This document shows, one piece after another, positions 1-64,000 of a DNA stretch of 64,000 nt. Source of the DNA: Clostridium sp. MD294 (GTDB lineage: Bacteria > Bacillota > Clostridia > Lachnospirales > Anaerotignaceae); assembly GCF_000364165.2 (NCBI RefSeq), contig NZ_CP097810.1, positions 2,730,130-2,794,129 of the forward strand. The letters run 5' to 3'. Under the pieces are notes generated by a model. The model ran no database searches and was not told where the DNA came from. It saw nothing but the letters and a program-made list of their open reading frames with translations. Position 1 is the stretch's first letter, and each line of letters begins with the position of its first letter. The position numbers were made by a program, and so were the translations under genes.

Positions 1-771
1 GGAAAAAGAGAACATGACACCATTGACCAAAACAAAATTGAAAATCGTTTTATATTAGAAGATAAAACTTCAGTCAAAGCATTTCAAGAATTGTTAGGTA
101 GAATTGACATTGAAGATATTGAATTAGCAAGTGACATTATTCAATGCGGAGAGCAGCAACTTGGATATATTTGTAATAATTCTATATTATTAACATTATC
201 AGACCACATCAGTTTTATGCTCAAAAGGGCAAGAGAAAAAATATTGTTTCTTACTCCTTTAGAATGGGACATTAAAATGATTTATCCAAATGAATTTAAA
301 TATGCTTGCTCTGCTGTAGAGAAAATAAGAAAGCAAACAGGTTTAGATATTCCAGAACAAGAAGCTGCTTTTATTGCACTACACTTTATCAATGCACATT
401 ATGAAGGAAAAGATATGCAAGAAACAATATTAAGTTCCAAAATCATTCAAAATGTAATTGATATTGCAAAGTATCATTATAAAGTAGAATTTGTAGAAAC
501 ATCATTTAATTTTTCAAGATTTATCACACATATTCGTTATTTTGTAATGAGGCAGTTACATAATGAAAAAACGAACAACGATTCTTCTCTTATCAATGTA
601 ATTGCTTTAAAATATCCAAATGACTACAAATGTGCTAAAAAAATAAAAGAATTTTTAGAAAAAAAATATCATTGGAAAATTGGAAATGACGAGTTATTAT
701 ATTTATCATTACATTTGAATTGTTTATATTCTGATAGCAGGGCGTTACTGAATGATGAAGGCGTAACCTAA
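1..771 (+). CDS. licT: BglG/LicT-family transcriptional antiterminator (5' end outside window)
   Basis: The reading frame is open from base 1, so the N-terminal RNA-binding (CAT) domain lies upstream of the window. What remains is PRD1 and PRD2. PRD1 shows TLSDHISF and ALHFINAH and PRD2 shows FITHIRYF and YLSLHLNC, the histidine-bearing motifs that the PTS phosphorylates in this family. Such proteins bind a nascent RNA hairpin and prevent termination when the sugar is present. A RAT-like target and terminator overlap the stop codon and the next genes are a beta-glucoside PTS and a 6-phospho-beta-glucosidase, so control of that operon is the natural role. Confidence 0.93.
   Translation, partial: GKREHDTIDQNKIENRFILEDKTSVKAFQELLGRIDIEDIELASDIIQCGEQQLGYICNNSILLTLSDHISFMLKRAREKILFLTPLEWDIKMIYPNEFKYACSAVEKIRKQTGLDIPEQEAAFIALHFINAHYEGKDMQETILSSKIIQNVIDIAKYHYKVEFVETSFNFSRFITHIRYFVMRQLHNEKTNNDSSLINVIALKYPNDYKCAKKIKEFLEKKYHWKIGNDELLYLSLHLNCLYSDSRALLNDEGVT
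740..769 (+). promoter_or_regulatory. RAT (ribonucleic antiterminator) site
   Basis: The sequence GGCGTTACTG, an 8-base spacer, then GGCGTAACCT matches the known layout of BglG-family targets (TTACTG on one side, GGC..AACC on the other). It overlaps the 5' arm of the following terminator, so the RAT fold and the terminator are mutually exclusive. It sits inside the last codons of licT, which implies the operon is read through from licT or from upstream. Confidence 0.85.
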
Positions 772-809
772 GCTGTATGATTACCTCATATTGCTTAGGT
801 TTTTATTTT
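765..809 (+). terminator. Conditional terminator controlled by LicT
   Basis: AACCTAAGC (765-773) pairs with GCTTAGGTT (793-801) and is followed by TTTTATTTT. The 5' arm is shared with the RAT site, the classic sugar-inducible antitermination arrangement in front of the transporter gene. Confidence 0.85.
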
Positions 810-828
810 GCAAAAAGGGGGAAATATT

Positions 829-4142
<3,314 letters not shown>

Positions 4143-4155
4143 ATGATATGATTGA

Positions 4156-4190
4156 GAACAAGAAATATTTTTTATTTCTTGTTCTTTTTT
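4156..4190 (+). terminator. Rho-independent terminator of the beta-glucoside operon
   Basis: GAACAAGAAATA (4156-4167) pairs perfectly with TATTTCTTGTTC (4173-4184), followed by TTTTTT. The next gene is convergent and ends at 4194. Confidence 0.92.
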
Positions 4191-4193
4191 ATT

Positions 4194-4862
4194 TCAGCAA
4201 CAAGCTGTTTTTACAGATAGAACTCTTTGAAAAGGAGTATTTAATATTTTTATAAAAAATTTGACAACCATTCCTGTAAATATTGCTGTAATAATTGTGC
4301 CTTCTCTTGTGCCAATTATCGCACCATTGAAAAACAGCATAGACAATATAAGAGACAATATCACATTACATACATCAAAACCAATTTTAATATTGCCAAA
4401 ATTTTTACCGCTTTTGTCTGAAATTGCTTTTACAAATGCCTCTCCAGAATTCATAATGACATTTGCTATTACTGATAATGATACACCAAAACCAAGTATG
4501 ATAACACCAGTCAATACAAATAGTATTTGAACCACATAGCTGTTTACAGTAATAGAAGATACACACCATATACCAAAATCTGTAAAATATCCAAATAAAA
4601 ATGAAAGTGGTATTTGCAGAAGTTGTATGATTTTAAAATCTTTTCTCAATATAATCATTTGCCCAATTATCAATATACAATTCCATAATATCAGCCACAT
4701 ACCTAATGAAATATTAATAAATTTTATGCTGAAAACATTTGCAACAGATGAAATAGGAGATACCCCTAATGCTCCATGTTTTGTAACAGCAACGCCGAAT
4801 GCTGAAAAAAATAAACTAATGATAAATAAAATATATCGTTTTATTGTTTCTTTTTTGTTCAT
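4194..4862 (-). CDS. YczE/YyaS/YitT-family integral membrane protein
   Basis: A 222-residue protein with about five or six hydrophobic segments and the family-typical start FGVAVTKHGALGVSPISS, followed by LGMWLILWN. Members of this family (YczE/YyaS group) are membrane proteins without a firmly established biochemical role. Its start codon overlaps the stop of the upstream marR gene by four bases, so the two are translationally coupled and the membrane protein is probably the target of that regulator. It may be an exporter or permease, but the sequence alone does not show a substrate. Confidence 0.8.
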   Translation of the reverse strand: MNKKETIKRYILFIISLFFSAFGVAVTKHGALGVSPISSVANVFSIKFINISLGMWLILWNCILIIGQMIILRKDFKIIQLLQIPLSFLFGYFTDFGIWCVSSITVNSYVVQILFVLTGVIILGFGVSLSVIANVIMNSGEAFVKAISDKSGKNFGNIKIGFDVCNVILSLILSMLFFNGAIIGTREGTIITAIFTGMVVKFFIKILNTPFQRVLSVKTACC

Positions 4863-5281
4863 GATCGCTCCTCCAAATTATTATAAATTTTCATCATATA
4901 TTCTGTTAATTGTTCTATTTCCTCTTTCGAAAAATGAAGCAATGCTTTGCTTTCAATTTCTATAAATTCTTGTTTAATTTGTTCACAAATCTTTTTTCCT
5001 TTTTCTGTCATAAAAATATTGATATTTCTTCTACTTTGTTTGTCTGTATTCCTTGTAATAAAACCGTTTTTTTCCATACCATTTAAAATAGTAGAAAGAG
5101 AAGCAGGCTCTATGTGACAGCCTTTTGCAATATCCTTTTGCATAGCTCCATTATTTTCCCGTAAATAATCTAATACTTTTGGCTGCCCCAATGTTAATTT
5201 TAAATCTTTTATATTGTTAAAAAGCTGTTTTTGTAGCATTAAATGATTTGCCATAAGTAAATAGTGAAATGTAAAATTCAT
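4859..5281 (-). CDS. MarR-family transcriptional regulator
   Basis: A 140-residue winged-helix regulator. The DNA-recognition region reads KDIAKGCHIEPASLSTILNGMEKNGFITR and the wing has NTDKQSRRNINIFMTEKG, as in MarR/SlyA proteins. It is the first gene of a two-gene minus-strand operon with the YczE-like membrane protein. A 20-bp perfect palindrome lies about 30 bases upstream of its start, a likely autoregulatory operator. The ligand is unknown. Confidence 0.9.
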   Translation of the reverse strand: MNFTFHYLLMANHLMLQKQLFNNIKDLKLTLGQPKVLDYLRENNGAMQKDIAKGCHIEPASLSTILNGMEKNGFITRNTDKQSRRNINIFMTEKGKKICEQIKQEFIEIESKALLHFSKEEIEQLTEYMMKIYNNLEERS

Positions 5282-5302
5282 AATAACTCCTTTTTAGTTA
5301 GT

Positions 5303-5328
5303 ATTATAATAATTAGTATACTAATTAT
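5303..5328 (-). promoter_or_regulatory. Probable -10 box and 20-bp palindromic operator for marR
   Basis: A perfect palindrome with centre AGTATACT runs from 5309 to 5328. ATTATA at 5303-5308 reads TATAAT on the minus strand. A repressor bound to the palindrome would cover the promoter core. I did not find a convincing -35 box. Confidence 0.6.
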
Positions 5329-5560
5329 ATTTCAACTAATATTAAAAGTCAATATTATTTTTAATATTATTGATATTAAATCATATATCAGAAAAATTTT
5401 TATTTTAAAAAAATATTTATCATTAAATTCCTTATCAAAAAAAATTAAATTCTATTTCATAAAATTATAAAAATTAATATAGATGTTTCTATCAAGCTAA
5501 TAAGCATATTAGAAATAATTAGAGATTGGAAAATATGTATACAATTCAGGATTACAACAA
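5329..5560. other. AT-rich intergenic stretch
   Basis: Nothing recognisable beyond the marR control region at its left edge. Very AT-rich with no convincing gene or ribosome binding site. Confidence 0.5.
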
Positions 5561-5750
5561 TTGCAAACAGTGGAAAGGGATATCGCATTCCACGCTTGTT
5601 GGGGTGTGTCTACGCTTCGCTCCGGTCGGTGCTAAACGAATGTCCACTGGACATTCAGCACCCCCAAACCCCAAATGCAAATTTTTTTAAAATTTGCAAA
5701 ACGCCTTCGGCGTGGTTTTTCCTTTTTTTAGAATATCATTTTTATTGTAG
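5561..5750 (+). repeat. Structured intergenic repeat, copy 1 of 3
   Basis: The same sequence occurs at 19287-19475 (same strand) and 57099-57263 (opposite strand). It contains four successive hairpins: a GGAAAGGGATATC-type palindrome (decayed here to ..ATATCGCATTCC), a nested stem GGTGCT..AGCACC around AATGTCC-ACT-GGACATT, GCAAATT..AATTTGC, and ACGCCTTCGGCGT followed by a T-rich run. Short reading frames inside are by-products of the repeat. It could be a MITE-like element or a small structured RNA. Confidence 0.85.
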
Positions 5751-6082
5751 TATATACACACTACACACTATATACCTCCTATTATTTATAAAATAATCTG
5801 AATCTCTGTATTTTCTTTCAGAATGTTGTAGCTAGAACATTTTTGAAGGCTATTTCTATTTTATTGACTTTAATGCTTCTATTTATGCTTATTTCTAAAA
5901 ACGTTGTATGTACAAGGTTTCTAAATGTCAATTATATACATCTATTTCAAATTATTGCTTTTTGTATTTAAAGAAGCAATTCCTTCTTGTCAACTAAAAA
6001 CACATTTTTGTTTTCAGTAAACAAAGAAAGACTCTACCATCGAAAACTGAAGTATATTCCTTTTCTATCTAAATACTCTTGT

Positions 6083-6268
6083 CTAGCCTTTTCTTTTTCT
6101 TCTTTGTGTTGGAGCTGTTTTATATTTTATATACAAATTTCGATTGATTATGCTGTCATATTTTTCCTTTAGCATTTTTACAATTTTTTCCTCATCATTA
6201 TAACATTCCAAAATATGGTATTTAATCAGCGATAGAAATAAATCCTCACTAATTTGTACTTGTTTCAT
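6083..6268 (-). pseudogene. Small element-borne protein, C-terminus frameshifted
   Basis: It starts MKQVQISEDLFLSLIKYH and matches the intact 76-residue copy at 20034-20264 as far as KYKTAP. There a base loss in the poly-purine stretch turns the conserved EKARQEYL tail into TQRRKRKG and a stop. Homologues are common in Clostridia mobile elements, often labelled complexin-like, with no demonstrated function. It lies downstream of the iterons, last in the element's minus-strand gene set. Confidence 0.6.
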
Positions 6269-6294
6269 ATTTTACACCTTTACTTTTTAATTTT

Positions 6295-6472
6295 GTGACG
6301 ATATTTTGTCTGTTAAATTTTAAAATATCGTCACACTGTTTTCTTTTTATTTTTTAAATCAATTATCATAAAATCCAGTAAAATCAATACTTTTCATACA
6401 TTTGAATTTATTTTTTCAGGATATTTGTGACGATATTTTTTATATTTTCCCTGCTGTTTAAAATACCGTCAC
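6295..6472. repeat. Iteron-like inverted pairs, probable replication origin of copy A
   Basis: GTGACGATATTTT at 6295-6307 and 6427-6439 faces AAAATATCGTCAC at 6322-6334 and AAAATACCGTCAC at 6460-6472. No T-tract follows on either strand, so terminators are unlikely. Placed next to a RepA-like helicase gene, these look like Rep binding sites. Copy B keeps three such pairs at 20291-20584. Confidence 0.6.
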
Positions 6473-6552
6473 ATTGTCACACTTATCATTTTTTACTACT
6501 TTTATGTCTTAAAAACCTTGCAAATTCAATGTTTTTAGCGATTTGACATTTT

Positions 6553-7669
6553 TTATTTTTTCGTCAATCTCAACTTGATTTGTCTTCCTGTTCTGTTTCG
6601 GTTTGTTTCATATAAAATACCAAATTCTTCAAGTAGCCTTTCTGCATTGACATTTAAACGTCTTGTTAGTGCATTTGGTGATATTTCTTTTGGCAATAAA
6701 GCGGTCAATTCTGAAGCCGTTCCGCTCCAATCAGATTTATTTTTTGTTACCATTTCTCCAACTATTTTTACGATTGGGTCAAGCGGTTATTTGCACAATT
6801 CTGTTTCCATTTTGATAAACTTCTACAAGCATTTTTCTCTGTCAAATTCCAAATAAATTTTTTGGTCTTGTTGGTCACGTCCAGCAATATCTAAAATTCC
6901 CTTGTTATCAATGCGTTTCGTCTTCTGAAGTATAAAAGCTCCATTGGCAGCACCCAACAGACCATTCGTACCAGAAATCATATCAAAACAATCCTCTGAT
7001 TGCAATTTTCTGGTATGATGAACAATCATCATACAAATGTTATGTTTTTCACTAAACTGTTTCAACTTCATTACAATATCATAATCGTTTGAGTAATTAT
7101 ATCTTTCACCATTGATTTCTCTTACCTTCTGCAAAGTGTCAATCATAATCAATTTTGTATTTGGATGCTCTTTCATAAAATTAGTAAGCTGTTCTTCTAA
7201 CTCCTCATTCAATGCTTTTGATTTTGTTGTAAAATGAAAATTAGGTGTGCTTTCCATACCAAACATTCTTGACAATCTTTTTTGTATTCTGCTGAAATCG
7301 TCTTCTAATGCTAAATATAATGCAGAACCTTGATTGACTTGATAATTCCACAAAGGTAAACCCATACTGACATGATAGCCTAACTGTGCCATTAAAAATG
7401 ATTTTCCAATTTTAGGAACACCAGCAAAAAGATATGTGCCGTTGTAAATCAGTTTATCAACAACTGCTGCTTTTGGCGGATAAACTGTGTCGTACAATTC
7501 TTCCATTGTAATCGTTTCCAACACCTCCTGTTCTAAATTTTTTAAATTTTCTGTGGCTTGTAAATTGATTTTTTGTTGTTTTTCTGTTATACTTTTTTTA
7601 ATATTTATTGATTGTTCCTTGTCTGTGCTACCAGATGTAATAGGAACAATCTTTTTTTTCTTTACTTAT
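6553..7669 (-). pseudogene. RepA-like hexameric helicase/AAA ATPase, disrupted
   Basis: The product would be a replicative-helicase-type ATPase of the plasmid RepA group. The visible core has Walker A GVPKIGKSF and Walker B LIMIDTLQKV, then a C-terminal winged region (ALTRRLNVNAERLLEEF). Compared with copy B this copy has two in-frame stops, a TAG after DREKCL (Trp in copy B) and a TAA after ELCK (Glu in copy B). The start region is also altered: ATGAAT became ATAAGT, with an extra A nearby. The longest intact piece runs 6823-7524. Different lesions in the two copies show independent decay. Confidence 0.75.
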
Positions 7670-8010
7670 TTGTTTTCCTCCTTCATATGCTTTAAAATTT
7701 GACTTATAAATTGAATTGTTGATGTTGTCACATCATCAATTTCATTTCCATTTGTTAGTTTTTGCAGTTCTATACAAATCTGCTCTATATGATTTTTTAG
7801 AGCCTTGTATGCTCTTGTATTGCCTACTACTACAATATCTTTACAAAGTAATCTTTTGATAATATAGTCTTGTTTAGTTAAACCAGATAAAGCTACTAGG
7901 TTATCTAATAGTCTTACTTCTTCCTTTGACATTCTGAATGAAACCGTTTTGTTTCGCCATCTGCCTTGTTTATCTAAATTTTTCTCCAAGTCACTCACCC
8001 CTTTCTTCAT
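7666..8010 (-). CDS. Mobilization-type (MobC-like) DNA-binding protein
   Basis: Up to 114 residues. KTVSFRMSKEEVRLLDNLVALSGLTKQDYI looks like the ribbon-helix-helix region of small relaxosome accessory proteins. A helical tail follows that resembles MobC proteins (IEQICIELQKL). No relaxase gene is present in the element, so the protein may let it borrow another element's transfer machinery. The start is uncertain: the ATG at 8010 has no clear ribosome binding site, while an internal TTG follows GGGGTGA. It overlaps the integrase stop. Confidence 0.6.
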   Translation of the reverse strand: MKKGVSDLEKNLDKQGRWRNKTVSFRMSKEEVRLLDNLVALSGLTKQDYIIKRLLCKDIVVVGNTRAYKALKNHIEQICIELQKLTNGNEIDDVTTSTIQFISQILKHMKEENK

Positions 8011-8914
8011 TTAATTTTTGTGCCATTTCTATTTGTTTCGTAGGAAAAAGATGTGCATATTGGTATGTAATATCAATGCTTTCATGTCCTACTCTGTCAG
8101 CAATCGCAACTGCTGAAAACCCTAAATTTATTAAATGTGAAATATGACTGTGTCTTAAACTGTGCAATTTAATATGTTTTACACCTTCTGTCTTTGCTCC
8201 TCTATCCATTTCATGATGGAGGTAACTTTTTGTAACAGGAAAAACTCTATCTGTAGATTGACAGCCATAAAGTAATTTTATATAGTCTTTTATTTCTTCC
8301 ACCAAGAAATCAGGCATTTGTATTGTTCGATTGTTTTTTGTTGTTTTCGGTTCTGTAACAACATCTTCTCCTTAAATTCACTGATAAGACTCGTTAATCG
8401 TTACAACGCCTTTTTCAAAATCGAAATCGGCTGGTGTCAACGCAAGTAGCTCTCCCAAACGAATACCACACCAGTAAAGTATTTCAAAAGCATAAAACGA
8501 CAATGGTTTATCTATAATTGCTTCTGAAAATTTCAAATATTCTTCTTTTGTCCAAAATTCAATTTCTTTTGTTTGAGCCTTTCCCATATTTCCAACTTTT
8601 GCAGCAGGACGGATTTCATTCATCTTTTTGTTTCAAAAGGCAGGAACTAACTTTGTTTGAATGATGTTTTCTTTTGTAAGCCATGTGTTTAATTTCAATT
8701 TTGCCTTCATGTCTTTACTGTAGATTTCAATAAAACTTTTAAAATTCATGTCAAGGTTTGTTTCTTGTTTTTGCTTGAATTCTCTTTCCTATTCCAGTGC
8801 CTCTCGTTTCGTCTGAAATCCTCTTTTTGTTTTTCCTTTGTTTTTACCTTGCCAATCACGATAGTAGAAAAATACAAACCATTTTCCAGTTTTTTTATCT
8901 TTGTAAGCTGACAT
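7991..8914 (-). pseudogene. Tyrosine recombinase (integrase), disrupted
   Basis: Homologous to the longer copy-B integrase. The C-terminal catalytic part is visible (HSLRHSH, GHESIDITYQYAHL with the nucleophile Tyr) and so is the first catalytic Arg (WCGIRLGELL). These parts are separated by stops and frameshifts near 8318-8377, and the region between the arm-binding domain and the catalytic core is deleted. The start at 8914 has AGGAGGAAAGTT upstream and overlaps the end of the excisionase-like gene. Not functional as written. Confidence 0.8.
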
Positions 8915-9104
8915 AACTTTCCTCCTTTCTCAGTCCATAAATTTTTTCTTCAAAAAATTGCCTATTAACCTTTCCAGAAATTGTAATAAAATCTCTGTTT
9001 TTTAATTCTTCATTTAGTTTTCGTATGAGTTTATAAGCGTATGGCTTTGATACACCCAATTCTATCGCAATTTCTTCTGCTTTTATAAATAAATTTTTAT
9101 TCAT
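8895..9104 (-). CDS. Excisionase-like small helix-turn-helix protein
   Basis: About 69 residues with FIKAEEIAIELGVSKPYAYKLIRKLNEEL, a MerR/excisionase-type DNA-binding helix pair. I take the ATG at 9104, nine bases after AAAGGTGG. It is immediately upstream of and overlaps the integrase, the usual place for a directionality factor. A DNA-binding regulator is the safe call; excision control is inferred from position. Confidence 0.7.
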   Translation of the reverse strand: MNKNLFIKAEEIAIELGVSKPYAYKLIRKLNEELKNRDFITISGKVNRQFFEEKIYGLRKEESYVSLQR

Positions 9105-9215
9105 ACTTACCAACCACCTTTTACCATTCGCTTATTTGTTAAAATTTCTATGTCTATTATACATTATCTTTTTTGTTAATACAAGTATTTATTTCACATA
9201 TTTGTTAATTTTTTA

Positions 9216-9244
9216 TTTACTATTTTACAAATATCAGTTATAAT
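9216..9244 (+). promoter_or_regulatory. Promoter of the XRE repressor (copy A)
   Basis: TTTACT (9216-9221), 17-base spacer, TATAAT (9239-9244). Several TTTGTTAA and TTTACAAAT-type repeats lie in this divergent region (9130-9265) and are candidate operators for the repressor. Confidence 0.7.
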
Positions 9245-9279
9245 AAATACAAAAACATTTGTAAAAGGTGGTAAATACT

Positions 9280-9753
9280 ATGACTGTTGGTGAAAAAATA
9301 AAGCGAATTCGTATTTTTAGGGGTATGACGCAAAAAGAATTAGGTCTTGCAGTTGGTTTGACTGAAAACCGCATTGCTCAATATGAAACAAACTATCGAA
9401 CTCCTAAAAAAGAACTTTTAAACCAAATTTCCGAAGCACTTCATGTAAGTTCCTTAAATTTCTATGTAGAAGTTTCTGGAAGTGCAGAGGACATTATGCA
9501 AACCTTTTTCTGGATGGACGAGTTAAATCCCAATACAGTCAACCTATTTCAAATGACCGAAAACCCAGAACTCAGCACAGAAGTAGAATATAAAAATTCT
9601 GACGCTTGGACTACTCCTGCACCTGTAGGCATTTTTCTCAACTATAATTTAGTCAACCAATTTTTAGCAGAATGGTTCACTCGAAAAACAGAGCTGAAAA
9701 ATGGACAAATTACCAAACAGGAATATTTTGAATGGAAGTTAAATTTTCCTTAA
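9280..9753 (+). CDS. XRE-family repressor (cI-like), C-terminally truncated
   Basis: A helix-turn-helix repressor of 157 residues starting MTVGEKIKRIRIFRGMTQKELG, with the recognition helix around LTENRIAQYETNYRTP. It is transcribed away from the excisionase/integrase genes, the usual switch arrangement. I use the ATG at 9280, eight bases after AAAGGTGG. An extra A in TTCCTTAATACTT relative to copy B (TTCCTTATACTT) shifts the frame and removes the last 18 residues present there. Confidence 0.82.
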   Translation: MTVGEKIKRIRIFRGMTQKELGLAVGLTENRIAQYETNYRTPKKELLNQISEALHVSSLNFYVEVSGSAEDIMQTFFWMDELNPNTVNLFQMTENPELSTEVEYKNSDAWTTPAPVGIFLNYNLVNQFLAEWFTRKTELKNGQITKQEYFEWKLNFP

Positions 9754-9816
9754 TACTTGTGATGGCGGTGGAAAATTCACACCATCTATACAATGGAGAA
9801 ATTCCTAAAATAAAAA

Positions 9817-9855
9817 TAGACCCTTTCGTTTTATACAAATCAACGAAAAGGTCTA
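9817..9855 (+). terminator. Terminator after XRE repressor, copy A
   Basis: TAGACCCTTTCG (9817-9828) pairs with CGAAAAGGTCTA (9844-9855) with one imperfect pair, then GTAAGTTTTT. The same structure occurs in copy B at 23950-23988. Confidence 0.7.
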
Positions 9856-10118
9856 TGTAAGTTTTTAATATCAAAGTAATATCAGAGAGGATAAAGCAGT
9901 TTCAGAAATGCTGTTATTTCAAGGCTTCCTGAAGTTTTAGGTACTACTCCCACTCGGCAAGCTCAAACAGAACTTAAATACATATGTTTCATTTCTGTAT
10001 TATTTTTGCCGATATTTTATATCAATTCCATATTTTATTCTGACTTACTGATTTTTTGTTGCCAAATTGTTGCCATATATTTATTACAGCAAAACTAGTT
10101 TATGAAGCAATACTATTT
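9856..10118. other. Right edge of element copy A
   Basis: Similarity to copy B continues to GTACTACTCCCACTC (9941-9955). Read on the minus strand this is GAGTGGGAGTAG, resembling the Glu-Trp-Glu-stop end of guaA genes, a known integration site for tyrosine-recombinase elements. The flanking sequence is not guaA. A short direct repeat TTGTTGCCA occurs twice near 10058-10076. No gene is seen. Confidence 0.4.
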
Positions 10119-10784
10119 TTAAATTAACTGTCCTATTTTTTGTAAAAATATATTTGCATTTTTCTCTACATCTTGTCCAAAAATTGCAGAGCCTGCCACA
10201 AATATATTTGCACCTGCTTTTATTACCTGTTCTATATTCTTTTCTGATATGCCTCCATCTACCTGAATATCTATATTCAAATTATTTTTTATGATTCTAT
10301 TGTGTAATTCTGTAATTTTTTCAAGCATACACGGAATAAATTTTTGTCCTCCAAAACCAGGATTAACAGTCATAAGTAACACCATATCTACCTCATGTAA
10401 TACCCAATCCAATACCGACAGTGGTGTAGCTGGATTTAAAGCAACACCTGCTTTTACCCCTAATGCATGAATTTTCTGTATCGTTCGGTCTAAATGTTTG
10501 CATGTTTCTGTATGAACAGTAATACCGTTTGCACCTGCTTTCACAAAATCATTCAAATATCTATCTGGATTTTCTATCATCAAATGCACATCAAAAAAAG
10601 AATTGCTAATTTTACGAATACTCTCTAAAACTGGAAATCCAAAAGAATAGCTTGGTACAAAAGTGCCATCCATAATATCCAAATGCAAATAGTTTATTCC
10701 AACACCTTCAACTTTTTGTATTTCTTGTGCTAAATGTGCAAAATCAGCAGCGAGTAAAGAAGGTGCTACTATATATTTTCTCAT
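10119..10784 (-). CDS. rpe: Ribulose-phosphate 3-epimerase
   Basis: A 221-residue TIM-barrel enzyme that interconverts ribulose 5-phosphate and xylulose 5-phosphate. APSLLAADF, the metal-site motifs HLDIMDG and DVHLMIENP, NPGFGGQKF and QVDGGI are all present. ATAGGAGAG precedes the ATG. It is the last gene of the minus-strand sugar operon, following the FadR-type regulator by about 115 bases. With RpiB and transketolase from the same cluster it completes the reversible pentose phosphate interconversions. Confidence 0.96.
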   Translation of the reverse strand: MRKYIVAPSLLAADFAHLAQEIQKVEGVGINYLHLDIMDGTFVPSYSFGFPVLESIRKISNSFFDVHLMIENPDRYLNDFVKAGANGITVHTETCKHLDRTIQKIHALGVKAGVALNPATPLSVLDWVLHEVDMVLLMTVNPGFGGQKFIPCMLEKITELHNRIIKNNLNIDIQVDGGISEKNIEQVIKAGANIFVAGSAIFGQDVEKNANIFLQKIGQLI

Positions 10785-10899
10785 AATTTTTCTCTCCTAT
10801 CTTTCTTTATTGCTTATAAAAAGTGTGAAATAAAACGAGAAAAAAGATAAGAGAAAAATCAAATACCCCTATCTTATCAAAAAGATAAGGGTATGATAT

Positions 10900-11619
10900 T
10901 TATATTCTGTCATAAAAATAACTTGCATGTATAACGGATTCTATTCTATCAAAATCTTTATTTTTTATGACTTCATAGATATCTTTATGTGCATCTAAAA
11001 GTTCCTGTTTACTGCCATTCTCTATCATAAATGTAACTGTTTTTAATCTTAAGCTGTATGTAAGTGTTCTTACAACAGAATTTATTTTTATCATAAGAGA
11101 ATTATGCATCATTGCAGATATGGTATCATGAAAATCATTGTCCGCTTGAAAAATATGAGCAATATCTGTATTTTCTTCCATAATGACAGATTCCAAAACT
11201 TTATATTTTTCATGCAATAATTCAATATCCTTTTTTGTACTTTTTTTTATAGCAGAACGAACTATACTCTGCTCCATCAGCTCTCTAAACTCTTTTAATT
11301 CTACATAGGATTCATCAGCATTCAATATAATGCCATATATCATTGGGTCAATCATAGAATCCGTAAATCCATTTCTAACAAATGTACCATCAGCTCGTTT
11401 TATTTCTAACACCCCAAGATAAACAAGTATTTTTATTGCTTCACGTATAGAATTTCTTCCTACGCCAAATGTTTCCGACATTTCCATTTCTGTCGGTATT
11501 TTGTCACCAGGTTTTAATGCTCCTGAAATCATTGCTTCTGTCAGTCTATCAATCACTTGTTGTACCACTGATTCTTTATTAATAGGTTTTAACACTATGT
11601 CTTTCGATTTATTTACCAT
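10900..11619 (-). CDS. FadR/GntR-family transcriptional regulator
   Basis: A winged-helix GntR domain (GALKPGDKIPTEMEMSETFGVGRNSIREAIKIL) followed by an all-helical FCD ligand-binding domain with typical metal-site residues (DNDFHDTIS). I prefer the Met at 11619 (MVNKSKDIV), which follows AAAGGTAGG; the Met at 11643 has no ribosome binding site. Regulators of this type usually answer to small carboxylic acids or sugar acids. It is embedded in the TRAP/pentose-phosphate operon and probably controls it. Confidence 0.88.
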   Translation of the reverse strand: MVNKSKDIVLKPINKESVVQQVIDRLTEAMISGALKPGDKIPTEMEMSETFGVGRNSIREAIKILVYLGVLEIKRADGTFVRNGFTDSMIDPMIYGIILNADESYVELKEFRELMEQSIVRSAIKKSTKKDIELLHEKYKVLESVIMEENTDIAHIFQADNDFHDTISAMMHNSLMIKINSVVRTLTYSLRLKTVTFMIENGSKQELLDAHKDIYEVIKNKDFDRIESVIHASYFYDRI

Positions 11620-11721
11620 TATTATCCAACCTACCTTTTTCATATAACATAATATACTAAATATTATACTGTTATTTTGTTATATTCACAACAAAAAAAT
11701 CAGTTGAACAAAAATGTTTGT

Positions 11722-12681
11722 TTATTTTGAAATCATCTTACAGATTTCTAAAGCATTACAGTCTATTGTTTTTTTCATATCAAGGGCTTGCTGTATATCA
11801 AAGTCCACAACAGCATCTCTTTGTATTGCTACCACTCTGTTATATTTTCCATTTTCAAGAAGTCTTACTGCATAATTTCCCATTTTTGCTGCATAAACTC
11901 TGTCAAGCATAGTAGGAGAACCACCTCTTTGTATATGTCCTAAAATGGTAATTCTTGAAGAAATAGAAGTTTCCTTTTCTATTGTTTCAGCCATTTGTTT
12001 TAAATCAATATTACAACCTTCTGAAACAACAATAATATGATGTGTTTTTCCTTGTTTTTTTCTTTCTAAAATATTACAACAAACATCATTTTTTATATTT
12101 CTTTCTGGAACAAGTACATCTGCTGCTCCTACGGCAAGACCTACATTTAATGCTAAAAATCCTGCATTTCTTCCCATTACTTCTATAATACTGCATTTTT
12201 CATGACTTCTTGCAGTATCCCTTAATCTGTCTATTGCCTCTACTGCAATATTGCACGCTGTATCAAATCCTATAGTATAATCTGTACATTCAATATCATT
12301 GTCAATGGTTGCTGGTATGCCTACTGTTGGAAGTCCTTGTTGACAAAGTTTTATTGCACCATGAAAAGAGCCATCTCCTCCTATCACAATTAATCCATCA
12401 ATGCCAACCTCTTTTGCTTTTTGAACTGCCTTTTGTATTCCTTCTGGTTGAAAAAATTCTTTACATCTTGCAGTATAAAGCATTGTTCCGCCTCTTTGCA
12501 CAATACCAGTAACAGAATTACTATTCAGTTCTACAATATCGCCATTTAAAAGCCCATTATATCCTCTGTTGACTCCTATTACATTCATACCATAATTTAA
12601 TGCAGTTCTAACAGCAGAACGAATAGCGGAATTCATACCAGGAGCATCACCGCCACTTGTTAATATTGCGATTGTTTTCAT
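11722..12681 (-). CDS. pfkA: 6-phosphofructokinase, ATP-type
   Basis: A 319-residue enzyme of the bacterial PfkA type. ILTSGGDAPGMNSAIR, the ATP-site GGDGSFHGA (GGDGS is typical of ATP-dependent rather than PPi-dependent enzymes), PATIDNDI and GHIQRGGSP are visible. GGAGGGA precedes the ATG. Its presence in a catabolic operon with rpe, rpiB and transketolase but no transaldolase suggests it may also phosphorylate sedoheptulose 7-phosphate, an activity known for bacterial phosphofructokinases. A long inverted repeat separates it from the upstream SDR gene. Confidence 0.93.
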   Translation of the reverse strand: MKTIAILTSGGDAPGMNSAIRSAVRTALNYGMNVIGVNRGYNGLLNGDIVELNSNSVTGIVQRGGTMLYTARCKEFFQPEGIQKAVQKAKEVGIDGLIVIGGDGSFHGAIKLCQQGLPTVGIPATIDNDIECTDYTIGFDTACNIAVEAIDRLRDTARSHEKCSIIEVMGRNAGFLALNVGLAVGAADVLVPERNIKNDVCCNILERKKQGKTHHIIVVSEGCNIDLKQMAETIEKETSISSRITILGHIQRGGSPTMLDRVYAAKMGNYAVRLLENGKYNRVVAIQRDAVVDFDIQQALDMKKTIDCNALEICKMISK

Positions 12682-12701
12682 ACTATCCCTCCATAAAAAG
12701 A

Positions 12702-12780
12702 TTACTGCGGATATATCATTGAAGGTATTTTATAAAGTAATATTATGGTTATTTAAGTATTTAAAAAATATCCGCAGTAA
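12702..12780 (-). terminator. Long-loop inverted repeat between SDR and pfkA genes
   Basis: TTACTGCGGATAT (12702-12714) and ATATCCGCAGTAA (12768-12780) are perfect 13-bp arms around a 53-base AT-rich loop. On the minus strand the second arm is followed by TCTTTTTAT and then the pfkA ribosome binding site. It could be a partial terminator that lowers pfkA relative to upstream genes, or an attenuator. Confidence 0.5.
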
Positions 12781-12800
12781 ATTTTTTTTATGCTATTTCA

Positions 12801-13559
12801 TTAGTCCATATGAGAACCGCCATTGATGTCAATTTCTTCTCCTGTTATGTAAGATGCTTCTTTTGAAGCAAGGAAAACAATGGCATTTGCAACTTCTTGT
12901 GTTTCACCAGGACGTCCCATAGGAATACCATCAATTACTTTTTGCGTATCTTCTTTTGGAAGTGACTTCCATATTTCTGTATTGATTAAACCAGGACAAA
13001 CACTGTTAATTGTGACACCATCTGCAGAGATTTCTCTGGAAAGGTTTTTTGAAAATGCTAATACTGCTGCTTTTGATGCAGAATAATGTGCTCCACCAAA
13101 TACACCTCCACCTCTTTTTCCAGATACAGAAGAAAGGTTGACAATTCTACCATATTTTGCTTGTCTCATTGGTTTCATACAAGCCTGTGTACAAAGGAAT
13201 AAACCAAACATATTTACATTAAATATTCTTTTTATATCTTCTAATGTCATATCTTCCACAGTTACTTTTTGTGAAATACCTGCATTATTTACAAGTACAT
13301 CAATTCTACCAAATTTATCCATAATGGTTTTTACCATATTATCAACAGATTCTTTATCTGTTACATTTAATTCGATGCCAAATGCTTTACCACCTTCTTG
13401 CTCAATTTCTTTTACTGTATTTGCAATTCCTTCTGTATTCATATCTGCAATAACAACTGTTCCGCCTTGTTTTGCAAATGTTTTCGCGATTGTTTTTCCA
13501 ATGCCTTTTGGTGAGCCGCTTCCTGTTACAATGATAACTTGTTCCTTAAAATCTAACAT
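12801..13559 (-). CDS. SDR-family NAD(P)-dependent oxidoreductase
   Basis: A 252-residue classical short-chain dehydrogenase. The Rossmann start is VTGSGSPKGIGKTIA (a variant of TGxxxGxG), with NNAG, the active-site Ser in NLSSVSG and the YSASK motif. C-terminal DINGGSHMD is normal for the family. AAGGAGG precedes the start. In this operon it most likely oxidises the imported polyol or sugar acid to a keto sugar. The exact substrate cannot be assigned. Confidence 0.92.
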   Translation of the reverse strand: MLDFKEQVIIVTGSGSPKGIGKTIAKTFAKQGGTVVIADMNTEGIANTVKEIEQEGGKAFGIELNVTDKESVDNMVKTIMDKFGRIDVLVNNAGISQKVTVEDMTLEDIKRIFNVNMFGLFLCTQACMKPMRQAKYGRIVNLSSVSGKRGGGVFGGAHYSASKAAVLAFSKNLSREISADGVTINSVCPGLINTEIWKSLPKEDTQKVIDGIPMGRPGETQEVANAIVFLASKEASYITGEEIDINGGSHMD

Positions 13560-13627
13560 AATTGATTTCCTCCTTAAATTCTATATATAACATACTTTGA
13601 TAAACATAGGATATTATTTTATAAAAG

Positions 13628-14563
13628 TTATTTTGTCAATTTTTTTGTAATCTCCACAACGTTTTCTACTGTAATACCATTCATTTCAAGTAATCTTTCA
13701 TAAGGTGCAGACTGTCCGAATTGGTCTTGTATACCAATACGTTTCACAATACCTTTTCCTCTTTCTGCTACCACTTCGCTTACTGCACTACCCAAACCAT
13801 TTAATATATTATGGTCTTCTATGGTAATGATTTTTCCAATTTCATCAATACATTGGTTTACTACATCAACATCAAGGGGCTTAATGGTGTGCATATCTAC
13901 CACTTTTGCAGCAATACCTTGTTTTGCAAGTTCTGCTGCTGCTTTTAATGCAATAATAACGGTATCACCATTTGCAATAATAGCAATGTCTTTTCCCTCT
14001 TTTAATACATTTGCTTTTCCAATGACAAACTCTGCATTTTCATCATAAATAACTGGTATAGCATCTCTTGTAAATCTCAAATAGCAAGGACCATACATTT
14101 CTGCTGCTGCATTTGTTAATTTTTTTGCTGCAACATAATCAGCAGGCATAATTACTGTCATATTAGGAATTGTTCTTAAAACGCCCATATCTTCAATACT
14201 TTGATGACTTGCACCATCATTTGCAGGAGTTACACCACCATGAGAGCAGGCAATTTTTACGTTCAAATTAGGGTAACAAATTTCTTGACGTATCATTTCG
14301 CATATTCTCAATGAACCAAATACAGCATATGTTACAACAAAAGGAATTTTTCCACAAGTTGCCATACCAGCCGCAACGCCAGCACCATTTTGCTCTGCAA
14401 TTCCTACATTGATATGTTGTTTTGGCAGTTCTTTTAAAAATGCTCCTGTTTTACATGATTTTCCAATGTCAATATCTACTACAAATATGTCTTTATTTTT
14501 TTTACCAAGTGTTACAATTTCTTCTCCGAAACCTTCTCTTGTTGCTTTTTTTACTTCACTCAT
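13628..14563 (-). CDS. Transketolase, C-terminal subunit
   Basis: About 311 residues covering the pyrimidine-binding and C-terminal domains of a split transketolase. The cofactor-activating Glu lies in NVGIAEQNGAGVAAGMA; THGGV-like CSHGGVTPANDGASHQ and the C-terminal MHTIKPLD are as in the family. I choose MSEVKKAT at 14563 because AAAGGAGG is eight bases upstream; the ATG at 14599 lies inside the preceding gene. It pairs with the N-terminal subunit just upstream to transfer two-carbon units between pentose, heptose and tetrose phosphates. Confidence 0.94.
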   Translation of the reverse strand: MSEVKKATREGFGEEIVTLGKKNKDIFVVDIDIGKSCKTGAFLKELPKQHINVGIAEQNGAGVAAGMATCGKIPFVVTYAVFGSLRICEMIRQEICYPNLNVKIACSHGGVTPANDGASHQSIEDMGVLRTIPNMTVIMPADYVAAKKLTNAAAEMYGPCYLRFTRDAIPVIYDENAEFVIGKANVLKEGKDIAIIANGDTVIIALKAAAELAKQGIAAKVVDMHTIKPLDVDVVNQCIDEIGKIITIEDHNILNGLGSAVSEVVAERGKGIVKRIGIQDQFGQSAPYERLLEMNGITVENVVEITKKLTK

Positions 14564-14582
14564 ATTCTTATCCTCCTTTATA

Positions 14583-15416
14583 TTACAGCATTTGCGCATC
14601 TAATTCTTCCATTGCTTGTTTGTATTCCTGTTCATTTGGTGCAACACCATGCCAACCACATTCATTTTCCATATAAGAAACACCTTTTCCTTTTATCGTA
14701 TGAGCAAATATACATTTTGGCTTTCCATTTTTAGATGCTTTGATTTTATCCAATGTATCTACAATTTGTTGCATATCATGTCCATCAATTTCGTAATTCT
14801 CAAATCCAAATGCTTCAAATTTCTTTCCTAAATCAATATTGGGCATAACTTCATCACAAGTACCATCTAATTGTAAATTGTTATTGTCTACAAATACAAT
14901 CAAATTATCTAGTTTATATTTGTTTGCTGTTTGTGCCGCTTCCCAAATTTCGCCTTCTTGTGCCTCTCCATCTCCTACTACAACAAACACTCTATAATCT
15001 TTTTCATCTAATTTTGCACATAACGCCATACCAACACCACAAGCAAGTCCTTGTCCTAATGAACCTGTAGAAATGTCAATACCTGGACATTTTTTCATAT
15101 CTGGATGTCCTTGTAATATAGAACCTTCTTTTCTTAATGTATGTAATACATCCAATGGAAAATATCCCAATGTTGCCAATGCTGCATATTGTATTGGGCA
15201 AACATGACCTTTTGAAAGTACAAATCTATCTCTATCTTCCCATTTTGGATTTTTAGGGTCAATGTTCATTTCTCTAAAATAGCAAGCTGCTACAAAATCT
15301 GCTGCGGATAAAGAACCACCTGGATGTCCTGATTGTGCTTCATAAATCATACTAACTGCTTTTTTTCTTAAATCTGTTGCAATATTTTTTAACTCTTTTA
15401 CACTGATTTCTTTCAT
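14583..15416 (-). CDS. Transketolase, N-terminal subunit
   Basis: About 277 residues forming the thiamine-diphosphate-binding half of a split transketolase. SGHPGGSLSAADF, SKGHVCPI, TGSLGQGL and the cofactor motif GDGEAQEGEIWEAA..DNNNLQ are all present. The ATG at 15416 is seven bases after GAGGTG, a better spacing than the ATG at 15422. It is followed within 20 bases by the C-terminal subunit. Split transketolases are usual in Clostridia and archaea. Confidence 0.94.
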   Translation of the reverse strand: MKEISVKELKNIATDLRKKAVSMIYEAQSGHPGGSLSAADFVAACYFREMNIDPKNPKWEDRDRFVLSKGHVCPIQYAALATLGYFPLDVLHTLRKEGSILQGHPDMKKCPGIDISTGSLGQGLACGVGMALCAKLDEKDYRVFVVVGDGEAQEGEIWEAAQTANKYKLDNLIVFVDNNNLQLDGTCDEVMPNIDLGKKFEAFGFENYEIDGHDMQQIVDTLDKIKASKNGKPKCIFAHTIKGKGVSYMENECGWHGVAPNEQEYKQAMEELDAQML

Positions 15417-15441
15417 ATTCATTCACCTCATTAAAATAATA

Positions 15442-16725
15442 TTATATAAATAGTAATGATATTGCTGGTACATACGTAATTAAAAGAAGTACAATGAGCG
15501 ATGCAGCAATCAAAGGAAGTACAGCAACCGATATTTCTTTTAAGCTACATTTTGCAATACCACAAGCAACATATAAATTAACGCCTACTGGCGGTGTTAC
15601 CAATCCAATGGCAAGATTGACTATCATAACAACACCCAAATGTACCAAATCAATTCCTAAACTATTTGCTACTGGAACAAAAAGTGGTACAAATATATAT
15701 AATGCTGATGTAGAATCTAAGAAGCAACCTGCAATTAAAAGTATTACATTTACAATCATAAAGAATATGATTTTATTTCCGCCTGTTATATTAATCAATG
15801 CCTCATTGATAGCAACATCTATTCTCGACCTTGTTAATATGTATGCAAAAATACTTGCTGCTGCTGTAATTAACATAACTGTTGCGGTAGTAGATGCAGA
15901 ATCTACTAATATTTTATAAAATTCTTTCCATTTTACTGTTTTATATATAAATACGCCAACAAATAACCCATATACTGCTGAAACTGCTGCGGCTTCTGTA
16001 GGTGTAAACACACCTCCATAAATACCGCCCAATATGATGATCGGCATCAAAAGCCCCCAAAATGCTTCTTTTAAAGCCTTCCATCTTTCTTGAGGTGTTG
16101 CCTTTGGTAATACTTCAAGATCTGATTTTCTACCAACAATCAATGCTGTAATTACAAGCGCTAACCCCATTAAAAGTCCTGGCAAAACACTTGCTATAAA
16201 AAGTGTTCCGATAGAAGTATCCGATATAGAACCATATACAACTAATGTAATGGATGGAGGAATGACAACACCTATTGCTCCCGCTGTTGCCATTAGCGCT
16301 GCTGAAAATGCAGGAGAATATCCTACTTTAATCATAGCTGGTATCAATATCAATCCTAATGCTGCAACTGTTGCTGGTCCAGAACCAGATATTGCTGCAA
16401 AGAAACAAGCAACAATAACGCATACCATAGCAACGCCGCCTCTTAAATGCCCTACACACGCCTGTGCTAGTGCTATTAACTTTTGAGAAATACCTGCCTT
16501 TTCCATAATATTTCCGCCAAGTATAAAAAATGGAATTGCTAATAAAACAAATTTACTTGTTGCAGCAGATACAAGCTGCGGCAATGTGCCAAGTACAATA
16601 TCAAGTGGTCTACCTGCTCCTTGTAGTATCATTGCTCCCATACTAGAAATACCAAGACAGACTGCAATAGGTGTTCCAATAAAAAGTAATACTGCAAATG
16701 TAATAAATAAAAACGATGCAACCAT
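15442..16725 (-). CDS. dctM: TRAP transporter large permease (DctM)
   Basis: A 427-residue, very hydrophobic protein with about twelve membrane spans, including the family-typical SGSGPATVAALG and PPSITLVVYG segments. It is the ion-coupled channel of a tripartite periplasmic-type transporter. It starts directly after the DctQ stop codon and has GGAGGAAGTGTAA upstream. It acts with the DctP binding protein and DctQ encoded just upstream. Confidence 0.95.
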   Translation of the reverse strand: MVASFLFITFAVLLFIGTPIAVCLGISSMGAMILQGAGRPLDIVLGTLPQLVSAATSKFVLLAIPFFILGGNIMEKAGISQKLIALAQACVGHLRGGVAMVCVIVACFFAAISGSGPATVAALGLILIPAMIKVGYSPAFSAALMATAGAIGVVIPPSITLVVYGSISDTSIGTLFIASVLPGLLMGLALVITALIVGRKSDLEVLPKATPQERWKALKEAFWGLLMPIIILGGIYGGVFTPTEAAAVSAVYGLFVGVFIYKTVKWKEFYKILVDSASTTATVMLITAAASIFAYILTRSRIDVAINEALINITGGNKIIFFMIVNVILLIAGCFLDSTSALYIFVPLFVPVANSLGIDLVHLGVVMIVNLAIGLVTPPVGVNLYVACGIAKCSLKEISVAVLPLIAASLIVLLLITYVPAISLLFI

Positions 16726-17217
16726 TTACACTTCCTCCTTTTCCGTTTCTGGTTTTGTTTTGATTTCAGCAATCAAAACCTGTATAAATCGTAACGTAAG
16801 AAAGAAAGCTCCAATTGGTACAAAAGAACCAAATATCCACTCTGCCCATTGCATATTTGCTGTTACCTGTCCTCTTTGCATTTGACTTTGTACCATAAAT
16901 ATACCGTAATAAAATATAGAACTGCTAAATATTATGGCAAACACAAAACCTATGATTTTTAATATTTTTTTGACACTTGGGCTTACAATATCTGTCAAAA
17001 CAGTTAACCCCAAATGTGCCCCTCTTTTTGCTGCTACAGCAGAACCCATAAGACTTAATAGTACAAACAAATATGTTGTAATTTCATCTGTAAATGATAG
17101 AGACGCAGACAATAAAAACCTAGAAACAACATTCATAAATGCTATAATTGTCATAACGCTCAAACAAATAGCACATAATATTTCCTCTATGTTGTTTAAA
17201 AACTTTTTAAAATTCAT
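16726..17217 (-). CDS. dctQ: TRAP transporter small permease (DctQ)
   Basis: A 163-residue protein with four hydrophobic segments and the family pattern LSFTDEITTYLFVLLSLMGSAVA followed by GAHLGLTVL. It forms the membrane complex with DctM. The gene is flush with dctM and lies four bases after rpiB. Confidence 0.93.
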   Translation of the reverse strand: MNFKKFLNNIEEILCAICLSVMTIIAFMNVVSRFLLSASLSFTDEITTYLFVLLSLMGSAVAAKRGAHLGLTVLTDIVSPSVKKILKIIGFVFAIIFSSSIFYYGIFMVQSQMQRGQVTANMQWAEWIFGSFVPIGAFFLTLRFIQVLIAEIKTKPETEKEEV

Positions 17218-17221
17218 TTTC

Positions 17222-17659
17222 TCACCCCTTTTCTTCCTCTATCTGTGAAATCCTTCTGATATGTCTTTCTTCATTTGAAAAAGGTGTATTTAAAAATACT
17301 TTTACAATTTCTAATGCAAGCCCAACGCCTACAACTCTTGCTCCCATTGCTAATATATTGGCATCATTATGTTCTCTTGTCGCCTTTGCAGAAAAACAAT
17401 CTCCACAGAGTGCTGCACGAATACCCTTGACTTTATTTGCTGCAATAGAGATACCAATACCTGTACCACATATCAATATTCCTTTTTCACATTCTCCATT
17501 TGCTACTGCATGAGCTACTTTTTTAGCATAAACTGCATAGTCACAAGAGCTTTCTGAATTTGTACCAAAATTTTGATAAACAATATTTTCTTTTTCTAAA
17601 TATGCAATTACTTCTTGCATTAAATAATATCCGCCATGGTCACAACCTAATGCTATCAT
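17222..17659 (-). CDS. rpiB: RpiB-type sugar-phosphate isomerase
   Basis: A 145-residue RpiB/LacAB-family isomerase. ALGCDHGGYYLM, the active-site Cys in LICGTGIGISIAANK and the phosphate-site Arg in REHNDANILAMG are visible. The reaction is normally ribose 5-phosphate to ribulose 5-phosphate. Close relatives act on tetrose phosphates in erythritol pathways, so a four-carbon substrate is possible. It sits inside the TRAP operon between dctP and dctQ, tying transport to pentose phosphate metabolism. Confidence 0.93.
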   Translation of the reverse strand: MIALGCDHGGYYLMQEVIAYLEKENIVYQNFGTNSESSCDYAVYAKKVAHAVANGECEKGILICGTGIGISIAANKVKGIRAALCGDCFSAKATREHNDANILAMGARVVGVGLALEIVKVFLNTPFSNEERHIRRISQIEEEKG

Positions 17660-17681
17660 ATTTTTATTCCTCCTTTTTCAT

Positions 17682-18707
17682 TTATTTAATTTGAAATGCT
17701 TCACAAGCATCTTCGCCATATTTATCCATAAGATTTTTTCTTAAATCGGTTACCGTTTCTTTAAAAGGAAGTAATTCTTGTTCCGTTAGTCTGGTTACTT
17801 CCATACCGTTTTGCTCAAATTTATTGATAATAACTTCTTCTTGTTCCTCTAAATAATCTCTGCCCCATTCACAAGCCTCTTTTGCCTTTTCTTGTAATAA
17901 TTCTCTTGTTTTTGGCTGTAAATATTCATTCCATATTGTTGAATTTGCTACAAATAAATCATTTTCATATGTATAGTTCCAAAGTGTTAAATAATCCTGT
18001 ACTTCATACATTTTTGATGTATCTGTGATACTGACACCGTTTTCCTGTCCATCTATTGTTCCCTGTTGTATTGCTGTAAATACTTCACTCCAACTCATAG
18101 CAACTGGGTCTGCACGAAAAGTATTAAATACTCCCATATATACCTCTCCACCTGGTACTCTTATTTTTAATCCTTTTACATCTTCTGGAGTTTTGACAGC
18201 ATGTTTGCTATTTGTAAGTTGTCTAAAACCGTTATGAAAAGAACCTAAAAATGTGATATCATATTCTTTTAATAGATTTGCATAATATTCTCCGCCGCTT
18301 TCATCAATCGCTTTTCTTGCTTCTTGATAATTGTTGTAACTCCATGGAATTGTTCCAACTAAAAACCTTTCGTCTAATACAGATATTACACTGCTCGCAT
18401 ATGCCGCTAAATCAACAGAACCATCTGCTATCATTTCAATTCCTTTTGTAGCATTTCCTCCAGCAAGCTGGTCATTTGGAAATACAATAATTTCGATATT
18501 GCCATTTGATTCTTCTGCAACAAGTTCTGAAAACTTTTTCGCAACAAGTGTATCAATTTGTATGTCTGTACCATTCACTGCCATAATCAATTCTATTTTT
18601 TGATACCCCTCTGCGTTCTTCTGTGAAATATTATCGTTTCCACATCCCATTAATGTTGTGATAGCTAAACTAACAACCACTAATGTCGATAATATTTTTT
18701 TCTTCAT
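17682..18707 (-). CDS. dctP: TRAP transporter solute-binding lipoprotein (DctP)
   Basis: A 341-residue DctP-family protein. The N-terminal signal ends in the lipobox LMGCGN, so it is membrane-anchored outside the cell. The ligand-binding core shows GGNATKGIEMIADGSVDLA, RVPGGEVYMGVF and IQQGTIDGQENG with the conserved Arg that binds a carboxylate in this family. An acidic sugar is therefore a plausible ligand. It is the first gene of the operon, after a clear promoter. Confidence 0.94.
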   Translation of the reverse strand: MKKKILSTLVVVSLAITTLMGCGNDNISQKNAEGYQKIELIMAVNGTDIQIDTLVAKKFSELVAEESNGNIEIIVFPNDQLAGGNATKGIEMIADGSVDLAAYASSVISVLDERFLVGTIPWSYNNYQEARKAIDESGGEYYANLLKEYDITFLGSFHNGFRQLTNSKHAVKTPEDVKGLKIRVPGGEVYMGVFNTFRADPVAMSWSEVFTAIQQGTIDGQENGVSITDTSKMYEVQDYLTLWNYTYENDLFVANSTIWNEYLQPKTRELLQEKAKEACEWGRDYLEEQEEVIINKFEQNGMEVTRLTEQELLPFKETVTDLRKNLMDKYGEDACEAFQIK

Positions 18708-18773
18708 AGCATTCCCCTCCTAAATAGTATGTATTATTCACCATATGTATAACGTTCAATGTAGGATGTATAT

Positions 18774-18802
18774 AATATATATCTAATCTATACTTTTGTC
18801 AA
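18774..18802 (-). promoter_or_regulatory. Promoter of the TRAP/pentose-phosphate operon
   Basis: On the minus strand TTGACA (18802-18797), 17 bases, TATATT (18779-18774). It lies about 70 bases upstream of dctP. Confidence 0.75.
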
Positions 18803-19286
18803 TAAAAAATAGACATATTTTCTATATTTTACTTTTTTAACATTTTTATACTATCATTTTTATATAAATATTATATTGTATTTTTAAAATTTATTATTTA
18901 TATATAAAATAAAGAAAGAAAACTTATATCCTTTTAATAAATTCTTGCAAAATATAAAATCAATATATGATTAAATCAATGAATAGAAAAAGATTAATCA
19001 TCAAAAAGTATTATTAATATTATATGTAGATAGATAATTTTCAAAAATATTACTCTACTAATTTCATATATCAACAATCAGTATATTAAATTTATATATT
19101 TCAAAATTATAAAAAAATAGAATAGTAAGGCTTATAAATGAATACAAGCAGAAATTATTTCGATAAGCAAAAACTCTATTGCTAATAAAATAATCAAAGT
19201 TTTTTTGACTATTTTTTTAAGCTTTCGAATAATTTAGAAAATAATTGGTAATTCTAAAAACTGTATACAAAGGTAGAGCTGCATCG
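18803..19286. other. AT-rich intergenic stretch
   Basis: About 480 bases upstream of the operon promoter. Very AT-rich; I see no gene, repeat or hairpin that stands out. Confidence 0.5.
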
Positions 19287-19475
19287 AGTGCAAGCAGTGG
19301 AAAGGGATATCCCTTTCCATGCTTGTTGGGGCGTGTCTACGCTTTGCTCCGGTCGGTGCTAAACGAATGTCCACTGGACATTCAGCACCCCCAAACCCCA
19401 AATGCAAATTTTTTTGAAATTTGCAAAACGCCTTCGGCGTGGCTTTTCCTTTTTTAGAACATCACTTTTATTGTA
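19287..19475 (+). repeat. Structured intergenic repeat, copy 2 of 3
   Basis: This copy keeps the perfect 20-bp palindrome GGAAAGGGATATCCCTTTCC inside GCAAGC..GCTTGT. The other three hairpins follow as in copy 1, ending with ACGCCTTCGGCGT and a T-rich run. It stands in front of element copy B just as copy 1 stands in front of copy A. Confidence 0.85.
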
Positions 19476-20033
19476 CTATATATGAATTTTACCATCAAAA
19501 ATAAAATGATTTTAAACAAAATCTTTAATCAAAAAATTTCCCTTTAGCAGTTTAAAATAGAAAATTTCTTTTTTCCCTTTTTATACTATAAAATAATATT
19601 GCTATCAAAAAATAAAGCTACTTTTATGTAAATTTTGCAAAAAAAATCTTTCTTAATAGCTGAAAAGAAAAATTCTTTCTACTTTTTTTGCTATTAGGAA
19701 AGAAAATTATTGATAATAACAATACTACCCTCTATATATAATATATATATACATACATTATATATACACCCTATAATTTATAAAATAATATGAATACCTT
19801 ATATTTGTTTTCAGAGCGTTGTAGATACAACACTTCTGAAGGCTGTTTTTATTTTATTGACTTTATATACTTCCGCTCATACTCATTCCTAAAAACATTG
19901 TACATACAATATTCCGAACTATACACTTATTCCAAATTACTGCTTTTTGCACTTAAAAAAGCAATTCTCCTTGTCAACTAAAAAACAGAAACGTGACACG
20001 TTTCTGTCATTAGTAATCAATGGAAAAATCCTA
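19476..20033. other. AT-rich stretch with hairpins at the left edge of copy B
   Basis: No gene. Around 19812-19845 a stem TTCAGAGCGTTG/CAACACTTCTGAA is followed by T-rich sequence, and near 19898 there is TTGTACATACAA. Copy A has the matching hairpins near 5820-5850 and 5905-5920 with base changes, so these structures belong to the shared unit. Confidence 0.45.
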
Positions 20034-20264
20034 CTAGCGAAAGCTGGAGTGTATTTCCTTTTTATTTAAATATTCTTGTCTTGCTTTTTCTTTCTCCTTT
20101 TCTGATGGAGCTGTTTTATATTTTGTATACAAACTTCTATTGACTACTCTATCAAATTTTTCTTGTAATCCTTTTACAATTTTTTCCTCATCACTGCAAT
20201 ATTCCAAAATATGGTATTTTATTAGTGATAAAAATAAATCCTCACTAATTTGTACTTGCTTCAT
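20034..20264 (-). CDS. Small conserved mobile-element protein (complexin-like)
   Basis: A 76-residue acidic/basic helical protein, MKQVQISEDLFLSLIKYH to KARQEYLNKKEIHSSFR. AAAGGTG lies upstream of the ATG. Similar small proteins occur in many Clostridia conjugative elements without a known role. It is adjacent to the iterons and may take part in replication or transfer control, but nothing in the sequence proves it. Confidence 0.65.
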   Translation of the reverse strand: MKQVQISEDLFLSLIKYHILEYCSDEEKIVKGLQEKFDRVVNRSLYTKYKTAPSEKEKEKARQEYLNKKEIHSSFR

Positions 20265-20290
20265 ATTTTACACCTTTATTTTTTAATTTT

Positions 20291-20584
20291 GTGACGATAT
20301 TTTATCTGTTAAATTTAAAAATATCGTCATACTTTTTTTCAAACTCCACATTCAAAAAATGCTGTAAAATCAAGGTTTTCTTGCTGCCTTATTTTATATT
20401 TTTTGTATCTGTGACGATATTGACGATATTTTTTATATTTTCCCTGCTGTCTAAAATACCGTCACATCGTCACATTTATCATTTTTTTACCACTTTTATG
20501 TCTTAAAAACCTTGTAAATTTAATGTTTTTAGCTATTTGATATTTTTCTTTTTATGTGACGATATTCAAACAAAATATCGTCAC
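20291..20584. repeat. Iteron-like inverted pairs, probable replication origin of copy B
   Basis: Three pairs: GTGACGATATTTT (20291) with AAAATATCGTCAT (20318-20330); GTGACGATATTGACGATATT (20411, a doubled unit) with AAAATACCGTCAC (20453-20465); GTGACGATATT (20556) with AAAATATCGTCAC (20572-20584). Spacing and position next to the helicase gene fit Rep binding sites. Confidence 0.65.
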
Positions 20585-20589
20585 ACTTT

Positions 20590-21705
20590 TTATTTTTTTA
20601 TCAATGTCAACTTGATTTGTCTGCCTGTCCTATTTCGGTTTGTTTCGTAATAAATGTTAAACTCCTCAAGCAATCGCTCTGCATTAACATTTAAACGTCT
20701 TGTCAAAGCGTTTGGTGATATTTCCTTTGGTAGCAGTGCAGCTAATTCTGAAGCAGTTCCAATCCAATCTGATTTATTTTTTATTACCATTTCGCCAACC
20801 ATTTTTACAATTGGGTCAAGTGGTTCTTTACACAACTCTGTTTCCATTTTAATAAATTTCCACAGGCATTTTTCTCTATCAAACTCCAAATAAATTTTTT
20901 GGTCTTATTGGTCACGTCCAACAATATCAAGTATACCCTTGTTATCAATGCGTTTCGTCTTCTGAAGTATAAAGGCTCCATCGGCGGCACCCAGCAAACC
21001 ATTCGTGCCAGAAATCATATCAAAACAATCCTCTGATTGCAATTTTCTGGTATGATGAACAATAAGCATACAAATGTTGTGTTTCTCGCTAAACTGTTTC
21101 AATTTCATTACAATATCGTAGTCATTGGAGTAGTTATATCTTTCACCATTGATTTCTCTTACTTTTTGCAAAGTATCAATCATAATTAACTTTGTATCTG
21201 GATGCTCATTGATAAAATGAGTAAGCTGTTCTTCTAATCCTTCATTTAATGCTTTTGATTTTGTTGCAAAATGAAAATTAGGCGTACTTTCCATACCAAA
21301 CATTCTTGACAATCTTTTTTGTATTCTGCTGTAATCGTCCTCCAATGCTAAGTATAAAACACTTCCTTGACTGACTTGATAATTCCACAAAGGTAAACCC
21401 ATACTGACATGATAGCCTAGTTGTGCCATCAAAAACGACTTTCCGATTTTTGGAGCACCTACAAAAAGGTATGTACCATTATAAATTAATTTATCAACAA
21501 CAGCAGCCTTTAGTGGATAAACTGTGTCATACAATTCTTCCATTGTAATCGTTTCCAACACCCCCTGTTCAAAATTTTTTAAATTTTCTGTGGCTTGTAA
21601 ATTGCTTTTTTTCTGGCTTTCTGATATACTTTTGTTAGTGTACATTGATTGTCCTTTATCTGTGCCAACAGATGAAATAGGGACAATCTTTTTTTCTTTA
21701 TTCAT
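20590..21705 (-). pseudogene. RepA-like hexameric helicase/AAA ATPase, one stop codon
   Basis: A 371-residue frame broken once, by TAA in place of CAA after GILDIVGRDQ. The N-terminal part (21705-20905) has Walker A GAPKIGKSF and Walker B LIMIDTLQKV. The C-terminal part (20889-20590) has a winged-helix-like region. The intact N-terminus starts MNKEKKIVPISS after GGAGGAAAAACA. Because the break follows the ATPase core, a truncated ATPase could still be made. Confidence 0.8.
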
Positions 21706-22034
21706 TGTTTTTCCTCCTTCATATCCTTTAAAATTTGATTAATAAATTGAATTGTCGACAGTGATACATCGTTAATTTCTTGCATAGTTGATAAATTTTT
21801 TAATTCTATACAAAGTTGTTCTATGTGTTTTTTTAGAGCCTTGTATAGTTTTGTGTTGCCTACTACAACAACGTCTTTACACAAAAGTCGTTTTATAATG
21901 TAGTCTTGCTTGGTTAATCCTGATAAATCAACTAGGTTATTTAATAATGTTACTTCTTCCTTTTACATTCTGAATGAAACTGTTTTATTTCGCCATCTAC
22001 CTTGCTTGTCCAAATTTTTCTCCAAGTTCCTCAT
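21702..22034 (-). pseudogene. MobC-like mobilization protein, one stop codon
   Basis: Matches 7666-8010. A TAA replaces the Ser codon in SFRMSKEEV, cutting the protein in the DNA-binding domain. The remainder from 21884 down reads MCKDVVVVGNTKLYKAL. Confidence 0.65.
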
Positions 22035-23100
22035 CTCTTTCAACATTTAATTTTTGTGCCATTTCTATTTGTTTGGTAGGAAATAGGTGGGCATACTGAT
22101 AAGTGATGTCAATGCTTTCATGTCATACTCTGTCAGCAATTGCAACTGCTGAAAACCCTAAATCTATTAAATGTGAAATATGACTGTGTCTTAAACTGTG
22201 CAATTTAATATGTTTTACACCTTCTGTCTTTGCTCCTCTATCCATTTCATGATGGAGGTAGCTTTTTGTAACTGGAAAAATTCTGTCTGTGGATTTACAG
22301 CCATAAAGCAGTTTTAAATAGTCTTGCATTTCTTCAACCAAAAAATCAGGCATTTGTATTATACGATTGCTTTTTGCAGTCTTTGGTTCAGTGATAACAT
22401 CTTCACATTGAAGCCTTTGATAAGATTTATTGATAGTCACTACACCTTTTTCAAAATCGAAATCGGCTGGTGTCAAGGCAAGTAGTTCTCCTAAACGAAT
22501 ACCACACCAGTAAAGCATTTCAAAAGCGTAAAAAGAAAGTGGTTTGTCCATCATTGCTTCTGAAAATTTTAAATATTCCTCCTTTGTCCAAAACTCAATT
22601 TCTTTTGTTTGAGCTTTGCCTATATTTCCAGCTTTTGCAGCAGGATTGGATTTCAACTCATAATATCTTACTGCATGATTAAAAATTGCACTCAACTGAT
22701 TATATACTGTTTTCAAATAAGTTTCTGAATAGGAATTGCCTTTTTCATCTTTGTAAGCAAGCATTTTGTTCTGCCAAGCAATTACATCAGCAGGACGGAT
22801 TTCATTCATTTTTTTGCTACCAAAAACAGGAATTAACTTTGTTTGAATAATGTTTTCCTTAGTCAAACAAGTGTTTAGCTTTACTCTTGCTTTCATATCC
22901 TTGCTATAAATTTCAACAAAACTTTTAAAACTCATATCAAGATTTGTTTCTTGTTTTTGTTTAAATTCTCTTTCCCATTCCAACGCTTCTCGTTTGGTTT
23001 GAAATCCTCTTTTTGTTTTTCCTTTGTTCTTACCTTGCCAATCACGATAATAGAAAAACACAAACCATTTTCCAGTCTTTTTATCTTTGTAAGCCGACAT
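21997..23100 (-). pseudogene. Tyrosine recombinase (integrase), one stop codon
   Basis: Starts MSAYKDKKTGKWFVFFYYRDWQ after AAGGAGG, with an AP2-like arm-binding N-terminus, a core-binding domain (KSFVEIYSKDMKARV) and a catalytic domain with Arg in WCGIRLGELL and HSLRHSH. A TGA replaces the Gly of VGHES, so the His and the nucleophile Tyr (ITYQYAH, still encoded downstream) are lost. Apart from this one codon the gene is full length. Confidence 0.85.
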
Positions 23101-23290
23101 AACTTTCCTCCTTCCTAAGCCCATAAACTTTTTCTTCAAAAAATTGTCTGATAACCTTTCCAGAAATTGTAATAAAACCTCTATTTTTCAATTCTTCATT
23201 TAGCTTTCGTATCAGTTTATACGCGTATGGCTTTGACACTCCTAATTCCTTCGCTATTTCTTCTGCTTTTATAAATAAATTTTTATTCAT
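23081..23290 (-). CDS. Excisionase-like small helix-turn-helix protein
   Basis: About 69 residues, nearly identical to 8895-9104, with FIKAEEIAKELGVSKPYAYKLIRKLN. It overlaps the integrase start. Likely directionality or regulatory factor for the element. Confidence 0.7.
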   Translation of the reverse strand: MNKNLFIKAEEIAKELGVSKPYAYKLIRKLNEELKNRGFITISGKVIRQFFEEKVYGLRKEESYVGLQR

Positions 23291-23349
23291 ACTTACCAAT
23301 CACCTTTTACTATTCGCTTATTTGTTAAAATTTCTATACCTATTATATA

Positions 23350-23378
23350 TTTACTATTTCTAAAATATCAGTTATAAT
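23350..23378 (+). promoter_or_regulatory. Promoter of the XRE repressor (copy B)
   Basis: TTTACT (23350-23355), 17 bases, TATAAT (23373-23378), identical to copy A. About 70 bases of the divergent control region present in copy A, including TTTGTTAA repeats, are missing here. Confidence 0.7.
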
Positions 23379-23413
23379 AAATACAAAAATATTTGTAAAA
23401 GGTGGTAAATACT

Positions 23414-23941
23414 ATGACTGTTGGTGAAAAAATAAAGCGAATTCGTATTTTTAGGGGTATGACGCAAAAAGAATTAGGTCTTGCAGTTGGTTTGACTGAA
23501 AACAGCATTGCTCAATATGAAACAAACTATCGAACTCCTAAAAAAGAACTTTTAAACCAGATTGCCGAAGCACTTCATGTAAATTCCTTGAATTTCTATG
23601 TGGAAGTTTCTGGAAGTGCTGAAGATATTATGCAGACCTTTTTCTGGATGGACGAACTAAATCCTAACACAGTCAACCTATTTCAAATGACCGAAAACTC
23701 AGAACTCAGTACAGAAGTAGAATACAAAAATTCTGATAATTGGACTACTCTTGCACCAGTAGGTATTTTTCTCAATTACAACCTTGTAAACCAATTTTTA
23801 ACAGAATGGCTCACTCGAAAAACAGAGCTGAAAAATGGACAAATTACCAAAAAGGAATATTTTGAATGGAAGTTAAACTTTCCTTATACTTGTGATGGTG
23901 GTGGAAAATTTACACCATCTGTACAATGGAGAAATTCCTAA
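23414..23941 (+). CDS. XRE-family repressor (cI-like), full length
   Basis: A 175-residue helix-turn-helix repressor starting MTVGEKIKRIRIFRGMTQ, with ATG eight bases after AAAGGTGG. It keeps the C-terminal YTCDGGGKFTP tail that copy A lost. It probably represses the excisionase/integrase side and would act on both copies because their operators are similar. Confidence 0.88.
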   Translation: MTVGEKIKRIRIFRGMTQKELGLAVGLTENSIAQYETNYRTPKKELLNQIAEALHVNSLNFYVEVSGSAEDIMQTFFWMDELNPNTVNLFQMTENSELSTEVEYKNSDNWTTLAPVGIFLNYNLVNQFLTEWLTRKTELKNGQITKKEYFEWKLNFPYTCDGGGKFTPSVQWRNS

Positions 23942-23949
23942 AACAAAAA

Positions 23950-23988
23950 TAGACCCTTTCGCTTTATACAAATCAACGAAAAGGTCTA
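23950..23988 (+). terminator. Terminator after XRE repressor, copy B
   Basis: TAGACCCTTTCG pairs with CGAAAAGGTCTA; same structure as at 9817-9855. Confidence 0.65.
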
Positions 23989-24232
23989 TCTAAAATTTAA
24001 TATCATTTTAATATCAGAGAGGATAAAGCAGTTCAAAAAACCCTTCTATTTCAAGGCTTTCTGAAGTTTTAGGTACTACTCCCACTCTCAAATTAAAACT
24101 TAGTTCTATACAGTTTTGTATGGAGTATCTGGTTTTATTTGACTTCATTTGTTTTCTATTATTCTATATTTATAGTCTATTCCAAATAATGTTATCAAAT
24201 TGCTATCAATAAAGTGTTATCACGCTATTCTT

Positions 24233-24514
24233 TTATTTCATATTCGCAAATCTTTCCATAGCCTTTGAGAAACTTTTCATTATTTCTTCTACATCACCAT
24301 TTTCTATACCTTTAGAAATACAATACTTCAAATGACTTTCTAAAATAGCTTGTCCTGCCTTATGCAAAGCAGATTTTGCTGCATTAATTTGTGACAAAAC
24401 ATCTTCACAAGCTACATCTTCTTCAATCATTCTATCAACTGCCTGTACCTGTCCTATAATTCTTTTCATTCTATGGTGCAATTTTTCGTTTTCACTTTCT
24501 ATACATTTTTTCAT
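24233..24514 (-). CDS. csoR: CsoR-type metal/persulfide-sensing repressor
   Basis: A 93-residue all-helical DUF156 protein: HHRMKRIIGQVQAVDRMIEEDVACEDVLSQI, then LESHLKYCI. Cys36, His61 and Cys65 form the C-H-C set used for Cu(I) in CsoR; persulfide sensing (CstR-like) is an alternative. It binds DNA and releases it on ligand binding. No copper ATPase, chaperone or sulfur gene adjoins it, so its target may be elsewhere or lost. Confidence 0.88.
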   Translation of the reverse strand: MKKCIESENEKLHHRMKRIIGQVQAVDRMIEEDVACEDVLSQINAAKSALHKAGQAILESHLKYCISKGIENGDVEEIMKSFSKAMERFANMK

Positions 24515-24859
24515 AACATTCTCTCCAAACTTTAATACAATAACACGTATATGTATATAATAATACTTAAATTATAAATTGTCAAGAGATTTCTGACAAA
24601 AAAATAAAAATTATTTAAAATAAAATGGTTGATTATCTCAAAAAAGCCTTGATTTATGGGCATACAAGCAGGATTTCAAGCTGAATTTACTACCAATTTA
24701 CTACTTTTGAGGGAAAGAGCCTTGATATGCCGCCCGGAATCCTACAAGCCCCAATATCAGTACAGCATTGAAAGAATAAATGGAATCTGAATATGGCACA
24801 GACAAGGCGTTTCTCTATCCCATAGCAGGGAGAATGGGGACGCCGCTTTTTATACCCTC

Positions 24860-24975
24860 ATGTTACGCAATAGAAGTAAAAAGAGCCTTGCTACAAGCGG
24901 CTTTGCGGGCGTGTTTCTGCTGGAGATAAGGATTTATACATACCTCCGGCAAAATGGCGTTCTATTGCGTAACAT
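24860..24975. repeat. 16-bp perfect inverted repeat
   Basis: ATGTTACGCAATAGAA (24860-24875) and its exact reverse complement (24960-24975) enclose 84 bases with no gene. It may be a remnant of a small insertion or of a replication-control RNA near repA. Confidence 0.55.
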
Positions 24976-25038
24976 ACCCACAGCAAAAGGAGTGCTGAAG
25001 CTACGCCAGCTTTTCAAGTGAACCACAACCGAACCTGT

Positions 25039-25108
25039 CCGATATTGGAAAACCCGACACCGGGCAACCCGATATTGGATTTTCCGATACTGGGTAATCC
25101 GACGTCGG
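25039..25108 (+). repeat. Five 15-bp iterons in a repA-like remnant
   Basis: CCGAYNNYGG-type near-palindromes start every 15 bases at 25039, 25054, 25069, 25084 and 25099, separated by 5 bases; a sixth degenerate unit starts at 25114. The frame through them reads NPTPGNPILDFPILGNPTSENP, like the variable linker of RepA_N-type initiators. In that family the origin lies inside the rep gene. Confidence 0.6.
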
Positions 25109-25408
25109 AAAATCCAATGCAATTAAATAAAGATATACTAAAGACTGATTTATTAAGTAAAGAGAAAAGAAATACAGATATACAAAATACCCATTCCTTT
25201 CCCTTCCTATCCGTTCCCCGAACCACTCTCCCTTTGACGGGAAAGCAGTACAATCCCCGGAATGGAAGTGAACGGATAAGCTGCAAAAGAAAAAACAAGT
25301 TACGGAGCAAGCATATGCTTGTGTTTTAATAGGAACACTGTAATATCAAGGCTTTTCGGAGCCAGCAACCACAAAAAAATATTATTTGAGCTATCACATT
25401 ACGCAGAA

Positions 25409-25442
25409 AGCCGTCCGGCATGAAAAAACGGGCGGCTTTTTT
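25409..25442 (+). terminator. Terminator upstream of parB
   Basis: AGCCGTCCG (25409-25417) pairs with CGGGCGGCT (25429-25437) with one wobble, then TTTTTT. It would end transcription from the lost repA/parA side. Confidence 0.8.
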
Positions 25443-25535
25443 GCGTGGATAGCCGGGAGGGAGGCGAAAAAATAGCAACAAAGTTTTAGTGCAAGATTTG
25501 TGCAACATTCACGAAATTAAAAAAGGAGGTAACGA

Positions 25536-26905
25536 ATGGCAGACGAAAAATTAAACGTGAGCCCGGAGGAAAATCCCCAGCCCAGCTTGTTCGATGCCGG
25601 CCCGGAGGATGCTCCTGCCCAGGAAACACCCGCGCCGGAGCCCCCGGCCCCGGAGAACATTCCCGAGCAGGCCGCCGTGGATGCGCCCGCCCAGGATGCC
25701 CCGGCTGGTGCTCCCGGCGAGGTGAGTGTATCCGCTGACCAGATTGAAAAGCTGATGGCGGAGCGGCGGGCGGCGGAACGTGCGGAGGTGGAAAAGAACG
25801 AGCCGCCCGAACCGGAACAGCCGCCCACCCCGACCACGGAGGATAAGGCCGCCGGGGAAAAGGGGCCCGATAAAAAGGGCAAGGCCGCCAAAGAAAAAGA
25901 GCCCGCCCCGGAGGATAAGCCCAAGGGCAGGCGGGGCCGCAAGCCCAAGGAAGAAAAGGCGGGGCCCAGCGAACTGGGAGGGACGGGGGCCCGCCGCTCC
26001 CCAGCCTGCGCCGGAGCCGCCGCCCCAGCCCCGTGACGCGACCCGCGCTGAAAAGGAAGAGATCGTCTATCTCAAACTTTCGGAGCTGTTCCCGTTCAAA
26101 GACCATCCTTTCGGTGTGCGGGACGATGCGGAAATGAAAGGGCTTGTAGCATCTGTCAAGGACAACGGCGTACACCAGCCCGCGCTGGTGCGTCCCCGCG
26201 AGGGCGGGGGCTATGAAATCATCGCGGGCCAGTGAGCTGGCTGGGTTCGCAAATATGCCGTGTATCGTCCGCAACATGACGGACGATGAGGCTGTCCTTG
26301 CGATGACGGACGACAACCTGCGCCACCGGGAAAAGATTTTGCCGATGGAAAAGGCGCAGTCGCTGAAAATGCAGGTGGAGGCCATCAGCCACCAGGGGGC
26401 AAAGCTGGCGGGCGATGACGCGAAGGACGTGGGGAAACGCTCCACGGAAATCGTGGGGGAACGAAACGGCATGAATTACAAGCAGGTACAGCGGTATATC
26501 CGGCTGACCGAGCTTGTGCCGGAGCTCCAGTCTATGGTGAACGAGAAAAAGCTGTCTTTCACCCCTGCCGTGGAAATCTCGTTCATCAAGCCCAAAAACC
26601 AGAGGTTTATCGCCGTTTCCATTGAGGGCGAGCAGGCATCCCCCTCGCTCTCCCAGGCGCAGGAGCTCCGCAAGCTGGATAAGGACGGGAAACTGAACGG
26701 CGATGTCATTGACGGCATTTTGAGCCGTGAGAAAAAGGAGGTAGACAAAGTGATTATTTCCGCCGCAGAGCTGAACAAGTATTTCGGCAAGGACGCCACG
26801 CCCCGGGAAATGAAAGACCAGATCATTTCCCTGCTGGATGCGTGGAAAGAGAAGCAGCCCCCGGAGCGCACCGCGCCGGAGAAAAAGACCGACCGGGAAA
26901 AGTAA
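25536..26905 (+). pseudogene. parB: ParB/RepB-like partition protein, two frame breaks
   Basis: Begins MADEKLNVSPEENPQPS after AAAGGAGGTAACGA, with a long Pro/Glu-rich N-terminus. The ParB core follows in another frame (EEIVYLKLSELFPFKDHPFGVR) and the rest in the third (ELAGFANMPCIVRNMTDDEA). The first break lies near 25960-26030. The second follows EIIAGQ at 26234: the bases that should encode the GHRRxRA motif, part of the CTP-binding site in ParB proteins, are deleted. The protein would segregate the circular element and possibly bind the dispersed palindromes described below. It cannot work as written. Confidence 0.85.
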
Positions 26906-26910
26906 GCCTT

Positions 26911-26925
26911 GAGACATTTTGTCCC
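26911..26925. repeat. Dispersed palindrome, site 1
   Basis: GAGACATTTTGTCCC just after parB. Flanks AGCCTT..GAGGCT extend the stem and TTTTCTCTTT follows, so this copy may also serve as the parB terminator. Confidence 0.8.
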
Positions 26926-26985
26926 GAGGCTTTTCTCTTTCCCGCGCCCCTCCCCCGCGCCTTGCATGGCGTTCTTTTAGAGAGG

Positions 26986-27048
26986 GGCTCTGGTGGTATA
27001 TCCCCCGTCGCGCCGGGAGGGGTGGCGGGGGATATATCCTCCAGAGCC
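26986..27048. other. Long inverted repeat upstream of the DUF4406 gene
   Basis: GGCTCTGG (26986-26993) and CCAGAGCC (27041-27048) are the outer ends of about 21-bp, nearly perfect arms that meet around TATCCCCC/GGGGGATA. Together with the next hairpin it fills the intergenic space. Confidence 0.65.
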
Positions 27049-27051
27049 GCC

Positions 27052-27075
27052 CCCTTTCCCATGAATGGGAAAGGG
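27052..27075. other. Perfect 11-bp hairpin
   Basis: CCCTTTCCCAT, two bases, ATGGGAAAGGG. No T-tract follows, so it is not a standard terminator. Confidence 0.65.
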
Positions 27076-27125
27076 CGGGGGATAGGGCTGAACGACAACT
27101 ATTAAAATATCGGAGGTAAACGACT

Positions 27126-27467
27126 ATGAAACGACCCCTTGCTTACATCACCGCCGCTTGGTATGGCGGCGATACGGAAAATGCGGAGCTGGCCGCGCAG
27201 TATTGCTGGGCGGTCTACGATGCGGGCTTTGCCCCTATCTGTCCGGCCTTGTTCCTGCCCCTTTTCCTCAATGACGCGGTTCCCGAGGAGCACAAGAGCA
27301 GCATTGACATTGGCCGCGACCTGCTCCGCCGCTCCCGGGTGCTGGTAGTGTGCGGGCATACCGTCACCGAGTCCATGAAGAACGACATCGCCGTGGCCCA
27401 GCGGCTGGGCATCACCGCCACCACCCTTGAGGGCATCCTGACCGTCAAGGGCCAGGGCCGCCGCTGA
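27126..27467 (+). CDS. DUF4406/DUF7768-family protein
   Basis: A 113-residue protein, MKRPLAYITAAWYGGDTENAELAAQYC..., with SRVLVVCGHTVTESMKNDIAVAQRLGI. The fold is that of the nucleoside 2-deoxyribosyltransferase-like superfamily, but a catalytic role has not been established for these element-borne members. TCGGAGGTAAACGACT precedes the ATG. It lies immediately before ardA, a constant position in this family of elements. Confidence 0.8.
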   Translation: MKRPLAYITAAWYGGDTENAELAAQYCWAVYDAGFAPICPALFLPLFLNDAVPEEHKSSIDIGRDLLRRSRVLVVCGHTVTESMKNDIAVAQRLGITATTLEGILTVKGQGRR

Positions 27468-27468
27468 C

Positions 27469-28170
27469 GTGGCCGCGCTGTTCGAGGCGTACATCACCAA
27501 TCTGGGGAAATACAACGAGGGCGAGCTGGTGGGGGAAACGCTGAAATTCCCCACCAGCCCCCAGGCGGTGGAGGCGCTGTTAAAGAATATCGGCGTGGAC
27601 GGCATACGCTACGAGGAATTTTTCATCACCAGCTTTGACGGCGATGTGCTGGGGCTCTATGACTATCTGGGCGAGTATGAAAATCTGGACGAGCTGAACC
27701 ATCTGGCCTGCCTGCTCTCGGAGCTCCCCCAAAGTGAGATCGAAAAATTCGAGGCCGCGCTCCATATGGGGGCGCATACCTCCAGCGTGGCGGACATCAT
27801 CAACCTTGCGGAAAATCTGGACAGCTTTGAGTTTTACCCGGAGATTGAAAACGAGGAGGATTTGGGCCGTTATTTTGCGGAGGACTTGCCGATCCCCGCC
27901 GAGCTGAAAGACTACTTTGACTATGAGGCATACGGGCGGGACATATCCATCAACGAGGACGGCCACCTTGCCCCCAGCGGCTATATCGTCCAGACGGGCG
28001 ATATTAAAGAAGTTTATCACGGGATAGAGGATATTCCCAAGGAGCACAAGGTCTTTTCCCTCCCCCGGCTCTCCATCCGGGAACAGATGGCCGCCTACAA
28101 GGAAGTGATTGACCGTTCCTCTCTGGCGGCTGAACGCAAGCACCCGGAAACAAACCGGGAGGAGCGGTGA
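27469..28170 (+). CDS. ardA: Antirestriction protein ArdA
   Basis: A 233-residue acidic protein: FEAYITNLGKYNEGELVGETLKFP, then DGIRYEEFFITSFDGDVLGLYDYLGEYENLDELN. ArdA proteins mimic B-form DNA and inhibit type I restriction enzymes, protecting the element on entry. The GTG start follows the preceding stop by one base, so translation is coupled. No disruption is seen. The sequence after about residue 165 is a less conserved extension. Confidence 0.9.
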   Translation: MAALFEAYITNLGKYNEGELVGETLKFPTSPQAVEALLKNIGVDGIRYEEFFITSFDGDVLGLYDYLGEYENLDELNHLACLLSELPQSEIEKFEAALHMGAHTSSVADIINLAENLDSFEFYPEIENEEDLGRYFAEDLPIPAELKDYFDYEAYGRDISINEDGHLAPSGYIVQTGDIKEVYHGIEDIPKEHKVFSLPRLSIREQMAAYKEVIDRSSLAAERKHPETNREER

Positions 28171-28174
28171 CTTC

Positions 28175-28189
28175 GAGACAAAATGTCCC
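28175..28189. repeat. Dispersed palindrome, site 2
   Basis: GAGACAAAATGTCCC with flanks CTTC..AAAG, between ardA and pcfB. Confidence 0.8.
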
Positions 28190-28232
28190 AAAGGCCGGAG
28201 GGCCTATCCCCCATGAAAGGAGGCGGTTTTGA

Positions 28233-28714
28233 TTGATTGACGAGGATGTTTCCTGGCGCACTATCGCGTTATCCATACGGACGGGAAAGCTGACGGCCCG
28301 GGTGCTGGCCTATGCGCTCCGGGCGGCTGGCCGGAAGATACAAAAGGAACGCCGGGCCCACCAGACGCCTCACGGCAGGCAGTCCGTAAAAAGCTCATGG
28401 CCCACGGCGCGGCCACAAACAGCATCGAGCTCACCGGGGCCCCAAAGGAATTTGACCGGGTGGCCCGGAAATGGAATGTTGACTATGCCTTTTACAAGAC
28501 CGGGCCGGACAAGTATCTGCTGTTCTTCAAGAGCGGGCAGGCGGACGCAATCACCGCTTGTTTTTCGGAATACTCCCGCAGGGTGCTGGATAAGGCAAAG
28601 AACAACCGCATACCCATCCGGGAACAGCTCAGACGGGCCGCCGCCGAGATACTGCGCCAGCCCGCGCCCCAAAGGAAAGACCGCGTAAAGGAGGCCGCCC
28701 ATGAGGACAGATAA
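28233..28714 (+). pseudogene. PcfB-family (DUF3801) transfer protein, frameshifted
   Basis: Reads IDEDVSWRTIALSIRTGKLTARVL in the first frame and KLMAHGAATNSIELTGAPKEFDRVARKWNVDYAFYK in the second. The two join if one A is restored in the AAAAA run near 28387. PcfB proteins are relaxosome/coupling accessory factors in Gram-positive conjugation. A TTG start follows AAAGGAGG. The stop overlaps the start of virD4. One missing base in a homopolymer could be a sequencing error. Confidence 0.78.
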
Positions 28715-30541
28715 GCTGAAAAAGTACCTTTTGCCCAACCTCCCCTATCTGTTCATCGGCTGGGCCTGCCTAAAGGTGGGGACGGCCTACCGTCTGGCGG
28801 CGGGGGCGGATTTGGCCCACAAGCTGGTGGGGATGGTGGCGGCCCTCGGCCCGGCCTTTGCCGACTTCGCGCCGGGGCTCAATCCTTTTGACTGGCTGGC
28901 GGGCATCGTGGGGGCCGTGGCGATCCGGCTGATTATCTACCAGAAGAGCAAAAAAGCCCAAAAATATCGCCGGGATGAAGAGTATGGTTCGGCCCGCTGG
29001 GGAACGGAAAAAGACATCAAGCCGTTCACCGACCCCAGGTTTGAAAACAACATCATTCTGACTGGGACGGAATTTCTCACCACCAACACCCGGCCCGCCG
29101 TCCCCGCCAACGCCCGGAATTTGAATTGCTGTGTTGTCGGTTCCTCCGGCTCCGGCAAGACCCGGTTCTGGCTCACGCCCCAGCTTCTGCAGGCCCATTC
29201 CTCCTATGTGGTGGTAGACCCAAAAGGCGGGGTGCTGGAGCAGGCCGGGTATTTCCTGCAAAAGAAAAAGGGATATAAAATCAAGGTTTTTAACAGCATT
29301 GATTTTTCCCGCTCCATGCACTACAACCCGTTAGCGTATATCCGCAACGAGACCGACATTTTGAAATTCGTCAATACCTTAATAGCTAACACCAAAGGCG
29401 AGGGCAAGGAGGGCGACCCGTTCTGGACAAAATCAGAAACGCTCCTATACTGCGCCCTTATCGCCTATATCATCTTCGAGGGCCCGGACGAGGATAAAAA
29501 CATGAACACCCTCGTTGACATGATTTCCGGCATGGAGGTCAAGGAAGACGATGACGATTTTATGAACGCGGTGGACTATATGTTCGCCGGGCTGGAAAAG
29601 AGAAAGCCGGACTGTTTCGCGGTCAAGCAGTACAAAAAGTACAAGCTGGCCAGCGGCAAGACTGCCCGCTCCATACTGATTTCATGCGGTGCGCGGCTGG
29701 CTCCATTTGACATCCCCCAGCTTAGGGAGATTATGAGCTATGACGAGATGGAGCTTGACAAGCTGGGGGACAGACGGACGGCGGCGTTCTTCATCATCAG
29801 CGATACCGATACCACCTACAACTTTATTGTAGCTCTGGCGTTTTCGCAGATGTTCAACCTGCTTTGTGAAAGGGCGGACAACGTACACGGGGGCCGCCTG
29901 CCCCATCATGTGCGGGTGCTGTGGGACGAGGCCGCCAACACCGGGCAAGTGCCCAACCTCGAAAAGCTGGTGGCGGTCATCCGCTCCCGGGAGGTGAGCC
30001 TGACGCTGTTCTACCAGCAGTTGGCCCAATGTAAAGCCATCTATGATAAAAACGCGGAAACCATTTTAGGCAACATGGACAGCGTGGTGTTCCTCGGGGC
30101 CGGGAGGCCAGCACCATCAAGGAAATATCGGAGAACTGGCTGGGCAAGGCCACCATCTCCATACAGACCGAGGGCCGCTCCCGTGGGCAGTCGGAAAGCT
30201 ACAACCAGAACACGCAACGGCTGGGCCGGGAGCTTATGACCCCCGCCGAGCTCGCCACCATGCCCGGCGACAGGTGCATCCTGCAACTGCGTGGCCTGCC
30301 GCCGTTCTATTCCCGGAAATATGATTTGAAACAGCATCCCAACTACCGATACACGGCGGAGGCGGACAAGAAGAAAAACACCTTTTCGCTGGAGCGGCTT
30401 ATCTGCCGCCGTATAAAAAAGCTCAATCCCAACGAGCAGTACACCGTGTACGAGGCGGACGTGCCGGACGAAACGCCCATAGACGAGGACGAGGACATCC
30501 TCAACTATGACGATTTGGACGACCCGGACGCTTTTGTATAG
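28701..30541 (+). pseudogene. virD4: VirD4/TcpA-type coupling protein, frameshifted
   Basis: An ATPase that links the relaxosome to the type IV secretion channel. Two N-terminal membrane segments are followed by Walker A VVGSSGSGKTRFW (about residues 146-153), VVVDPKGG, and the RVLWDEAANTGQVPNLEKL and IRSREVSL motifs. After NMDSVVFLG one G of a G-run is missing. The frame then changes; the correct continuation (EASTIKEISENWLGKAT... to DLDDPDAFV) resumes in the next frame and ends at 30541. Possible sequencing error in a G-run, but similar lesions recur through the element. Confidence 0.88.
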
Positions 30542-30545
30542 CTTT

Positions 30546-30560
30546 GGGACATTTTGTCCC
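30546..30560. repeat. Dispersed palindrome, site 3
   Basis: GGGACATTTTGTCCC, flanks CTTT..AAGG, directly after virD4. Confidence 0.85.
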
Positions 30561-30632
30561 AAGGAGCAACCTGCCGCCGAATATGGCGGCTTTTCTTGTA
30601 CCCGGGAACATCCCGGAGAAATGGAGGACTAT

Positions 30633-30845
30633 ATGGCATTTTTCGCATCCGCTATCACCACTTTGCAGACCCTTGTTATCGCGCTGAGCGCGGGCCTTGG
30701 CGTTTGGGGCGTTGTCAATCTGCTGGAGGGCTACGGCTCGGACAATCCTGGCTCAAAAAGTCAAGGCATGAAGCAGCTCATGGCCGGGGGCGGCATCATC
30801 GTCATCGGCACGACCCTCATCCCCCTGCTGTCGGGGCTGTTTTAA
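30633..30845 (+). CDS. Maff2-family small membrane protein
   Basis: 70 residues, MAFFASAITTLQTLVIALSAGLGVWGVVNLLEGYG...MAGGGIIVIGTTLIPLLSGLF, with two membrane segments. ATGGAGGACTAT provides the ribosome binding site. It resembles VirB2/TrbC-type small subunits by size and position between virD4 and virB6, so a pilin-like part of the transfer channel is plausible. Confidence 0.82.
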   Translation: MAFFASAITTLQTLVIALSAGLGVWGVVNLLEGYGSDNPGSKSQGMKQLMAGGGIIVIGTTLIPLLSGLF

Positions 30846-30857
30846 GGGCGGCGGCTT

Positions 30858-31724
30858 ATGGACTTTCTCACCGACTGGCTTGAGGACTGGCTGCGGGAGC
30901 TGCTGATCGGCGGCATCATGGGGAACCTTGAGGGGCTCTTTGATACCGTCAATGCCAGAGTCGGAGAGATTGCGGCGCAGGTAGGGACGACCCCGGCGGC
31001 ATGGAACGCCGGGGTTTTCTCCCTCATCCGCTAGCTTTCCGAGACGGTGATTTTACCCATCGCCGGGCTGGTGCTGACCTTTGTAGCTACCTATGAGCTC
31101 ATCCAGATGCTTCTTGAAAAAAACAATATGCACGAGGTTGACGTGGCGAACTTCTACAAATGGATGTTCAAGACCGCGTGCGCGGTGCTGATACTTTCCA
31201 ACACATTCAATATCGTGATGGCCGTCTTTGACGTGTCGCAGAGCGTGATTTCCCGCTCTGCCGGGCTGATACAGGGCTCCACGGCGGTTTCCCCGGATAT
31301 GTTAAACAATCTCCAGACCACGCTGGAGGGGATGGATTTGGGCCCGCTTTTAGGGCTGTGGCTCCAGTCCTCCGTTGTCGGCCTTACCATGCAGGCGCTG
31401 GGCATCATCATTTTCGTGCTGGTGTACGGAAGAATGATAGAAATATATCTGCTGACCAGCCTTGCGCCCATCCCCGTTGCCACCCTCTCCAACCGGGAGG
31501 TGGGCGGCATGGGCCAGAACTACTTAAAATCCCTTTTTGCCGTGGGCTTTCAAGGGATGCTGATTTTAGTCTGTGTCGGCATCTATGCGGTGCTGGTGCA
31601 GGGCATCGCTACCGGGGGCGACCCCATCGGCGCGATATGGGGAACCGTGGGCTATACGGTGCTCCTCTGCTTCATGCTGTTCAAGACCGGGACAATCGCC
31701 CGGAGCATCTTCGGGGCCCACTGA
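30858..31724 (+). pseudogene. VirB6/TrbL-like channel protein with an in-frame stop
   Basis: Starts MDFLTDWLEDWLRELLIGGIMGN, a polytopic membrane protein of 288 codons with hydrophobic segments at PIAGLVLTFVATYELI, TACAVLILSNTFNIV, LTMQALGIIIFVLVYG and later. A TAG at 31032-31034 (codon 59) interrupts it; reading continues in the same frame to GAH at 31724. It would form the inner-membrane part of the conjugation channel. Confidence 0.8.
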
Positions 31725-31738
31725 TTTAGCGGCACTTC

Positions 31739-31753
31739 GGGACATTTTGTCCC
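31739..31753. repeat. Dispersed palindrome, site 4
   Basis: GGGACATTTTGTCCC, flanks CTTC..AAAG, between virB6 and the spoVG-like gene. Confidence 0.85.
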
Positions 31754-31777
31754 AAAGTCCGGGAAAGGAGGCCGGAT

Positions 31778-32566
31778 ATGCCGAGACGGTACAAGCTGGG
31801 CCCGGAGGGTGAGATGCGCCGGGCATGGGGCGGAAAGCTCCTGGAGGAATTTGACCAGCGGGATATGCTGGCGTTTATGGCTGAAACCGACCTGCAACTG
31901 CATGGGGCGGTATCAGCGGAAACACTGTCCGCGATACACGCGGCAGGCTACGACTATACGGGCGGGGCGGTCATCCCCCGGCCCGGAAAGGAGGATTTAT
32001 CTATGGCAAACACACAGACGGCGGTGCAGACCGCTGAAATGGCGGAGGCCGCCCAGGAGGAAATGCGTCGTCTGATTTTCGAGGCCCCCATCGCGGAGCT
32101 GGCCGAGCACCAGGGCATCACCATTGACGAGGCCGTGGCCCTGCGGGTGGAGCAGAACCTTGCCGCCGCCACCATCCCCATCGAGGTGACGGTGCGCCCC
32201 ATTGAGCCCCAGAACAAACTGATAGGCTTTGCCAGCGTCAATTTCGGCGGCGTGGTGGTGGACGACTTCAAGGTGGTGAACGGGCAGAACGGCATCTTTT
32301 TAGGCGCGCCCTCAAAACCCGACCCCACCAGCAGATCCGGCTACCGGGCCACGGTGCGTATCAATGACCGGGGAACCCAGGAGCGGCTGAACGCGGCTGG
32401 GGTGGAGGCGTACCATTCGGCGGTTGAAAAGCTGATTGCCCGGGCCGAGGCGGTGCGCCCCGCGCCCATCCGGGAGCAGATGGACAAGGCGGGAAAGGAG
32501 GCCGCGCAGAAAAATGCCGCCCGTTCTGCCCCGGCAAAGGGAAAGGAGGGACGGGATGGCAGATAG
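31778..32566 (+). CDS. SpoVG-domain protein with N-terminal extension
   Basis: The C-terminal half (IEVTVRPIEPQNKLIGFASVNFGGVVVDDFKVVNGQNGIFLGAPSKP) is SpoVG-like, a small nucleic-acid-binding fold. A second strong start, AAAGGAGGATTTATCT-ATG at 32003 in the same frame, suggests that two genes (a short one and the SpoVG-like one) are read without a stop between them here. The first 75 residues (MPRRYKLGPEGEMRRAWGG...) match nothing I recognise. SpoVG-like genes are a regular component of these elements; their function there is unproved. Confidence 0.75.
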   Translation: MPRRYKLGPEGEMRRAWGGKLLEEFDQRDMLAFMAETDLQLHGAVSAETLSAIHAAGYDYTGGAVIPRPGKEDLSMANTQTAVQTAEMAEAAQEEMRRLIFEAPIAELAEHQGITIDEAVALRVEQNLAAATIPIEVTVRPIEPQNKLIGFASVNFGGVVVDDFKVVNGQNGIFLGAPSKPDPTSRSGYRATVRINDRGTQERLNAAGVEAYHSAVEKLIARAEAVRPAPIREQMDKAGKEAAQKNAARSAPAKGKEGRDGR

Positions 32567-33350
32567 CCCGGCTTTGGGACAAAATGTCCCAAACCTTAAC
32601 CCGGAACCCTCCGGGCTCTACCTCATGGACGGTATCGCGGGCCTGCGCTCCCTGCCGGAGCACTCAGTTGATATGCTTCTGACCGACCCGCCCTACGGCA
32701 CGACCCGCAACTATTGGGACGTGCCCCTGCCCCTCCCGGAGCTGTGGGAGGCGGTGCGCTGGGCCGTCAAGCCCTCCGGGGCGGTGCTGTTCTTCGCGCA
32801 GTGCCCCTATGACAAAATCCTCGGCGCGTCCAACCTCTCCATGCTCCGCTATGAGTGGGTGTGGTATAAGAGCCGCTGTACGGGATTTCTCAACGCCCGC
32901 CGCGCCCCGCTGAAAAAGACGGAGAACATTCTGGTATTTTACCAAAAACTCCCCTTATATAACCCGCAGTTTGAGCAGGGCAAGCCCTATAAGAAAATCG
33001 CGTCCCACCGCGACCAGAGCCCCAACTATGGAAAATTTGTCCGCTCCGGCAGCGGCTCGGAGGACGGGCGGCGGTTCCCGGGGAACCTGCTTTCATTCCA
33101 GACCGTGGCCCATACCGTACACCCCACCCAGAAACCCGTGGAGCTGTGCGAGTATCTGATAAAGACCTACACCAGCCCCGGCGAGGTGGTGGCGGACATC
33201 TGCGCGGGCTCCGGCACAATGGCCATCGCCGCGCTGAACACGGGCCGGAAGTTTATCTGCTTTGAGACGGCCCCGGCCTTTTACGGCCCGGCCACGGAGC
33301 GTATCATGCAGGCGCGGGCGGCTGTGGCCGCTGGCGGAAAGGGATTGTGA
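32556..33350 (+). CDS. DNA methyltransferase, DPPY type (beta-class order)
   Basis: 264 residues. The catalytic motif LLTDPPYGTTRNYWD (about residue 45) precedes the SAM-binding motif ADICAGSGTMAIAAL (about residue 215), the beta-class order; HPTQKPVELCEYLI is also typical. It probably makes N6-methyladenine and masks element DNA from host restriction, complementing ArdA. No partner endonuclease is present, so it is an orphan. It overlaps the end of the SpoVG-like gene. Its start lies just upstream of palindrome site 5, which is inside its coding region. Confidence 0.88.
   Translation: MADSPALGQNVPNLNPEPSGLYLMDGIAGLRSLPEHSVDMLLTDPPYGTTRNYWDVPLPLPELWEAVRWAVKPSGAVLFFAQCPYDKILGASNLSMLRYEWVWYKSRCTGFLNARRAPLKKTENILVFYQKLPLYNPQFEQGKPYKKIASHRDQSPNYGKFVRSGSGSEDGRRFPGNLLSFQTVAHTVHPTQKPVELCEYLIKTYTSPGEVVADICAGSGTMAIAALNTGRKFICFETAPAFYGPATERIMQARAAVAAGGKGL
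32576..32590. repeat. Dispersed palindrome, site 5
   Basis: GGGACAAAATGTCCC. Unlike most sites it lies within the first codons of a gene, encoding LGQNVPN of the methyltransferase. Confidence 0.85.
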
Positions 33351-33365
33351 TTATATCAAAACTTC

Positions 33366-33380
33366 GGGACATTTTGTCCC
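33366..33380. repeat. Dispersed palindrome, site 6
   Basis: GGGACATTTTGTCCC, flanks CTTC..AAAG, five bases before the prgI ribosome binding site. Confidence 0.85.
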
Positions 33381-33398
33381 AAAGAAAGGAGGCTTGAA

Positions 33399-33773
33399 AT
33401 GCCCTATGTGAATGTACCTAACGACTTATCCAAAATCAAGACAAAGATTGCTTTCAATCTGACGAAACGCCAGCTTGTGTGCTTTGGCGGCGCGGCCCTT
33501 GTGGGAGTCCCCTCCTACCTGCTGGCCCGGAATACCTTTGGGAACACGGCGGCGCTGTTTCTGATGCTGGGCATCATGCTCCCGGCGTTCCTGCTGGCGA
33601 TGTATGAAAAGGACGGCCTGCCGCTGGAAAAGGTGGTAAAGAACATCATACGGGCCCGGTATCTGCGGCCCGGGGTGAGGCCCTACAAGACCGGGAATAT
33701 CTATGCGCCCTTTACCGGGCAGGCGGGAAAGGAGGCAGTGAATGGAAAACCGAACAAGCAGGCGAAAGAATAA
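33399..33773 (+). CDS. PrgI-family (VirB3-like) protein
   Basis: 124 residues with a hydrophobic hairpin (LVCFGGAALVGVPSYLLAR and AALFLMLGIMLPAFLLAMY) and a basic C-terminus. PrgI/VirB3 proteins sit at the base of Gram-positive conjugation channels next to the VirB4 ATPase. AAAGGAGGCTTGAA precedes the start. The gene overlaps the VirB4 start by 32 bases, implying coupled translation. Confidence 0.88.
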   Translation: MPYVNVPNDLSKIKTKIAFNLTKRQLVCFGGAALVGVPSYLLARNTFGNTAALFLMLGIMLPAFLLAMYEKDGLPLEKVVKNIIRARYLRPGVRPYKTGNIYAPFTGQAGKEAVNGKPNKQAKE

Positions 33774-36084
33774 GGCTGCGTTGTCCGCCCAGCAGTCCAT
33801 CCCCTATGTGGCGATGCACCCGGACGGCGTGTGCCAGCTCCCCGGCGGGCTCTACACAAAGACCGTGGAATATGAGGACATCAATTATTCCGTGGCATCC
33901 ACCGAGGATCAGTCCGCGATATTCAGCGGGTGGAGCTCGTTCCTCAACTACTTCGACAGCGCGCTCCCCGTCCAGCTCTCCTTTATCAACCGCCGCTCCC
34001 ACTCCACCAGCCGCTACCATGTGAACATCCCCGCCCAGGTGGACGATTTTGACAGCATCCGGGGCGAGTTCGTGGGGATGCTGAAACGCCAGATTGCCCG
34101 GAGCAACAACGGGATTGAACGCTCCAAATATATCACCTTTGGCGTGCCCGCCGGGGGGATTGCCGCCGCCCGGCCCCGGCTTGACCGGGTGGAGGCGGAC
34201 GTGATGGGCAACCTCCACCGGCTGGGCGTGCCCTCGTCCCCGCTGGACGGGCGGGAGCGGCTGGCCCTCTTACATGGGCAGATGCACCCCGGACGGCGGG
34301 AGCCGTTCCGTTTTTCATGGGGCGATATTTCCAAAACGGGCATGGGGACAAAGGACTTCATCACCCCCAGCGGCGGCTTTGACTTTAGGGGCTCCCGGTT
34401 CTTTAAGGTGGGCGGCTTCTGGGGCGCGGCGTCCTATCTCCAGATTTTGGCGTCCGAGCTCTCTGACCGCCTTTTGCGGGAGGTTCTGGAGCTGGACGCG
34501 GAGCTCACCGTCACCATGCACATCCAGACCGTTGACCAGTTAAAGGCGATAAAGACCATCAAGGGGAAAATCTCGGACATCGACAAGATGAAAGTGGAGG
34601 AGCAGAAAAAGGCCGTCCGCGCCGGGTATGACATGGATATTCTTCCCCCCGACCTTATCACGTTCAGCAAGGACGCGGCGGAGCTTTTGGGGGATTTGCA
34701 GTCAAGGAATGAGCGGATGTTCCTTTTGACGTTCACCGTCATCAACCTCGCCCCCACCCGCCAGCGGCTGGAGAATGACGTGTTCACCGTCTCCGGCATC
34801 GCGCAGAAATACAACTGCGCCTTAAAGCGGCTGGACTGGCAGCAGGAGCAGGGCTTTATGTCCTCGCTGGCCCTCGGCTACAATGACGTGCAGATACAGC
34901 GGGGCATGACCACCAGCTCCACCGCGATTTTCATTCCCTTTATGACGAGGGAGCTCCGCATGGGCGGGCAGGCCCTCTACTACGGCATGAACGCACTTTC
35001 CCATAACGTCATCATGGCTGACCGGAAAAAACTGAAATCCGCTAACGGGATGTATCTGGGCTCCACGGGCTCCGGCAAGAGCTTTGCCGCCAAGCGGGAA
35101 TTGATAAACGTCTTTCTGGCGACCCAAGACCGCATCGTTATCGTTGACCCGATGGGGGAATATTCCCCGCTGGTGCGGCGGCTGGGCGGGCAGGTCATCG
35201 AAATCGCCCCGGACAGCCCCCACCATATCAATCCGATGGATATTCAGATGGGGCTTAATGACGAGGACAGCCCCCTTTCCATGAAAGCGGATTTTCTTCT
35301 TTCGCTGTGTGAGCTGGTGGTGGGCGGCAAGGACGGCCTGCAACCCATAGAGAAAACCGTCATCGACCGCTGTGTGCGGCTGGTGTACCGGGAGCTTGCG
35401 CTGGGGCTGGAGGGCGCAAAAATGCCCCTGCTCCAAGACTTGTATGAGGAGCTCTTGAAACAGCCGGAGCCGGAGGCAAAGCGCGTGGCAACGGCCCTTG
35501 AGCTCTACTGTACGGGCTCCCTCAATCTGTTCAACCACCCGACCAACGTGGACTTGAGCTCCCGCGTGGTGTGCATCGTGCTGAAAGGGCTGGGGGAGAA
35601 CCTCCGCAAGATTGCGATGCACGTCACCAACGAGTTTGTCACCTCGGCGGTGCATACCAACTACCAGAACGGGGCGGCGACATGGTGCTACTTTGACGAG
35701 TTCCACATCCTCCTGCGCGACCCGCTGACCGCCAGCTATTTCGTGGCGGTGTGGAAGATGCTCCGCAAAAAGGGCTGTGTGCCCTCGGCCCTCACCCAGA
35801 ACGTGAAAGACCTTTTGGCCAGCCGGGAGATTGAGAACATACTGGATAACACCGACTTCCTCGTCCTGCTCTCCCAGGCCCAGAGCGACCGGGCCATCAT
35901 CGCAAAACAGCTCGGCATTTCCGAGCACCAGCTTTCCTATATCACCCACAGCAACAGCGGCGAGGGCCTGCTGTTTTATGGGAATGTGACGATACCCTTT
36001 GTTGACCGTTTCCCCAAGGGGAAGATTTACAACCTGCTCACCACCCGCCCGGAGGACATAGCCAATGACCAGAGGAACGAATAG
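33742..36084 (+). CDS. virB4: VirB4-type conjugation ATPase
   Basis: 780 residues, intact. Walker A GSTGSGKSFAAKRE (about residue 440), IVIVDPMGEYSPL, Walker B WCYFDEFHILL (about residue 650) and TQNVKDLLAS. It powers assembly and substrate passage of the type IV secretion channel at the inner face of the membrane. The start overlaps the prgI gene. The C-terminal end overlaps the next gene by 20 bases. Confidence 0.95.
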   Translation: MENRTSRRKNKAALSAQQSIPYVAMHPDGVCQLPGGLYTKTVEYEDINYSVASTEDQSAIFSGWSSFLNYFDSALPVQLSFINRRSHSTSRYHVNIPAQVDDFDSIRGEFVGMLKRQIARSNNGIERSKYITFGVPAGGIAAARPRLDRVEADVMGNLHRLGVPSSPLDGRERLALLHGQMHPGRREPFRFSWGDISKTGMGTKDFITPSGGFDFRGSRFFKVGGFWGAASYLQILASELSDRLLREVLELDAELTVTMHIQTVDQLKAIKTIKGKISDIDKMKVEEQKKAVRAGYDMDILPPDLITFSKDAAELLGDLQSRNERMFLLTFTVINLAPTRQRLENDVFTVSGIAQKYNCALKRLDWQQEQGFMSSLALGYNDVQIQRGMTTSSTAIFIPFMTRELRMGGQALYYGMNALSHNVIMADRKKLKSANGMYLGSTGSGKSFAAKRELINVFLATQDRIVIVDPMGEYSPLVRRLGGQVIEIAPDSPHHINPMDIQMGLNDEDSPLSMKADFLLSLCELVVGGKDGLQPIEKTVIDRCVRLVYRELALGLEGAKMPLLQDLYEELLKQPEPEAKRVATALELYCTGSLNLFNHPTNVDLSSRVVCIVLKGLGENLRKIAMHVTNEFVTSAVHTNYQNGAATWCYFDEFHILLRDPLTASYFVAVWKMLRKKGCVPSALTQNVKDLLASREIENILDNTDFLVLLSQAQSDRAIIAKQLGISEHQLSYITHSNSGEGLLFYGNVTIPFVDRFPKGKIYNLLTTRPEDIANDQRNE

Positions 36085-37762
36085 CGCCGGGGACAAAGGC
36101 ACTTCGGGACAAAATGTCCCAAAGTCCCCCAAGGGCCCCAAAACCAGAAAATCGAAATTCCGCATGGAAAGCGAACAAGAGAAAATCAGCAAGTCCAAGC
36201 TCCGCATGGAGACGCGGGAGGACAAGCTGAACCGGGCCCGGAAAAAGCTGGAGGGGAAAAAGCCCCCCAAACCCCGGGGCCCGGTGCGCCGGGTGCTGGG
36301 GGCCGCCGGGTGGAACGTCCACGGCTTTGTGCATGGCAAGGTTTACGAGGTGGAGCATGAAAACGTGGGAACCGAAGGGGCCCACCGCTCCGAGCTTCTG
36401 GGCGAGGCCGTGGGCCGGGCGGCGGTGCATACCGTAAAAAAGCGCATCCGGGAGCACCCGGCCCGGGCCGTCCACAAGGCCGAGACGCAGTACATCAAGG
36501 CCCGGGCGGACTACCAGTTCCGCATGGCCGCCCAGGAGAACCCGGAGCTTGCAAGGAATGTTGTCACCCGCTACTGGCACAAGCAAAAGCTGAAAAAGCA
36601 GTACGCCAAACAAGCGCGGCAGGCGGCGAAACAGACCGCAAAGCAGGGGGCAAAGGCCGCTGGGAAAACCGCCGCCGCCACGGAAAAGCTGGCGGAGCAG
36701 GCTGTGGGCTTTGTGAAACGGCATCCCGTGGGGGTGCTGCTTGCGCTGGCCTGCGCGGTGCTTCTCTTTTCCCTCCAGTCCTGCGCGTCCTCCCTTGTCT
36801 CATTGGGGAACGCCGCCGCAGGAGCTGTGGGGGCCACCACCTACCCCGCCGAGGACGGGGATATGCTGGGGGCCGAGGCCGCCTACTGTTCACTGGAAGC
36901 GGAGCTCCGGCATTATCTGGATACCTACGAAAGCACCCACGACTATGACGAGTACCATTTTGATTTAGACGCTATCGAACACGACCCCTATGTGCTGGTT
37001 TCCATTCTGAGCGCATGGCATGAGGGGGAGTGGACGCTGGCGGATGTCTGGCCTACGTTGCAGATGCTCTTTGACCGCCAGTACACGCTGACCGAGAACG
37101 TGGTAAAGGAGCGACGGTACTACATCGAAACGGATACATGGACGGACGAGGAGGGCAACACCCACACCGACAGCTACCGGGTGTATTACGATTATTATAT
37201 CTGCACTGTGACACTGGATAACTTCAACCTTTCCCATCTTCCTATCTATATCATGGGGGAGGACAAGGTTTCCCGGTATTCCCTCTACATGGCAACGCTG
37301 GGGAACCGCCCCGACCTCTTTCCCGGCTCGTCCTATGTGGGGAAATACACCAACCCGCCAGAGGGCTACGAAGTGCCGGGGGAATATCTGGACGATGAGA
37401 CATTCGCGGTGATGCTCTCCGAGGCGGAGAAATTTTTGGGCTACCCCTATGTATGGGGCGGGAGCTCCCCGGCCACGTCCTTTGACTGCTCCGGCTTTGT
37501 CTCGTGGGTAGTCAATCATTCCGGCTGGAACGTGGGGCGGCTGGGGGCCCAGGGGCTCTACAACATCTGCACCAGAACCAGCTCCCCCCGCCCCGGCGAC
37601 CTTGTTTTCTTCAAAGGAACCTATGACACGCCGGGAGTCTCCCACTGTGGCATCTATGTGGGGGACGGGATGATGATACACTGTGGCGACCCCATCAGCT
37701 ACGCCAACTTGAACAGCAGCTACTGGCAGGCCCACTTCTACGCCTACGGGCGTTTACCGTGA
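36065..37762 (+). CDS. NlpC/P60 cell-wall hydrolase of the conjugation apparatus
   Basis: 565 residues. A basic N-terminal cytoplasmic region (1-220, rich in Lys/Arg/Ala) leads to one membrane segment (VGVLLALACAVLLFSLQS, about 221-240). An extracellular part follows, ending in an NlpC/P60 domain with Cys in FDCSGFVSWVV (about 475), His in GVSHCGIYVG (about 525) and His in MMIHCGDP. It opens peptidoglycan for the mating channel, like CwlT/TcpG proteins. Palindrome site 7 lies in its first codons. Confidence 0.9.
   Translation: MTRGTNSAGDKGTSGQNVPKSPKGPKTRKSKFRMESEQEKISKSKLRMETREDKLNRARKKLEGKKPPKPRGPVRRVLGAAGWNVHGFVHGKVYEVEHENVGTEGAHRSELLGEAVGRAAVHTVKKRIREHPARAVHKAETQYIKARADYQFRMAAQENPELARNVVTRYWHKQKLKKQYAKQARQAAKQTAKQGAKAAGKTAAATEKLAEQAVGFVKRHPVGVLLALACAVLLFSLQSCASSLVSLGNAAAGAVGATTYPAEDGDMLGAEAAYCSLEAELRHYLDTYESTHDYDEYHFDLDAIEHDPYVLVSILSAWHEGEWTLADVWPTLQMLFDRQYTLTENVVKERRYYIETDTWTDEEGNTHTDSYRVYYDYYICTVTLDNFNLSHLPIYIMGEDKVSRYSLYMATLGNRPDLFPGSSYVGKYTNPPEGYEVPGEYLDDETFAVMLSEAEKFLGYPYVWGGSSPATSFDCSGFVSWVVNHSGWNVGRLGAQGLYNICTRTSSPRPGDLVFFKGTYDTPGVSHCGIYVGDGMMIHCGDPISYANLNSSYWQAHFYAYGRLP
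36106..36120. repeat. Dispersed palindrome, site 7
   Basis: GGGACAAAATGTCCC, flanks CTTC..AAAG, inside the start of the NlpC/P60 gene, encoding GQNVPKS. Confidence 0.85.
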
Positions 37763-37776
37763 AAAGGAGGTTTTCA

Positions 37777-38034
37777 ATGGCGATTAGCAAGAGCGCAAAA
37801 ATCATGGCCGAGATCGAAAAGGTCAAGGGCAAAATCAGCGACCAGCAGGCCCGGCTGAAAGAGCTGGAACAGAAACACAAGGAGGCCGAGAACGAGGAAA
37901 TCGTGGACATCGTGCGAGGCATGAGCATTTCCCTTGAGGAGCTCCCGCTGGTGCTCCAGCGCATCAAGGCCGGGGACACTTTGGGACAAAATGTCCCGAA
38001 GTCCGCCGGGCCGGAAAAGGAGGACGCGGAATGA
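37777..38034 (+). CDS. DUF4315-family coiled-coil protein
   Basis: 85 residues. MAISKSAKIMAEIEKVKGKISDQQARLKELEQKHKEAENEEIV forms a coiled coil, followed by VRGMSISLEELPLVLQ. AAAAGGAGGTTTTCA precedes the ATG at 37777. The C-terminal LGQNVPKSAGP is encoded across palindrome site 8. A regular small component of Tn1549-like elements with no assigned function. Confidence 0.82.
   Translation: MAISKSAKIMAEIEKVKGKISDQQARLKELEQKHKEAENEEIVDIVRGMSISLEELPLVLQRIKAGDTLGQNVPKSAGPEKEDAE
37983..37997. repeat. Dispersed palindrome, site 8
   Basis: GGGACAAAATGTCCC in the reverse orientation (CTTT..GAAG), inside the 3' end of the DUF4315 gene. Confidence 0.85.
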
Positions 38035-38705
38035 AACTGAAAAAATATCGTGTGTTGGCGGCGGCTCTGTGCGCCGCTTTTTTGTTGTGCGGCATCACCA
38101 CCACGGCCTACGCCGGGGGCGGTGAGGAATGGGAGGACGGTACGGGCGGCCCGGAATGGGAGGGGCTTGACCCCGTGGAGCCCCCGGCCACCCCGGAGCC
38201 GGAACCCGAGCCCAACCCGTTCACCCCGGACGGGCAGGGGACGATGGTGGATAACGCCACCGACCAGGACGGCAAGGAATTTTTCACCATCATGGCGGCG
38301 GACGAGTCCGTGTTCTATCTGGTGATTGACCGCCAGCGGGAGACGGAAAACGTGTACTTCTTGAACGCCGTCACTGTGGCCGATTTGATGGCCCTTGCGG
38401 AGCCCTCCCCGGAGGCCGTCCCTGAACCGCTCCCGGAGCCGGAGCCCGAACCCACCACCCAGCCGGAACCGGAACCCGAGCCGGAAAAATCCGGCGGGGC
38501 GGGGACGCTCCTGCTGGTGCTGGCGGTGCTGGCCCTCGGCGGCGGGGCCGGGTGGTACTTCAAGATATACCGCCCCAAACGGCAGACCGCCGCTCCCGGT
38601 GAGGACTTTGACGAGGCGGAGGAATACGGCGAGGACTATGGCGGCGGTGAATATGACGACCTCCCCCCGTGGGATGAGGAAGAGGAAACGGAGGGCGGAG
38701 AATGA
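38031..38705 (+). CDS. DUF4366-family surface protein
   Basis: 224 residues. A signal peptide (LAAALCAAFLLCGITTTAYA), an extracellular domain (GTMVDNATDQDGKEFFTIMAADESVFYLVIDRQ), a Pro-Glu repeat spacer, a membrane anchor (GTLLLVLAVLALGGGAGWYF) and an acidic cytoplasmic tail. Likely a cell-surface part of the mating apparatus. It overlaps its neighbours by four bases on both sides. Confidence 0.85.
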   Translation: MKLKKYRVLAAALCAAFLLCGITTTAYAGGGEEWEDGTGGPEWEGLDPVEPPATPEPEPEPNPFTPDGQGTMVDNATDQDGKEFFTIMAADESVFYLVIDRQRETENVYFLNAVTVADLMALAEPSPEAVPEPLPEPEPEPTTQPEPEPEPEKSGGAGTLLLVLAVLALGGGAGWYFKIYRPKRQTAAPGEDFDEAEEYGEDYGGGEYDDLPPWDEEEETEGGE

Positions 38706-38875
38706 ATTTCACAAACAACCCTTTGGAACGGGAAATGAAACGCCGCCCCCGGCCCCGGGCTCCCCGCCCGGAAAAGCCCCGGGAGGGCTCCCGGTGCTGC
38801 GGCTGTCCCTACTGGCGCGGCATCCCCTGCGGCTCCTGCTTTCAGAGCCTTTTGAAAAGACCGGGCGGGAGGTGA
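38702..38875 (+). CDS. Small cysteine-rich protein
   Basis: 57 residues, MNFTNNPLEREMKRR..., with a cluster CCGCPYWRGIPCGSC suited to bind zinc. The ATG overlaps the stop of the DUF4366 gene (ATGA). Equivalent short cysteine-rich proteins occur here in related elements; the function is unknown. Confidence 0.7.
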   Translation: MNFTNNPLEREMKRRPRPRAPRPEKPREGSRCCGCPYWRGIPCGSCFQSLLKRPGGR

Positions 38876-38879
38876 TACT

Positions 38880-39230
38880 TTGCGCGAGCTGACCCGTGAG
38901 GAAAAGGCCGCTATCCGCTCCCTTGTAGTGAAATGGTGCGCCAACTATGACCGGGAAATGGGATGCTTGCCTTTGGACTGTGAGTGCTATATGCTGGGGA
39001 AGTGCTGGACGGGGGCCTATTGCAGATACTTCCGGGAGGCCGTCCTCCCCCTAAATCCGGTGCTGGAGGCCGCCCTCAATACCGAGGGGCCCGCCCCGGA
39101 AACCCGGCCCTGTCCTGTCTGCGGGCGGCCCTTTCTCCCGGCCGGGCGGCGGCGCTACTGCTCCGAGGCTTGCTCCAAAGCCGCAAGGCAGAAAAAACAG
39201 CGGGGATATATGCGGAAATACCGGAGGTGA
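38880..39230 (+). CDS. Cysteine-rich VLP-domain protein
   Basis: 116 residues: LTREEKAAIRSLVVKWCANYDREMGCLPLDCECYMLGKCW, then a C-terminal zinc-ribbon-like CPVCGRPFLPAGRRRYCSEACSKAARQ. The TTG start follows GGGAGGTGATAC. Probably a zinc-binding DNA- or relaxosome-associated protein, inferred only from the Cys motifs and position upstream of the candidate oriT. Confidence 0.78.
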   Translation: MRELTREEKAAIRSLVVKWCANYDREMGCLPLDCECYMLGKCWTGAYCRYFREAVLPLNPVLEAALNTEGPAPETRPCPVCGRPFLPAGRRRYCSEACSKAARQKKQRGYMRKYRR

Positions 39231-39243
39231 TGCGTGAGAATTT

Positions 39244-39323
39244 GGGGGTGTAAAACCCCGCTGTTTTCAAGGCTTTCCGGGGCCGCTTTTGGGGCGGGGC
39301 GTACTTTTACACGTCCTGCCCCG
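39244..39323 (+). other. Candidate origin of transfer (oriT)
   Basis: A non-coding gap holding two hairpins, GGGGT-GTAAA-ACCCC (39245-39259) and CGGGGC..GCCCCG (39295-39300/39318-39323). GTGTAAAA in the first is mirrored by TTTTACAC at 39305-39312. The bases TCCTG-CCC (39314-39321) match the IncP-type nic core, with the cut expected after G39318. It lies upstream of mobC and the relaxase. Confidence 0.5.
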
Positions 39324-39363
39324 ATTTCCCAAAATAGTGCTAACATTTCGAGAGGAGGTTCCT

Positions 39364-39957
39364 ATGGACAAAAATCAAGGCTATGCAATCTTAAAGGCCG
39401 TCATGCTGGAGAATGGCCGGGGCTTTGCGCTGGGGGAGCATCCCCGGGCCCCGTCCCCCTTTGTGACGTGGGCCTGCTACGATGACGAACACGGCGTAAG
39501 GCAGTATGAGTGGGGGCATTACGGCAGTGACCGGGCCGCGCTGGAGCAGGACTTGCTGGAGCGGGTGGAAAGCTACCAGCAGCAGTTCTCCGTCAAGGTG
39601 GCGCACATTGAGGCCCCCGGCCTTTACAAGTATTATTCCACCCAGCGGCCCGTTGACATCGGTACATTCCCCAAGCCTGCGGGCAACGAGCCGGACGAGA
39701 TCGAAAACTACGACAAGCGCGTACCCGTGGAGGGCGGCGCGTTCCTTGCGTGGGGGCATCTGACCTACACAAAGCCTTTGACGGAAAAGCAGGCGGCGGA
39801 CTATGAGCTCCGGCCCGCCTCGGAGGTGTCCGACCTACTGCGGGAGGACAGGCCCCGCCCGATTGCCGAGCAGATGAAAGAGGCAGCAAGGCTGGCCGGG
39901 GAACGGCAGGCCCCCGCCGCGCCCAAACGGAACGCGCCCGACCGGGGCGATAGGTAG
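39364..39957 (+). CDS. Conserved element protein of unknown function
   Basis: 197 residues starting MDKNQGYAILKAVMLENGRGFALGEHP, with ATG at 39364 after GAGGAGGTTCCT. PFVTWACYDDEHGVRQYEWGHYGSDRAALEQDLLERV suggests a soluble domain that occurs in several proteins of these elements. The C-terminal PRPIAEQMKEAARLAGE helix resembles the ends of other proteins in this element (PIREQMDKAGKEA, IREQMAAYKEV), a shared short tail. No enzymatic motif seen. Confidence 0.6.
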   Translation: MDKNQGYAILKAVMLENGRGFALGEHPRAPSPFVTWACYDDEHGVRQYEWGHYGSDRAALEQDLLERVESYQQQFSVKVAHIEAPGLYKYYSTQRPVDIGTFPKPAGNEPDEIENYDKRVPVEGGAFLAWGHLTYTKPLTEKQAADYELRPASEVSDLLREDRPRPIAEQMKEAARLAGERQAPAAPKRNAPDRGDR

Positions 39958-39959
39958 GC

Positions 39960-40310
39960 ATGGCCGGAAAAAAGCGCCGCCGCCCCGTCCATCTCCATGT
40001 GATGGTGTCCGAGGAAGAGCAGGCGCTTATCCGGGAACGCATGGCCCAGGCGGGCATCCGCAACATGGGGGCCTATATGCGGAGGATGGCCCTTTGCGGC
40101 TATGTGCTCCAGATTGACCTTGCCCCCGTCCGGGAGCTGGTGTCCCTCCAGCGGCGGTGCTCAAACAATCTCAATCAAGTGGCTATCCATGCCAACACCT
40201 ACGGGGGGATTTACCCCGAGGAAATATCGGCCCTGCAACGGGACTACTCCGCCTTGTGGGGCCCTTTGTCCGATTTGCTGAAACAGCTTTCCGCGCTGGT
40301 GGAGCTGTGA
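39960..40310 (+). CDS. mobC: MobC-family relaxosome protein
   Basis: 116 residues. A basic N-terminus, VHLHVMVSEEEQALIRERMAQAGIRNMGAYMRRMALCGYV, then SLQRRCSNNLNQVAIHANTYGG and ISALQRDYSALW, the MobC pattern. It helps the relaxase open DNA at oriT. In related elements the relaxase follows at once; here an AT-rich gene is inserted between them. Confidence 0.88.
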   Translation: MAGKKRRRPVHLHVMVSEEEQALIRERMAQAGIRNMGAYMRRMALCGYVLQIDLAPVRELVSLQRRCSNNLNQVAIHANTYGGIYPEEISALQRDYSALWGPLSDLLKQLSALVEL

Positions 40311-40358
40311 TTTGCTGGGGAGCGGTGCTGTGCCGCTCCCCGGCTTTTTTCGTACTTC

Positions 40359-40373
40359 GGGACATTTTGTCCC
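40359..40373. repeat. Dispersed palindrome, site 9
   Basis: GGGACATTTTGTCCC, flanks CTTC..AAAG, after mobC. Confidence 0.85.
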
Positions 40374-40385
40374 AAAGGTGGGGGA

Positions 40386-40414
40386 TAGACAACAATACAA
40401 GAAAGTGCTATACT
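40386..40414 (+). promoter_or_regulatory. Promoter of the inserted AT-rich gene
   Basis: TAGACA (40386-40391), 17 bases, TATACT (40409-40414). It starts right where the GC-rich backbone gives way to AT-rich DNA. Confidence 0.6.
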
Positions 40415-40467
40415 TGACCTCTAACATAAAATGTTGACCAACAAATCATCATTTAAGGAGAAAGAAT

Positions 40468-41046
40468 ATGAAAAATTTTTCTATGCCAGAGCAAGTTTCT
40501 CCGACATTAGAAATAGATGAGTTAATGAGGTTGAAACATAGTTTGGAAAAGAATGTATCAAGGGAAGTTGCAGAAAGCATAATAAAGGAAATTCCATTAT
40601 CTATAAATTCAACACCAGACATTCGAGCCGAGTGGGTAGAAAAGCTATCTGCTATTCTTGAAAATAGATTTGATAAAAAAACGGTAAAAAACATTCGCCA
40701 AGAGTGCTATTGTAATGAAAATGGTAGGTTAGAAGATACAGCAAATAACTTGAAACAACTCTATCTCTCTTTGGATAAGGATTTGCATAGATTTGTCAAT
40801 GCTCTGAACGAAAATGGTGCCGGTTGGTTTATTAAAGATAATCAACTGTATACAAAAATGTTTACTTGTGAATGTCCTATGTTAGAAAAAGCAAAAAATT
40901 CAAATTCATTAACATGGTGTCACTGCACTGCTGGATATAACAAAAAATTATTTGAGATTGTTTTTGAAAAACCTGTCTATGCAGAAATTGTGCAAAGCAT
41001 ACGGCAAGGATTTGATTTTTGTCTTTTGAGAATTACATTTCAATAA
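40468..41046 (+). CDS. Cysteine-rich cargo protein, resembling V4R/ATC-hydrolase-like small-molecule domains
   Basis: 192 residues. The C-terminal half has FTCECPML, WCHCTAGYNKKLFEIVFEKPVYAEIVQSIRQGFDFCLLRI, a pattern like L-2-amino-thiazoline-4-carboxylate hydrolase/V4R-type domains (DUF6144-like). An additional FxxKTVKNIRQECYCNENG motif precedes it. AAGGAGAAAGAAT precedes the ATG. The gene has its own promoter and terminator and host-like AT content, so it is a late insertion between mobC and the relaxase. Function unknown; metal or ligand sensing is a guess from the Cys pattern. Confidence 0.6.
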   Translation: MKNFSMPEQVSPTLEIDELMRLKHSLEKNVSREVAESIIKEIPLSINSTPDIRAEWVEKLSAILENRFDKKTVKNIRQECYCNENGRLEDTANNLKQLYLSLDKDLHRFVNALNENGAGWFIKDNQLYTKMFTCECPMLEKAKNSNSLTWCHCTAGYNKKLFEIVFEKPVYAEIVQSIRQGFDFCLLRITFQ

Positions 41047-41081
41047 ATTTCAGTTTATAAAATAGTTACCTTGCCAAAGAA

Positions 41082-41109
41082 AGCAGGCACTTTGCCTGCT
41101 GTCTTTTTT
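41082..41109 (+). terminator. Terminator of the inserted gene
   Basis: AGCAGGC-ACTTT-GCCTGCT (41082-41100) followed by GTCTTTTTT. It stands between mobC and the relaxase and should separate their transcription. Confidence 0.9.
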
Positions 41110-41110
41110 C

Positions 41111-42481
41111 ATGGCGAAAGGAGGTGCTACCACGGCCACGACCTACATCCGGCCCTACAAGCAGGCGGCGGGACTGAGTGCCGTTCAGACGATGGAGGAG
41201 CGGTTTGCCTACGGGCTCAACCCCCAAAAGCTGGGGGCCGTGTCCTCCCACCTCTGCGACCCGGCCACAGCCGCCGCTGAGTTTCTGCTGGTGAAAAGTG
41301 AATACCAGGCGGCCACGGCCCGGCCCGTGGAGCGCGGGGCTCTGTTCTTCCAGATCCGGCAGGCGTTCCCACCCGGCGAGGTGACGGCGGACGAAGCAAA
41401 CAAAATCGGTTATGAAACGGCGATGCGCTGGACGAAAGGCAAGTACCAGTTTTTCGTCTGCACCCATACCGACAAGGGCCACATTCATAACCACATCTAT
41501 TTCAATTCCACGGCCTTTGACTGTTCCCGGAAATTCCATAACTTCCTCGGCTCCAGCTTCGCCCTGCGGCGGCTGTCCGACCGAGTATGTCTGGAGCATG
41601 ATTTGTCCGTGATACAAAATCCCAAACAGCACAGCAAAGGTCGTTTCCTCCACTATGGCCAGTGGGTAGGCGACAAGCCGCCCTCCGCGCAGCAGCGGGT
41701 GCGGCTGGCAATCATCGCGGCTCTTGAAAAAAAGCCCGCCGACTTTGCTGCGTTCCTGCGGCTGATGGAGGAGTCCGGCTTTGCCGTCAAGCGCGGGCGG
41801 GGCGGCGTGGTGTCGTTCCTCGCGCCGGGGCAGGACAAGTACACCCGGCTCCGGGCATCCACCCTCGGCGCGGGTTTTGACCCAGAGGACATCCGGGCAG
41901 TGATTGCCGGGGAGCGGCCCCTCCCGGAGCTCCCCAAGGACGCGCCGCCCCCGCCCCGGCAGGTGGGCCTTATCGTTGACATTCAACAGCGCATGGCCGA
42001 GGGCAAGGGCCCCGCTTATGAACGCTGGGCCAAGGTCTACAATCTGAAACAGATGGCCGCCGCCCTCCAGTTCCTGCAGGAAAACAATCTGACCGACTAT
42101 GACGCGCTGGCGGCAAAGACCACGGCGGCGGTTGACCGGGCCCACGCGCTGGCCGGGGAGCTCCAGACCACCGAGGCCGCCCTCTCCAAAGTCTCCGGGC
42201 TGATGGGGGCCGTGGTGGAGTATGCCAAGGCCCGGCCCGTGTTTGACGGTTACAAGGCGGCCCGGTACTCAAAAAAGTATCTGGCCGAGCACGAGGCGGA
42301 GCTTGCCACCTACCGGGCGGCGCGGGTCGCTATGAATGAATTGTTAAACGGTGAAAAGCTCCCCAAAATGGACGTGCTGAAAAAACAGCAGCGGGAGCTG
42401 GCGGACAGGAAAAAGGCCCTCTACGCCGAGTACCGGCAGGCCCAGCAGGATATGCGGCAGGCCCAGCAGGATATGCGGTAG
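41111..42481 (+). CDS. Conjugative relaxase, Tn1549 type, with altered start and truncated C-terminus
   Basis: 456 residues. TATTYIRPYKQAAGLSAVQTMEERFAYGLNPQKLG, the metal-binding motif HTDKGHIHNHIYFNS and a long C-terminal helical region. It nicks oriT and leads the strand into the recipient. The usual start appears to have been ATG in CATGGCC but reads CACGGCC here (41132-41138); the frame can start at an ATG at 41111. Near the end a 21-bp tandem duplication (42437-42478, QAQQDMR twice) is followed by TAG. The lost tail (AVAVKANIDHLLGLTDG) is still readable to 42559. Confidence 0.85.
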   Translation: MAKGGATTATTYIRPYKQAAGLSAVQTMEERFAYGLNPQKLGAVSSHLCDPATAAAEFLLVKSEYQAATARPVERGALFFQIRQAFPPGEVTADEANKIGYETAMRWTKGKYQFFVCTHTDKGHIHNHIYFNSTAFDCSRKFHNFLGSSFALRRLSDRVCLEHDLSVIQNPKQHSKGRFLHYGQWVGDKPPSAQQRVRLAIIAALEKKPADFAAFLRLMEESGFAVKRGRGGVVSFLAPGQDKYTRLRASTLGAGFDPEDIRAVIAGERPLPELPKDAPPPPRQVGLIVDIQQRMAEGKGPAYERWAKVYNLKQMAAALQFLQENNLTDYDALAAKTTAAVDRAHALAGELQTTEAALSKVSGLMGAVVEYAKARPVFDGYKAARYSKKYLAEHEAELATYRAARVAMNELLNGEKLPKMDVLKKQQRELADRKKALYAEYRQAQQDMRQAQQDMR

Positions 42482-42584
42482 GCCGTGGCGGTCAAGGCCA
42501 ACATCGACCATCTGCTCGGACTGACGGACGGGCGGGACGATAAGGAACAAACGCGATAGCGGCGGTGACGCAGCCAATCTCTTT

Positions 42585-42599
42585 GGGACATTTTGTCCC
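42585..42599. repeat. Dispersed palindrome, site 10
   Basis: GGGACATTTTGTCCC with symmetric flanks CTTT..AAAG, the most symmetric copy, downstream of the relaxase. Confidence 0.85.
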
Positions 42600-42634
42600 A
42601 AAGAGCCGGGTTTGGGGAGGCTCCCCAACAAGCA

Positions 42635-42662
42635 TTTTTGCGGGCCTACGGCCCAGCAAAAA
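42635..42662. terminator. Bidirectional terminator between relaxase and XRE gene
   Basis: TTTTTGC-GGGCC, TAC, GGCCC-A-GCAAAAA gives a GC stem with T-runs on both strands, placed between convergent genes. A second palindrome GGGGAGGCTCCCC lies just upstream. Confidence 0.8.
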
Positions 42663-42745
42663 TTTCGGAGTGTGGCCACACCCGAATTGCTTGCCGTTTG
42701 TGCGCTCCCCTATACATGGCGCGAAAAAACGGAGGTCGCGTTTTC

Positions 42746-43108
42746 TTACGTTCTCTCCGTTTCTCTGGCTTTTCTGATACCCTCTGCGGCTCCCTCTATG
42801 ATGATAAGCTCCTTTTCGTCCATATCGTTAAGCATCCGGTCAATGTGTTTCCGGCGCTCACTCTCGCCGCCCAGCTTGTCCGGGTAGAAAAATTCATCCA
42901 CGGAAATATCAAAAAGGGTAACGAGTTTGTAAAAGGCGTTGAGGCTGGTGTGCTGGCCCCGGTTCTCAATATACATGATGGAGCGAGGGGTGAGGTCTAC
43001 AAGCTGGGCCAGGTGCTCCTGCGTCCAGCCTTTGGCTTTTCGTCTGCGCTTGATTTCTTGGCCCAGGGCATGACAGTCCAGGCGTTTTTCGTATTGGTAC
43101 ATTCTCAC
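42746..43108 (-). CDS. XRE-family transcriptional regulator
   Basis: 120 residues with a helix-turn-helix (LGQEIKRRRKAKGWTQEHLAQLVDLTPRSIMYIENRGQ) and a C-terminal region (SERRKHIDRMLNDMDEKELIIIEGAAEGIRKA) of element regulators. It is transcribed against the transfer genes and probably controls transfer or the adjacent cargo. Confidence 0.88.
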   Translation of the reverse strand: MRMYQYEKRLDCHALGQEIKRRRKAKGWTQEHLAQLVDLTPRSIMYIENRGQHTSLNAFYKLVTLFDISVDEFFYPDKLGGESERRKHIDRMLNDMDEKELIIIEGAAEGIRKARETERT

Positions 43109-43206
43109 ATCACCCCTATATTATTTTACATTTCGGGGTGGAATATGAGAACGAAACATAATTTTATTTTTAAGTAGTATTTAATTTCACTTTTTTGGAT
43201 ATGCCA

Positions 43207-43235
43207 TTGACAAAAGAGAATCCATCTGATAGAAT
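43207..43235 (+). promoter_or_regulatory. Promoter of the methyltransferase leader
   Basis: TTGACA (43207-43212), 17 bases, TAGAAT (43230-43235). Transcription would start near 43242, leaving a leader of about 250 bases before the gene. Confidence 0.8.
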
Positions 43236-43264
43236 AAAACAATAAAATTAAAAAAGAAAAGGTG

Positions 43265-43469
43265 ATGAAGTCCGGCACATCAGATGTCACATAATCAGTG
43301 GCATGGGCGTGACTGGAAAAGAGTAGATAAAATCAACTGAATAGGTTAAGAAACAACTGTTTTTACAGTTTTGTTTCTGCGCCTACTGTTTGATTTTATT
43401 TTACTCTTATCTATCTTTCATCTTTTTAAGGAAGTTAGCCGTAGAGTAAAATCTACGGCTTTTTATTTT
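43265..43469 (+). promoter_or_regulatory. Candidate transcription-attenuation leader with micro-ORFs
   Basis: Segment 1 (43321-43336) pairs over 16 positions with segment 2 (43390-43406), enclosing a hairpin AGAAAC-AACTG/CAGTT..GTTTCT. Segment 2 (ATTTTACTCT, 43398-43407) can instead pair perfectly with AGAGTAAAAT (43443-43452), which is part of a terminator AGCCGTAGA/TCTACGGCT (43437-43460) with T-run to 43469. Two short frames precede: MKSGTSDVT (43265-43294) and MGVTGKE (43303-43326). The stop of the second falls inside segment 1. Ribosome binding sites of both are weak. Confidence 0.65.
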
Positions 43470-43494
43470 GTCCAATTACGAAAGGAGAACTTGT

Positions 43495-44325
43495 ATGCTA
43501 ACAGAATTAACACCGCTTTTCAAAAAGCCACCTCTCTATACTAAAACAGAGATACCTTTTTGGGATGATGAACACATTTCACTACAGATGCTTAACGCCC
43601 ATCTAAATCCAAACTATGATGGAGCAAGTAGAAAATTGGAGTTTATTGAAAAATCAGTTGATTGGATCAGCAAAATACTTCCCTCAGAACACTATCCATC
43701 AGTACTTGACATTGGATGTGGCCCCGGTCTTTATACTGAGCGGTATGCAAAAAAGGGGTATAGGGTTGTAGGTGTTGATTTTTCACACCGTTCTATAAAT
43801 TATGCTCAGATGAACGCAAAGAGAAAAGGACTACCTATTGACTATTTTTATCAAGACTATCTGAAATTATCTTTAGATAAAAAATTTGACTTCGCAACAA
43901 TGATTTACTGCGACTTCGGGGCATTATCGACAAATGACCGAAAACAATTATTGAAAATCATTTACCAACATCTCAAACCCGGCGGAAGGTTTTTGCTGGA
44001 TGTATTTTCTCTCACCCAGCTTGAAAATTTTCAAGAAAGCCAAACATGGGAAGTCTGTCCTGACGGCGGCTTTTGGTGTCCAGAAAACTACATCGCATTA
44101 AACAGGGCTTGTAAATACCCCGATAATGTAACACTTCGCCAAACATTGGTTATCGCAAAGAAGAAAGTAAGCAATTACTATTTGTGGGATACTTACTTTT
44201 CTAAAAAAGCACTGGAAGAGGAGACAGTTGGTAGCGGTTTCAAAATATGCGAATATTTTGGTGATGTATCTGGTAGCACATACAGCGAACACAGTTCAAC
44301 TCTTGCAGTTTTGTTGAAAAAATAA
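43495..44325 (+). CDS. Class I SAM-dependent methyltransferase (cargo)
   Basis: 276 residues. The SAM-binding motif VLDIGCGPGLYTERYAKKG (about residues 60-78) is followed by VVGVDFSHRSINYA and KPGGRFLLDVFS. The ATG at 43495 follows AAAGGAGAACTTGT; an upstream Met lies in the terminator tail. The DNA is AT-rich against the GC-rich element, so it was acquired separately. Substrate unknown: nothing in the sequence distinguishes small molecule, rRNA or protein. The attenuator-type leader resembles the control of antibiotic-induced genes, which makes a resistance role worth considering. Confidence 0.82.
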   Translation: MLTELTPLFKKPPLYTKTEIPFWDDEHISLQMLNAHLNPNYDGASRKLEFIEKSVDWISKILPSEHYPSVLDIGCGPGLYTERYAKKGYRVVGVDFSHRSINYAQMNAKRKGLPIDYFYQDYLKLSLDKKFDFATMIYCDFGALSTNDRKQLLKIIYQHLKPGGRFLLDVFSLTQLENFQESQTWEVCPDGGFWCPENYIALNRACKYPDNVTLRQTLVIAKKKVSNYYLWDTYFSKKALEEETVGSGFKICEYFGDVSGSTYSEHSSTLAVLLKK

Positions 44326-44338
44326 TTTGTACTGGCAG

Positions 44339-44379
44339 TCACCCTGGCGATTAAAAAAAACCGTAAATCGGCAGGGTGA
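44339..44379 (+). other. Hairpin downstream of the methyltransferase
   Basis: TCACCCTG (44339-44346) pairs with CAGGGTGA (44372-44379) around an A-rich loop. Confidence 0.6.
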
Positions 44380-44412
44380 TTTGCTATGCCCATTTCAAGT
44401 TGTTTTGGCGAG

Positions 44413-44445
44413 TGACGGTTTTGAAATAACCGTCATTTTTCTTTA
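44413..44445 (+). terminator. Terminator of the methyltransferase unit
   Basis: TGACGGTT-TTGAAAT-AACCGTCA followed by TTTTTCTTT. Confidence 0.9.
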
Positions 44446-44666
44446 ATATGGACTGAATTATTTGAGACATGGCGGTATTTAGGAGATGTCGCTATGTTTC
44501 TTTCTATATTTGTCCCACTTAACTTGTCAAAAAAAGTTTAGCCCCTCCACCGGGTTACTCTGGCCATCAATGCGAAATTTGTAAGTACATAAAGAACTGC
44601 GTCATTTCATGCGCCCGCACAGTACAACGCTGTGCGGGCGTTGTCGTTTCTTGTCGGCTCCACTTT

Positions 44667-44681
44667 GAGACAAACAGTCCC
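44667..44681. repeat. Dispersed palindrome, site 11 (degenerate)
   Basis: GAGACAAACAGTCCC, flanks CTTT..AAGG, upstream of the sigma-like gene. Confidence 0.65.
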
Positions 44682-44776
44682 AAGGTGAGGAACGGCTCCC
44701 CCGGGTGTCGCTCCCCGCCGCCCTCCATATCGTTTCCCAGCAACCCAACCACAAAAACGATATGGAGGTACATACA

Positions 44777-45199
44777 ATGGCTATCATCAACTTGCGCGAC
44801 TTTTACTACTGGTACACCCAGGATGAATATATGGAAGTTTCTGACGATGTGGCCGAGGCGCTCCGGGCCAGTGTCCGCTATGAGGCGGCCTATACCGAGC
44901 GGGCCCGCTACAACAAGGCGTACTATTCCTTGGATGCGGATGACGGCATCGAGTATTCCGCCTGCCTGCACGAGCTCACCCCGGACGAGGTTCTGGAGCT
45001 CAAGGAGCGGTTCTGCCGTCTGTGGAACGCGCTGAACAGCCTGCCGGAAACCCAAGGCCGGAGGGTGGATGCTCACTTTATCCTCGGCATGACCTATTGG
45101 GAGATTGCCAAAGCCGAGGGCGTGGATAAGAGCGCGGTGCGGCGCTCCGTTCTCAGCGGCATCGCACAGATGAAAAAATATTTGAGAAAAAATCCGTGA
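44777..45199 (+). CDS. Sigma-70 region-4-like regulator
   Basis: 140 residues. The C-terminal HTH (FILGMTYWEIAKAEGVDKSAVRRSVLSGIAQMKKYLR) resembles sigma region 4; no region 2 is present. TGGAGGTACATACA precedes the ATG at 44777. Such proteins are regular regulators near the recombination end of Tn1549-like elements. A role in switching on excision or transfer is inferred from location. Confidence 0.8.
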   Translation: MAIINLRDFYYWYTQDEYMEVSDDVAEALRASVRYEAAYTERARYNKAYYSLDADDGIEYSACLHELTPDEVLELKERFCRLWNALNSLPETQGRRVDAHFILGMTYWEIAKAEGVDKSAVRRSVLSGIAQMKKYLRKNP

Positions 45200-45627
45200 T
45201 TGCCGTCTCCATTTGCTCCATTTTTCTGGTGGTATATGAGAGGAAGTTTTTTCTTCTCCACAACTGAATAGCAGGCGGCCCCGGGTGAACGCGGGGAGCC
45301 GGGCGGCGGGTGCGCTGGGACTTCTCCCACGGGAGGACGAGCGACCAACATCACCGCTGCAAGTGGGGAGTTTGCCAGCCCCACGGCCACGATCCGCGAG
45401 GGACAAGCTGGCCGCTTGCCGCTCGGGGCCGCCGCACAAAACAAGGGAACGCCGGGCCGCTACCTGCTGTCTTTTGACGGGCCAAACATACGGGCCCGGC
45501 GCTCCCCATTTCAAACAAGTTCGAGACAAATTGTCCCAAGGTGAGGACAGGCTAAAGGGCGGCACTTTTCGGAGTGCTGCCTTTTCGCGTTTCCCCACCA
45601 ACCAAAAACGCAAAAGGAGGTTTTGCC
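45200..45627. other. GC-rich non-coding stretch with a strong inverted repeat
   Basis: No convincing gene. GGGAACGCCGGGCC (45445-45458) pairs with GGCCCGGCGCTCCC (45493-45506) with one mismatch around about 34 bases. Palindrome site 12 lies at 45523. Apparent frames here lack ribosome binding sites. Confidence 0.5.
45523..45537. repeat. Dispersed palindrome, site 12
   Basis: GAGACAAATTGTCCC, flanks TTC..AAGG. Confidence 0.75.
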
Positions 45628-45894
45628 GTGAAACTGACCGCACAAGAGTTGGAACAAATGAAAAGCGTGAACATCGGCGCGGTGAGCGCGGATGCGCTGG
45701 CTGACGTGAGCGGTATGGCCTTTGACCGCACCCTCCCCCGGGAGGAGCGGCTGGCCCGGTTCGTAAAACGGGCCGTCAATCCCTACTGCTTTAGCGTGGG
45801 CGGCGTGGGCGTGAAAATCGAATTTGCCGAGGGCGGCCCCTCCCTGCAGGAGACGCTGACCGCCTTTCTTATCCGGCAAAAGAGCGGGCTGTAA
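45628..45894 (+). CDS. DUF6870-like small element protein
   Basis: 88 residues, MKLTAQELEQMKSVNIGAVSADALADVSGMAFDRTLPREERLARFVKRAVNPYCFSVGGVGVKIEF. The GTG start follows AAAAGGAGGTTTTGCC. A common short protein preceding the recombinase in these elements. No known function. Confidence 0.75.
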   Translation: MKLTAQELEQMKSVNIGAVSADALADVSGMAFDRTLPREERLARFVKRAVNPYCFSVGGVGVKIEFAEGGPSLQETLTAFLIRQKSGL

Positions 45895-45920
45895 CTGCTG
45901 TTGCGGCCCGTTCCTACTTC

Positions 45921-45935
45921 GAGACAAACTGTCCC
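45921..45935. repeat. Dispersed palindrome, site 13
   Basis: GAGACAAACTGTCCC, flanks CTTC..AAAG, last copy, between the small protein and the recombinase. Confidence 0.7.
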
Positions 45936-46010
45936 AAAGCATCGACATCCTTGTTGATTGCCCCGGGCAGAGGTATAATATAAGTGTAATGTGATAGGGA
46001 AGGAGGAACA

Positions 46011-47696
46011 ATGGCACGAACAAAAAACAGATGGTATCAGCAAACTTTGACCCCTACCTATACGGCCCGGCTCTGGAAAATGGGCGGCTACATCCGGCTT
46101 TCCCGAGAGGATTTACAGAAAATCAACCGGGGGCTTGACGATAGCAACAGCGTGAAAAACCAGCGCGACATTCTTAATGATTTTCACTTCAACCATGCGG
46201 AAGAATTTGAAAGCTACACCGAGTATGTGGATGACGGCCACACGGGAACCGATACGGAGCGCGAAAGTTTCCAGCGGCTCTTGGGGGATGTGATGAGCGG
46301 GAAAATCAACTGCGTTGTGGTGAAAGACCTTTCCCGTTTCGTCCGGAATTATAGCGATGCTGGAAGTCTGATTGATAACCTTTTTGTGCAGATGGGCGTC
46401 CGCTTTATCAGCTTGGCCGAGGGCGTGGATAGCTACCTAAACCCGGACAGCGTGAACAGCATCATCGTTCCGATAACAAACGTGATGAATGACCAGTATT
46501 GTTATCAGACCTCAAAGAAAATCCGGCAGGTTTTTGATTATAAGCGGCGCAACGGCCAGTACATAGGCTCTTTTGCTCCCTACGGCTACATAAAAGACCC
46601 CAAAGACAAGCACCAGCTAATCGTTGACCCGGAGGCCGCTGAAACCGTCAAAAAGATATACGAGATGTGCCTGCAAGGTACGGCCAAACTTCAAATTGTG
46701 ATGTATCTGAACGACCACGGCATACCCAGCCCCACGGCATACAGAAAGCTAAAGGGCCTGCCCTACTCCCCGGCTATATCGGACGCTCCCATGTGAGGGA
46801 ACAAGATTATAACGGATATTCTCAGAAATCCTATTTACACTGGGGATTTGGTGCAGGGCCGCCGCCGGGTGAAAAGCTACAAGGTACACCAGATTGAGGC
46901 TGTGCCGAAGGATGAATGGGTGCGCGTCCCCGATACCCACGAGGCCATCATCACCCACGAAACCTTTGACCGGGTGCAGGAACTTCTGAAACGTGACACC
47001 CGGACGGCCCCTAAAAAGCGGGAGCTCCATTTATTCAGCGGCTTTCTAAGGTGCGCTGACTGCGGCAAGGCCGTGACCCGGAGCCAGAGCGGGAAGAATG
47101 TTTATTATTCCTGCTCCACTTACAAGAAACGCTCCCGTACAGCCTGCACCATGCACTCTATCAAGCACAACCGTCTGGAGGCCGCCGTTCTGTTCGCTAT
47201 TCAGTATCAAGTGAGCACCGCCGTTTCCTATTCGGAAATAGTAGCCCATATCAATGCGGCTCCACTGAAAAAAAGTCAATCCCACCGCCTTAACGACCAG
47301 ATAGCCGCAAAGGAAAAGGAATTGACGAAAATTACCCGCTATAAGCAGTCACTGTATCAAGACTGGAAAGACAGGGAAATCACCCAGCAGGAATACCGGG
47401 AAATGAAAGCCGATTATGAACGGCAGGCCGCTGGGCTCTCGGATTTGCTGGCCCGGCTGACGGCTGAACGGAAAGAGCTCTCAAACGGCGTTGACCAGCA
47501 GCATCCCGCGCTGGTAGCCTTTGCGAAATATCAGAACATCGAAAAGCTGACCCGCGAAATTCTGATTGAGCTGGTAGACCATATCAAGGTTTACGAAAAC
47601 GGCAATATCAGTGTTCACTTTAAGTTTGCGGACGAGTTCCGCCGGATTGCCGAGTACATTGAAATCAATACCACTGACACCGCCGAGGCGGGCTGA
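46011..47696 (+). pseudogene. Large serine recombinase (TndX-like), one stop codon
   Basis: A 561-codon frame. Resolvase domain with the nucleophile Ser31 in GYIRLSRED, VVKDLSRFVRNYSDAG and the recombinase domain (GSFAPYGYIKDPKDKHQLIVDPEAAETV). A TGA at 46794-46796 (codon 262) then interrupts the frame, probably replacing Trp. The same frame continues through IITDILRNPIYTGDLVQGRRRVKSYKVHQIE, a zinc ribbon (CADCGKAVTRSQ..YYSCSTY) and a coiled coil to 47696. The enzyme would excise and insert the element. AAGGAGGAACA precedes the ATG. The catalytic domain alone could still be expressed. Confidence 0.9.
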
Positions 47697-47955
47697 CCCC
47701 CGCCAAAGCATGAAATCCTTTTGACAGTGTGTTTTCCTAATAAAACGCAATCTTAGGAAAGGAGTACCCTTTCCGTAAATCTGCCCAACTACGCCCTATG
47801 GCTTGCTGGATAGATTTCGCTTGTTGGGAAGAATCCCAAACCCTCTAAAAGCTATCTTACGACCTATAATACTATTTAAGGCGGTTCTGTTCAGATTATG
47901 CAAAACTCTCTTTTGTGTCATTTGTGAAAATGATATGAATTTTTTTGTCCCCCAC
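47697..47955. other. Right boundary region of the conjugative element
   Basis: Composition falls back towards AT-rich. No gene or clear end sequence recognised; a short hairpin GGAAAGGAGTACCCTTTCC lies at about 47755-47774. Confidence 0.4.
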
Positions 47956-48008
47956 TTGACAATCGAAAGTCATAGTAGTAACATAGATATACTTACTTAG
48001 AATTCTAA
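47956..48008 (+). promoter_or_regulatory. Promoter and MarR operator 1
   Basis: TTGACA (47956-47961), 17 bases, TAACAT (47979-47984). A palindrome TTAGAATTCTAA at 47997-48008 covers the region just after the transcription start. Confidence 0.8.
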
Positions 48009-48030
48009 TTAGTAAAGGGGCAATGCCATA

Positions 48031-48456
48031 ATGGACGAGAAAAAGCTAATGGAAAAATATGACAAGTTAAATCGGCGAATGTTGAGATACTTTTCAAGTT
48101 TTTTCACAGGTACGCAGATAACCAGTATTCAAGGTCTTATCCTGCACTATATTATCGTTGAATCGGAAGCAAGGGACATATTCCCGAAAGATATAGAAGA
48201 ATTTTTAGAGATTAAGGGTTCTTCTGTCACAAGCCTTATCAGCAATCTGGAGCGCAATGGCTATTTGCGCCGGGAAAGTTTGGACAGCGACAGACGTTAT
48301 AAAAAACTTGTATTGACGGAACAGACACTTGCGATAAAAGACGATATTACAAGCCGTGTCAATGAGTATATGCACAGTATGTTTGTCGGTATATCCGAAA
48401 ATGATTTGGAAGTCTTTGAAAAGGTCATTCTGCAAATGACGGAGAATACAAAATAG
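48031..48456 (+). CDS. MarR-family regulator of the efflux cassette
   Basis: 141 residues: DIEEFLEIKGSSVTSLISNLERNGYLRRESLDSDRRYKKLVLTEQ is the winged helix-turn-helix. AAAGGGGCAATGCCATA precedes the ATG. The same 12-bp palindrome occurs upstream of this gene, after it and upstream of the MATE gene, so the protein most likely represses itself and the pump. Confidence 0.9.
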   Translation: MDEKKLMEKYDKLNRRMLRYFSSFFTGTQITSIQGLILHYIIVESEARDIFPKDIEEFLEIKGSSVTSLISNLERNGYLRRESLDSDRRYKKLVLTEQTLAIKDDITSRVNEYMHSMFVGISENDLEVFEKVILQMTENTK

Positions 48457-48476
48457 GTATTCTTTTGCCCATATAC

Positions 48477-48488
48477 TTAGAATTCTAA
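48477..48488 (+). promoter_or_regulatory. MarR operator 2
   Basis: TTAGAATTCTAA, identical to operator 1, between marR and the leader peptide. Confidence 0.8.
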
Positions 48489-48511
48489 TCAAACGGAAAG
48501 GAGGTTTTCAT

Positions 48512-48553
48512 ATGAGATTACCACCCACGACAATTATTTCGATAATTACCTGA
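48512..48553 (+). CDS. Leader peptide MRLPPTTIISIIT
   Basis: A 13-codon frame with a strong ribosome binding site AAAGGAGGTTTTCAT, between two operators and upstream of the MATE gene. Its size and place suggest a translational or attenuation leader for the pump. I do not see a terminator nearby, so translational control is more likely if it acts. Confidence 0.55.
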   Translation: MRLPPTTIISIIT

Positions 48554-48574
48554 ATCTATTTTTTGCCTTTATAT

Positions 48575-48586
48575 TTAGAATTCTAA
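48575..48586 (+). promoter_or_regulatory. MarR operator 3
   Basis: TTAGAATTCTAA directly upstream of the AAAGGAGG of the MATE gene. Confidence 0.8.
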
Positions 48587-48601
48587 TTAAAGGAGGACAC
48601 G

Positions 48602-49987
48602 ATGATGAATGACACACAGACAACAGCCAATCCACTTGGCTATGAAAAAATTGGAAAACTGCTTACAAGCTATGCCATACCCAGTATCATAGCACTGATT
48701 ATCAATTCCCTTTACAACATGGTAGACCAGATTTTTATTGGTCAGGGCGTAGGATTTTTAGGGAATGGAGCCACAAACATTATCGCCCCAATCGCAACGA
48801 TTACCATTGCTATTGCAACGCTTTTCGGTGACGGGCTTGCCGCCTTTTTCAGTCTTAGCCTTGGGAAAGGCGAGGGTGAGAAAGCTGCAAAAGGTTTAGG
48901 GACTTCAATTATGTTTGGAAGCATTTTCGGCATTATCTGGACTGCTCTTGCCTTTGCTTTTTTGAAACCGTTATGTCTGATATTCGGAGCAACAGAAAAT
49001 ATATTGCCCTATGCTCTTGATTATGGACGCATCATTGTACTTGGATTTACCTTTCAGATTATCGGAAATACCATTAACAGTGCAATCCGAACAGACGGAA
49101 GCCCACGCTATGCCATGCTTGCCATGATGATCGGGGCGGTTCTTAACCTCATTCTTGACCCAATTTTCATATTTGTATTTCATTGGGGTGTTGAGGGTGC
49201 GGCGATTGCCACGGTTGCAAGCCAGCTATTCGGACTATTGTTTAATATCGCTTATCTATTCCGGCTGAAAACAATCAAACTTTCCAGACAGTCTTTTACT
49301 TTGGATATTTGGACTGCGGGGCGAATTGCAAGCCTTGGATTTGCAAGTGGGGCAAATAATTTAACTTCAACAGTGGTAGCATTTGTTTCAAACAATCTGA
49401 TGACAAAATACGGCGCGCTCTCCGTTTATGGCGCAGATATTCCCCTCACGACCTTTGGTTTGTGTATGAAAGTGAGTATGCTTGCGTTCTCTATTGGTAT
49501 TGGCGTTGCAAGCGGAAGCCAGCCGATTATCGGGTTTAATTACGGAGCAAGGAAATATGACCGTGTAAAAAAGACGTTTTTGTTGAGTGCCGGAGTTGCC
49601 ACGATTATTACCTTTGTTTCATGGGTTATTTTCCAGTGCTTCCCGTTGCAGCTTATTCGGATATTCGGTACGGAATCCAGTCTGTATGAAGAATTTGCCG
49701 TTAAGTGCTTCCACATTTATTTACTGCTTACATTTTTGAACGGTTTACAGATGTGTGCTGGGGTGTTGTTCCAGGCAATCGGTCAGCCCATGAAAGCAGC
49801 GATTACTTCCCTGTCAAAGCAGGTAATTTTCTACATTCCCGCTATGCTGATTTTATCACGCTTTTTTGGTTTGACAGGTATTCTAATGGCAGGACCTACC
49901 GCAGACGCATTAGCATTTATCCTTTCGGGGGCTTTTTGCTATAAAGAAATTAAGAAAATGGATCAGATAAGTGAAAATGCGTCCTAA
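48602..49987 (+). CDS. MATE-family multidrug efflux transporter
   Basis: 461 residues with twelve membrane segments in two similar halves. The N-terminus reads LLTSYAIPSIIALIINSLYNMVDQIFIGQGVG and the second half starts VSMLAFSIGIGVASGSQPIIGFNYGARKYDRVKKT, the DinF/MepA-type MATE pattern. It exports cationic drugs or metabolites using an ion gradient. AAAGGAGGACACG precedes the ATG. Controlled with marR by the TTAGAATTCTAA operators. Confidence 0.94.
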   Translation: MMNDTQTTANPLGYEKIGKLLTSYAIPSIIALIINSLYNMVDQIFIGQGVGFLGNGATNIIAPIATITIAIATLFGDGLAAFFSLSLGKGEGEKAAKGLGTSIMFGSIFGIIWTALAFAFLKPLCLIFGATENILPYALDYGRIIVLGFTFQIIGNTINSAIRTDGSPRYAMLAMMIGAVLNLILDPIFIFVFHWGVEGAAIATVASQLFGLLFNIAYLFRLKTIKLSRQSFTLDIWTAGRIASLGFASGANNLTSTVVAFVSNNLMTKYGALSVYGADIPLTTFGLCMKVSMLAFSIGIGVASGSQPIIGFNYGARKYDRVKKTFLLSAGVATIITFVSWVIFQCFPLQLIRIFGTESSLYEEFAVKCFHIYLLLTFLNGLQMCAGVLFQAIGQPMKAAITSLSKQVIFYIPAMLILSRFFGLTGILMAGPTADALAFILSGAFCYKEIKKMDQISENAS

Positions 49988-50085
49988 TTTATCTATGGGT
50001 ATATGCCGCAAACAACAGAAAGGCTTTATCCGTTGCCTTTTGTTTGACATATAGGGACATACGAAAAGATTGGAGGAACAGTACC

Positions 50086-50688
50086 ATGAAAAAGAGAATT
50101 ATCACTATTAGCCGTGAGTTTGGAAGCGGAGGACACAGCATAGGAAAAATTGTTGCCGAAACGCTGGGGATTGGATTTTACGATCAGGAACTATTGGAAA
50201 AAATTGCAGAGGAAACAGGGTTCTCAAAAGAATTTATTGAAGAAGCCGCAGAATATTCTACCGCAAAGAACAGTCTTTTGTTTAACCTTGTTATGAACCG
50301 TTCTTTGCATGGACGTATGGAACCGTTCCCCGCTGATACGATTTACTTTGCACAGACAAAGATTATTAAGAGCCTTGCGGAAAAAGAAAGCTGCGTAATT
50401 GTCGGGCGGTGTAGTGATTATATTCTTCGGGATAACAGCGACTGCATACACGTTTTTATTTATTCAGACAGGGAGAACCGGGCGAAACGTATTCTTGAAC
50501 GTTACGGAGAAAGCGACAAGCCTATTCAAAAGCGAATCACCGATAAAGACGAGCGGAGAAAAATCTACTATTCACACTATACAGACCGTCCGTGGGGCAT
50601 ACCGCAGAATTACGATTTATGCCTTAACAGTGACGCATTGGGTGAAGAAGTATGCGTGAACATCATTACAGAGGTTTTCAAAAAATAA
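50086..50688 (+). CDS. Cytidylate-kinase-like protein
   Basis: 200 residues with MKKRIITISREFGSGGHSIGKIVAETLGIGFYDQELLEKIAEETG, a P-loop of the cytidylate-kinase-like family, and VGRCSDYILRD and DRENRAKRIL in the lid region. ATG at 50086 follows TTGGAGGAACAGTACC. Often found beside MATE/MarR cassettes in gut Clostridia. The true phosphoryl acceptor is unknown; these relatives differ from housekeeping Cmk. Confidence 0.85.
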   Translation: MKKRIITISREFGSGGHSIGKIVAETLGIGFYDQELLEKIAEETGFSKEFIEEAAEYSTAKNSLLFNLVMNRSLHGRMEPFPADTIYFAQTKIIKSLAEKESCVIVGRCSDYILRDNSDCIHVFIYSDRENRAKRILERYGESDKPIQKRITDKDERRKIYYSHYTDRPWGIPQNYDLCLNSDALGEEVCVNIITEVFKK

Positions 50689-50732
50689 GATTATTTATTT
50701 TAAGGATATGGCGGTATAGGAGGGGTACTGTC

Positions 50733-50843
50733 ATGTCCTTTTTTTATTACCAGTATATTTCTGGATATAAAATACCATTAAAAAAATTCTATTCTATGAA
50801 ACAGAAAATTCTGCCTATGAATATGAATACACATATCATTTAG
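50733..50843 (+). CDS. Small ORF with good ribosome binding site
   Basis: 36 residues, MSFFYYQYISGYKIPLKKFYSMKQ..., after ATAGGAGGGGTACTGTC. No similarity recognised. It lies between the kinase-like gene and the Tn916-type regulators; it may be a real small protein or a remnant. Confidence 0.35.
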   Translation: MSFFYYQYISGYKIPLKKFYSMKQKILPMNMNTHII

Positions 50844-50946
50844 TATGTCTTAATAACTCATATTACGCCGATATTTGTGCCGCCTTATGCGGTATTAGGT
50901 GTTTGCTGTAATAGCCCCCTGTTGGGAAGAAAGGGGGTGAGAGAAA

Positions 50947-51405
50947 ATGAGATATTCTGAAAGGTTCATGGAATATATCGAGTATGCGTTCAATGCGTTC
51001 TGTAAGATTGTCCTGCGCCATGAAGCAATCAACGCTTGGCGGGATTTGAAACGGAAAGAGGAACGGGAAATATCCCTTGACTATCTGATGTCAGAGAAAT
51101 ATTTTGAACCGTCTGCTATGGACAGCTACTTTGAAAAGCGGGACAAGCCGACTGTATTTCTTGTGTTGGGAAAAGAAGTTGTGGTTGATAGTGAACCGTT
51201 AGCTACGGCATTATCAAGATTGCCGAAATTACGCCAGGAGGTCTTGTTGCTTTATTATTTCCTTGGTTATCGTGATGAAGCAATTGGCAGACTGTACGGG
51301 CGTTGCAGGAGTTCTATAAACCGCAGGAGAAATGTTGCGCTGAAACAATTACGGAAAGAACGGGAGAAATTGGAACATGAGGAACAAAAAGCTGATACCT
51401 TTTGA
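50947..51405 (+). CDS. Tn916 Orf7-like sigma-70 family regulator
   Basis: 152 residues. SLDYLMSEKYFEPSAMDSYFEK and the C-terminal region-4 HTH (LPKLRQEVLLLYYFLGYRDEAIGRLYGRCRSSINRRR) match the sigma-like regulator upstream of xis/int in Tn916. GGGGGTGAGAGAAA precedes the ATG. In Tn916 it raises transfer-region expression. The xis and int genes that should follow are absent. Confidence 0.85.
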   Translation: MRYSERFMEYIEYAFNAFCKIVLRHEAINAWRDLKRKEEREISLDYLMSEKYFEPSAMDSYFEKRDKPTVFLVLGKEVVVDSEPLATALSRLPKLRQEVLLLYYFLGYRDEAIGRLYGRCRSSINRRRNVALKQLRKEREKLEHEEQKADTF

Positions 51406-51580
51406 AGTAATCGAAAAAGCCGTTGCCGGAGAGCCGGAAGCAGTAGACGCAGTATTGCAGCACTACACCGCACACATCAAATATCTGTCTATGTATAAGG
51501 GATATATCAATGACGATACACAGGACAGATTAAAAGCAAAACTGGTTGAAGCCATATTGAAGTTCCGCTTCGACCGATAA
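51377..51580 (+). CDS. Tn916 Orf8-like helix-turn-helix protein
   Basis: 67 residues, LIPFEVIEKAVAGEPEAVDAVLQHYTAHIKYLSMYKGYINDDTQDRLKAKLVEAILKFRF, overlapping the Orf7-like gene by 29 bases in another frame, as in Tn916. A small regulator that accompanies the sigma-like protein. Confidence 0.85.
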   Translation: MRNKKLIPFEVIEKAVAGEPEAVDAVLQHYTAHIKYLSMYKGYINDDTQDRLKAKLVEAILKFRFDR

Positions 51581-51597
51581 GAAGTAGCAAAGACTGA

Positions 51598-51645
51598 AAA
51601 AGCTGTCAAGGGTAAACTTCGCGCTACGCGCCCTTGACAGCTTTT
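51598..51645 (+). terminator. Terminator after the Tn916-type regulators
   Basis: AAAAGCTGTCAAGGG pairs perfectly with CCCTTGACAGCTTTT; the loop contains a small GCGCTACGCGC hairpin. Confidence 0.88.
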
Positions 51646-52403
51646 CCCGCCTTTGCTGTTGGGCAGTCAAGAGGGTGAAATCAGTAAACTTCTTTCGCCC
51701 TCAATTTATTATGGAGTTTGTTACGCAGTAGGGAGCCTTTTCAGCTTGTTTTTTTTTGGCGGCTTGCAGACATGGAATGTGCGTCCGTAAAGACAATAAT
51801 ATAAATCTGTCAATAGCAAGACAGCAGACAAGTGTCTTAACTCTAACAGTGAAAAGTTAGAGTGTCTGTCATCATTCGGTTGACTTGTGAGGGAAACCAA
51901 ATAACAAGGAAAATAGCATACCGAAAAAGCCGTAAGTCAGCTAGTTATCAAGCTGATACTGAGCGGGGAGATGAAATATAGATAAGAGGATAAAGCCCAT
52001 ACTGGTTGAACAGCAGTCTGAACGGTTTGTGTCAGGACGATAGCGTAAGATAACTAAAATCGCTATACTGTAGTACCACTTTACCGCTGTTCAGGTAAAA
52101 TGGCAGAGACTTATTACAGCGTATATACAATAAGTATAAAAGGACGGAAACTGTATCCGACAATCTATAAAGCTAAGTTATATTATTGTTAAACGGAGAT
52201 TACCTAAGCCGAAATGCTTTTATAAGCTATGTGTAATGCCATGAGGGGATAAATTTCAAGCCAAAAAGCAAGAAAGATGACACTGAATATTCGGTATGGT
52301 AACGGAGCTGTCGTAGTAGTCTGAGAACGGGAAAGCCGTTTACATGGCGAAGGACAGCAGTTAAAATACTTTAACATGAATTTAGGAAGGTGTGTGATAC
52401 ACT

Positions 52404-54221
52404 ATGAGAAATCCAAAAAAAGTGTTAAACAGTCTAACAGACCACAGTAAAAACACAGAATATCAATATGAACGATTATACAGAATTCTTTTTAACAAAG
52501 AAATGTACCTTGCAGCATATCAAAAAATTTATGCTAACAAAGGAAATATGACAAAGGGTTCTGATAGAAAAACGATTGACGGAATGAGCCTAAAAAGAAT
52601 TGATATGCTAATAGAACAATTAAAAAAGGAAAGTTATCAACCTAATCCATCTCGTAGAGTTTATATCAAAAAGAAATATGGAAAAAAGTTGAGACCTTTA
52701 GGAATTCCTTCATTCGATGATAAATTGGTGCAGGAAGTAATAAAAATGATACTGGAAGCTATATATGAGGGCAGTTTTGAAAATAGTTCTCATGGTTTCC
52801 GTTCGAACAAAAGCTGTCATACAGCTTTGTTACAGATACAGACAAAATTTACAGGTGTAAAATGGTTTATGGAAGGAGACATAAAAGGCTTTTTTGACAA
52901 TATAGACCATAACATTATGATTACATTATTGAGGAAAAAAATCAAAGATGAAAGATTTTTGAGGTTAATCAGAAAATTTTTAAATGCAGGGTATCTGGAA
53001 GATTGGAAGTATCATAAAACATATAGTGGAACACCACAAGGAGGAATTATCAGTCCAATATTAGCAAATATCTATTTAGATGAGTTAGACAAATACATAA
53101 AATCATATGCTGAAAAATTTAATATCGGTAAAGAAAGAAAAAGGAACTCTGAATATCGTAAACTAGAAGTACAAAGAGGAAATTTGGTAAGAAAATTAAA
53201 AAGCTGTACAGATAAAGAGCAAAAGCAAGAGATTATCAAACAGATAAAATTATTGGAACGAAAGAGGCGTTATGTTCCTTATTCTGAAGCGATGGATAAG
53301 AACTATAAAAGGTTGCAGTATACTCGTTATGCTGATGATTTTTTAATAGGCATTATAGGCAGTAAAGTAGATTGTGAAGCGATAAAAAGGGATATTAAAA
53401 AGTTCCTTATAGAACAGTTAAAACTGGAATTGTCTGAAGAAAAAACATTGATAACTCATGCACAAAAAGCAGCAAAATTTTTAGGCTATGATATTTATAT
53501 TAGAAAATCAAATCTGCCTAAAAGAGATAAAATTGGAAGAATGGTTAGAAATTATGGCGGTCTTGTTGTATTAGCAATTCATTCCTCTACTATGCGTAAA
53601 AAACTTCTGGAATACCAAGCCATGAAGATAACGTATGTAAATGGAAAAGAAATATGGAAACCAAAAGCACGATATTTTTTAAAAGATAGTGATGACCTCG
53701 AAATTCTTGACAAATATAATGCTGAAATACGAGGATTTTACAATTATTATTCTATAACGAATAATAGTTTTATTATCAACAGCTTTCAATATATTATGGA
53801 ATATAGTATGTACAAAACTTATGCAACAAAATATCGCTCCACGAAGAAAAAAATGATAGCAAAATATCGTGTTGGGAAAGATTTTGGCATACACTACAGT
53901 GTAAAAAATGGTGATAAAAAAGTCCGATTATTTTATAATAAAGGATTTAAACGCAAAAAAGTAGCAAAAGGTATTTCTGTAGATAGTATTTCACAATATA
54001 TATTTCATACCAACAGTACAAGCCTGATGGAGAGATTGAAATCAAATCAATGTGAGATATGTGGTGCAGAAAATGTACCAATAGAAATCCATCATGTTCA
54101 TAAATTAAAAGATTTAAAAGGTAAAAAATACTGGGAAAAACTGATGATTGCAAGAAATCGCAAGACAATCGCATTGTGTCATGATTGTCATGTAAAATTG
54201 CATCATGGACTGTTAGATTGA
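52404..54221 (+). CDS. ltrA: Group II intron reverse transcriptase/maturase with HNH endonuclease
   Basis: 605 residues. RT domain motifs GTPQGGIISPILANIYLDE and the catalytic YADDFLIG (about residues 309-315), a maturase domain X, and a C-terminal HNH-type zinc domain (CEICGAENVPIEIHHVHKL..CHDCHVKLHH, about residues 550-600). It splices the intron and drives retrohoming. AAGGTGTGTGATACACT precedes the ATG. No disruption seen, so it may be active. Confidence 0.95.
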   Translation: MRNPKKVLNSLTDHSKNTEYQYERLYRILFNKEMYLAAYQKIYANKGNMTKGSDRKTIDGMSLKRIDMLIEQLKKESYQPNPSRRVYIKKKYGKKLRPLGIPSFDDKLVQEVIKMILEAIYEGSFENSSHGFRSNKSCHTALLQIQTKFTGVKWFMEGDIKGFFDNIDHNIMITLLRKKIKDERFLRLIRKFLNAGYLEDWKYHKTYSGTPQGGIISPILANIYLDELDKYIKSYAEKFNIGKERKRNSEYRKLEVQRGNLVRKLKSCTDKEQKQEIIKQIKLLERKRRYVPYSEAMDKNYKRLQYTRYADDFLIGIIGSKVDCEAIKRDIKKFLIEQLKLELSEEKTLITHAQKAAKFLGYDIYIRKSNLPKRDKIGRMVRNYGGLVVLAIHSSTMRKKLLEYQAMKITYVNGKEIWKPKARYFLKDSDDLEILDKYNAEIRGFYNYYSITNNSFIINSFQYIMEYSMYKTYATKYRSTKKKMIAKYRVGKDFGIHYSVKNGDKKVRLFYNKGFKRKKVAKGISVDSISQYIFHTNSTSLMERLKSNQCEICGAENVPIEIHHVHKLKDLKGKKYWEKLMIARNRKTIALCHDCHVKLHHGLLD

Positions 54222-54235
54222 GTGATTTTAATGGA

Positions 54236-54269
54236 GAGCCGTGTGCATTGAGAGGTGCAAGCACGGTTC
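54236..54269 (+). ncRNA. Group II intron domain V
   Basis: A 34-nt hairpin GAGCCGTGTGC..GCACGGTTC with the catalytic AGC triad position (AGCC at the base), followed by domain VI and the 3' splice site. Confidence 0.85.
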
Positions 54270-54330
54270 GGGGGCGAGTACTTGCAAACCTGCCATAGTG
54301 ATATGGTAAGGCGGTGGGTACTTAACCTAC

Positions 54331-55313
54331 AACGCATGGGTAGAATTTCCAGAAAAGGAAATGAAAATCAAAAAGTAAATATATTTCGATATGTAACAAA
54401 AGATACATTTGATTCGTACAACTGGACACTAATTGAAAACAAACAGCGTTTTATAGGACAGGTTATGACTTCTAAAAATCCTGCTCGTTCCGCAGAAGAT
54501 ATTGACAGTACCACTCTTTCGTATGCAGAAATTAAATCTCTTACAACTGGTGATAAAAGAATTAAAGAAAAAATGGATTTAGATGTACAAGTGAACAAAT
54601 TAAAAGTTTTGAAAACGAACTATACTTCACAATTATATTATTTACAAGATAAAATTACGATACATTATCCTGAAATAATAAAAAATACTGAACAAACAAT
54701 AGAACGATTAGAACAAGCTACTACAATATTGCAACAATATCCAAAACAAGAAAATGACTTTTTTATGATATTGCAAGGAAAAAATTTTACAGAAAAAAAA
54801 GAAGCTGGAGAAAAAATTCTTTCTCTTTGTAAAACAATTACAACTACAGAGCAATCACTTTCTATAGGGAATTACAAAGGTTTTGACATGAAATTAGGTT
54901 TTGAAGGAAAACATTTTGAAATTACACTAAAACAAGCAAACAATTATAAAATAGAATTAGGACAAGATGTTTTTGGAAATATCACAAGAATAAATAATGC
55001 CATAGAAAATATTCCTCATCTATTAGACAAACAAAAAGAAAAGCTAACACAATTACATTTAGAATTAGAAAAAGCAAAAGCAGAAGTAGAAAAACCTTTT
55101 TTGCAGGAAGAAGAATTAAAACAAAAAAGTAAAAGATTAGCAGAATTAAATGCAGAATTGGATATGGAACAGCCAAGAAATTCTACATCACAAAGTCAAC
55201 AAAATGCAGAAAAAGCAGAAGAAAAAAAGCCATCTATATTAACTGCACTAAACAGTTTTAAACCAAAAGAAAATACAACAGAAATCAAAAAACAAAAAGA
55301 GGTGATGTTGTAA
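54331..55313 (+). pseudogene. SNF2-like helicase/methylase, C-terminal fragment
   Basis: From the first exon codons the frame reads QRMGRISRKGNENQKVNIFRYVT, helicase motif VI of SNF2-type proteins. It continues with FDSYNWTLIENKQRFIGQVMTSKNPARS and a long coiled-coil tail, ending at 55313. The N-terminal helicase and methylase parts are not in the window. Large proteins of this kind are carried by many Clostridia conjugative elements. The next gene (mobC) starts directly at its stop. Confidence 0.8.
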
Positions 55314-55636
55314 TGCAAAAAAGAACTATAGGACTTTATACTAAAGTTTCTGAACAAGAAAAAAATATCATTCATGAAAAAATGAAATCAGCTAACACAA
55401 ACAATATGAGAGGATATTTAAGAAAAATGGCAACAGAAGGCTATATCATTTCTGTAGATATGAATAGCATACAAGAACTTGTTATATTGCTTCGTTCTAT
55501 ATCCAACAATATCAATCAGATTGCAAAAAGAACAAATGAAACAGGAAATTTTTATGCAGAAGAAATGAAAGAATTACAACAATACTACCAAAAAATATGG
55601 TGTTCTGTAGAACAAATATTGAACCAATTTTTATAA
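55313..55636 (+). CDS. mobC: MobC-family relaxosome protein (second mobilization module)
   Basis: 107 residues, KRTIGLYTKVSEQEKNIIHEKMKSANTNNMRGYLRKMATEGYIISVDMNSIQELVILLRSISNNINQIAKR, the same architecture as the GC-rich mobC at 39960 but AT-rich and diverged. AAGAGGTGATGTTGTA precedes the ATG. Together with the next gene it forms a complete relaxosome pair from a different element. Confidence 0.88.
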   Translation: MQKRTIGLYTKVSEQEKNIIHEKMKSANTNNMRGYLRKMATEGYIISVDMNSIQELVILLRSISNNINQIAKRTNETGNFYAEEMKELQQYYQKIWCSVEQILNQFL

Positions 55637-55663
55637 AAAGTTCTGTAAAAAAGAGGTGAGTAT

Positions 55664-57037
55664 ATGGCAGTTGTTCATTTTCATAACAGACATACTTCTA
55701 AAAACCAAACAGTAAAAGAGTGTATCAAATTTCATATTGATTACGCTAAAAATCCAGAAAAAACACAAAATGGATTGCTTGTCAGTGCTTATGGGTGCAG
55801 TCCAGAAACAGCAGCAGAAGAATTTTTAATCAGCAAAAAAATGTATGAAATGATAACAAAAAGAAGTCAGCTAAAAGATAAAGATAATATTAGCTATATG
55901 CTTATGCAGTCATTTAAACCAGAAGAAATTACACCACAAAAAGCACATGAAATTGGTTATCAATTTGCCTATGAATTTACAAAAGGAGAACATCAATTTG
56001 TAGTTTCTACACATACAGATAAAGAACATATTCATAATCATGTAGAATTTAATAGCACTTCATTAGATTGTACACACAAGTTTAATGCTTATAAGCGATG
56101 GGGAATATCAGCACAAAAATTGAGTGATAAAATTTGTAAGGAACATTGTCTATCTACTGTAAAAGAACCGCAACAAAAAAGCAAACAATATGCAGAATGG
56201 AAAGCAAAAAAAGAAAATAAAAGTTGGAAACAAACATTAAAAAGTACCATAGATGAAATGATTCCACAAAGCAAAAATTTTGAAGATTTTATTGAAAATA
56301 TAAGGAAACAAGGTTATGAAGTGAAACAAGGAAAACAAATTTCATTCAGAGTAGTCGGACAAAATCGCTTTACAAGAATGAAAACTTTGGGTGCAGAATA
56401 TACTGAAACTGCCATTGCAGAAAAAATAAAATTACAGCAGTCAAAAGAAAAAACAATTAAAAAAAGTATCACTTCCTTTATTGATATAGAGCAAAAAAAG
56501 AAAGATGGAAAAGGTGCAGCTTATGAACAATGGGCAAAAATATTTAATGTAAAACAAGCAGCAAATACCGTAAATTTTTTAACAGAAAATAATGTAGATT
56601 ATCAAAAATTAGAGCAACAAGTACAGAATAGCACAAAGCAATTTAATGAAATATCTAATCAATTAAAACAAAAAGAAAAGCAAATAAAAGAGGTTTTGGA
56701 GTTAAAGACGAACATCATTTATTACGCTAGAACCATTGATATTTATAAGCAATATCAGAAAACAAAAGACAAACAAAATTTCAAAAAAGAGCATAACGAG
56801 GACATCATAAAGCACGAAAAAGCAAAAGCATTTTTTGAAAAAACCAATCAAAAAAAGCTGCCAAAAGTAAAGGAATTACAGCAACAAAATCAAAATTTAT
56901 TAGCAGAAAAACAACAGCTTTATCAACAATATACAACAGCAAAAAAGGAAATGCTGGAGTATCAAACAGCAAAGCAAAACATGGATAAACTGCTCCAAAC
57001 CAAACAAAAAAGCTCAGAAAAAGACCAAGAAATATAA
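55664..57037 (+). CDS. Relaxase of the second mobilization module
   Basis: 457 residues, full length. AVVHFHNRHTSKNQTVKECIKFHIDYAKNPEKT, HTDKEHIHNHVEFNSTSLD with the metal-binding His residues, and a Gln/Lys-rich helical C-terminus (KTKQKSSEKDQEI). It is a homologue of the relaxase at 41111 but host-like in composition and intact. AAGAGGTGAGTAT precedes the ATG. It could mobilise DNA carrying its own oriT, which I did not locate. Confidence 0.9.
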   Translation: MAVVHFHNRHTSKNQTVKECIKFHIDYAKNPEKTQNGLLVSAYGCSPETAAEEFLISKKMYEMITKRSQLKDKDNISYMLMQSFKPEEITPQKAHEIGYQFAYEFTKGEHQFVVSTHTDKEHIHNHVEFNSTSLDCTHKFNAYKRWGISAQKLSDKICKEHCLSTVKEPQQKSKQYAEWKAKKENKSWKQTLKSTIDEMIPQSKNFEDFIENIRKQGYEVKQGKQISFRVVGQNRFTRMKTLGAEYTETAIAEKIKLQQSKEKTIKKSITSFIDIEQKKKDGKGAAYEQWAKIFNVKQAANTVNFLTENNVDYQKLEQQVQNSTKQFNEISNQLKQKEKQIKEVLELKTNIIYYARTIDIYKQYQKTKDKQNFKKEHNEDIIKHEKAKAFFEKTNQKKLPKVKELQQQNQNLLAEKQQLYQQYTTAKKEMLEYQTAKQNMDKLLQTKQKSSEKDQEI

Positions 57038-57098
57038 AAAATGGGAAAACAATTTGATGTTGTTTTCCCTCTTTTTTTATTTGCGTTTTTTGTTTTTA

Positions 57099-57263
57099 GC
57101 CACGCCGAAGGCGTTTTGCAAATTTCAAAAAAATTTGCATTTGGGGTTTGGGGGTGCTGAATGTCCAGTGGACATTCGTTTAGCACCGACCGGAGCAAAG
57201 CGTAGACACGCCCCAACAAGCGTGGAAAGGGATATCCCTTTCCCCTGCTTGCACTCAGTGCAG
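57099..57263 (-). repeat. Structured intergenic repeat, copy 3 of 3
   Basis: Reverse-orientation copy of the repeats at 5561 and 19287, with all four hairpins intact (GGAAAGGGATATCCCTTTCC near 57223-57242). It closes the mobile region just downstream of the second relaxase. No gene lies between here and 57499. Confidence 0.85.
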
Positions 57264-57498
57264 ATTTTATTTTTTATATGATTTTTATAGATTCCAATTG
57301 TTTACAAATTTGTTTATAGACTAAAAAAATATTTATAAAAATTTTTAAAAAATCTAATTTCTAAAACAATTTTATTTTTATCAATACGAAATTTAAAAAT
57401 AGATTGACGAAAAAGGAAACATGACTTATTATAGAAATATCAGTAGAAAAGACTTATTTATATTACAAATGATTTTCAAAAAAGAAAGGAGAAATCGA

Positions 57499-57873
57499 AT
57501 GAAAAAATATGATTTATCTGACTTAGAATTGGAGGTAATGGATTATATTTGGAGCCATAAAGAGGGGGTGTTATTTAAAGATTTAGTACAGCATTTTATT
57601 ACAGAGCAAGGCAAAGAATGGAAAAGACAATCTTTAAGAACTTTTTTATTAAGATTGGAAGAAAAAGGATTTCTAAGAATTGAACAAACTGCCAGAAGAA
57701 GTTACATCTATATTGCAATACAAACCAAACAACAGTATGTGCAAAAATGGACGAAAAACCTTTTAAATGAAATGTATTCAAGTTCTTTAAAAAACTTTGT
57801 CTGTGCATTAACTGGAGGAGAAAAACTAAGCAAAAAAGAGATAGAAGAATTAAAAGATATGATTGAAGAATAA
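57499..57873 (+). CDS. BlaI/MecI/CopY-family repressor
   Basis: 124 residues. KKYDLSDLELEVMDYIWSHKEGVLFKDLVQHFITEQGKEWKRQSLRTFLLRLEEKGFLRIEQTARRSYIYI is the penicillinase-repressor winged helix. ATG at 57499 follows GAAAGGAGAAATCGA. It pairs with the M56 metallopeptidase just downstream. In the bla system the peptidase triggers repressor cleavage. Upstream TTTACAAATTTGTTTA (57300-57320) is a possible operator. Confidence 0.9.
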   Translation: MKKYDLSDLELEVMDYIWSHKEGVLFKDLVQHFITEQGKEWKRQSLRTFLLRLEEKGFLRIEQTARRSYIYIAIQTKQQYVQKWTKNLLNEMYSSSLKNFVCALTGGEKLSKKEIEELKDMIEE

Positions 57874-57886
57874 AGGTGGCAGAAAA

Positions 57887-59245
57887 GTGGTACAAAGCAC
57901 AATATTTGCGATGTCTTTAACAGGAAGTATATTATTTTTATTTTGGTATTTTATTTCAAAAATAGAAGTGATTTCGCATTCTTTTAAAAGAAATCTTTTA
58001 GGAATTACTACAATTTCTTTTTTAATTCCTTTTCCAAGATTAAAAAATTATTATTTAGATTTATTAAAGTATTTATTCCATTATGAAAAGCAAGGAATAA
58101 AAGAGGTTACAGAAATAAAACATATCCTTTATATAACACCAGATGGTAGCCTATACAATTTTGATATAAAGCATTATGTAACGATACTATTTTTTTGTTC
58201 ATGGATTATGGTTATGATAGTGATGTTAATAAAAAAAAGAACACAGTATAAAAAGTTAAATTTTGTTTTACAAAATAGTATTTCTAAAAAGATGGAAGAA
58301 TATCAAAAAAATTTTATAGAACAAGAGAAAAAATATCGAAAAATTAAAAAAGATATTTCTGTTAAAAAAGTATATGGTGTAGAACTACCTATGACAATAG
58401 GATTTTTAAAGCCTACCATCTTTTTGCCTGTGGAAGAAATGACAAAAAAAGAATTAGAATTAATTATAAAGCATGAAATGGTGCATATTCAAAAAAAAGA
58501 TTTTATTTTAAAAATAATGGGAACACTTGTTGTTATGATTCATTGGTTTAATCCACTTAGTTATATTTTGCTGAAACAAATCAATACCATTTCTGAGTTA
58601 AGTTGTGATGAAACAGTTGTTTTGACATTAAAAAATGAAGAAATAAAACAATACCAGAAGTTAATATTGCAATTTTTGATAGAATTTTTAAATAATGAAG
58701 AAGAATATGAAAATACAAGTTTTTTACCTATTAGTTACTTTGGAAATAGTACAAAAAAAAGAGTAGAGGAGAGATTAAAAGCGATGAAAAAAATAAGAAA
58801 AATGACAAAATTACAAATAGTAGTAACAACTGGTGTATGGATTGTTATGATGATGGTATCTTCTGTAGGAATTTTAGCTTATCAAGAGGAACGAGTAACA
58901 CATGTAGAAAAATATGACCCTAAAAGAGAAATAACCACATATGTATATCCTGATGATGTATCACCATTAGAAGATCCTTCTTTACCGCAGTTTACATTAG
59001 TAGAGGGGTGCGACAATTATATTATGTATGAAGATGGTACAACAGAGCCTATGTATGAAAATGAAACAATAGAAAGAGCAAGCTGTTCTCATAATTATAG
59101 AAGTACCAAATATAGTAATCACCAAAAAGATGGGAATGGTGGCTGTACTGTAACAATTTATACCGCTGAAATATGCAGTAAGTGCGGAGCAGAAAGAAAT
59201 AGAGAAGAACAAAATTCAATATCCTATAAAAAGTGTCCTCATTAA
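57887..59245 (+). CDS. BlaR1-like M56 metallopeptidase with non-penicillin-binding sensor end
   Basis: 452 residues. Several membrane segments surround the zinc motif KHEMVH (about residues 195-200), with ELSCDETVV as the third-ligand region. A further membrane segment (VVTTGVWIVMMMVSSVGILAY) leads to a short outside domain ending CSHNYR..GGCTV..CSKCGAE..KKCPH, a cysteine/histidine zinc-ribbon-like module instead of a beta-lactam sensor. I take the GTG at 57887, which follows AAAGGTGGCAGAAAA. The signal sensed is unknown. Confidence 0.85.
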   Translation: MVQSTIFAMSLTGSILFLFWYFISKIEVISHSFKRNLLGITTISFLIPFPRLKNYYLDLLKYLFHYEKQGIKEVTEIKHILYITPDGSLYNFDIKHYVTILFFCSWIMVMIVMLIKKRTQYKKLNFVLQNSISKKMEEYQKNFIEQEKKYRKIKKDISVKKVYGVELPMTIGFLKPTIFLPVEEMTKKELELIIKHEMVHIQKKDFILKIMGTLVVMIHWFNPLSYILLKQINTISELSCDETVVLTLKNEEIKQYQKLILQFLIEFLNNEEEYENTSFLPISYFGNSTKKRVEERLKAMKKIRKMTKLQIVVTTGVWIVMMMVSSVGILAYQEERVTHVEKYDPKREITTYVYPDDVSPLEDPSLPQFTLVEGCDNYIMYEDGTTEPMYENETIERASCSHNYRSTKYSNHQKDGNGGCTVTIYTAEICSKCGAERNREEQNSISYKKCPH

Positions 59246-59299
59246 AAAAATATTTTGTTAAATTTTAAAAAAAGTATTGCATTTTGTCAAAAAAGTGGT

Positions 59300-59347
59300 A
59301 TGCTATGTGTAAGTTTTATATAAAGACTTATATATAGCATATTTTTT
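59300..59347 (+). terminator. Terminator after the M56 gene
   Basis: ATGCTATGTGTAAG (59300-59313) pairs with CTTATATATAGCAT (59327-59340) with two G-U pairs, then ATTTTTT. It also overlaps a possible promoter TTGCAT-16-TATGCT, so an operator role is not excluded. Confidence 0.6.
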
Positions 59348-59374
59348 ATATCATGATAAAAAGGAGAATAAATA

Positions 59375-59560
59375 GTGAAAACATTTTTGGCAGATTTTTT
59401 TTGCAGATTAAAAGAAATATACTTATTTCCTTTTACAGAAGGATTTGCAATCAATCGTTGTTTTGGCGACCCAAGACATCGTCTTACACATGAAGAAGCA
59501 GAAGAATTAAGAAAATGGATTAGGGAAACTTGGAATGACTCTGAATCAGATGACAAATAA
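59375..59560 (+). CDS. Small protein of unknown function
   Basis: 61 residues, MKTFLADFFCRLKEIYLFPFTEGFAINRCFGDPRHRLTHEEAEELRKWIRETWN.... The GTG start has AAAAGGAGAATAAATA upstream. An N-terminal amphipathic/hydrophobic helix with one Cys and a charged C-terminal helix. No family recognised. It lies between the BlaI/M56 pair and the secreted proteases. Confidence 0.55.
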   Translation: MKTFLADFFCRLKEIYLFPFTEGFAINRCFGDPRHRLTHEEAEELRKWIRETWNDSESDDK

Positions 59561-59611
59561 TATAGCATTTAACTAATATTATAAATACAAAAAAGAAAGG
59601 AGAAGATTGAA

Positions 59612-59632
59612 ATGCGTTGGAGAGGTGGATAA
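59612..59632 (+). CDS. Six-codon micro-ORF MRWRGG
   Basis: ATG-CGT-TGG-AGA-GGT-GGA-TAA preceded by AAGAAAGGAGAAGATTGAA, an excellent ribosome binding site at the right distance. Too short to call from coding statistics. It could be a leader peptide for the structure and protease gene downstream. Confidence 0.4.
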   Translation: MRWRGG

Positions 59633-59640
59633 CAAAATAA

Positions 59641-59711
59641 AAAATGCCTTATAATATAGCGTTTTGTATTGCGTGGCAGCAGTAAAATTCTATATTTTTA
59701 TAAGACATTTT
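59641..59711 (+). other. Long-range stem-loop upstream of the cysteine protease
   Basis: AAAATGCCTTATAA (59641-59654) pairs with TTATAAGACATTTT (59698-59711), 13 of 14 positions, around 43 bases. It lies between the micro-ORF and the ribosome binding site of the next gene. Confidence 0.55.
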
Positions 59712-59769
59712 CCTAAGTATAACAAATAAAAAATAAAATTTCAAATGTTAATTTTAGGAGGAATATATT

Positions 59770-60966
59770 ATGAAAAAAATGATAGCTTTAGCATTAAGCT
59801 GTGTTATAGCAACTGGTTCTGTAGTAACAGGATTTGCTCAACAATTAGAGGAAAATATTAATGTAGTATTAGAAGAAACTGAAAATGGTATAAAAGAAAA
59901 CGTAAATGAAATTAGTGAAAAAGATGCAGAATTAGTTGCAAAGCAATTTATTATATCAAGGTCAAAAGCACCAGGAGTAACAGAAACATTTCCAGAAAAT
60001 TTTACTCTTGAAAAAAATATAACAATGTATGATTTAAGTGATACTCCTTCTGCATATAAATTTGATGTTTTAGATGAAAATGGTTCATATAGTGGCTATA
60101 TTGTAATTGGAGCACAAAAATGTTACCATCCAGTTATAGAATTTAGTTGTTCTGATGGAGAAAGCATATTTGACACAGCAGCCAATAAAACAAGAAATGC
60201 TAATAAAATGTATTACGTTGGTGGAATTGACTACTTAGTAGAGAATGAAGCTGAGGAACTTGTTGACTTAGATGGACAGAACATTGGTACATATAGTGAA
60301 TTACAAGGAACATTAAAAAAAGCAAGAGATTCTGAAGATGAATTTAAAAATGAATGGAATGATGCATTAGAACGAGCTAGTAAGGTTGCTGAAATCGAAG
60401 ATCCTGCTGATATTGAAGAAGATTGGGATGATTTCGATGGACAAGAAATGTATGATTATAATACAGTAAAATATGTAACCCAAGGTCAATATCCAGATAG
60501 GGATAATTGTTCTGCGGTAGCAGCAGTTAATGCATTTGCATACTGTGATGAGATATATGGTATGAATAAATTAAAACTTAATGGCAGTTGGGATGCAACT
60601 TATAGAAGAATATTACAAACAAGTGGTGCTGCTGGTGGAAACGGAGCTCTTGCAAAAGATTTATTTAATGCAATTGAAACATTTATAGATGATGTAGGTG
60701 TAACTCGTTTGAATTGTTCCTATTCTGCAAGAGTTAATACAGACACTATAAGAAGTAATATTATTAACGATAGTCCACAAATTTTATTTTTAATGAATAA
60801 CAAGATATACAATGACCATTTTGTATTGGTCGTATCTTATGAAAAATATATGTATGATAGAAAAGATGATAAAATATACTTTGGCATTATTGGGGGAAGA
60901 ACAACATCTGTAAGATATATACCTTATGATAAAACATCAAATAGTGTGATTACTTTATCTTGCTAA
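59770..60966 (+). CDS. Secreted papain-like cysteine protease (C39/streptopain-like)
   Basis: 398 residues. A signal peptide (MIALALSCVIATGSVVTGFA), an inhibitory-propeptide-like region (SEKDAELVAKQFIISRSKAPG .. YSGYIVIGAQKCYHPVIEFS), and a catalytic domain with Cys247 in DRDNCSAVAAVNAFAYC and His350 in YNDHFVLVVSYEK. The arrangement recalls streptopain-type secreted proteases, though sequence identity is low. TTTAGGAGGAATATATT precedes the ATG. No sortase motif or anchor, so it is probably released. Confidence 0.75.
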   Translation: MKKMIALALSCVIATGSVVTGFAQQLEENINVVLEETENGIKENVNEISEKDAELVAKQFIISRSKAPGVTETFPENFTLEKNITMYDLSDTPSAYKFDVLDENGSYSGYIVIGAQKCYHPVIEFSCSDGESIFDTAANKTRNANKMYYVGGIDYLVENEAEELVDLDGQNIGTYSELQGTLKKARDSEDEFKNEWNDALERASKVAEIEDPADIEEDWDDFDGQEMYDYNTVKYVTQGQYPDRDNCSAVAAVNAFAYCDEIYGMNKLKLNGSWDATYRRILQTSGAAGGNGALAKDLFNAIETFIDDVGVTRLNCSYSARVNTDTIRSNIINDSPQILFLMNNKIYNDHFVLVVSYEKYMYDRKDDKIYFGIIGGRTTSVRYIPYDKTSNSVITLSC

Positions 60967-61035
60967 AAAATTATTGATAAGGTAAAAGTTGTTTTACTTC
61001 TGCCTTTCATTATAAAAAAGGAGAATAGATAAAAT

Positions 61036-61947
61036 ATGAAAAAAATAGGTATATTATTTACAATGTTATTTTGTTTATTATATTGTATTATAGCTTTTGC
61101 AAATGAAATAACAGAGGACAAAATCAATGAGGCAGTAAATAATGAGGACGTTATAACAATGGAAGAATTTATTAATATACCAAATTCCTCCACCATTTCT
61201 ATGATACAAGTTTATGTACATAAATATGGTATATGTCATGTAGTAGATGAAAATGAAGTGAAACAAGGATATGATATATTGATGAATATGCCTTTAGAAA
61301 AAATAGTAGATGCTCCTACTTATTTTGAAATAGATAAAAATGATGGTGCTTATCCAAGTGACGTAGAAAGGTATCATGTAACATTCTATAAAAATGGTGA
61401 AGAATTAACAAGTTTTTCAGTGACTGCAGATAAAATATTTACACATGATTGGGTGTTTGTATCTGGAAATATGGAAGATGGCAAAGAAAACGAATTTTAT
61501 AAATTTCTTCAAAATGCAGAAAAAAAACATCAAAGATATACTTTCGAATTAAATGAGAAAGATATTTATAATAATGAAGTGTTTGTGGATACTAAAAAAG
61601 TAACTTATAAATGGGGAAAACCTTATATCAATAAAAATAATCAAATGATGGTACCATTTAAAGAATTGAATACAGCATTAAATACACAAGCAACATATGA
61701 TGTGAAAACACAAATGGTTTCTGTGCGAAAAGAAAAACCTGTACCATTATATGGAGAAGTAACAGATGAAATTATATATGTTGCTGTAAGAGATTTGGCT
61801 ACATTGGGTGGATATGATATTTATTGGGATGATGAGTTAAAAATAGTATATATTACAAAAGAAGAAGGTATTAAAATATGGAATAAAGAAACGATATATC
61901 TGCCAGAAGATGAATATTATAAAAGACAGCATATGTTTAAGCAATAA
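61036..61947 (+). CDS. Secreted protein with copper-amine-oxidase-N-like stalk domain
   Basis: 303 residues. A signal peptide (GILFTMLFCLLYCIIAFA), a central region with no recognised fold, and a C-terminal stalk domain (NNQMMVPFKELNTALNTQATYDVKTQMVSVRKE ... IYVAVRDLATLGGYDIYWDDELKIVYI), a surface adhesion/wall module common in Clostridia. AAAAGGAGAATAGATAAAAT precedes the ATG. It lies 70 bases after the cysteine protease gene and could be a partner or substrate of it. Confidence 0.7.
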   Translation: MKKIGILFTMLFCLLYCIIAFANEITEDKINEAVNNEDVITMEEFINIPNSSTISMIQVYVHKYGICHVVDENEVKQGYDILMNMPLEKIVDAPTYFEIDKNDGAYPSDVERYHVTFYKNGEELTSFSVTADKIFTHDWVFVSGNMEDGKENEFYKFLQNAEKKHQRYTFELNEKDIYNNEVFVDTKKVTYKWGKPYINKNNQMMVPFKELNTALNTQATYDVKTQMVSVRKEKPVPLYGEVTDEIIYVAVRDLATLGGYDIYWDDELKIVYITKEEGIKIWNKETIYLPEDEYYKRQHMFKQ

Positions 61948-62357
61948 AGATACATTATGAATATTAATATGTTTGTAGCAAATATTAAAATAGTAATTGA
62001 ATATGACATTTCGAATTGTTTTTTATCTAATTTTATTTTTCCTTTTTTATAAAAAAATTATTGTTTATATTATTATAATATTCAAAAAAATATTTATTTT
62101 AACATAATAAAGTTATTAGTTTAGTTCTGTTAATTTAATATGAAAATAAAAATACAAAAAAAACTTTTAAAAATGCAATATTAAAAGGACAAAAAAGAAC
62201 AAAATCTTTAAAAGTAATTTTTATATTTATGTATAGAAACAGCTCCTTTCTAGAAGAAACTATTTTTTATTTCATTTTATTGTATTTTCAATAAGGGGGC
62301 TGTTGTCTATATTATTTTAATATAACAGAATCTTAATTTAAGATGGGGGGAATTTAT
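61948..62357. other. AT-rich intergenic with a leader stem
   Basis: No gene. Only the stem at 62238-62304 and the ribosome binding site of the next gene stand out. Confidence 0.5.
62238..62304 (+). other. Long stem-loop in the leader of the CHAT-like gene
   Basis: AACAGCTCCTTT (62238-62249) pairs with AAGGGGGCTGTT (62293-62304) with two G-U pairs. No strong T-tract after it, so it may be a regulatory fold or a weak terminator. Confidence 0.45.
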
Positions 62358-63692
62358 ATGAAAAAATTTATTACAATGGCTGTTTCATTAATTTTATGTT
62401 TTAATACCACAATTTCAGCTTTTGCAGCAATTCCAGAAGGATGGCGTGAAATGACTGAGGAAGAAATTGAATCAATTTCAGGTGATTTTATAGAACCAGA
62501 AAGAAACACTGAGAAAACAGCAACAGATGAAATGTATGCTGCTCTTTATGCACCAGTGCGAGGTGATATAGATACTATTCCAGACGTTGATATTGCTGAA
62601 GACTATTTAGGTGGAAATTACCTGAATTATTCTGTAGAACGTTATATAAATCCTAGATATGTAAACATTGACCGTTTATATAATTGTACCGATGTTTTAA
62701 TGTATACAGGTCATGGAAATTATGATAGAGTTGTCATTTCTCCAAGTGCAGAAAGCGATAAAACAGACGATAATTGCACTGGTGTTTATATGGGAAGTAA
62801 AAGTATTGTTGACAAAACATATAACGCAAAACTTGTAGGTATTTTAAAAAGAAATATGTCTGCCTGTAAATTTGTATTATTTGCGTGCTGTGAAGCAGCA
62901 AAAACAAACTCAAACATCACGAAAAGTGTTGTAGAAAATGGAGCAAAATCAGCAATTGGATGGAAAGTGAAAGTTGGCTCTCCTGATTTACACAAATGGG
63001 AAAGAAGATTTTTTGAAAATGTTTCTTCTAGGGGTTCAACTATTTATAATGCAACAAAGGAAGCTAATACGCTTAATGGTTTTGCATTTCGTGAGGATAT
63101 AATACAAAACGTTTTTTATGGAGATAAAGATTTAAAACTATCCAATAATAAAAGCAGAAGTACAGAAGAAACAACTAAGAATGGATTAATACAAATAGAT
63201 AAAAATTTGAATATTGATTGTAGTAATAAAAATATAACTGATTTAACAAACTATCTTGAAGAAAATGTAGAGGGATTTGACTCTAATTTATTTAAAGTAA
63301 AAGTAATTCACAATTCTATACCTGGTGAAAATTATTATACAATTTTATATGGTATGGAAATAGGTGAATTTCAGACACCATATGAGGTAATTGTTTTTGT
63401 TGAAGATGATAATATTGAATATTCTGCAACATTTGATAAGAGTGATATTGAAAATTTAATGATAACACCAATCGCTTTTGAAGAAGATACCTCGCTTGAA
63501 AGCAAAATTGAAGCAGCGAAAAAGGAAGCAAGAAAAGAAGTTCCTGATGATGTTATCGTAGAAGAACAAATAGTTAAAAAAGTTTTAAATGAAGATTTAG
63601 TGCCAATGCTTTTTGTAAAAACATCATGTATAGATGAATATGGTGGTGTATTTGTTTTATATTACGAATGCAGTTTAGATGAGAAACAATAA
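62358..63692 (+). CDS. Secreted caspase-like (CHAT/C25-type) protease
   Basis: 444 residues. A signal peptide (FITMAVSLILCFNTTISAFA) is followed by a caspase-fold domain: TDVLMYTGHGNYD with His119, CKFVLFACCEAAKTNS with the likely nucleophile Cys178, then VVENGAKSAIGWKV and FFENVSSRGSTIYNATKEA, the pattern of CHAT proteases. A C-terminal region of about 180 residues is unrecognised. ATG at 62358 follows GATGGGGGGAATTTAT. CHAT proteases are usually cytoplasmic and act in stress or defence systems; a secreted one is less usual. Confidence 0.75.
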   Translation: MKKFITMAVSLILCFNTTISAFAAIPEGWREMTEEEIESISGDFIEPERNTEKTATDEMYAALYAPVRGDIDTIPDVDIAEDYLGGNYLNYSVERYINPRYVNIDRLYNCTDVLMYTGHGNYDRVVISPSAESDKTDDNCTGVYMGSKSIVDKTYNAKLVGILKRNMSACKFVLFACCEAAKTNSNITKSVVENGAKSAIGWKVKVGSPDLHKWERRFFENVSSRGSTIYNATKEANTLNGFAFREDIIQNVFYGDKDLKLSNNKSRSTEETTKNGLIQIDKNLNIDCSNKNITDLTNYLEENVEGFDSNLFKVKVIHNSIPGENYYTILYGMEIGEFQTPYEVIVFVEDDNIEYSATFDKSDIENLMITPIAFEEDTSLESKIEAAKKEARKEVPDDVIVEEQIVKKVLNEDLVPMLFVKTSCIDEYGGVFVLYYECSLDEKQ

Positions 63693-64000
63693 AAAACTAT
63701 CATTTATTTTTTATTTAATTTTCTCAAAAAATTAAAAGAAAATGTTCATTGTGAAATAATAGAATGTTTATCATTATAAAACAAAAAAGGTACAAACAGA
63801 GTATTTCTGTTTGTGCTTTTTTTATTTATACTAAAAATTTTAGATGATAGGAACAATTTAAAAACAGAAAGTAGGAAATAAATTACAAAAAATAGAGGGA
63901 AAACATTGAAAATAATGGAATTGTAACAAAAAAATTTATCAAAAAGTATCAAATAAAAAGATTAAATTATATTTACCTTAATAAAAATAGAAGTAAAAAC
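63693..64000. other. 3' flank of the window
   Basis: Apart from the terminator at 63792-63822 I see no gene in this AT-rich stretch. Confidence 0.5.
63792..63822 (+). terminator. Terminator after the CHAT-like gene
   Basis: ACAAACAGA-GTATT-TCTGTTTGT followed by GCTTTTTTT. Confidence 0.93.

What the first reader, a model, noticed from the sequence alone, without database searches (positions are those of the whole stretch)
57499..63822. BlaI/M56 signalling pair beside two secreted cysteine proteases of different folds
Within 6 kb lie a BlaI repressor, a BlaR1-like metallopeptidase whose outside domain is a Cys/His module rather than a beta-lactam sensor, a 61-residue unknown, a micro-ORF, a secreted papain-like protease with propeptide, a secreted stalk-domain protein and a secreted CHAT/caspase-like protease. 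All are on the same strand. CHAT proteases are known mainly inside cells. The set suggests an extracellular proteolytic cascade or signal under envelope-stress control, which I do not recognise as a described system.
Basis: partly seen in the sequence, partly recalled or inferred. Interest (0 to 1): 0.65.

Follow-up and report, generated by a model that had tools for sequence, protein, structure and literature searches.

The report
Sensor-controlled, swappable secreted-effector loci
In a little-known family of gut Clostridia, a membrane sensor of the kind best known for detecting penicillin has lost its penicillin-binding part and sits, with a conserved RNA leader, in front of interchangeable genes for secreted proteases and toxin-like proteins, of which this window holds one example.

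Summary
The genes are really there: BlaI, M56 metallopeptidase with a C-terminal Cys/His module, papain-like secreted protein, stalk protein, secreted CHAT-like protein. The '61-residue unknown' is probably a leftover 3' end of another BlaI gene. The micro-ORF belongs to a conserved leader. 'Two-protease cascade' is not supported: protease types vary independently between loci. What recurs is a locus class: (1) BlaI + M56 with an 8-ligand Cys/His ectodomain; (2) a conserved hairpin leader (two types, neither in Rfam) before the cargo; (3) secreted cargo genes of unrelated kinds (papain-like, C70, trypsin-like, CHAT, SpoIID-like, hydrophobic bacteriocin-like), often with a stalk-type partner. 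Own genome: 4 such loci. The window's leader is 75-96% conserved at about a dozen loci whose proteins differ; its micro-ORF pattern occurs 3 times in 2.92 Mb, each time behind such a sensor pair. The module is in 13 of 58 family genomes. In the genus, a signal-peptide gene follows 11/14 M56 genes with the module versus 1/9 without (P=0.0025). Sensing cue, BlaI control of the cargo and antagonistic function are inferred. No shared operator was demonstrated; both structure models failed. Likely a new variant of BlaR1/BlaI signalling.

The parts
57499..57873 (+). BlaI/MecI-type repressor (124 aa)
   Evidence: Penicillinase_R 92.6 bits against 22.6
57887..59245 (+). BlaR1-like M56 membrane metallopeptidase (452 aa), HEMVH zinc motif, no beta-lactam sensor domain
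   Evidence: Peptidase_M56 124.2 bits against 31; blaR1_generic 91.7 bits against 400; HExxH invariant in five homologues
59072..59242 (+). C-terminal, probably extracellular Cys/His module (CH8): [CH]xH-x9-H-...-GxC-x4-Y-x4-CxxC-...-CxH-end
   Evidence: alignments A1 and A2; 13 of 58 family genomes, 25 of 392 order genomes
59297..59343 (+). terminator-like inverted repeat after M56
59375..59560 (+). 61-aa ORF; its 3' half is probably the remnant of a BlaI 3' end
59546..59769 (+). type I leader: conserved intergenic DNA before the cargo gene
   Evidence: 75-96% DNA identity at about a dozen loci; 16 copies in 5 of 58 family genomes
59612..59632 (+). micro-ORF MRWRGG* with Shine-Dalgarno sequence
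   Evidence: M-x-W-[RK]-G-G-stop in 12 copies of the genus; broken in the one copy outside the genus
59641..59711 (+). long imperfect hairpin of the leader
   Evidence: covariation count
59770..60966 (+). secreted papain-like protein with signal peptide and pro-region (398 aa; Cys247, His350 by motif)
   Evidence: 98% identical copy in the same genome, none in 57 other family genomes
61036..61947 (+). secreted stalk-domain partner (Cu_amine_oxidN1)
   Evidence: kept without papain behind a leader in L134
62358..63692 (+). secreted CHAT/caspase-like protein (His119, Cys178) with a C-terminal domain that also occurs alone in other secreted proteins
63783..63823 (+). terminator-like hairpin closing the locus

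Best explanation
The window holds one member of a family of sensor-controlled secreted-effector loci. The M56 protein, through its small metal-ligand-rich Cys/His ectodomain, senses an unidentified cue outside the cell. As in BlaR1, this would switch on its cytosolic zinc peptidase, which inactivates BlaI and so derepresses the sensor operon and the cargo downstream. The cargo mRNA carries a structured leader (in this genus with a micro-ORF ending just before a hairpin) that probably adds a second, post-initiation gate. The cargo is a swappable secreted effector, here a papain-like and a CHAT-like enzyme, with a stalk-domain partner that is the candidate inhibitor or immunity protein. The likeliest use is antagonism or competition at the cell surface in the gut community. 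SHOWN: the architecture, its recurrence, the conserved leaders, the interchangeability of cargo. INFERRED: signal transduction by analogy to BlaR1/BlaI, leader function, role of the partner, biological purpose.
For: Recurrence: four BlaI/M56(CH8) loci in the own genome, each with secreted-protein genes behind; BlaI-M56(CH8)-CHAT in another species of the genus. CH8 module in 13/58 family genomes. In the genus 11/14 CH8 M56 genes but 1/9 others are followed by a signal-peptide gene (P=0.0025). Leader DNA conserved between non-homologous flanks and present only three times in the genome, always behind a CH8 pair. In other loci and genera a second leader RNA sits in the same place: 21 copies, 13 just behind CH8 M56 genes; co-occurrence of CH8 and leader across 58 genomes P=8e-5. 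One cargo family follows both leader types (L039 and L144, 44% identity). Cargo includes a C70 peptidase, trypsin-like enzymes and a SpoIID-domain protein. An orphan stalk gene directly behind a leader in L134 fits an immunity-like partner. Type I hairpin shows compensatory changes. BlaI-type dyads overlap sigma-A-like promoters of several sensor operons in other genera.
Against: No operator shared between the BlaI promoter and the cargo region was demonstrated, in the window or in relatives (most best matches at chance level). Active sites rest on motifs; both models failed. The fourth own locus (L027) lacks the leader. Outside the family CH8 pairs mostly stand without secreted cargo. The micro-ORF is broken in the one type I leader outside the genus. 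Signal peptides were judged by eye and a simple rule, not by SignalP. No experiment.
Confidence: 0.6

Rival explanations
1. The secreted enzymes are nutrient-scavenging or mucosal exoproteases, induced by extracellular peptides or metals through the BlaI/M56 pair; nothing antagonistic is involved.
For: Several cargos are proteases with pro-regions. The pair could sense peptides or metal through the Cys/His module.
Against: Other cargos are not proteases: hydrophobic bacteriocin-like proteins with small membrane partners in tandem (L127, L129), a SpoIID-domain protein, many small secreted proteins without a family. Paired partners and rapid cargo turnover fit conflict better than feeding.
Confidence: 0.2
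2. Envelope-stress response with an extracellular proteolytic cascade: M56 senses cell-wall damage, and the two cysteine proteases act in sequence.
For: BlaR1/MecR1 relatives respond to cell-wall-directed drugs (PMC7593790); papain-like and CHAT-like genes are adjacent in two copies.
Against: The two proteases are not linked elsewhere: CHAT without papain in L029 and L028; papain-like cargo without CHAT in L155 and L145.
Confidence: 0.1
3. The shared leader is mainly a recombination site at which cargo genes are exchanged, and the sensor pair regulates only itself.
For: Leader conserved while flanking proteins differ; BlaI 3' remnant at the junction; papain gene missing between leader and stalk gene in L085/L134; relaxase modules near both copies.
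Against: Compensatory changes in the hairpin and synonymous variation with a nearly constant peptide in the micro-ORF point to RNA and translation function. The two roles do not exclude each other.
Confidence: 0.2
4. Mobile-element cargo brought together by chance, without functional coupling.
For: Relaxases, resolvases and integrases lie nearby.
Against: Association of CH8 M56 genes with secreted cargo and leader recurs in several genera.
Confidence: 0.05

Closest known systems
BlaR1/BlaI and MecR1/MecI of staphylococci and bacilli (PMC7593790)
   Same: Adjacent repressor and M56 membrane metallopeptidase; HExxH motif; BlaI-type dyads at sensor promoters in relatives.
   Different: No penicillin-binding/class D beta-lactamase-like sensor; a 57-aa Cys/His module instead; cargo is secreted effectors and not BlaZ or PBP2a; a conserved leader lies between sensor and cargo.
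BlaI-M56 pairs on small Clostridioides difficile plasmids (pCD6-like, PMC6807378)
   Same: BlaI, M56, then a gene for a protein with signal peptide and peptidoglycan-binding domain, 46 bases behind M56.
   Different: M56 is short and lacks the Cys/His module; sequence identity about 24-28%. The paper reports the genes with unclear significance.
Bacteriocin or cannibalism toxin loci with immunity and self-regulation, such as sdpABC-sdpRI of Bacillus subtilis (own knowledge)
   Same: Secreted toxin-like precursor, small membrane partner, dedicated repressor pair.
   Different: Other regulator families; no sequence relation was detected or tested in detail.
Ribosome-sensing leaders (TnaC, PMC8429421; erm leaders, PMC8298421; abstracts read)
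   Same: Very short ORF whose stop lies just before a hairpin, upstream of the regulated gene; MRWR contains an Arg-X-Arg motif of the kind named in PMC8298421.
   Different: The second residue varies (R, C, G, H), so Arg-X-Arg is not kept; no stalling data; target genes are secreted effectors.
CHAT/caspase-like peptidases (clan CD), including secreted gingipains and clostripain (own knowledge)
   Same: GHG histidine followed by cysteine in order; secreted.
   Different: No match to a Pfam or NCBIfam model; extra C-terminal domain found alone in neighbouring secreted proteins.

Membership tests
BlaR1/MecR1 beta-lactam sensor-transducers | M56 domain with HExxH | tested here: met
   124 bits against 31; HExxH invariant in five homologues
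BlaR1/MecR1 beta-lactam sensor-transducers | adjacent BlaI/MecI repressor | tested here: met
   92.6 bits against 22.6
BlaR1/MecR1 beta-lactam sensor-transducers | extracellular penicillin-binding sensor domain | tested here: not met
   no such domain in Pfam scan; blaR1_generic 91.7 bits against 400
BlaR1/MecR1 beta-lactam sensor-transducers | controls beta-lactamase or PBP2a | tested here: not met
   genes behind the pair encode secreted effectors
BlaI regulon | BlaI operator before the controlled cargo gene | tested here: inconclusive
   dyads at sensor promoters in relatives; none shown before cargo genes
CHAT/caspase-like peptidases | catalytic His-Gly and Cys in this order | tested here: met
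   H119 and C178 invariant in four homologues
CHAT/caspase-like peptidases | caspase-hemoglobinase fold | tested here: inconclusive
   model pLDDT 30; no Pfam match
Papain-like peptidases (clan CA) | Cys at a helix start, later His before a strand | tested here: inconclusive
   C247/H350 by motif; no family match; model pLDDT 35
Effector-immunity (bacteriocin or polymorphic toxin) loci | variable toxin with dedicated immunity protein | not testable with these tools
   variable cargo shown; immunity only suggested by the orphan partner in L134
Known cis-regulatory RNA families (Rfam 15) | match at gathering score | tested here: not met
   no credible match for either leader

The most novel reading that the evidence does not exclude
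A not yet described class of mobile, swappable secreted-effector/immunity loci in Clostridia, gated twice: by a BlaR1-like metalloprotease with a metal-binding Cys/His ectodomain, and by a leader RNA read by ribosomes through a micro-ORF.
Probability: 0.4. Interest if true: 0.85.

Novelty: new variant of a known kind. Interest (0 to 1): 0.66.

Why it matters
It would show that BlaR1/BlaI-type signalling, known from antibiotic resistance, also gates secreted weapons or enzymes in gut bacteria, through a different sensor module. It gives a handle for finding such cargo (look behind CH8 M56 genes and the two leaders) and two candidate new leader RNA families. It may also explain BlaI-M56 pairs on small C. 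difficile plasmids, which were reported without clear significance.

Tried and rejected
Structure prediction of papain-like and CHAT-like proteins (single sequence): failed, not interpreted; no fold search was made on such models. PDB sequence search: nothing. Plasmids, phages and viral contigs: no relatives of the locus DNA, the papain-like protein, the leader pattern or the CH8 module. Shared BlaI operator in the window: similarities at chance level apart from a shared Shine-Dalgarno stretch; the repeat AGACTTATNTATA at 57450 and 59324 is weak (5 of 100 shuffles reach it). MITE reading of the leader: rejected, since there are only three genomic copies, all in the same context. Conserved peptide in the type II leader: possible reading frames differ between loci, so not claimed. 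The Chlamydiales hit of the leader pattern lies inside a transporter gene and is taken as chance. Macrolide arrest motif: not conserved at residue 2, so not claimed.
Full report
Observation. The window is C1:2730130-2794129 of a 2.92-Mb, one-contig genome. Leader copies from the same genus lie in contigs named uncultured Clostridia and Candidatus Coprocola pullicola (taxonomy). Family scans support BlaI, M56 and the stalk domain. The papain-like and CHAT-like proteins match no model and are named by motif. Structure models failed.

A second copy. The same genome holds a paralogous locus (L026) in which papain, stalk and the start of CHAT are about 95% identical DNA, CHAT being interrupted by resolvase-type sequence, while the BlaI/M56 pair in front is divergent. 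The divergent M56 ends in the same Cys/His module. Two further BlaI/M56 pairs with this module (L027, L039) also precede secreted-protein genes, unrelated to papain or CHAT. In the same genus, G003 (L029) has BlaI, M56 with the module, then CHAT (its signal-peptide start lies in a separate short ORF), then a stalk protein that shares CHAT's C-terminal domain.

The sensor. Five M56 proteins (20-28% identity to the window's) share the C-terminal module, with invariant H, H, C, C, C, C, H and a further C/H position. A profile search finds it in 13 of 58 family genomes and 25 of 392 order genomes. In the family nearly all readable pairs are followed on the same strand by a signal-peptide gene: by eye 16 of 17 in the genus and 10 of 12 outside it. 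An automatic rule on the five genomes of the genus gives 11/14 with the module and 1/9 without, Fisher P=0.0025. The rule's threshold and the exclusion of non-CH8 loci that were cut at their ends or only fragments were my choices, so this P is indicative. Outside the family the pairs mostly stand without secreted cargo.

The leader. DNA between sensor and papain gene (59546-59769) is 75-96% identical at about a dozen loci whose flanking proteins differ. It carries a Shine-Dalgarno sequence, the micro-ORF M-x-W-[RK]-G-G-stop with silent changes in the fifth codon and the stop, and a long hairpin. On 11 sequences the hairpin keeps 90.6% of cells paired; both-sided changes occur in 7 cells against 2.6 in shuffles, reached by 1 of 500, and exceed all slid versions. 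The structure was taken from the window sequence, which favours it over slides. The micro-ORF pattern occurs three times in the genome, each time behind a CH8 pair. The covariance model finds 16 copies in 5 family genomes; the copy outside the genus (G012) keeps the hairpin and a secreted gene behind it but has a broken micro-ORF.

A second leader. Other loci carry a different conserved element in the same place, with core GTGCG..AACAC and an outer stem. It is not in Rfam. A model finds 21 copies in 11 of 58 family genomes, 13 of them just behind CH8 M56 genes; most others precede signal-peptide genes, one of them behind an M56 of another C-terminal class. Genome-level co-occurrence with CH8 has P=8e-5 without correction for relatedness. 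It was not seen outside the family among 392 genomes of the order.

The cargo. Cargo genes are papain-like (window; L155 and L145 by motif), C70 (L088), trypsin-like (L127, L086, by weak Pfam matches; L087 by homology to L086), CHAT-like, SpoIID-domain (L092), hydrophobic proteins with small membrane partners (L127, L129), and many unassigned secreted proteins. Stalk-type partners follow several. In L134 the leader is joined to the stalk gene without papain, as expected of an orphan immunity gene, though gene loss alone would also give it. One cargo family follows both leader types (L039 and L144).

The 61-aa ORF. Its 3' part aligns with the 3' end of the BlaI gene of L085 (36 bases, 30 identical, score 48 against a shuffled maximum of 32), and similarity resumes through the stop codon into the leader. 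Loci with gene order M56-BlaI-leader (L039, L085, L086, L090) show the likely source. It is most simply a scar of sensor replacement.

Operators. Canonical BlaI-type dyads such as CTACA..TGTAG and CTACTAT-N5-ATAGTAG overlap promoters of sensor operons in several family members. No matching site before the cargo genes was demonstrated. Control of the cargo by BlaI is therefore an inference from architecture.

Mechanism. By analogy to BlaR1 (PMC7593790), the M56 peptidase would inactivate BlaI upon an external cue. An alternative input, a peptidoglycan fragment that triggers the response, is reported for Bacillus licheniformis (PMC3305447, title and abstract only). The leader would then set whether cargo is made. 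Antagonism is favoured over nutrition because cargo is diverse, partner genes accompany it and loci lie near relaxase modules, but no activity was tested.

Wider relatives. Small Clostridioides plasmids carry BlaI-M56 followed by a secreted peptidoglycan-binding protein, and an Enterocloster bolteae plasmid carries BlaI-M56 followed by signal-peptide proteins. These lack the Cys/His module and may be a broader pattern.

Noticed in passing
window 55274-57042 and L026 3099-4602: A 90-91% identical mobilisation (relaxase) module lies next to both copies of the locus, upstream in one and downstream in the other, as if permuted by integration of a circular form.
   Followed up: partly
window 52404-54221: A group II intron-type reverse transcriptase with HNH-like end lies in the mobile-element region upstream.
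   Followed up: no
L026 11740-18904: A type III CRISPR-like gene set (Csm/Cmr-type proteins, Cas1) lies just upstream of the paralogous locus.
   Followed up: no
L026 5557-6228: The CHAT copy of the paralogue is interrupted by resolvase-type sequence.
   Followed up: partly
L028 7650-9840: In G030 (another genus) a CHAT homologue and a separate secreted protein with only its C-terminal domain lie inside a chemotaxis gene cluster (cheA, cheW, cheR ... cheB), without BlaI/M56.
   Followed up: partly
L030 2881-4332: Secreted protein made of two copies of the CHAT C-terminal domain without the peptidase part.
   Followed up: no
L129 2236, 3328, 4409 (reverse strand): Three leaders in tandem within 2.2 kb; two precede near-identical bacteriocin-like proteins, each with a 73-aa membrane partner.
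   Followed up: partly
L164, L168, L171, L174, L139: A second class of M56 proteins ends in ...YTGYYSGxLY or similar; one of them (L139) also precedes the type II leader and a secreted protein.
   Followed up: no
L187 2165-4129; L188 4359-9179: Small Clostridioides plasmids: BlaI, short M56, then a secreted peptidoglycan-binding protein.
   Followed up: partly
L189 3241-7693: Enterocloster bolteae plasmid pCbo51: BlaI, M56 with a different C-terminal domain, then signal-peptide proteins.
   Followed up: partly
L119 2511-4094; L121 1365-3014: Relaxase genes lie next to CH8 M56 genes in another family, suggesting mobility of the sensor pair itself.
   Followed up: no
L042 4257-4703: Long low-complexity stretch whose reverse frame reads (CLFVCLSV)n; likely a simple repeat.
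   Followed up: no
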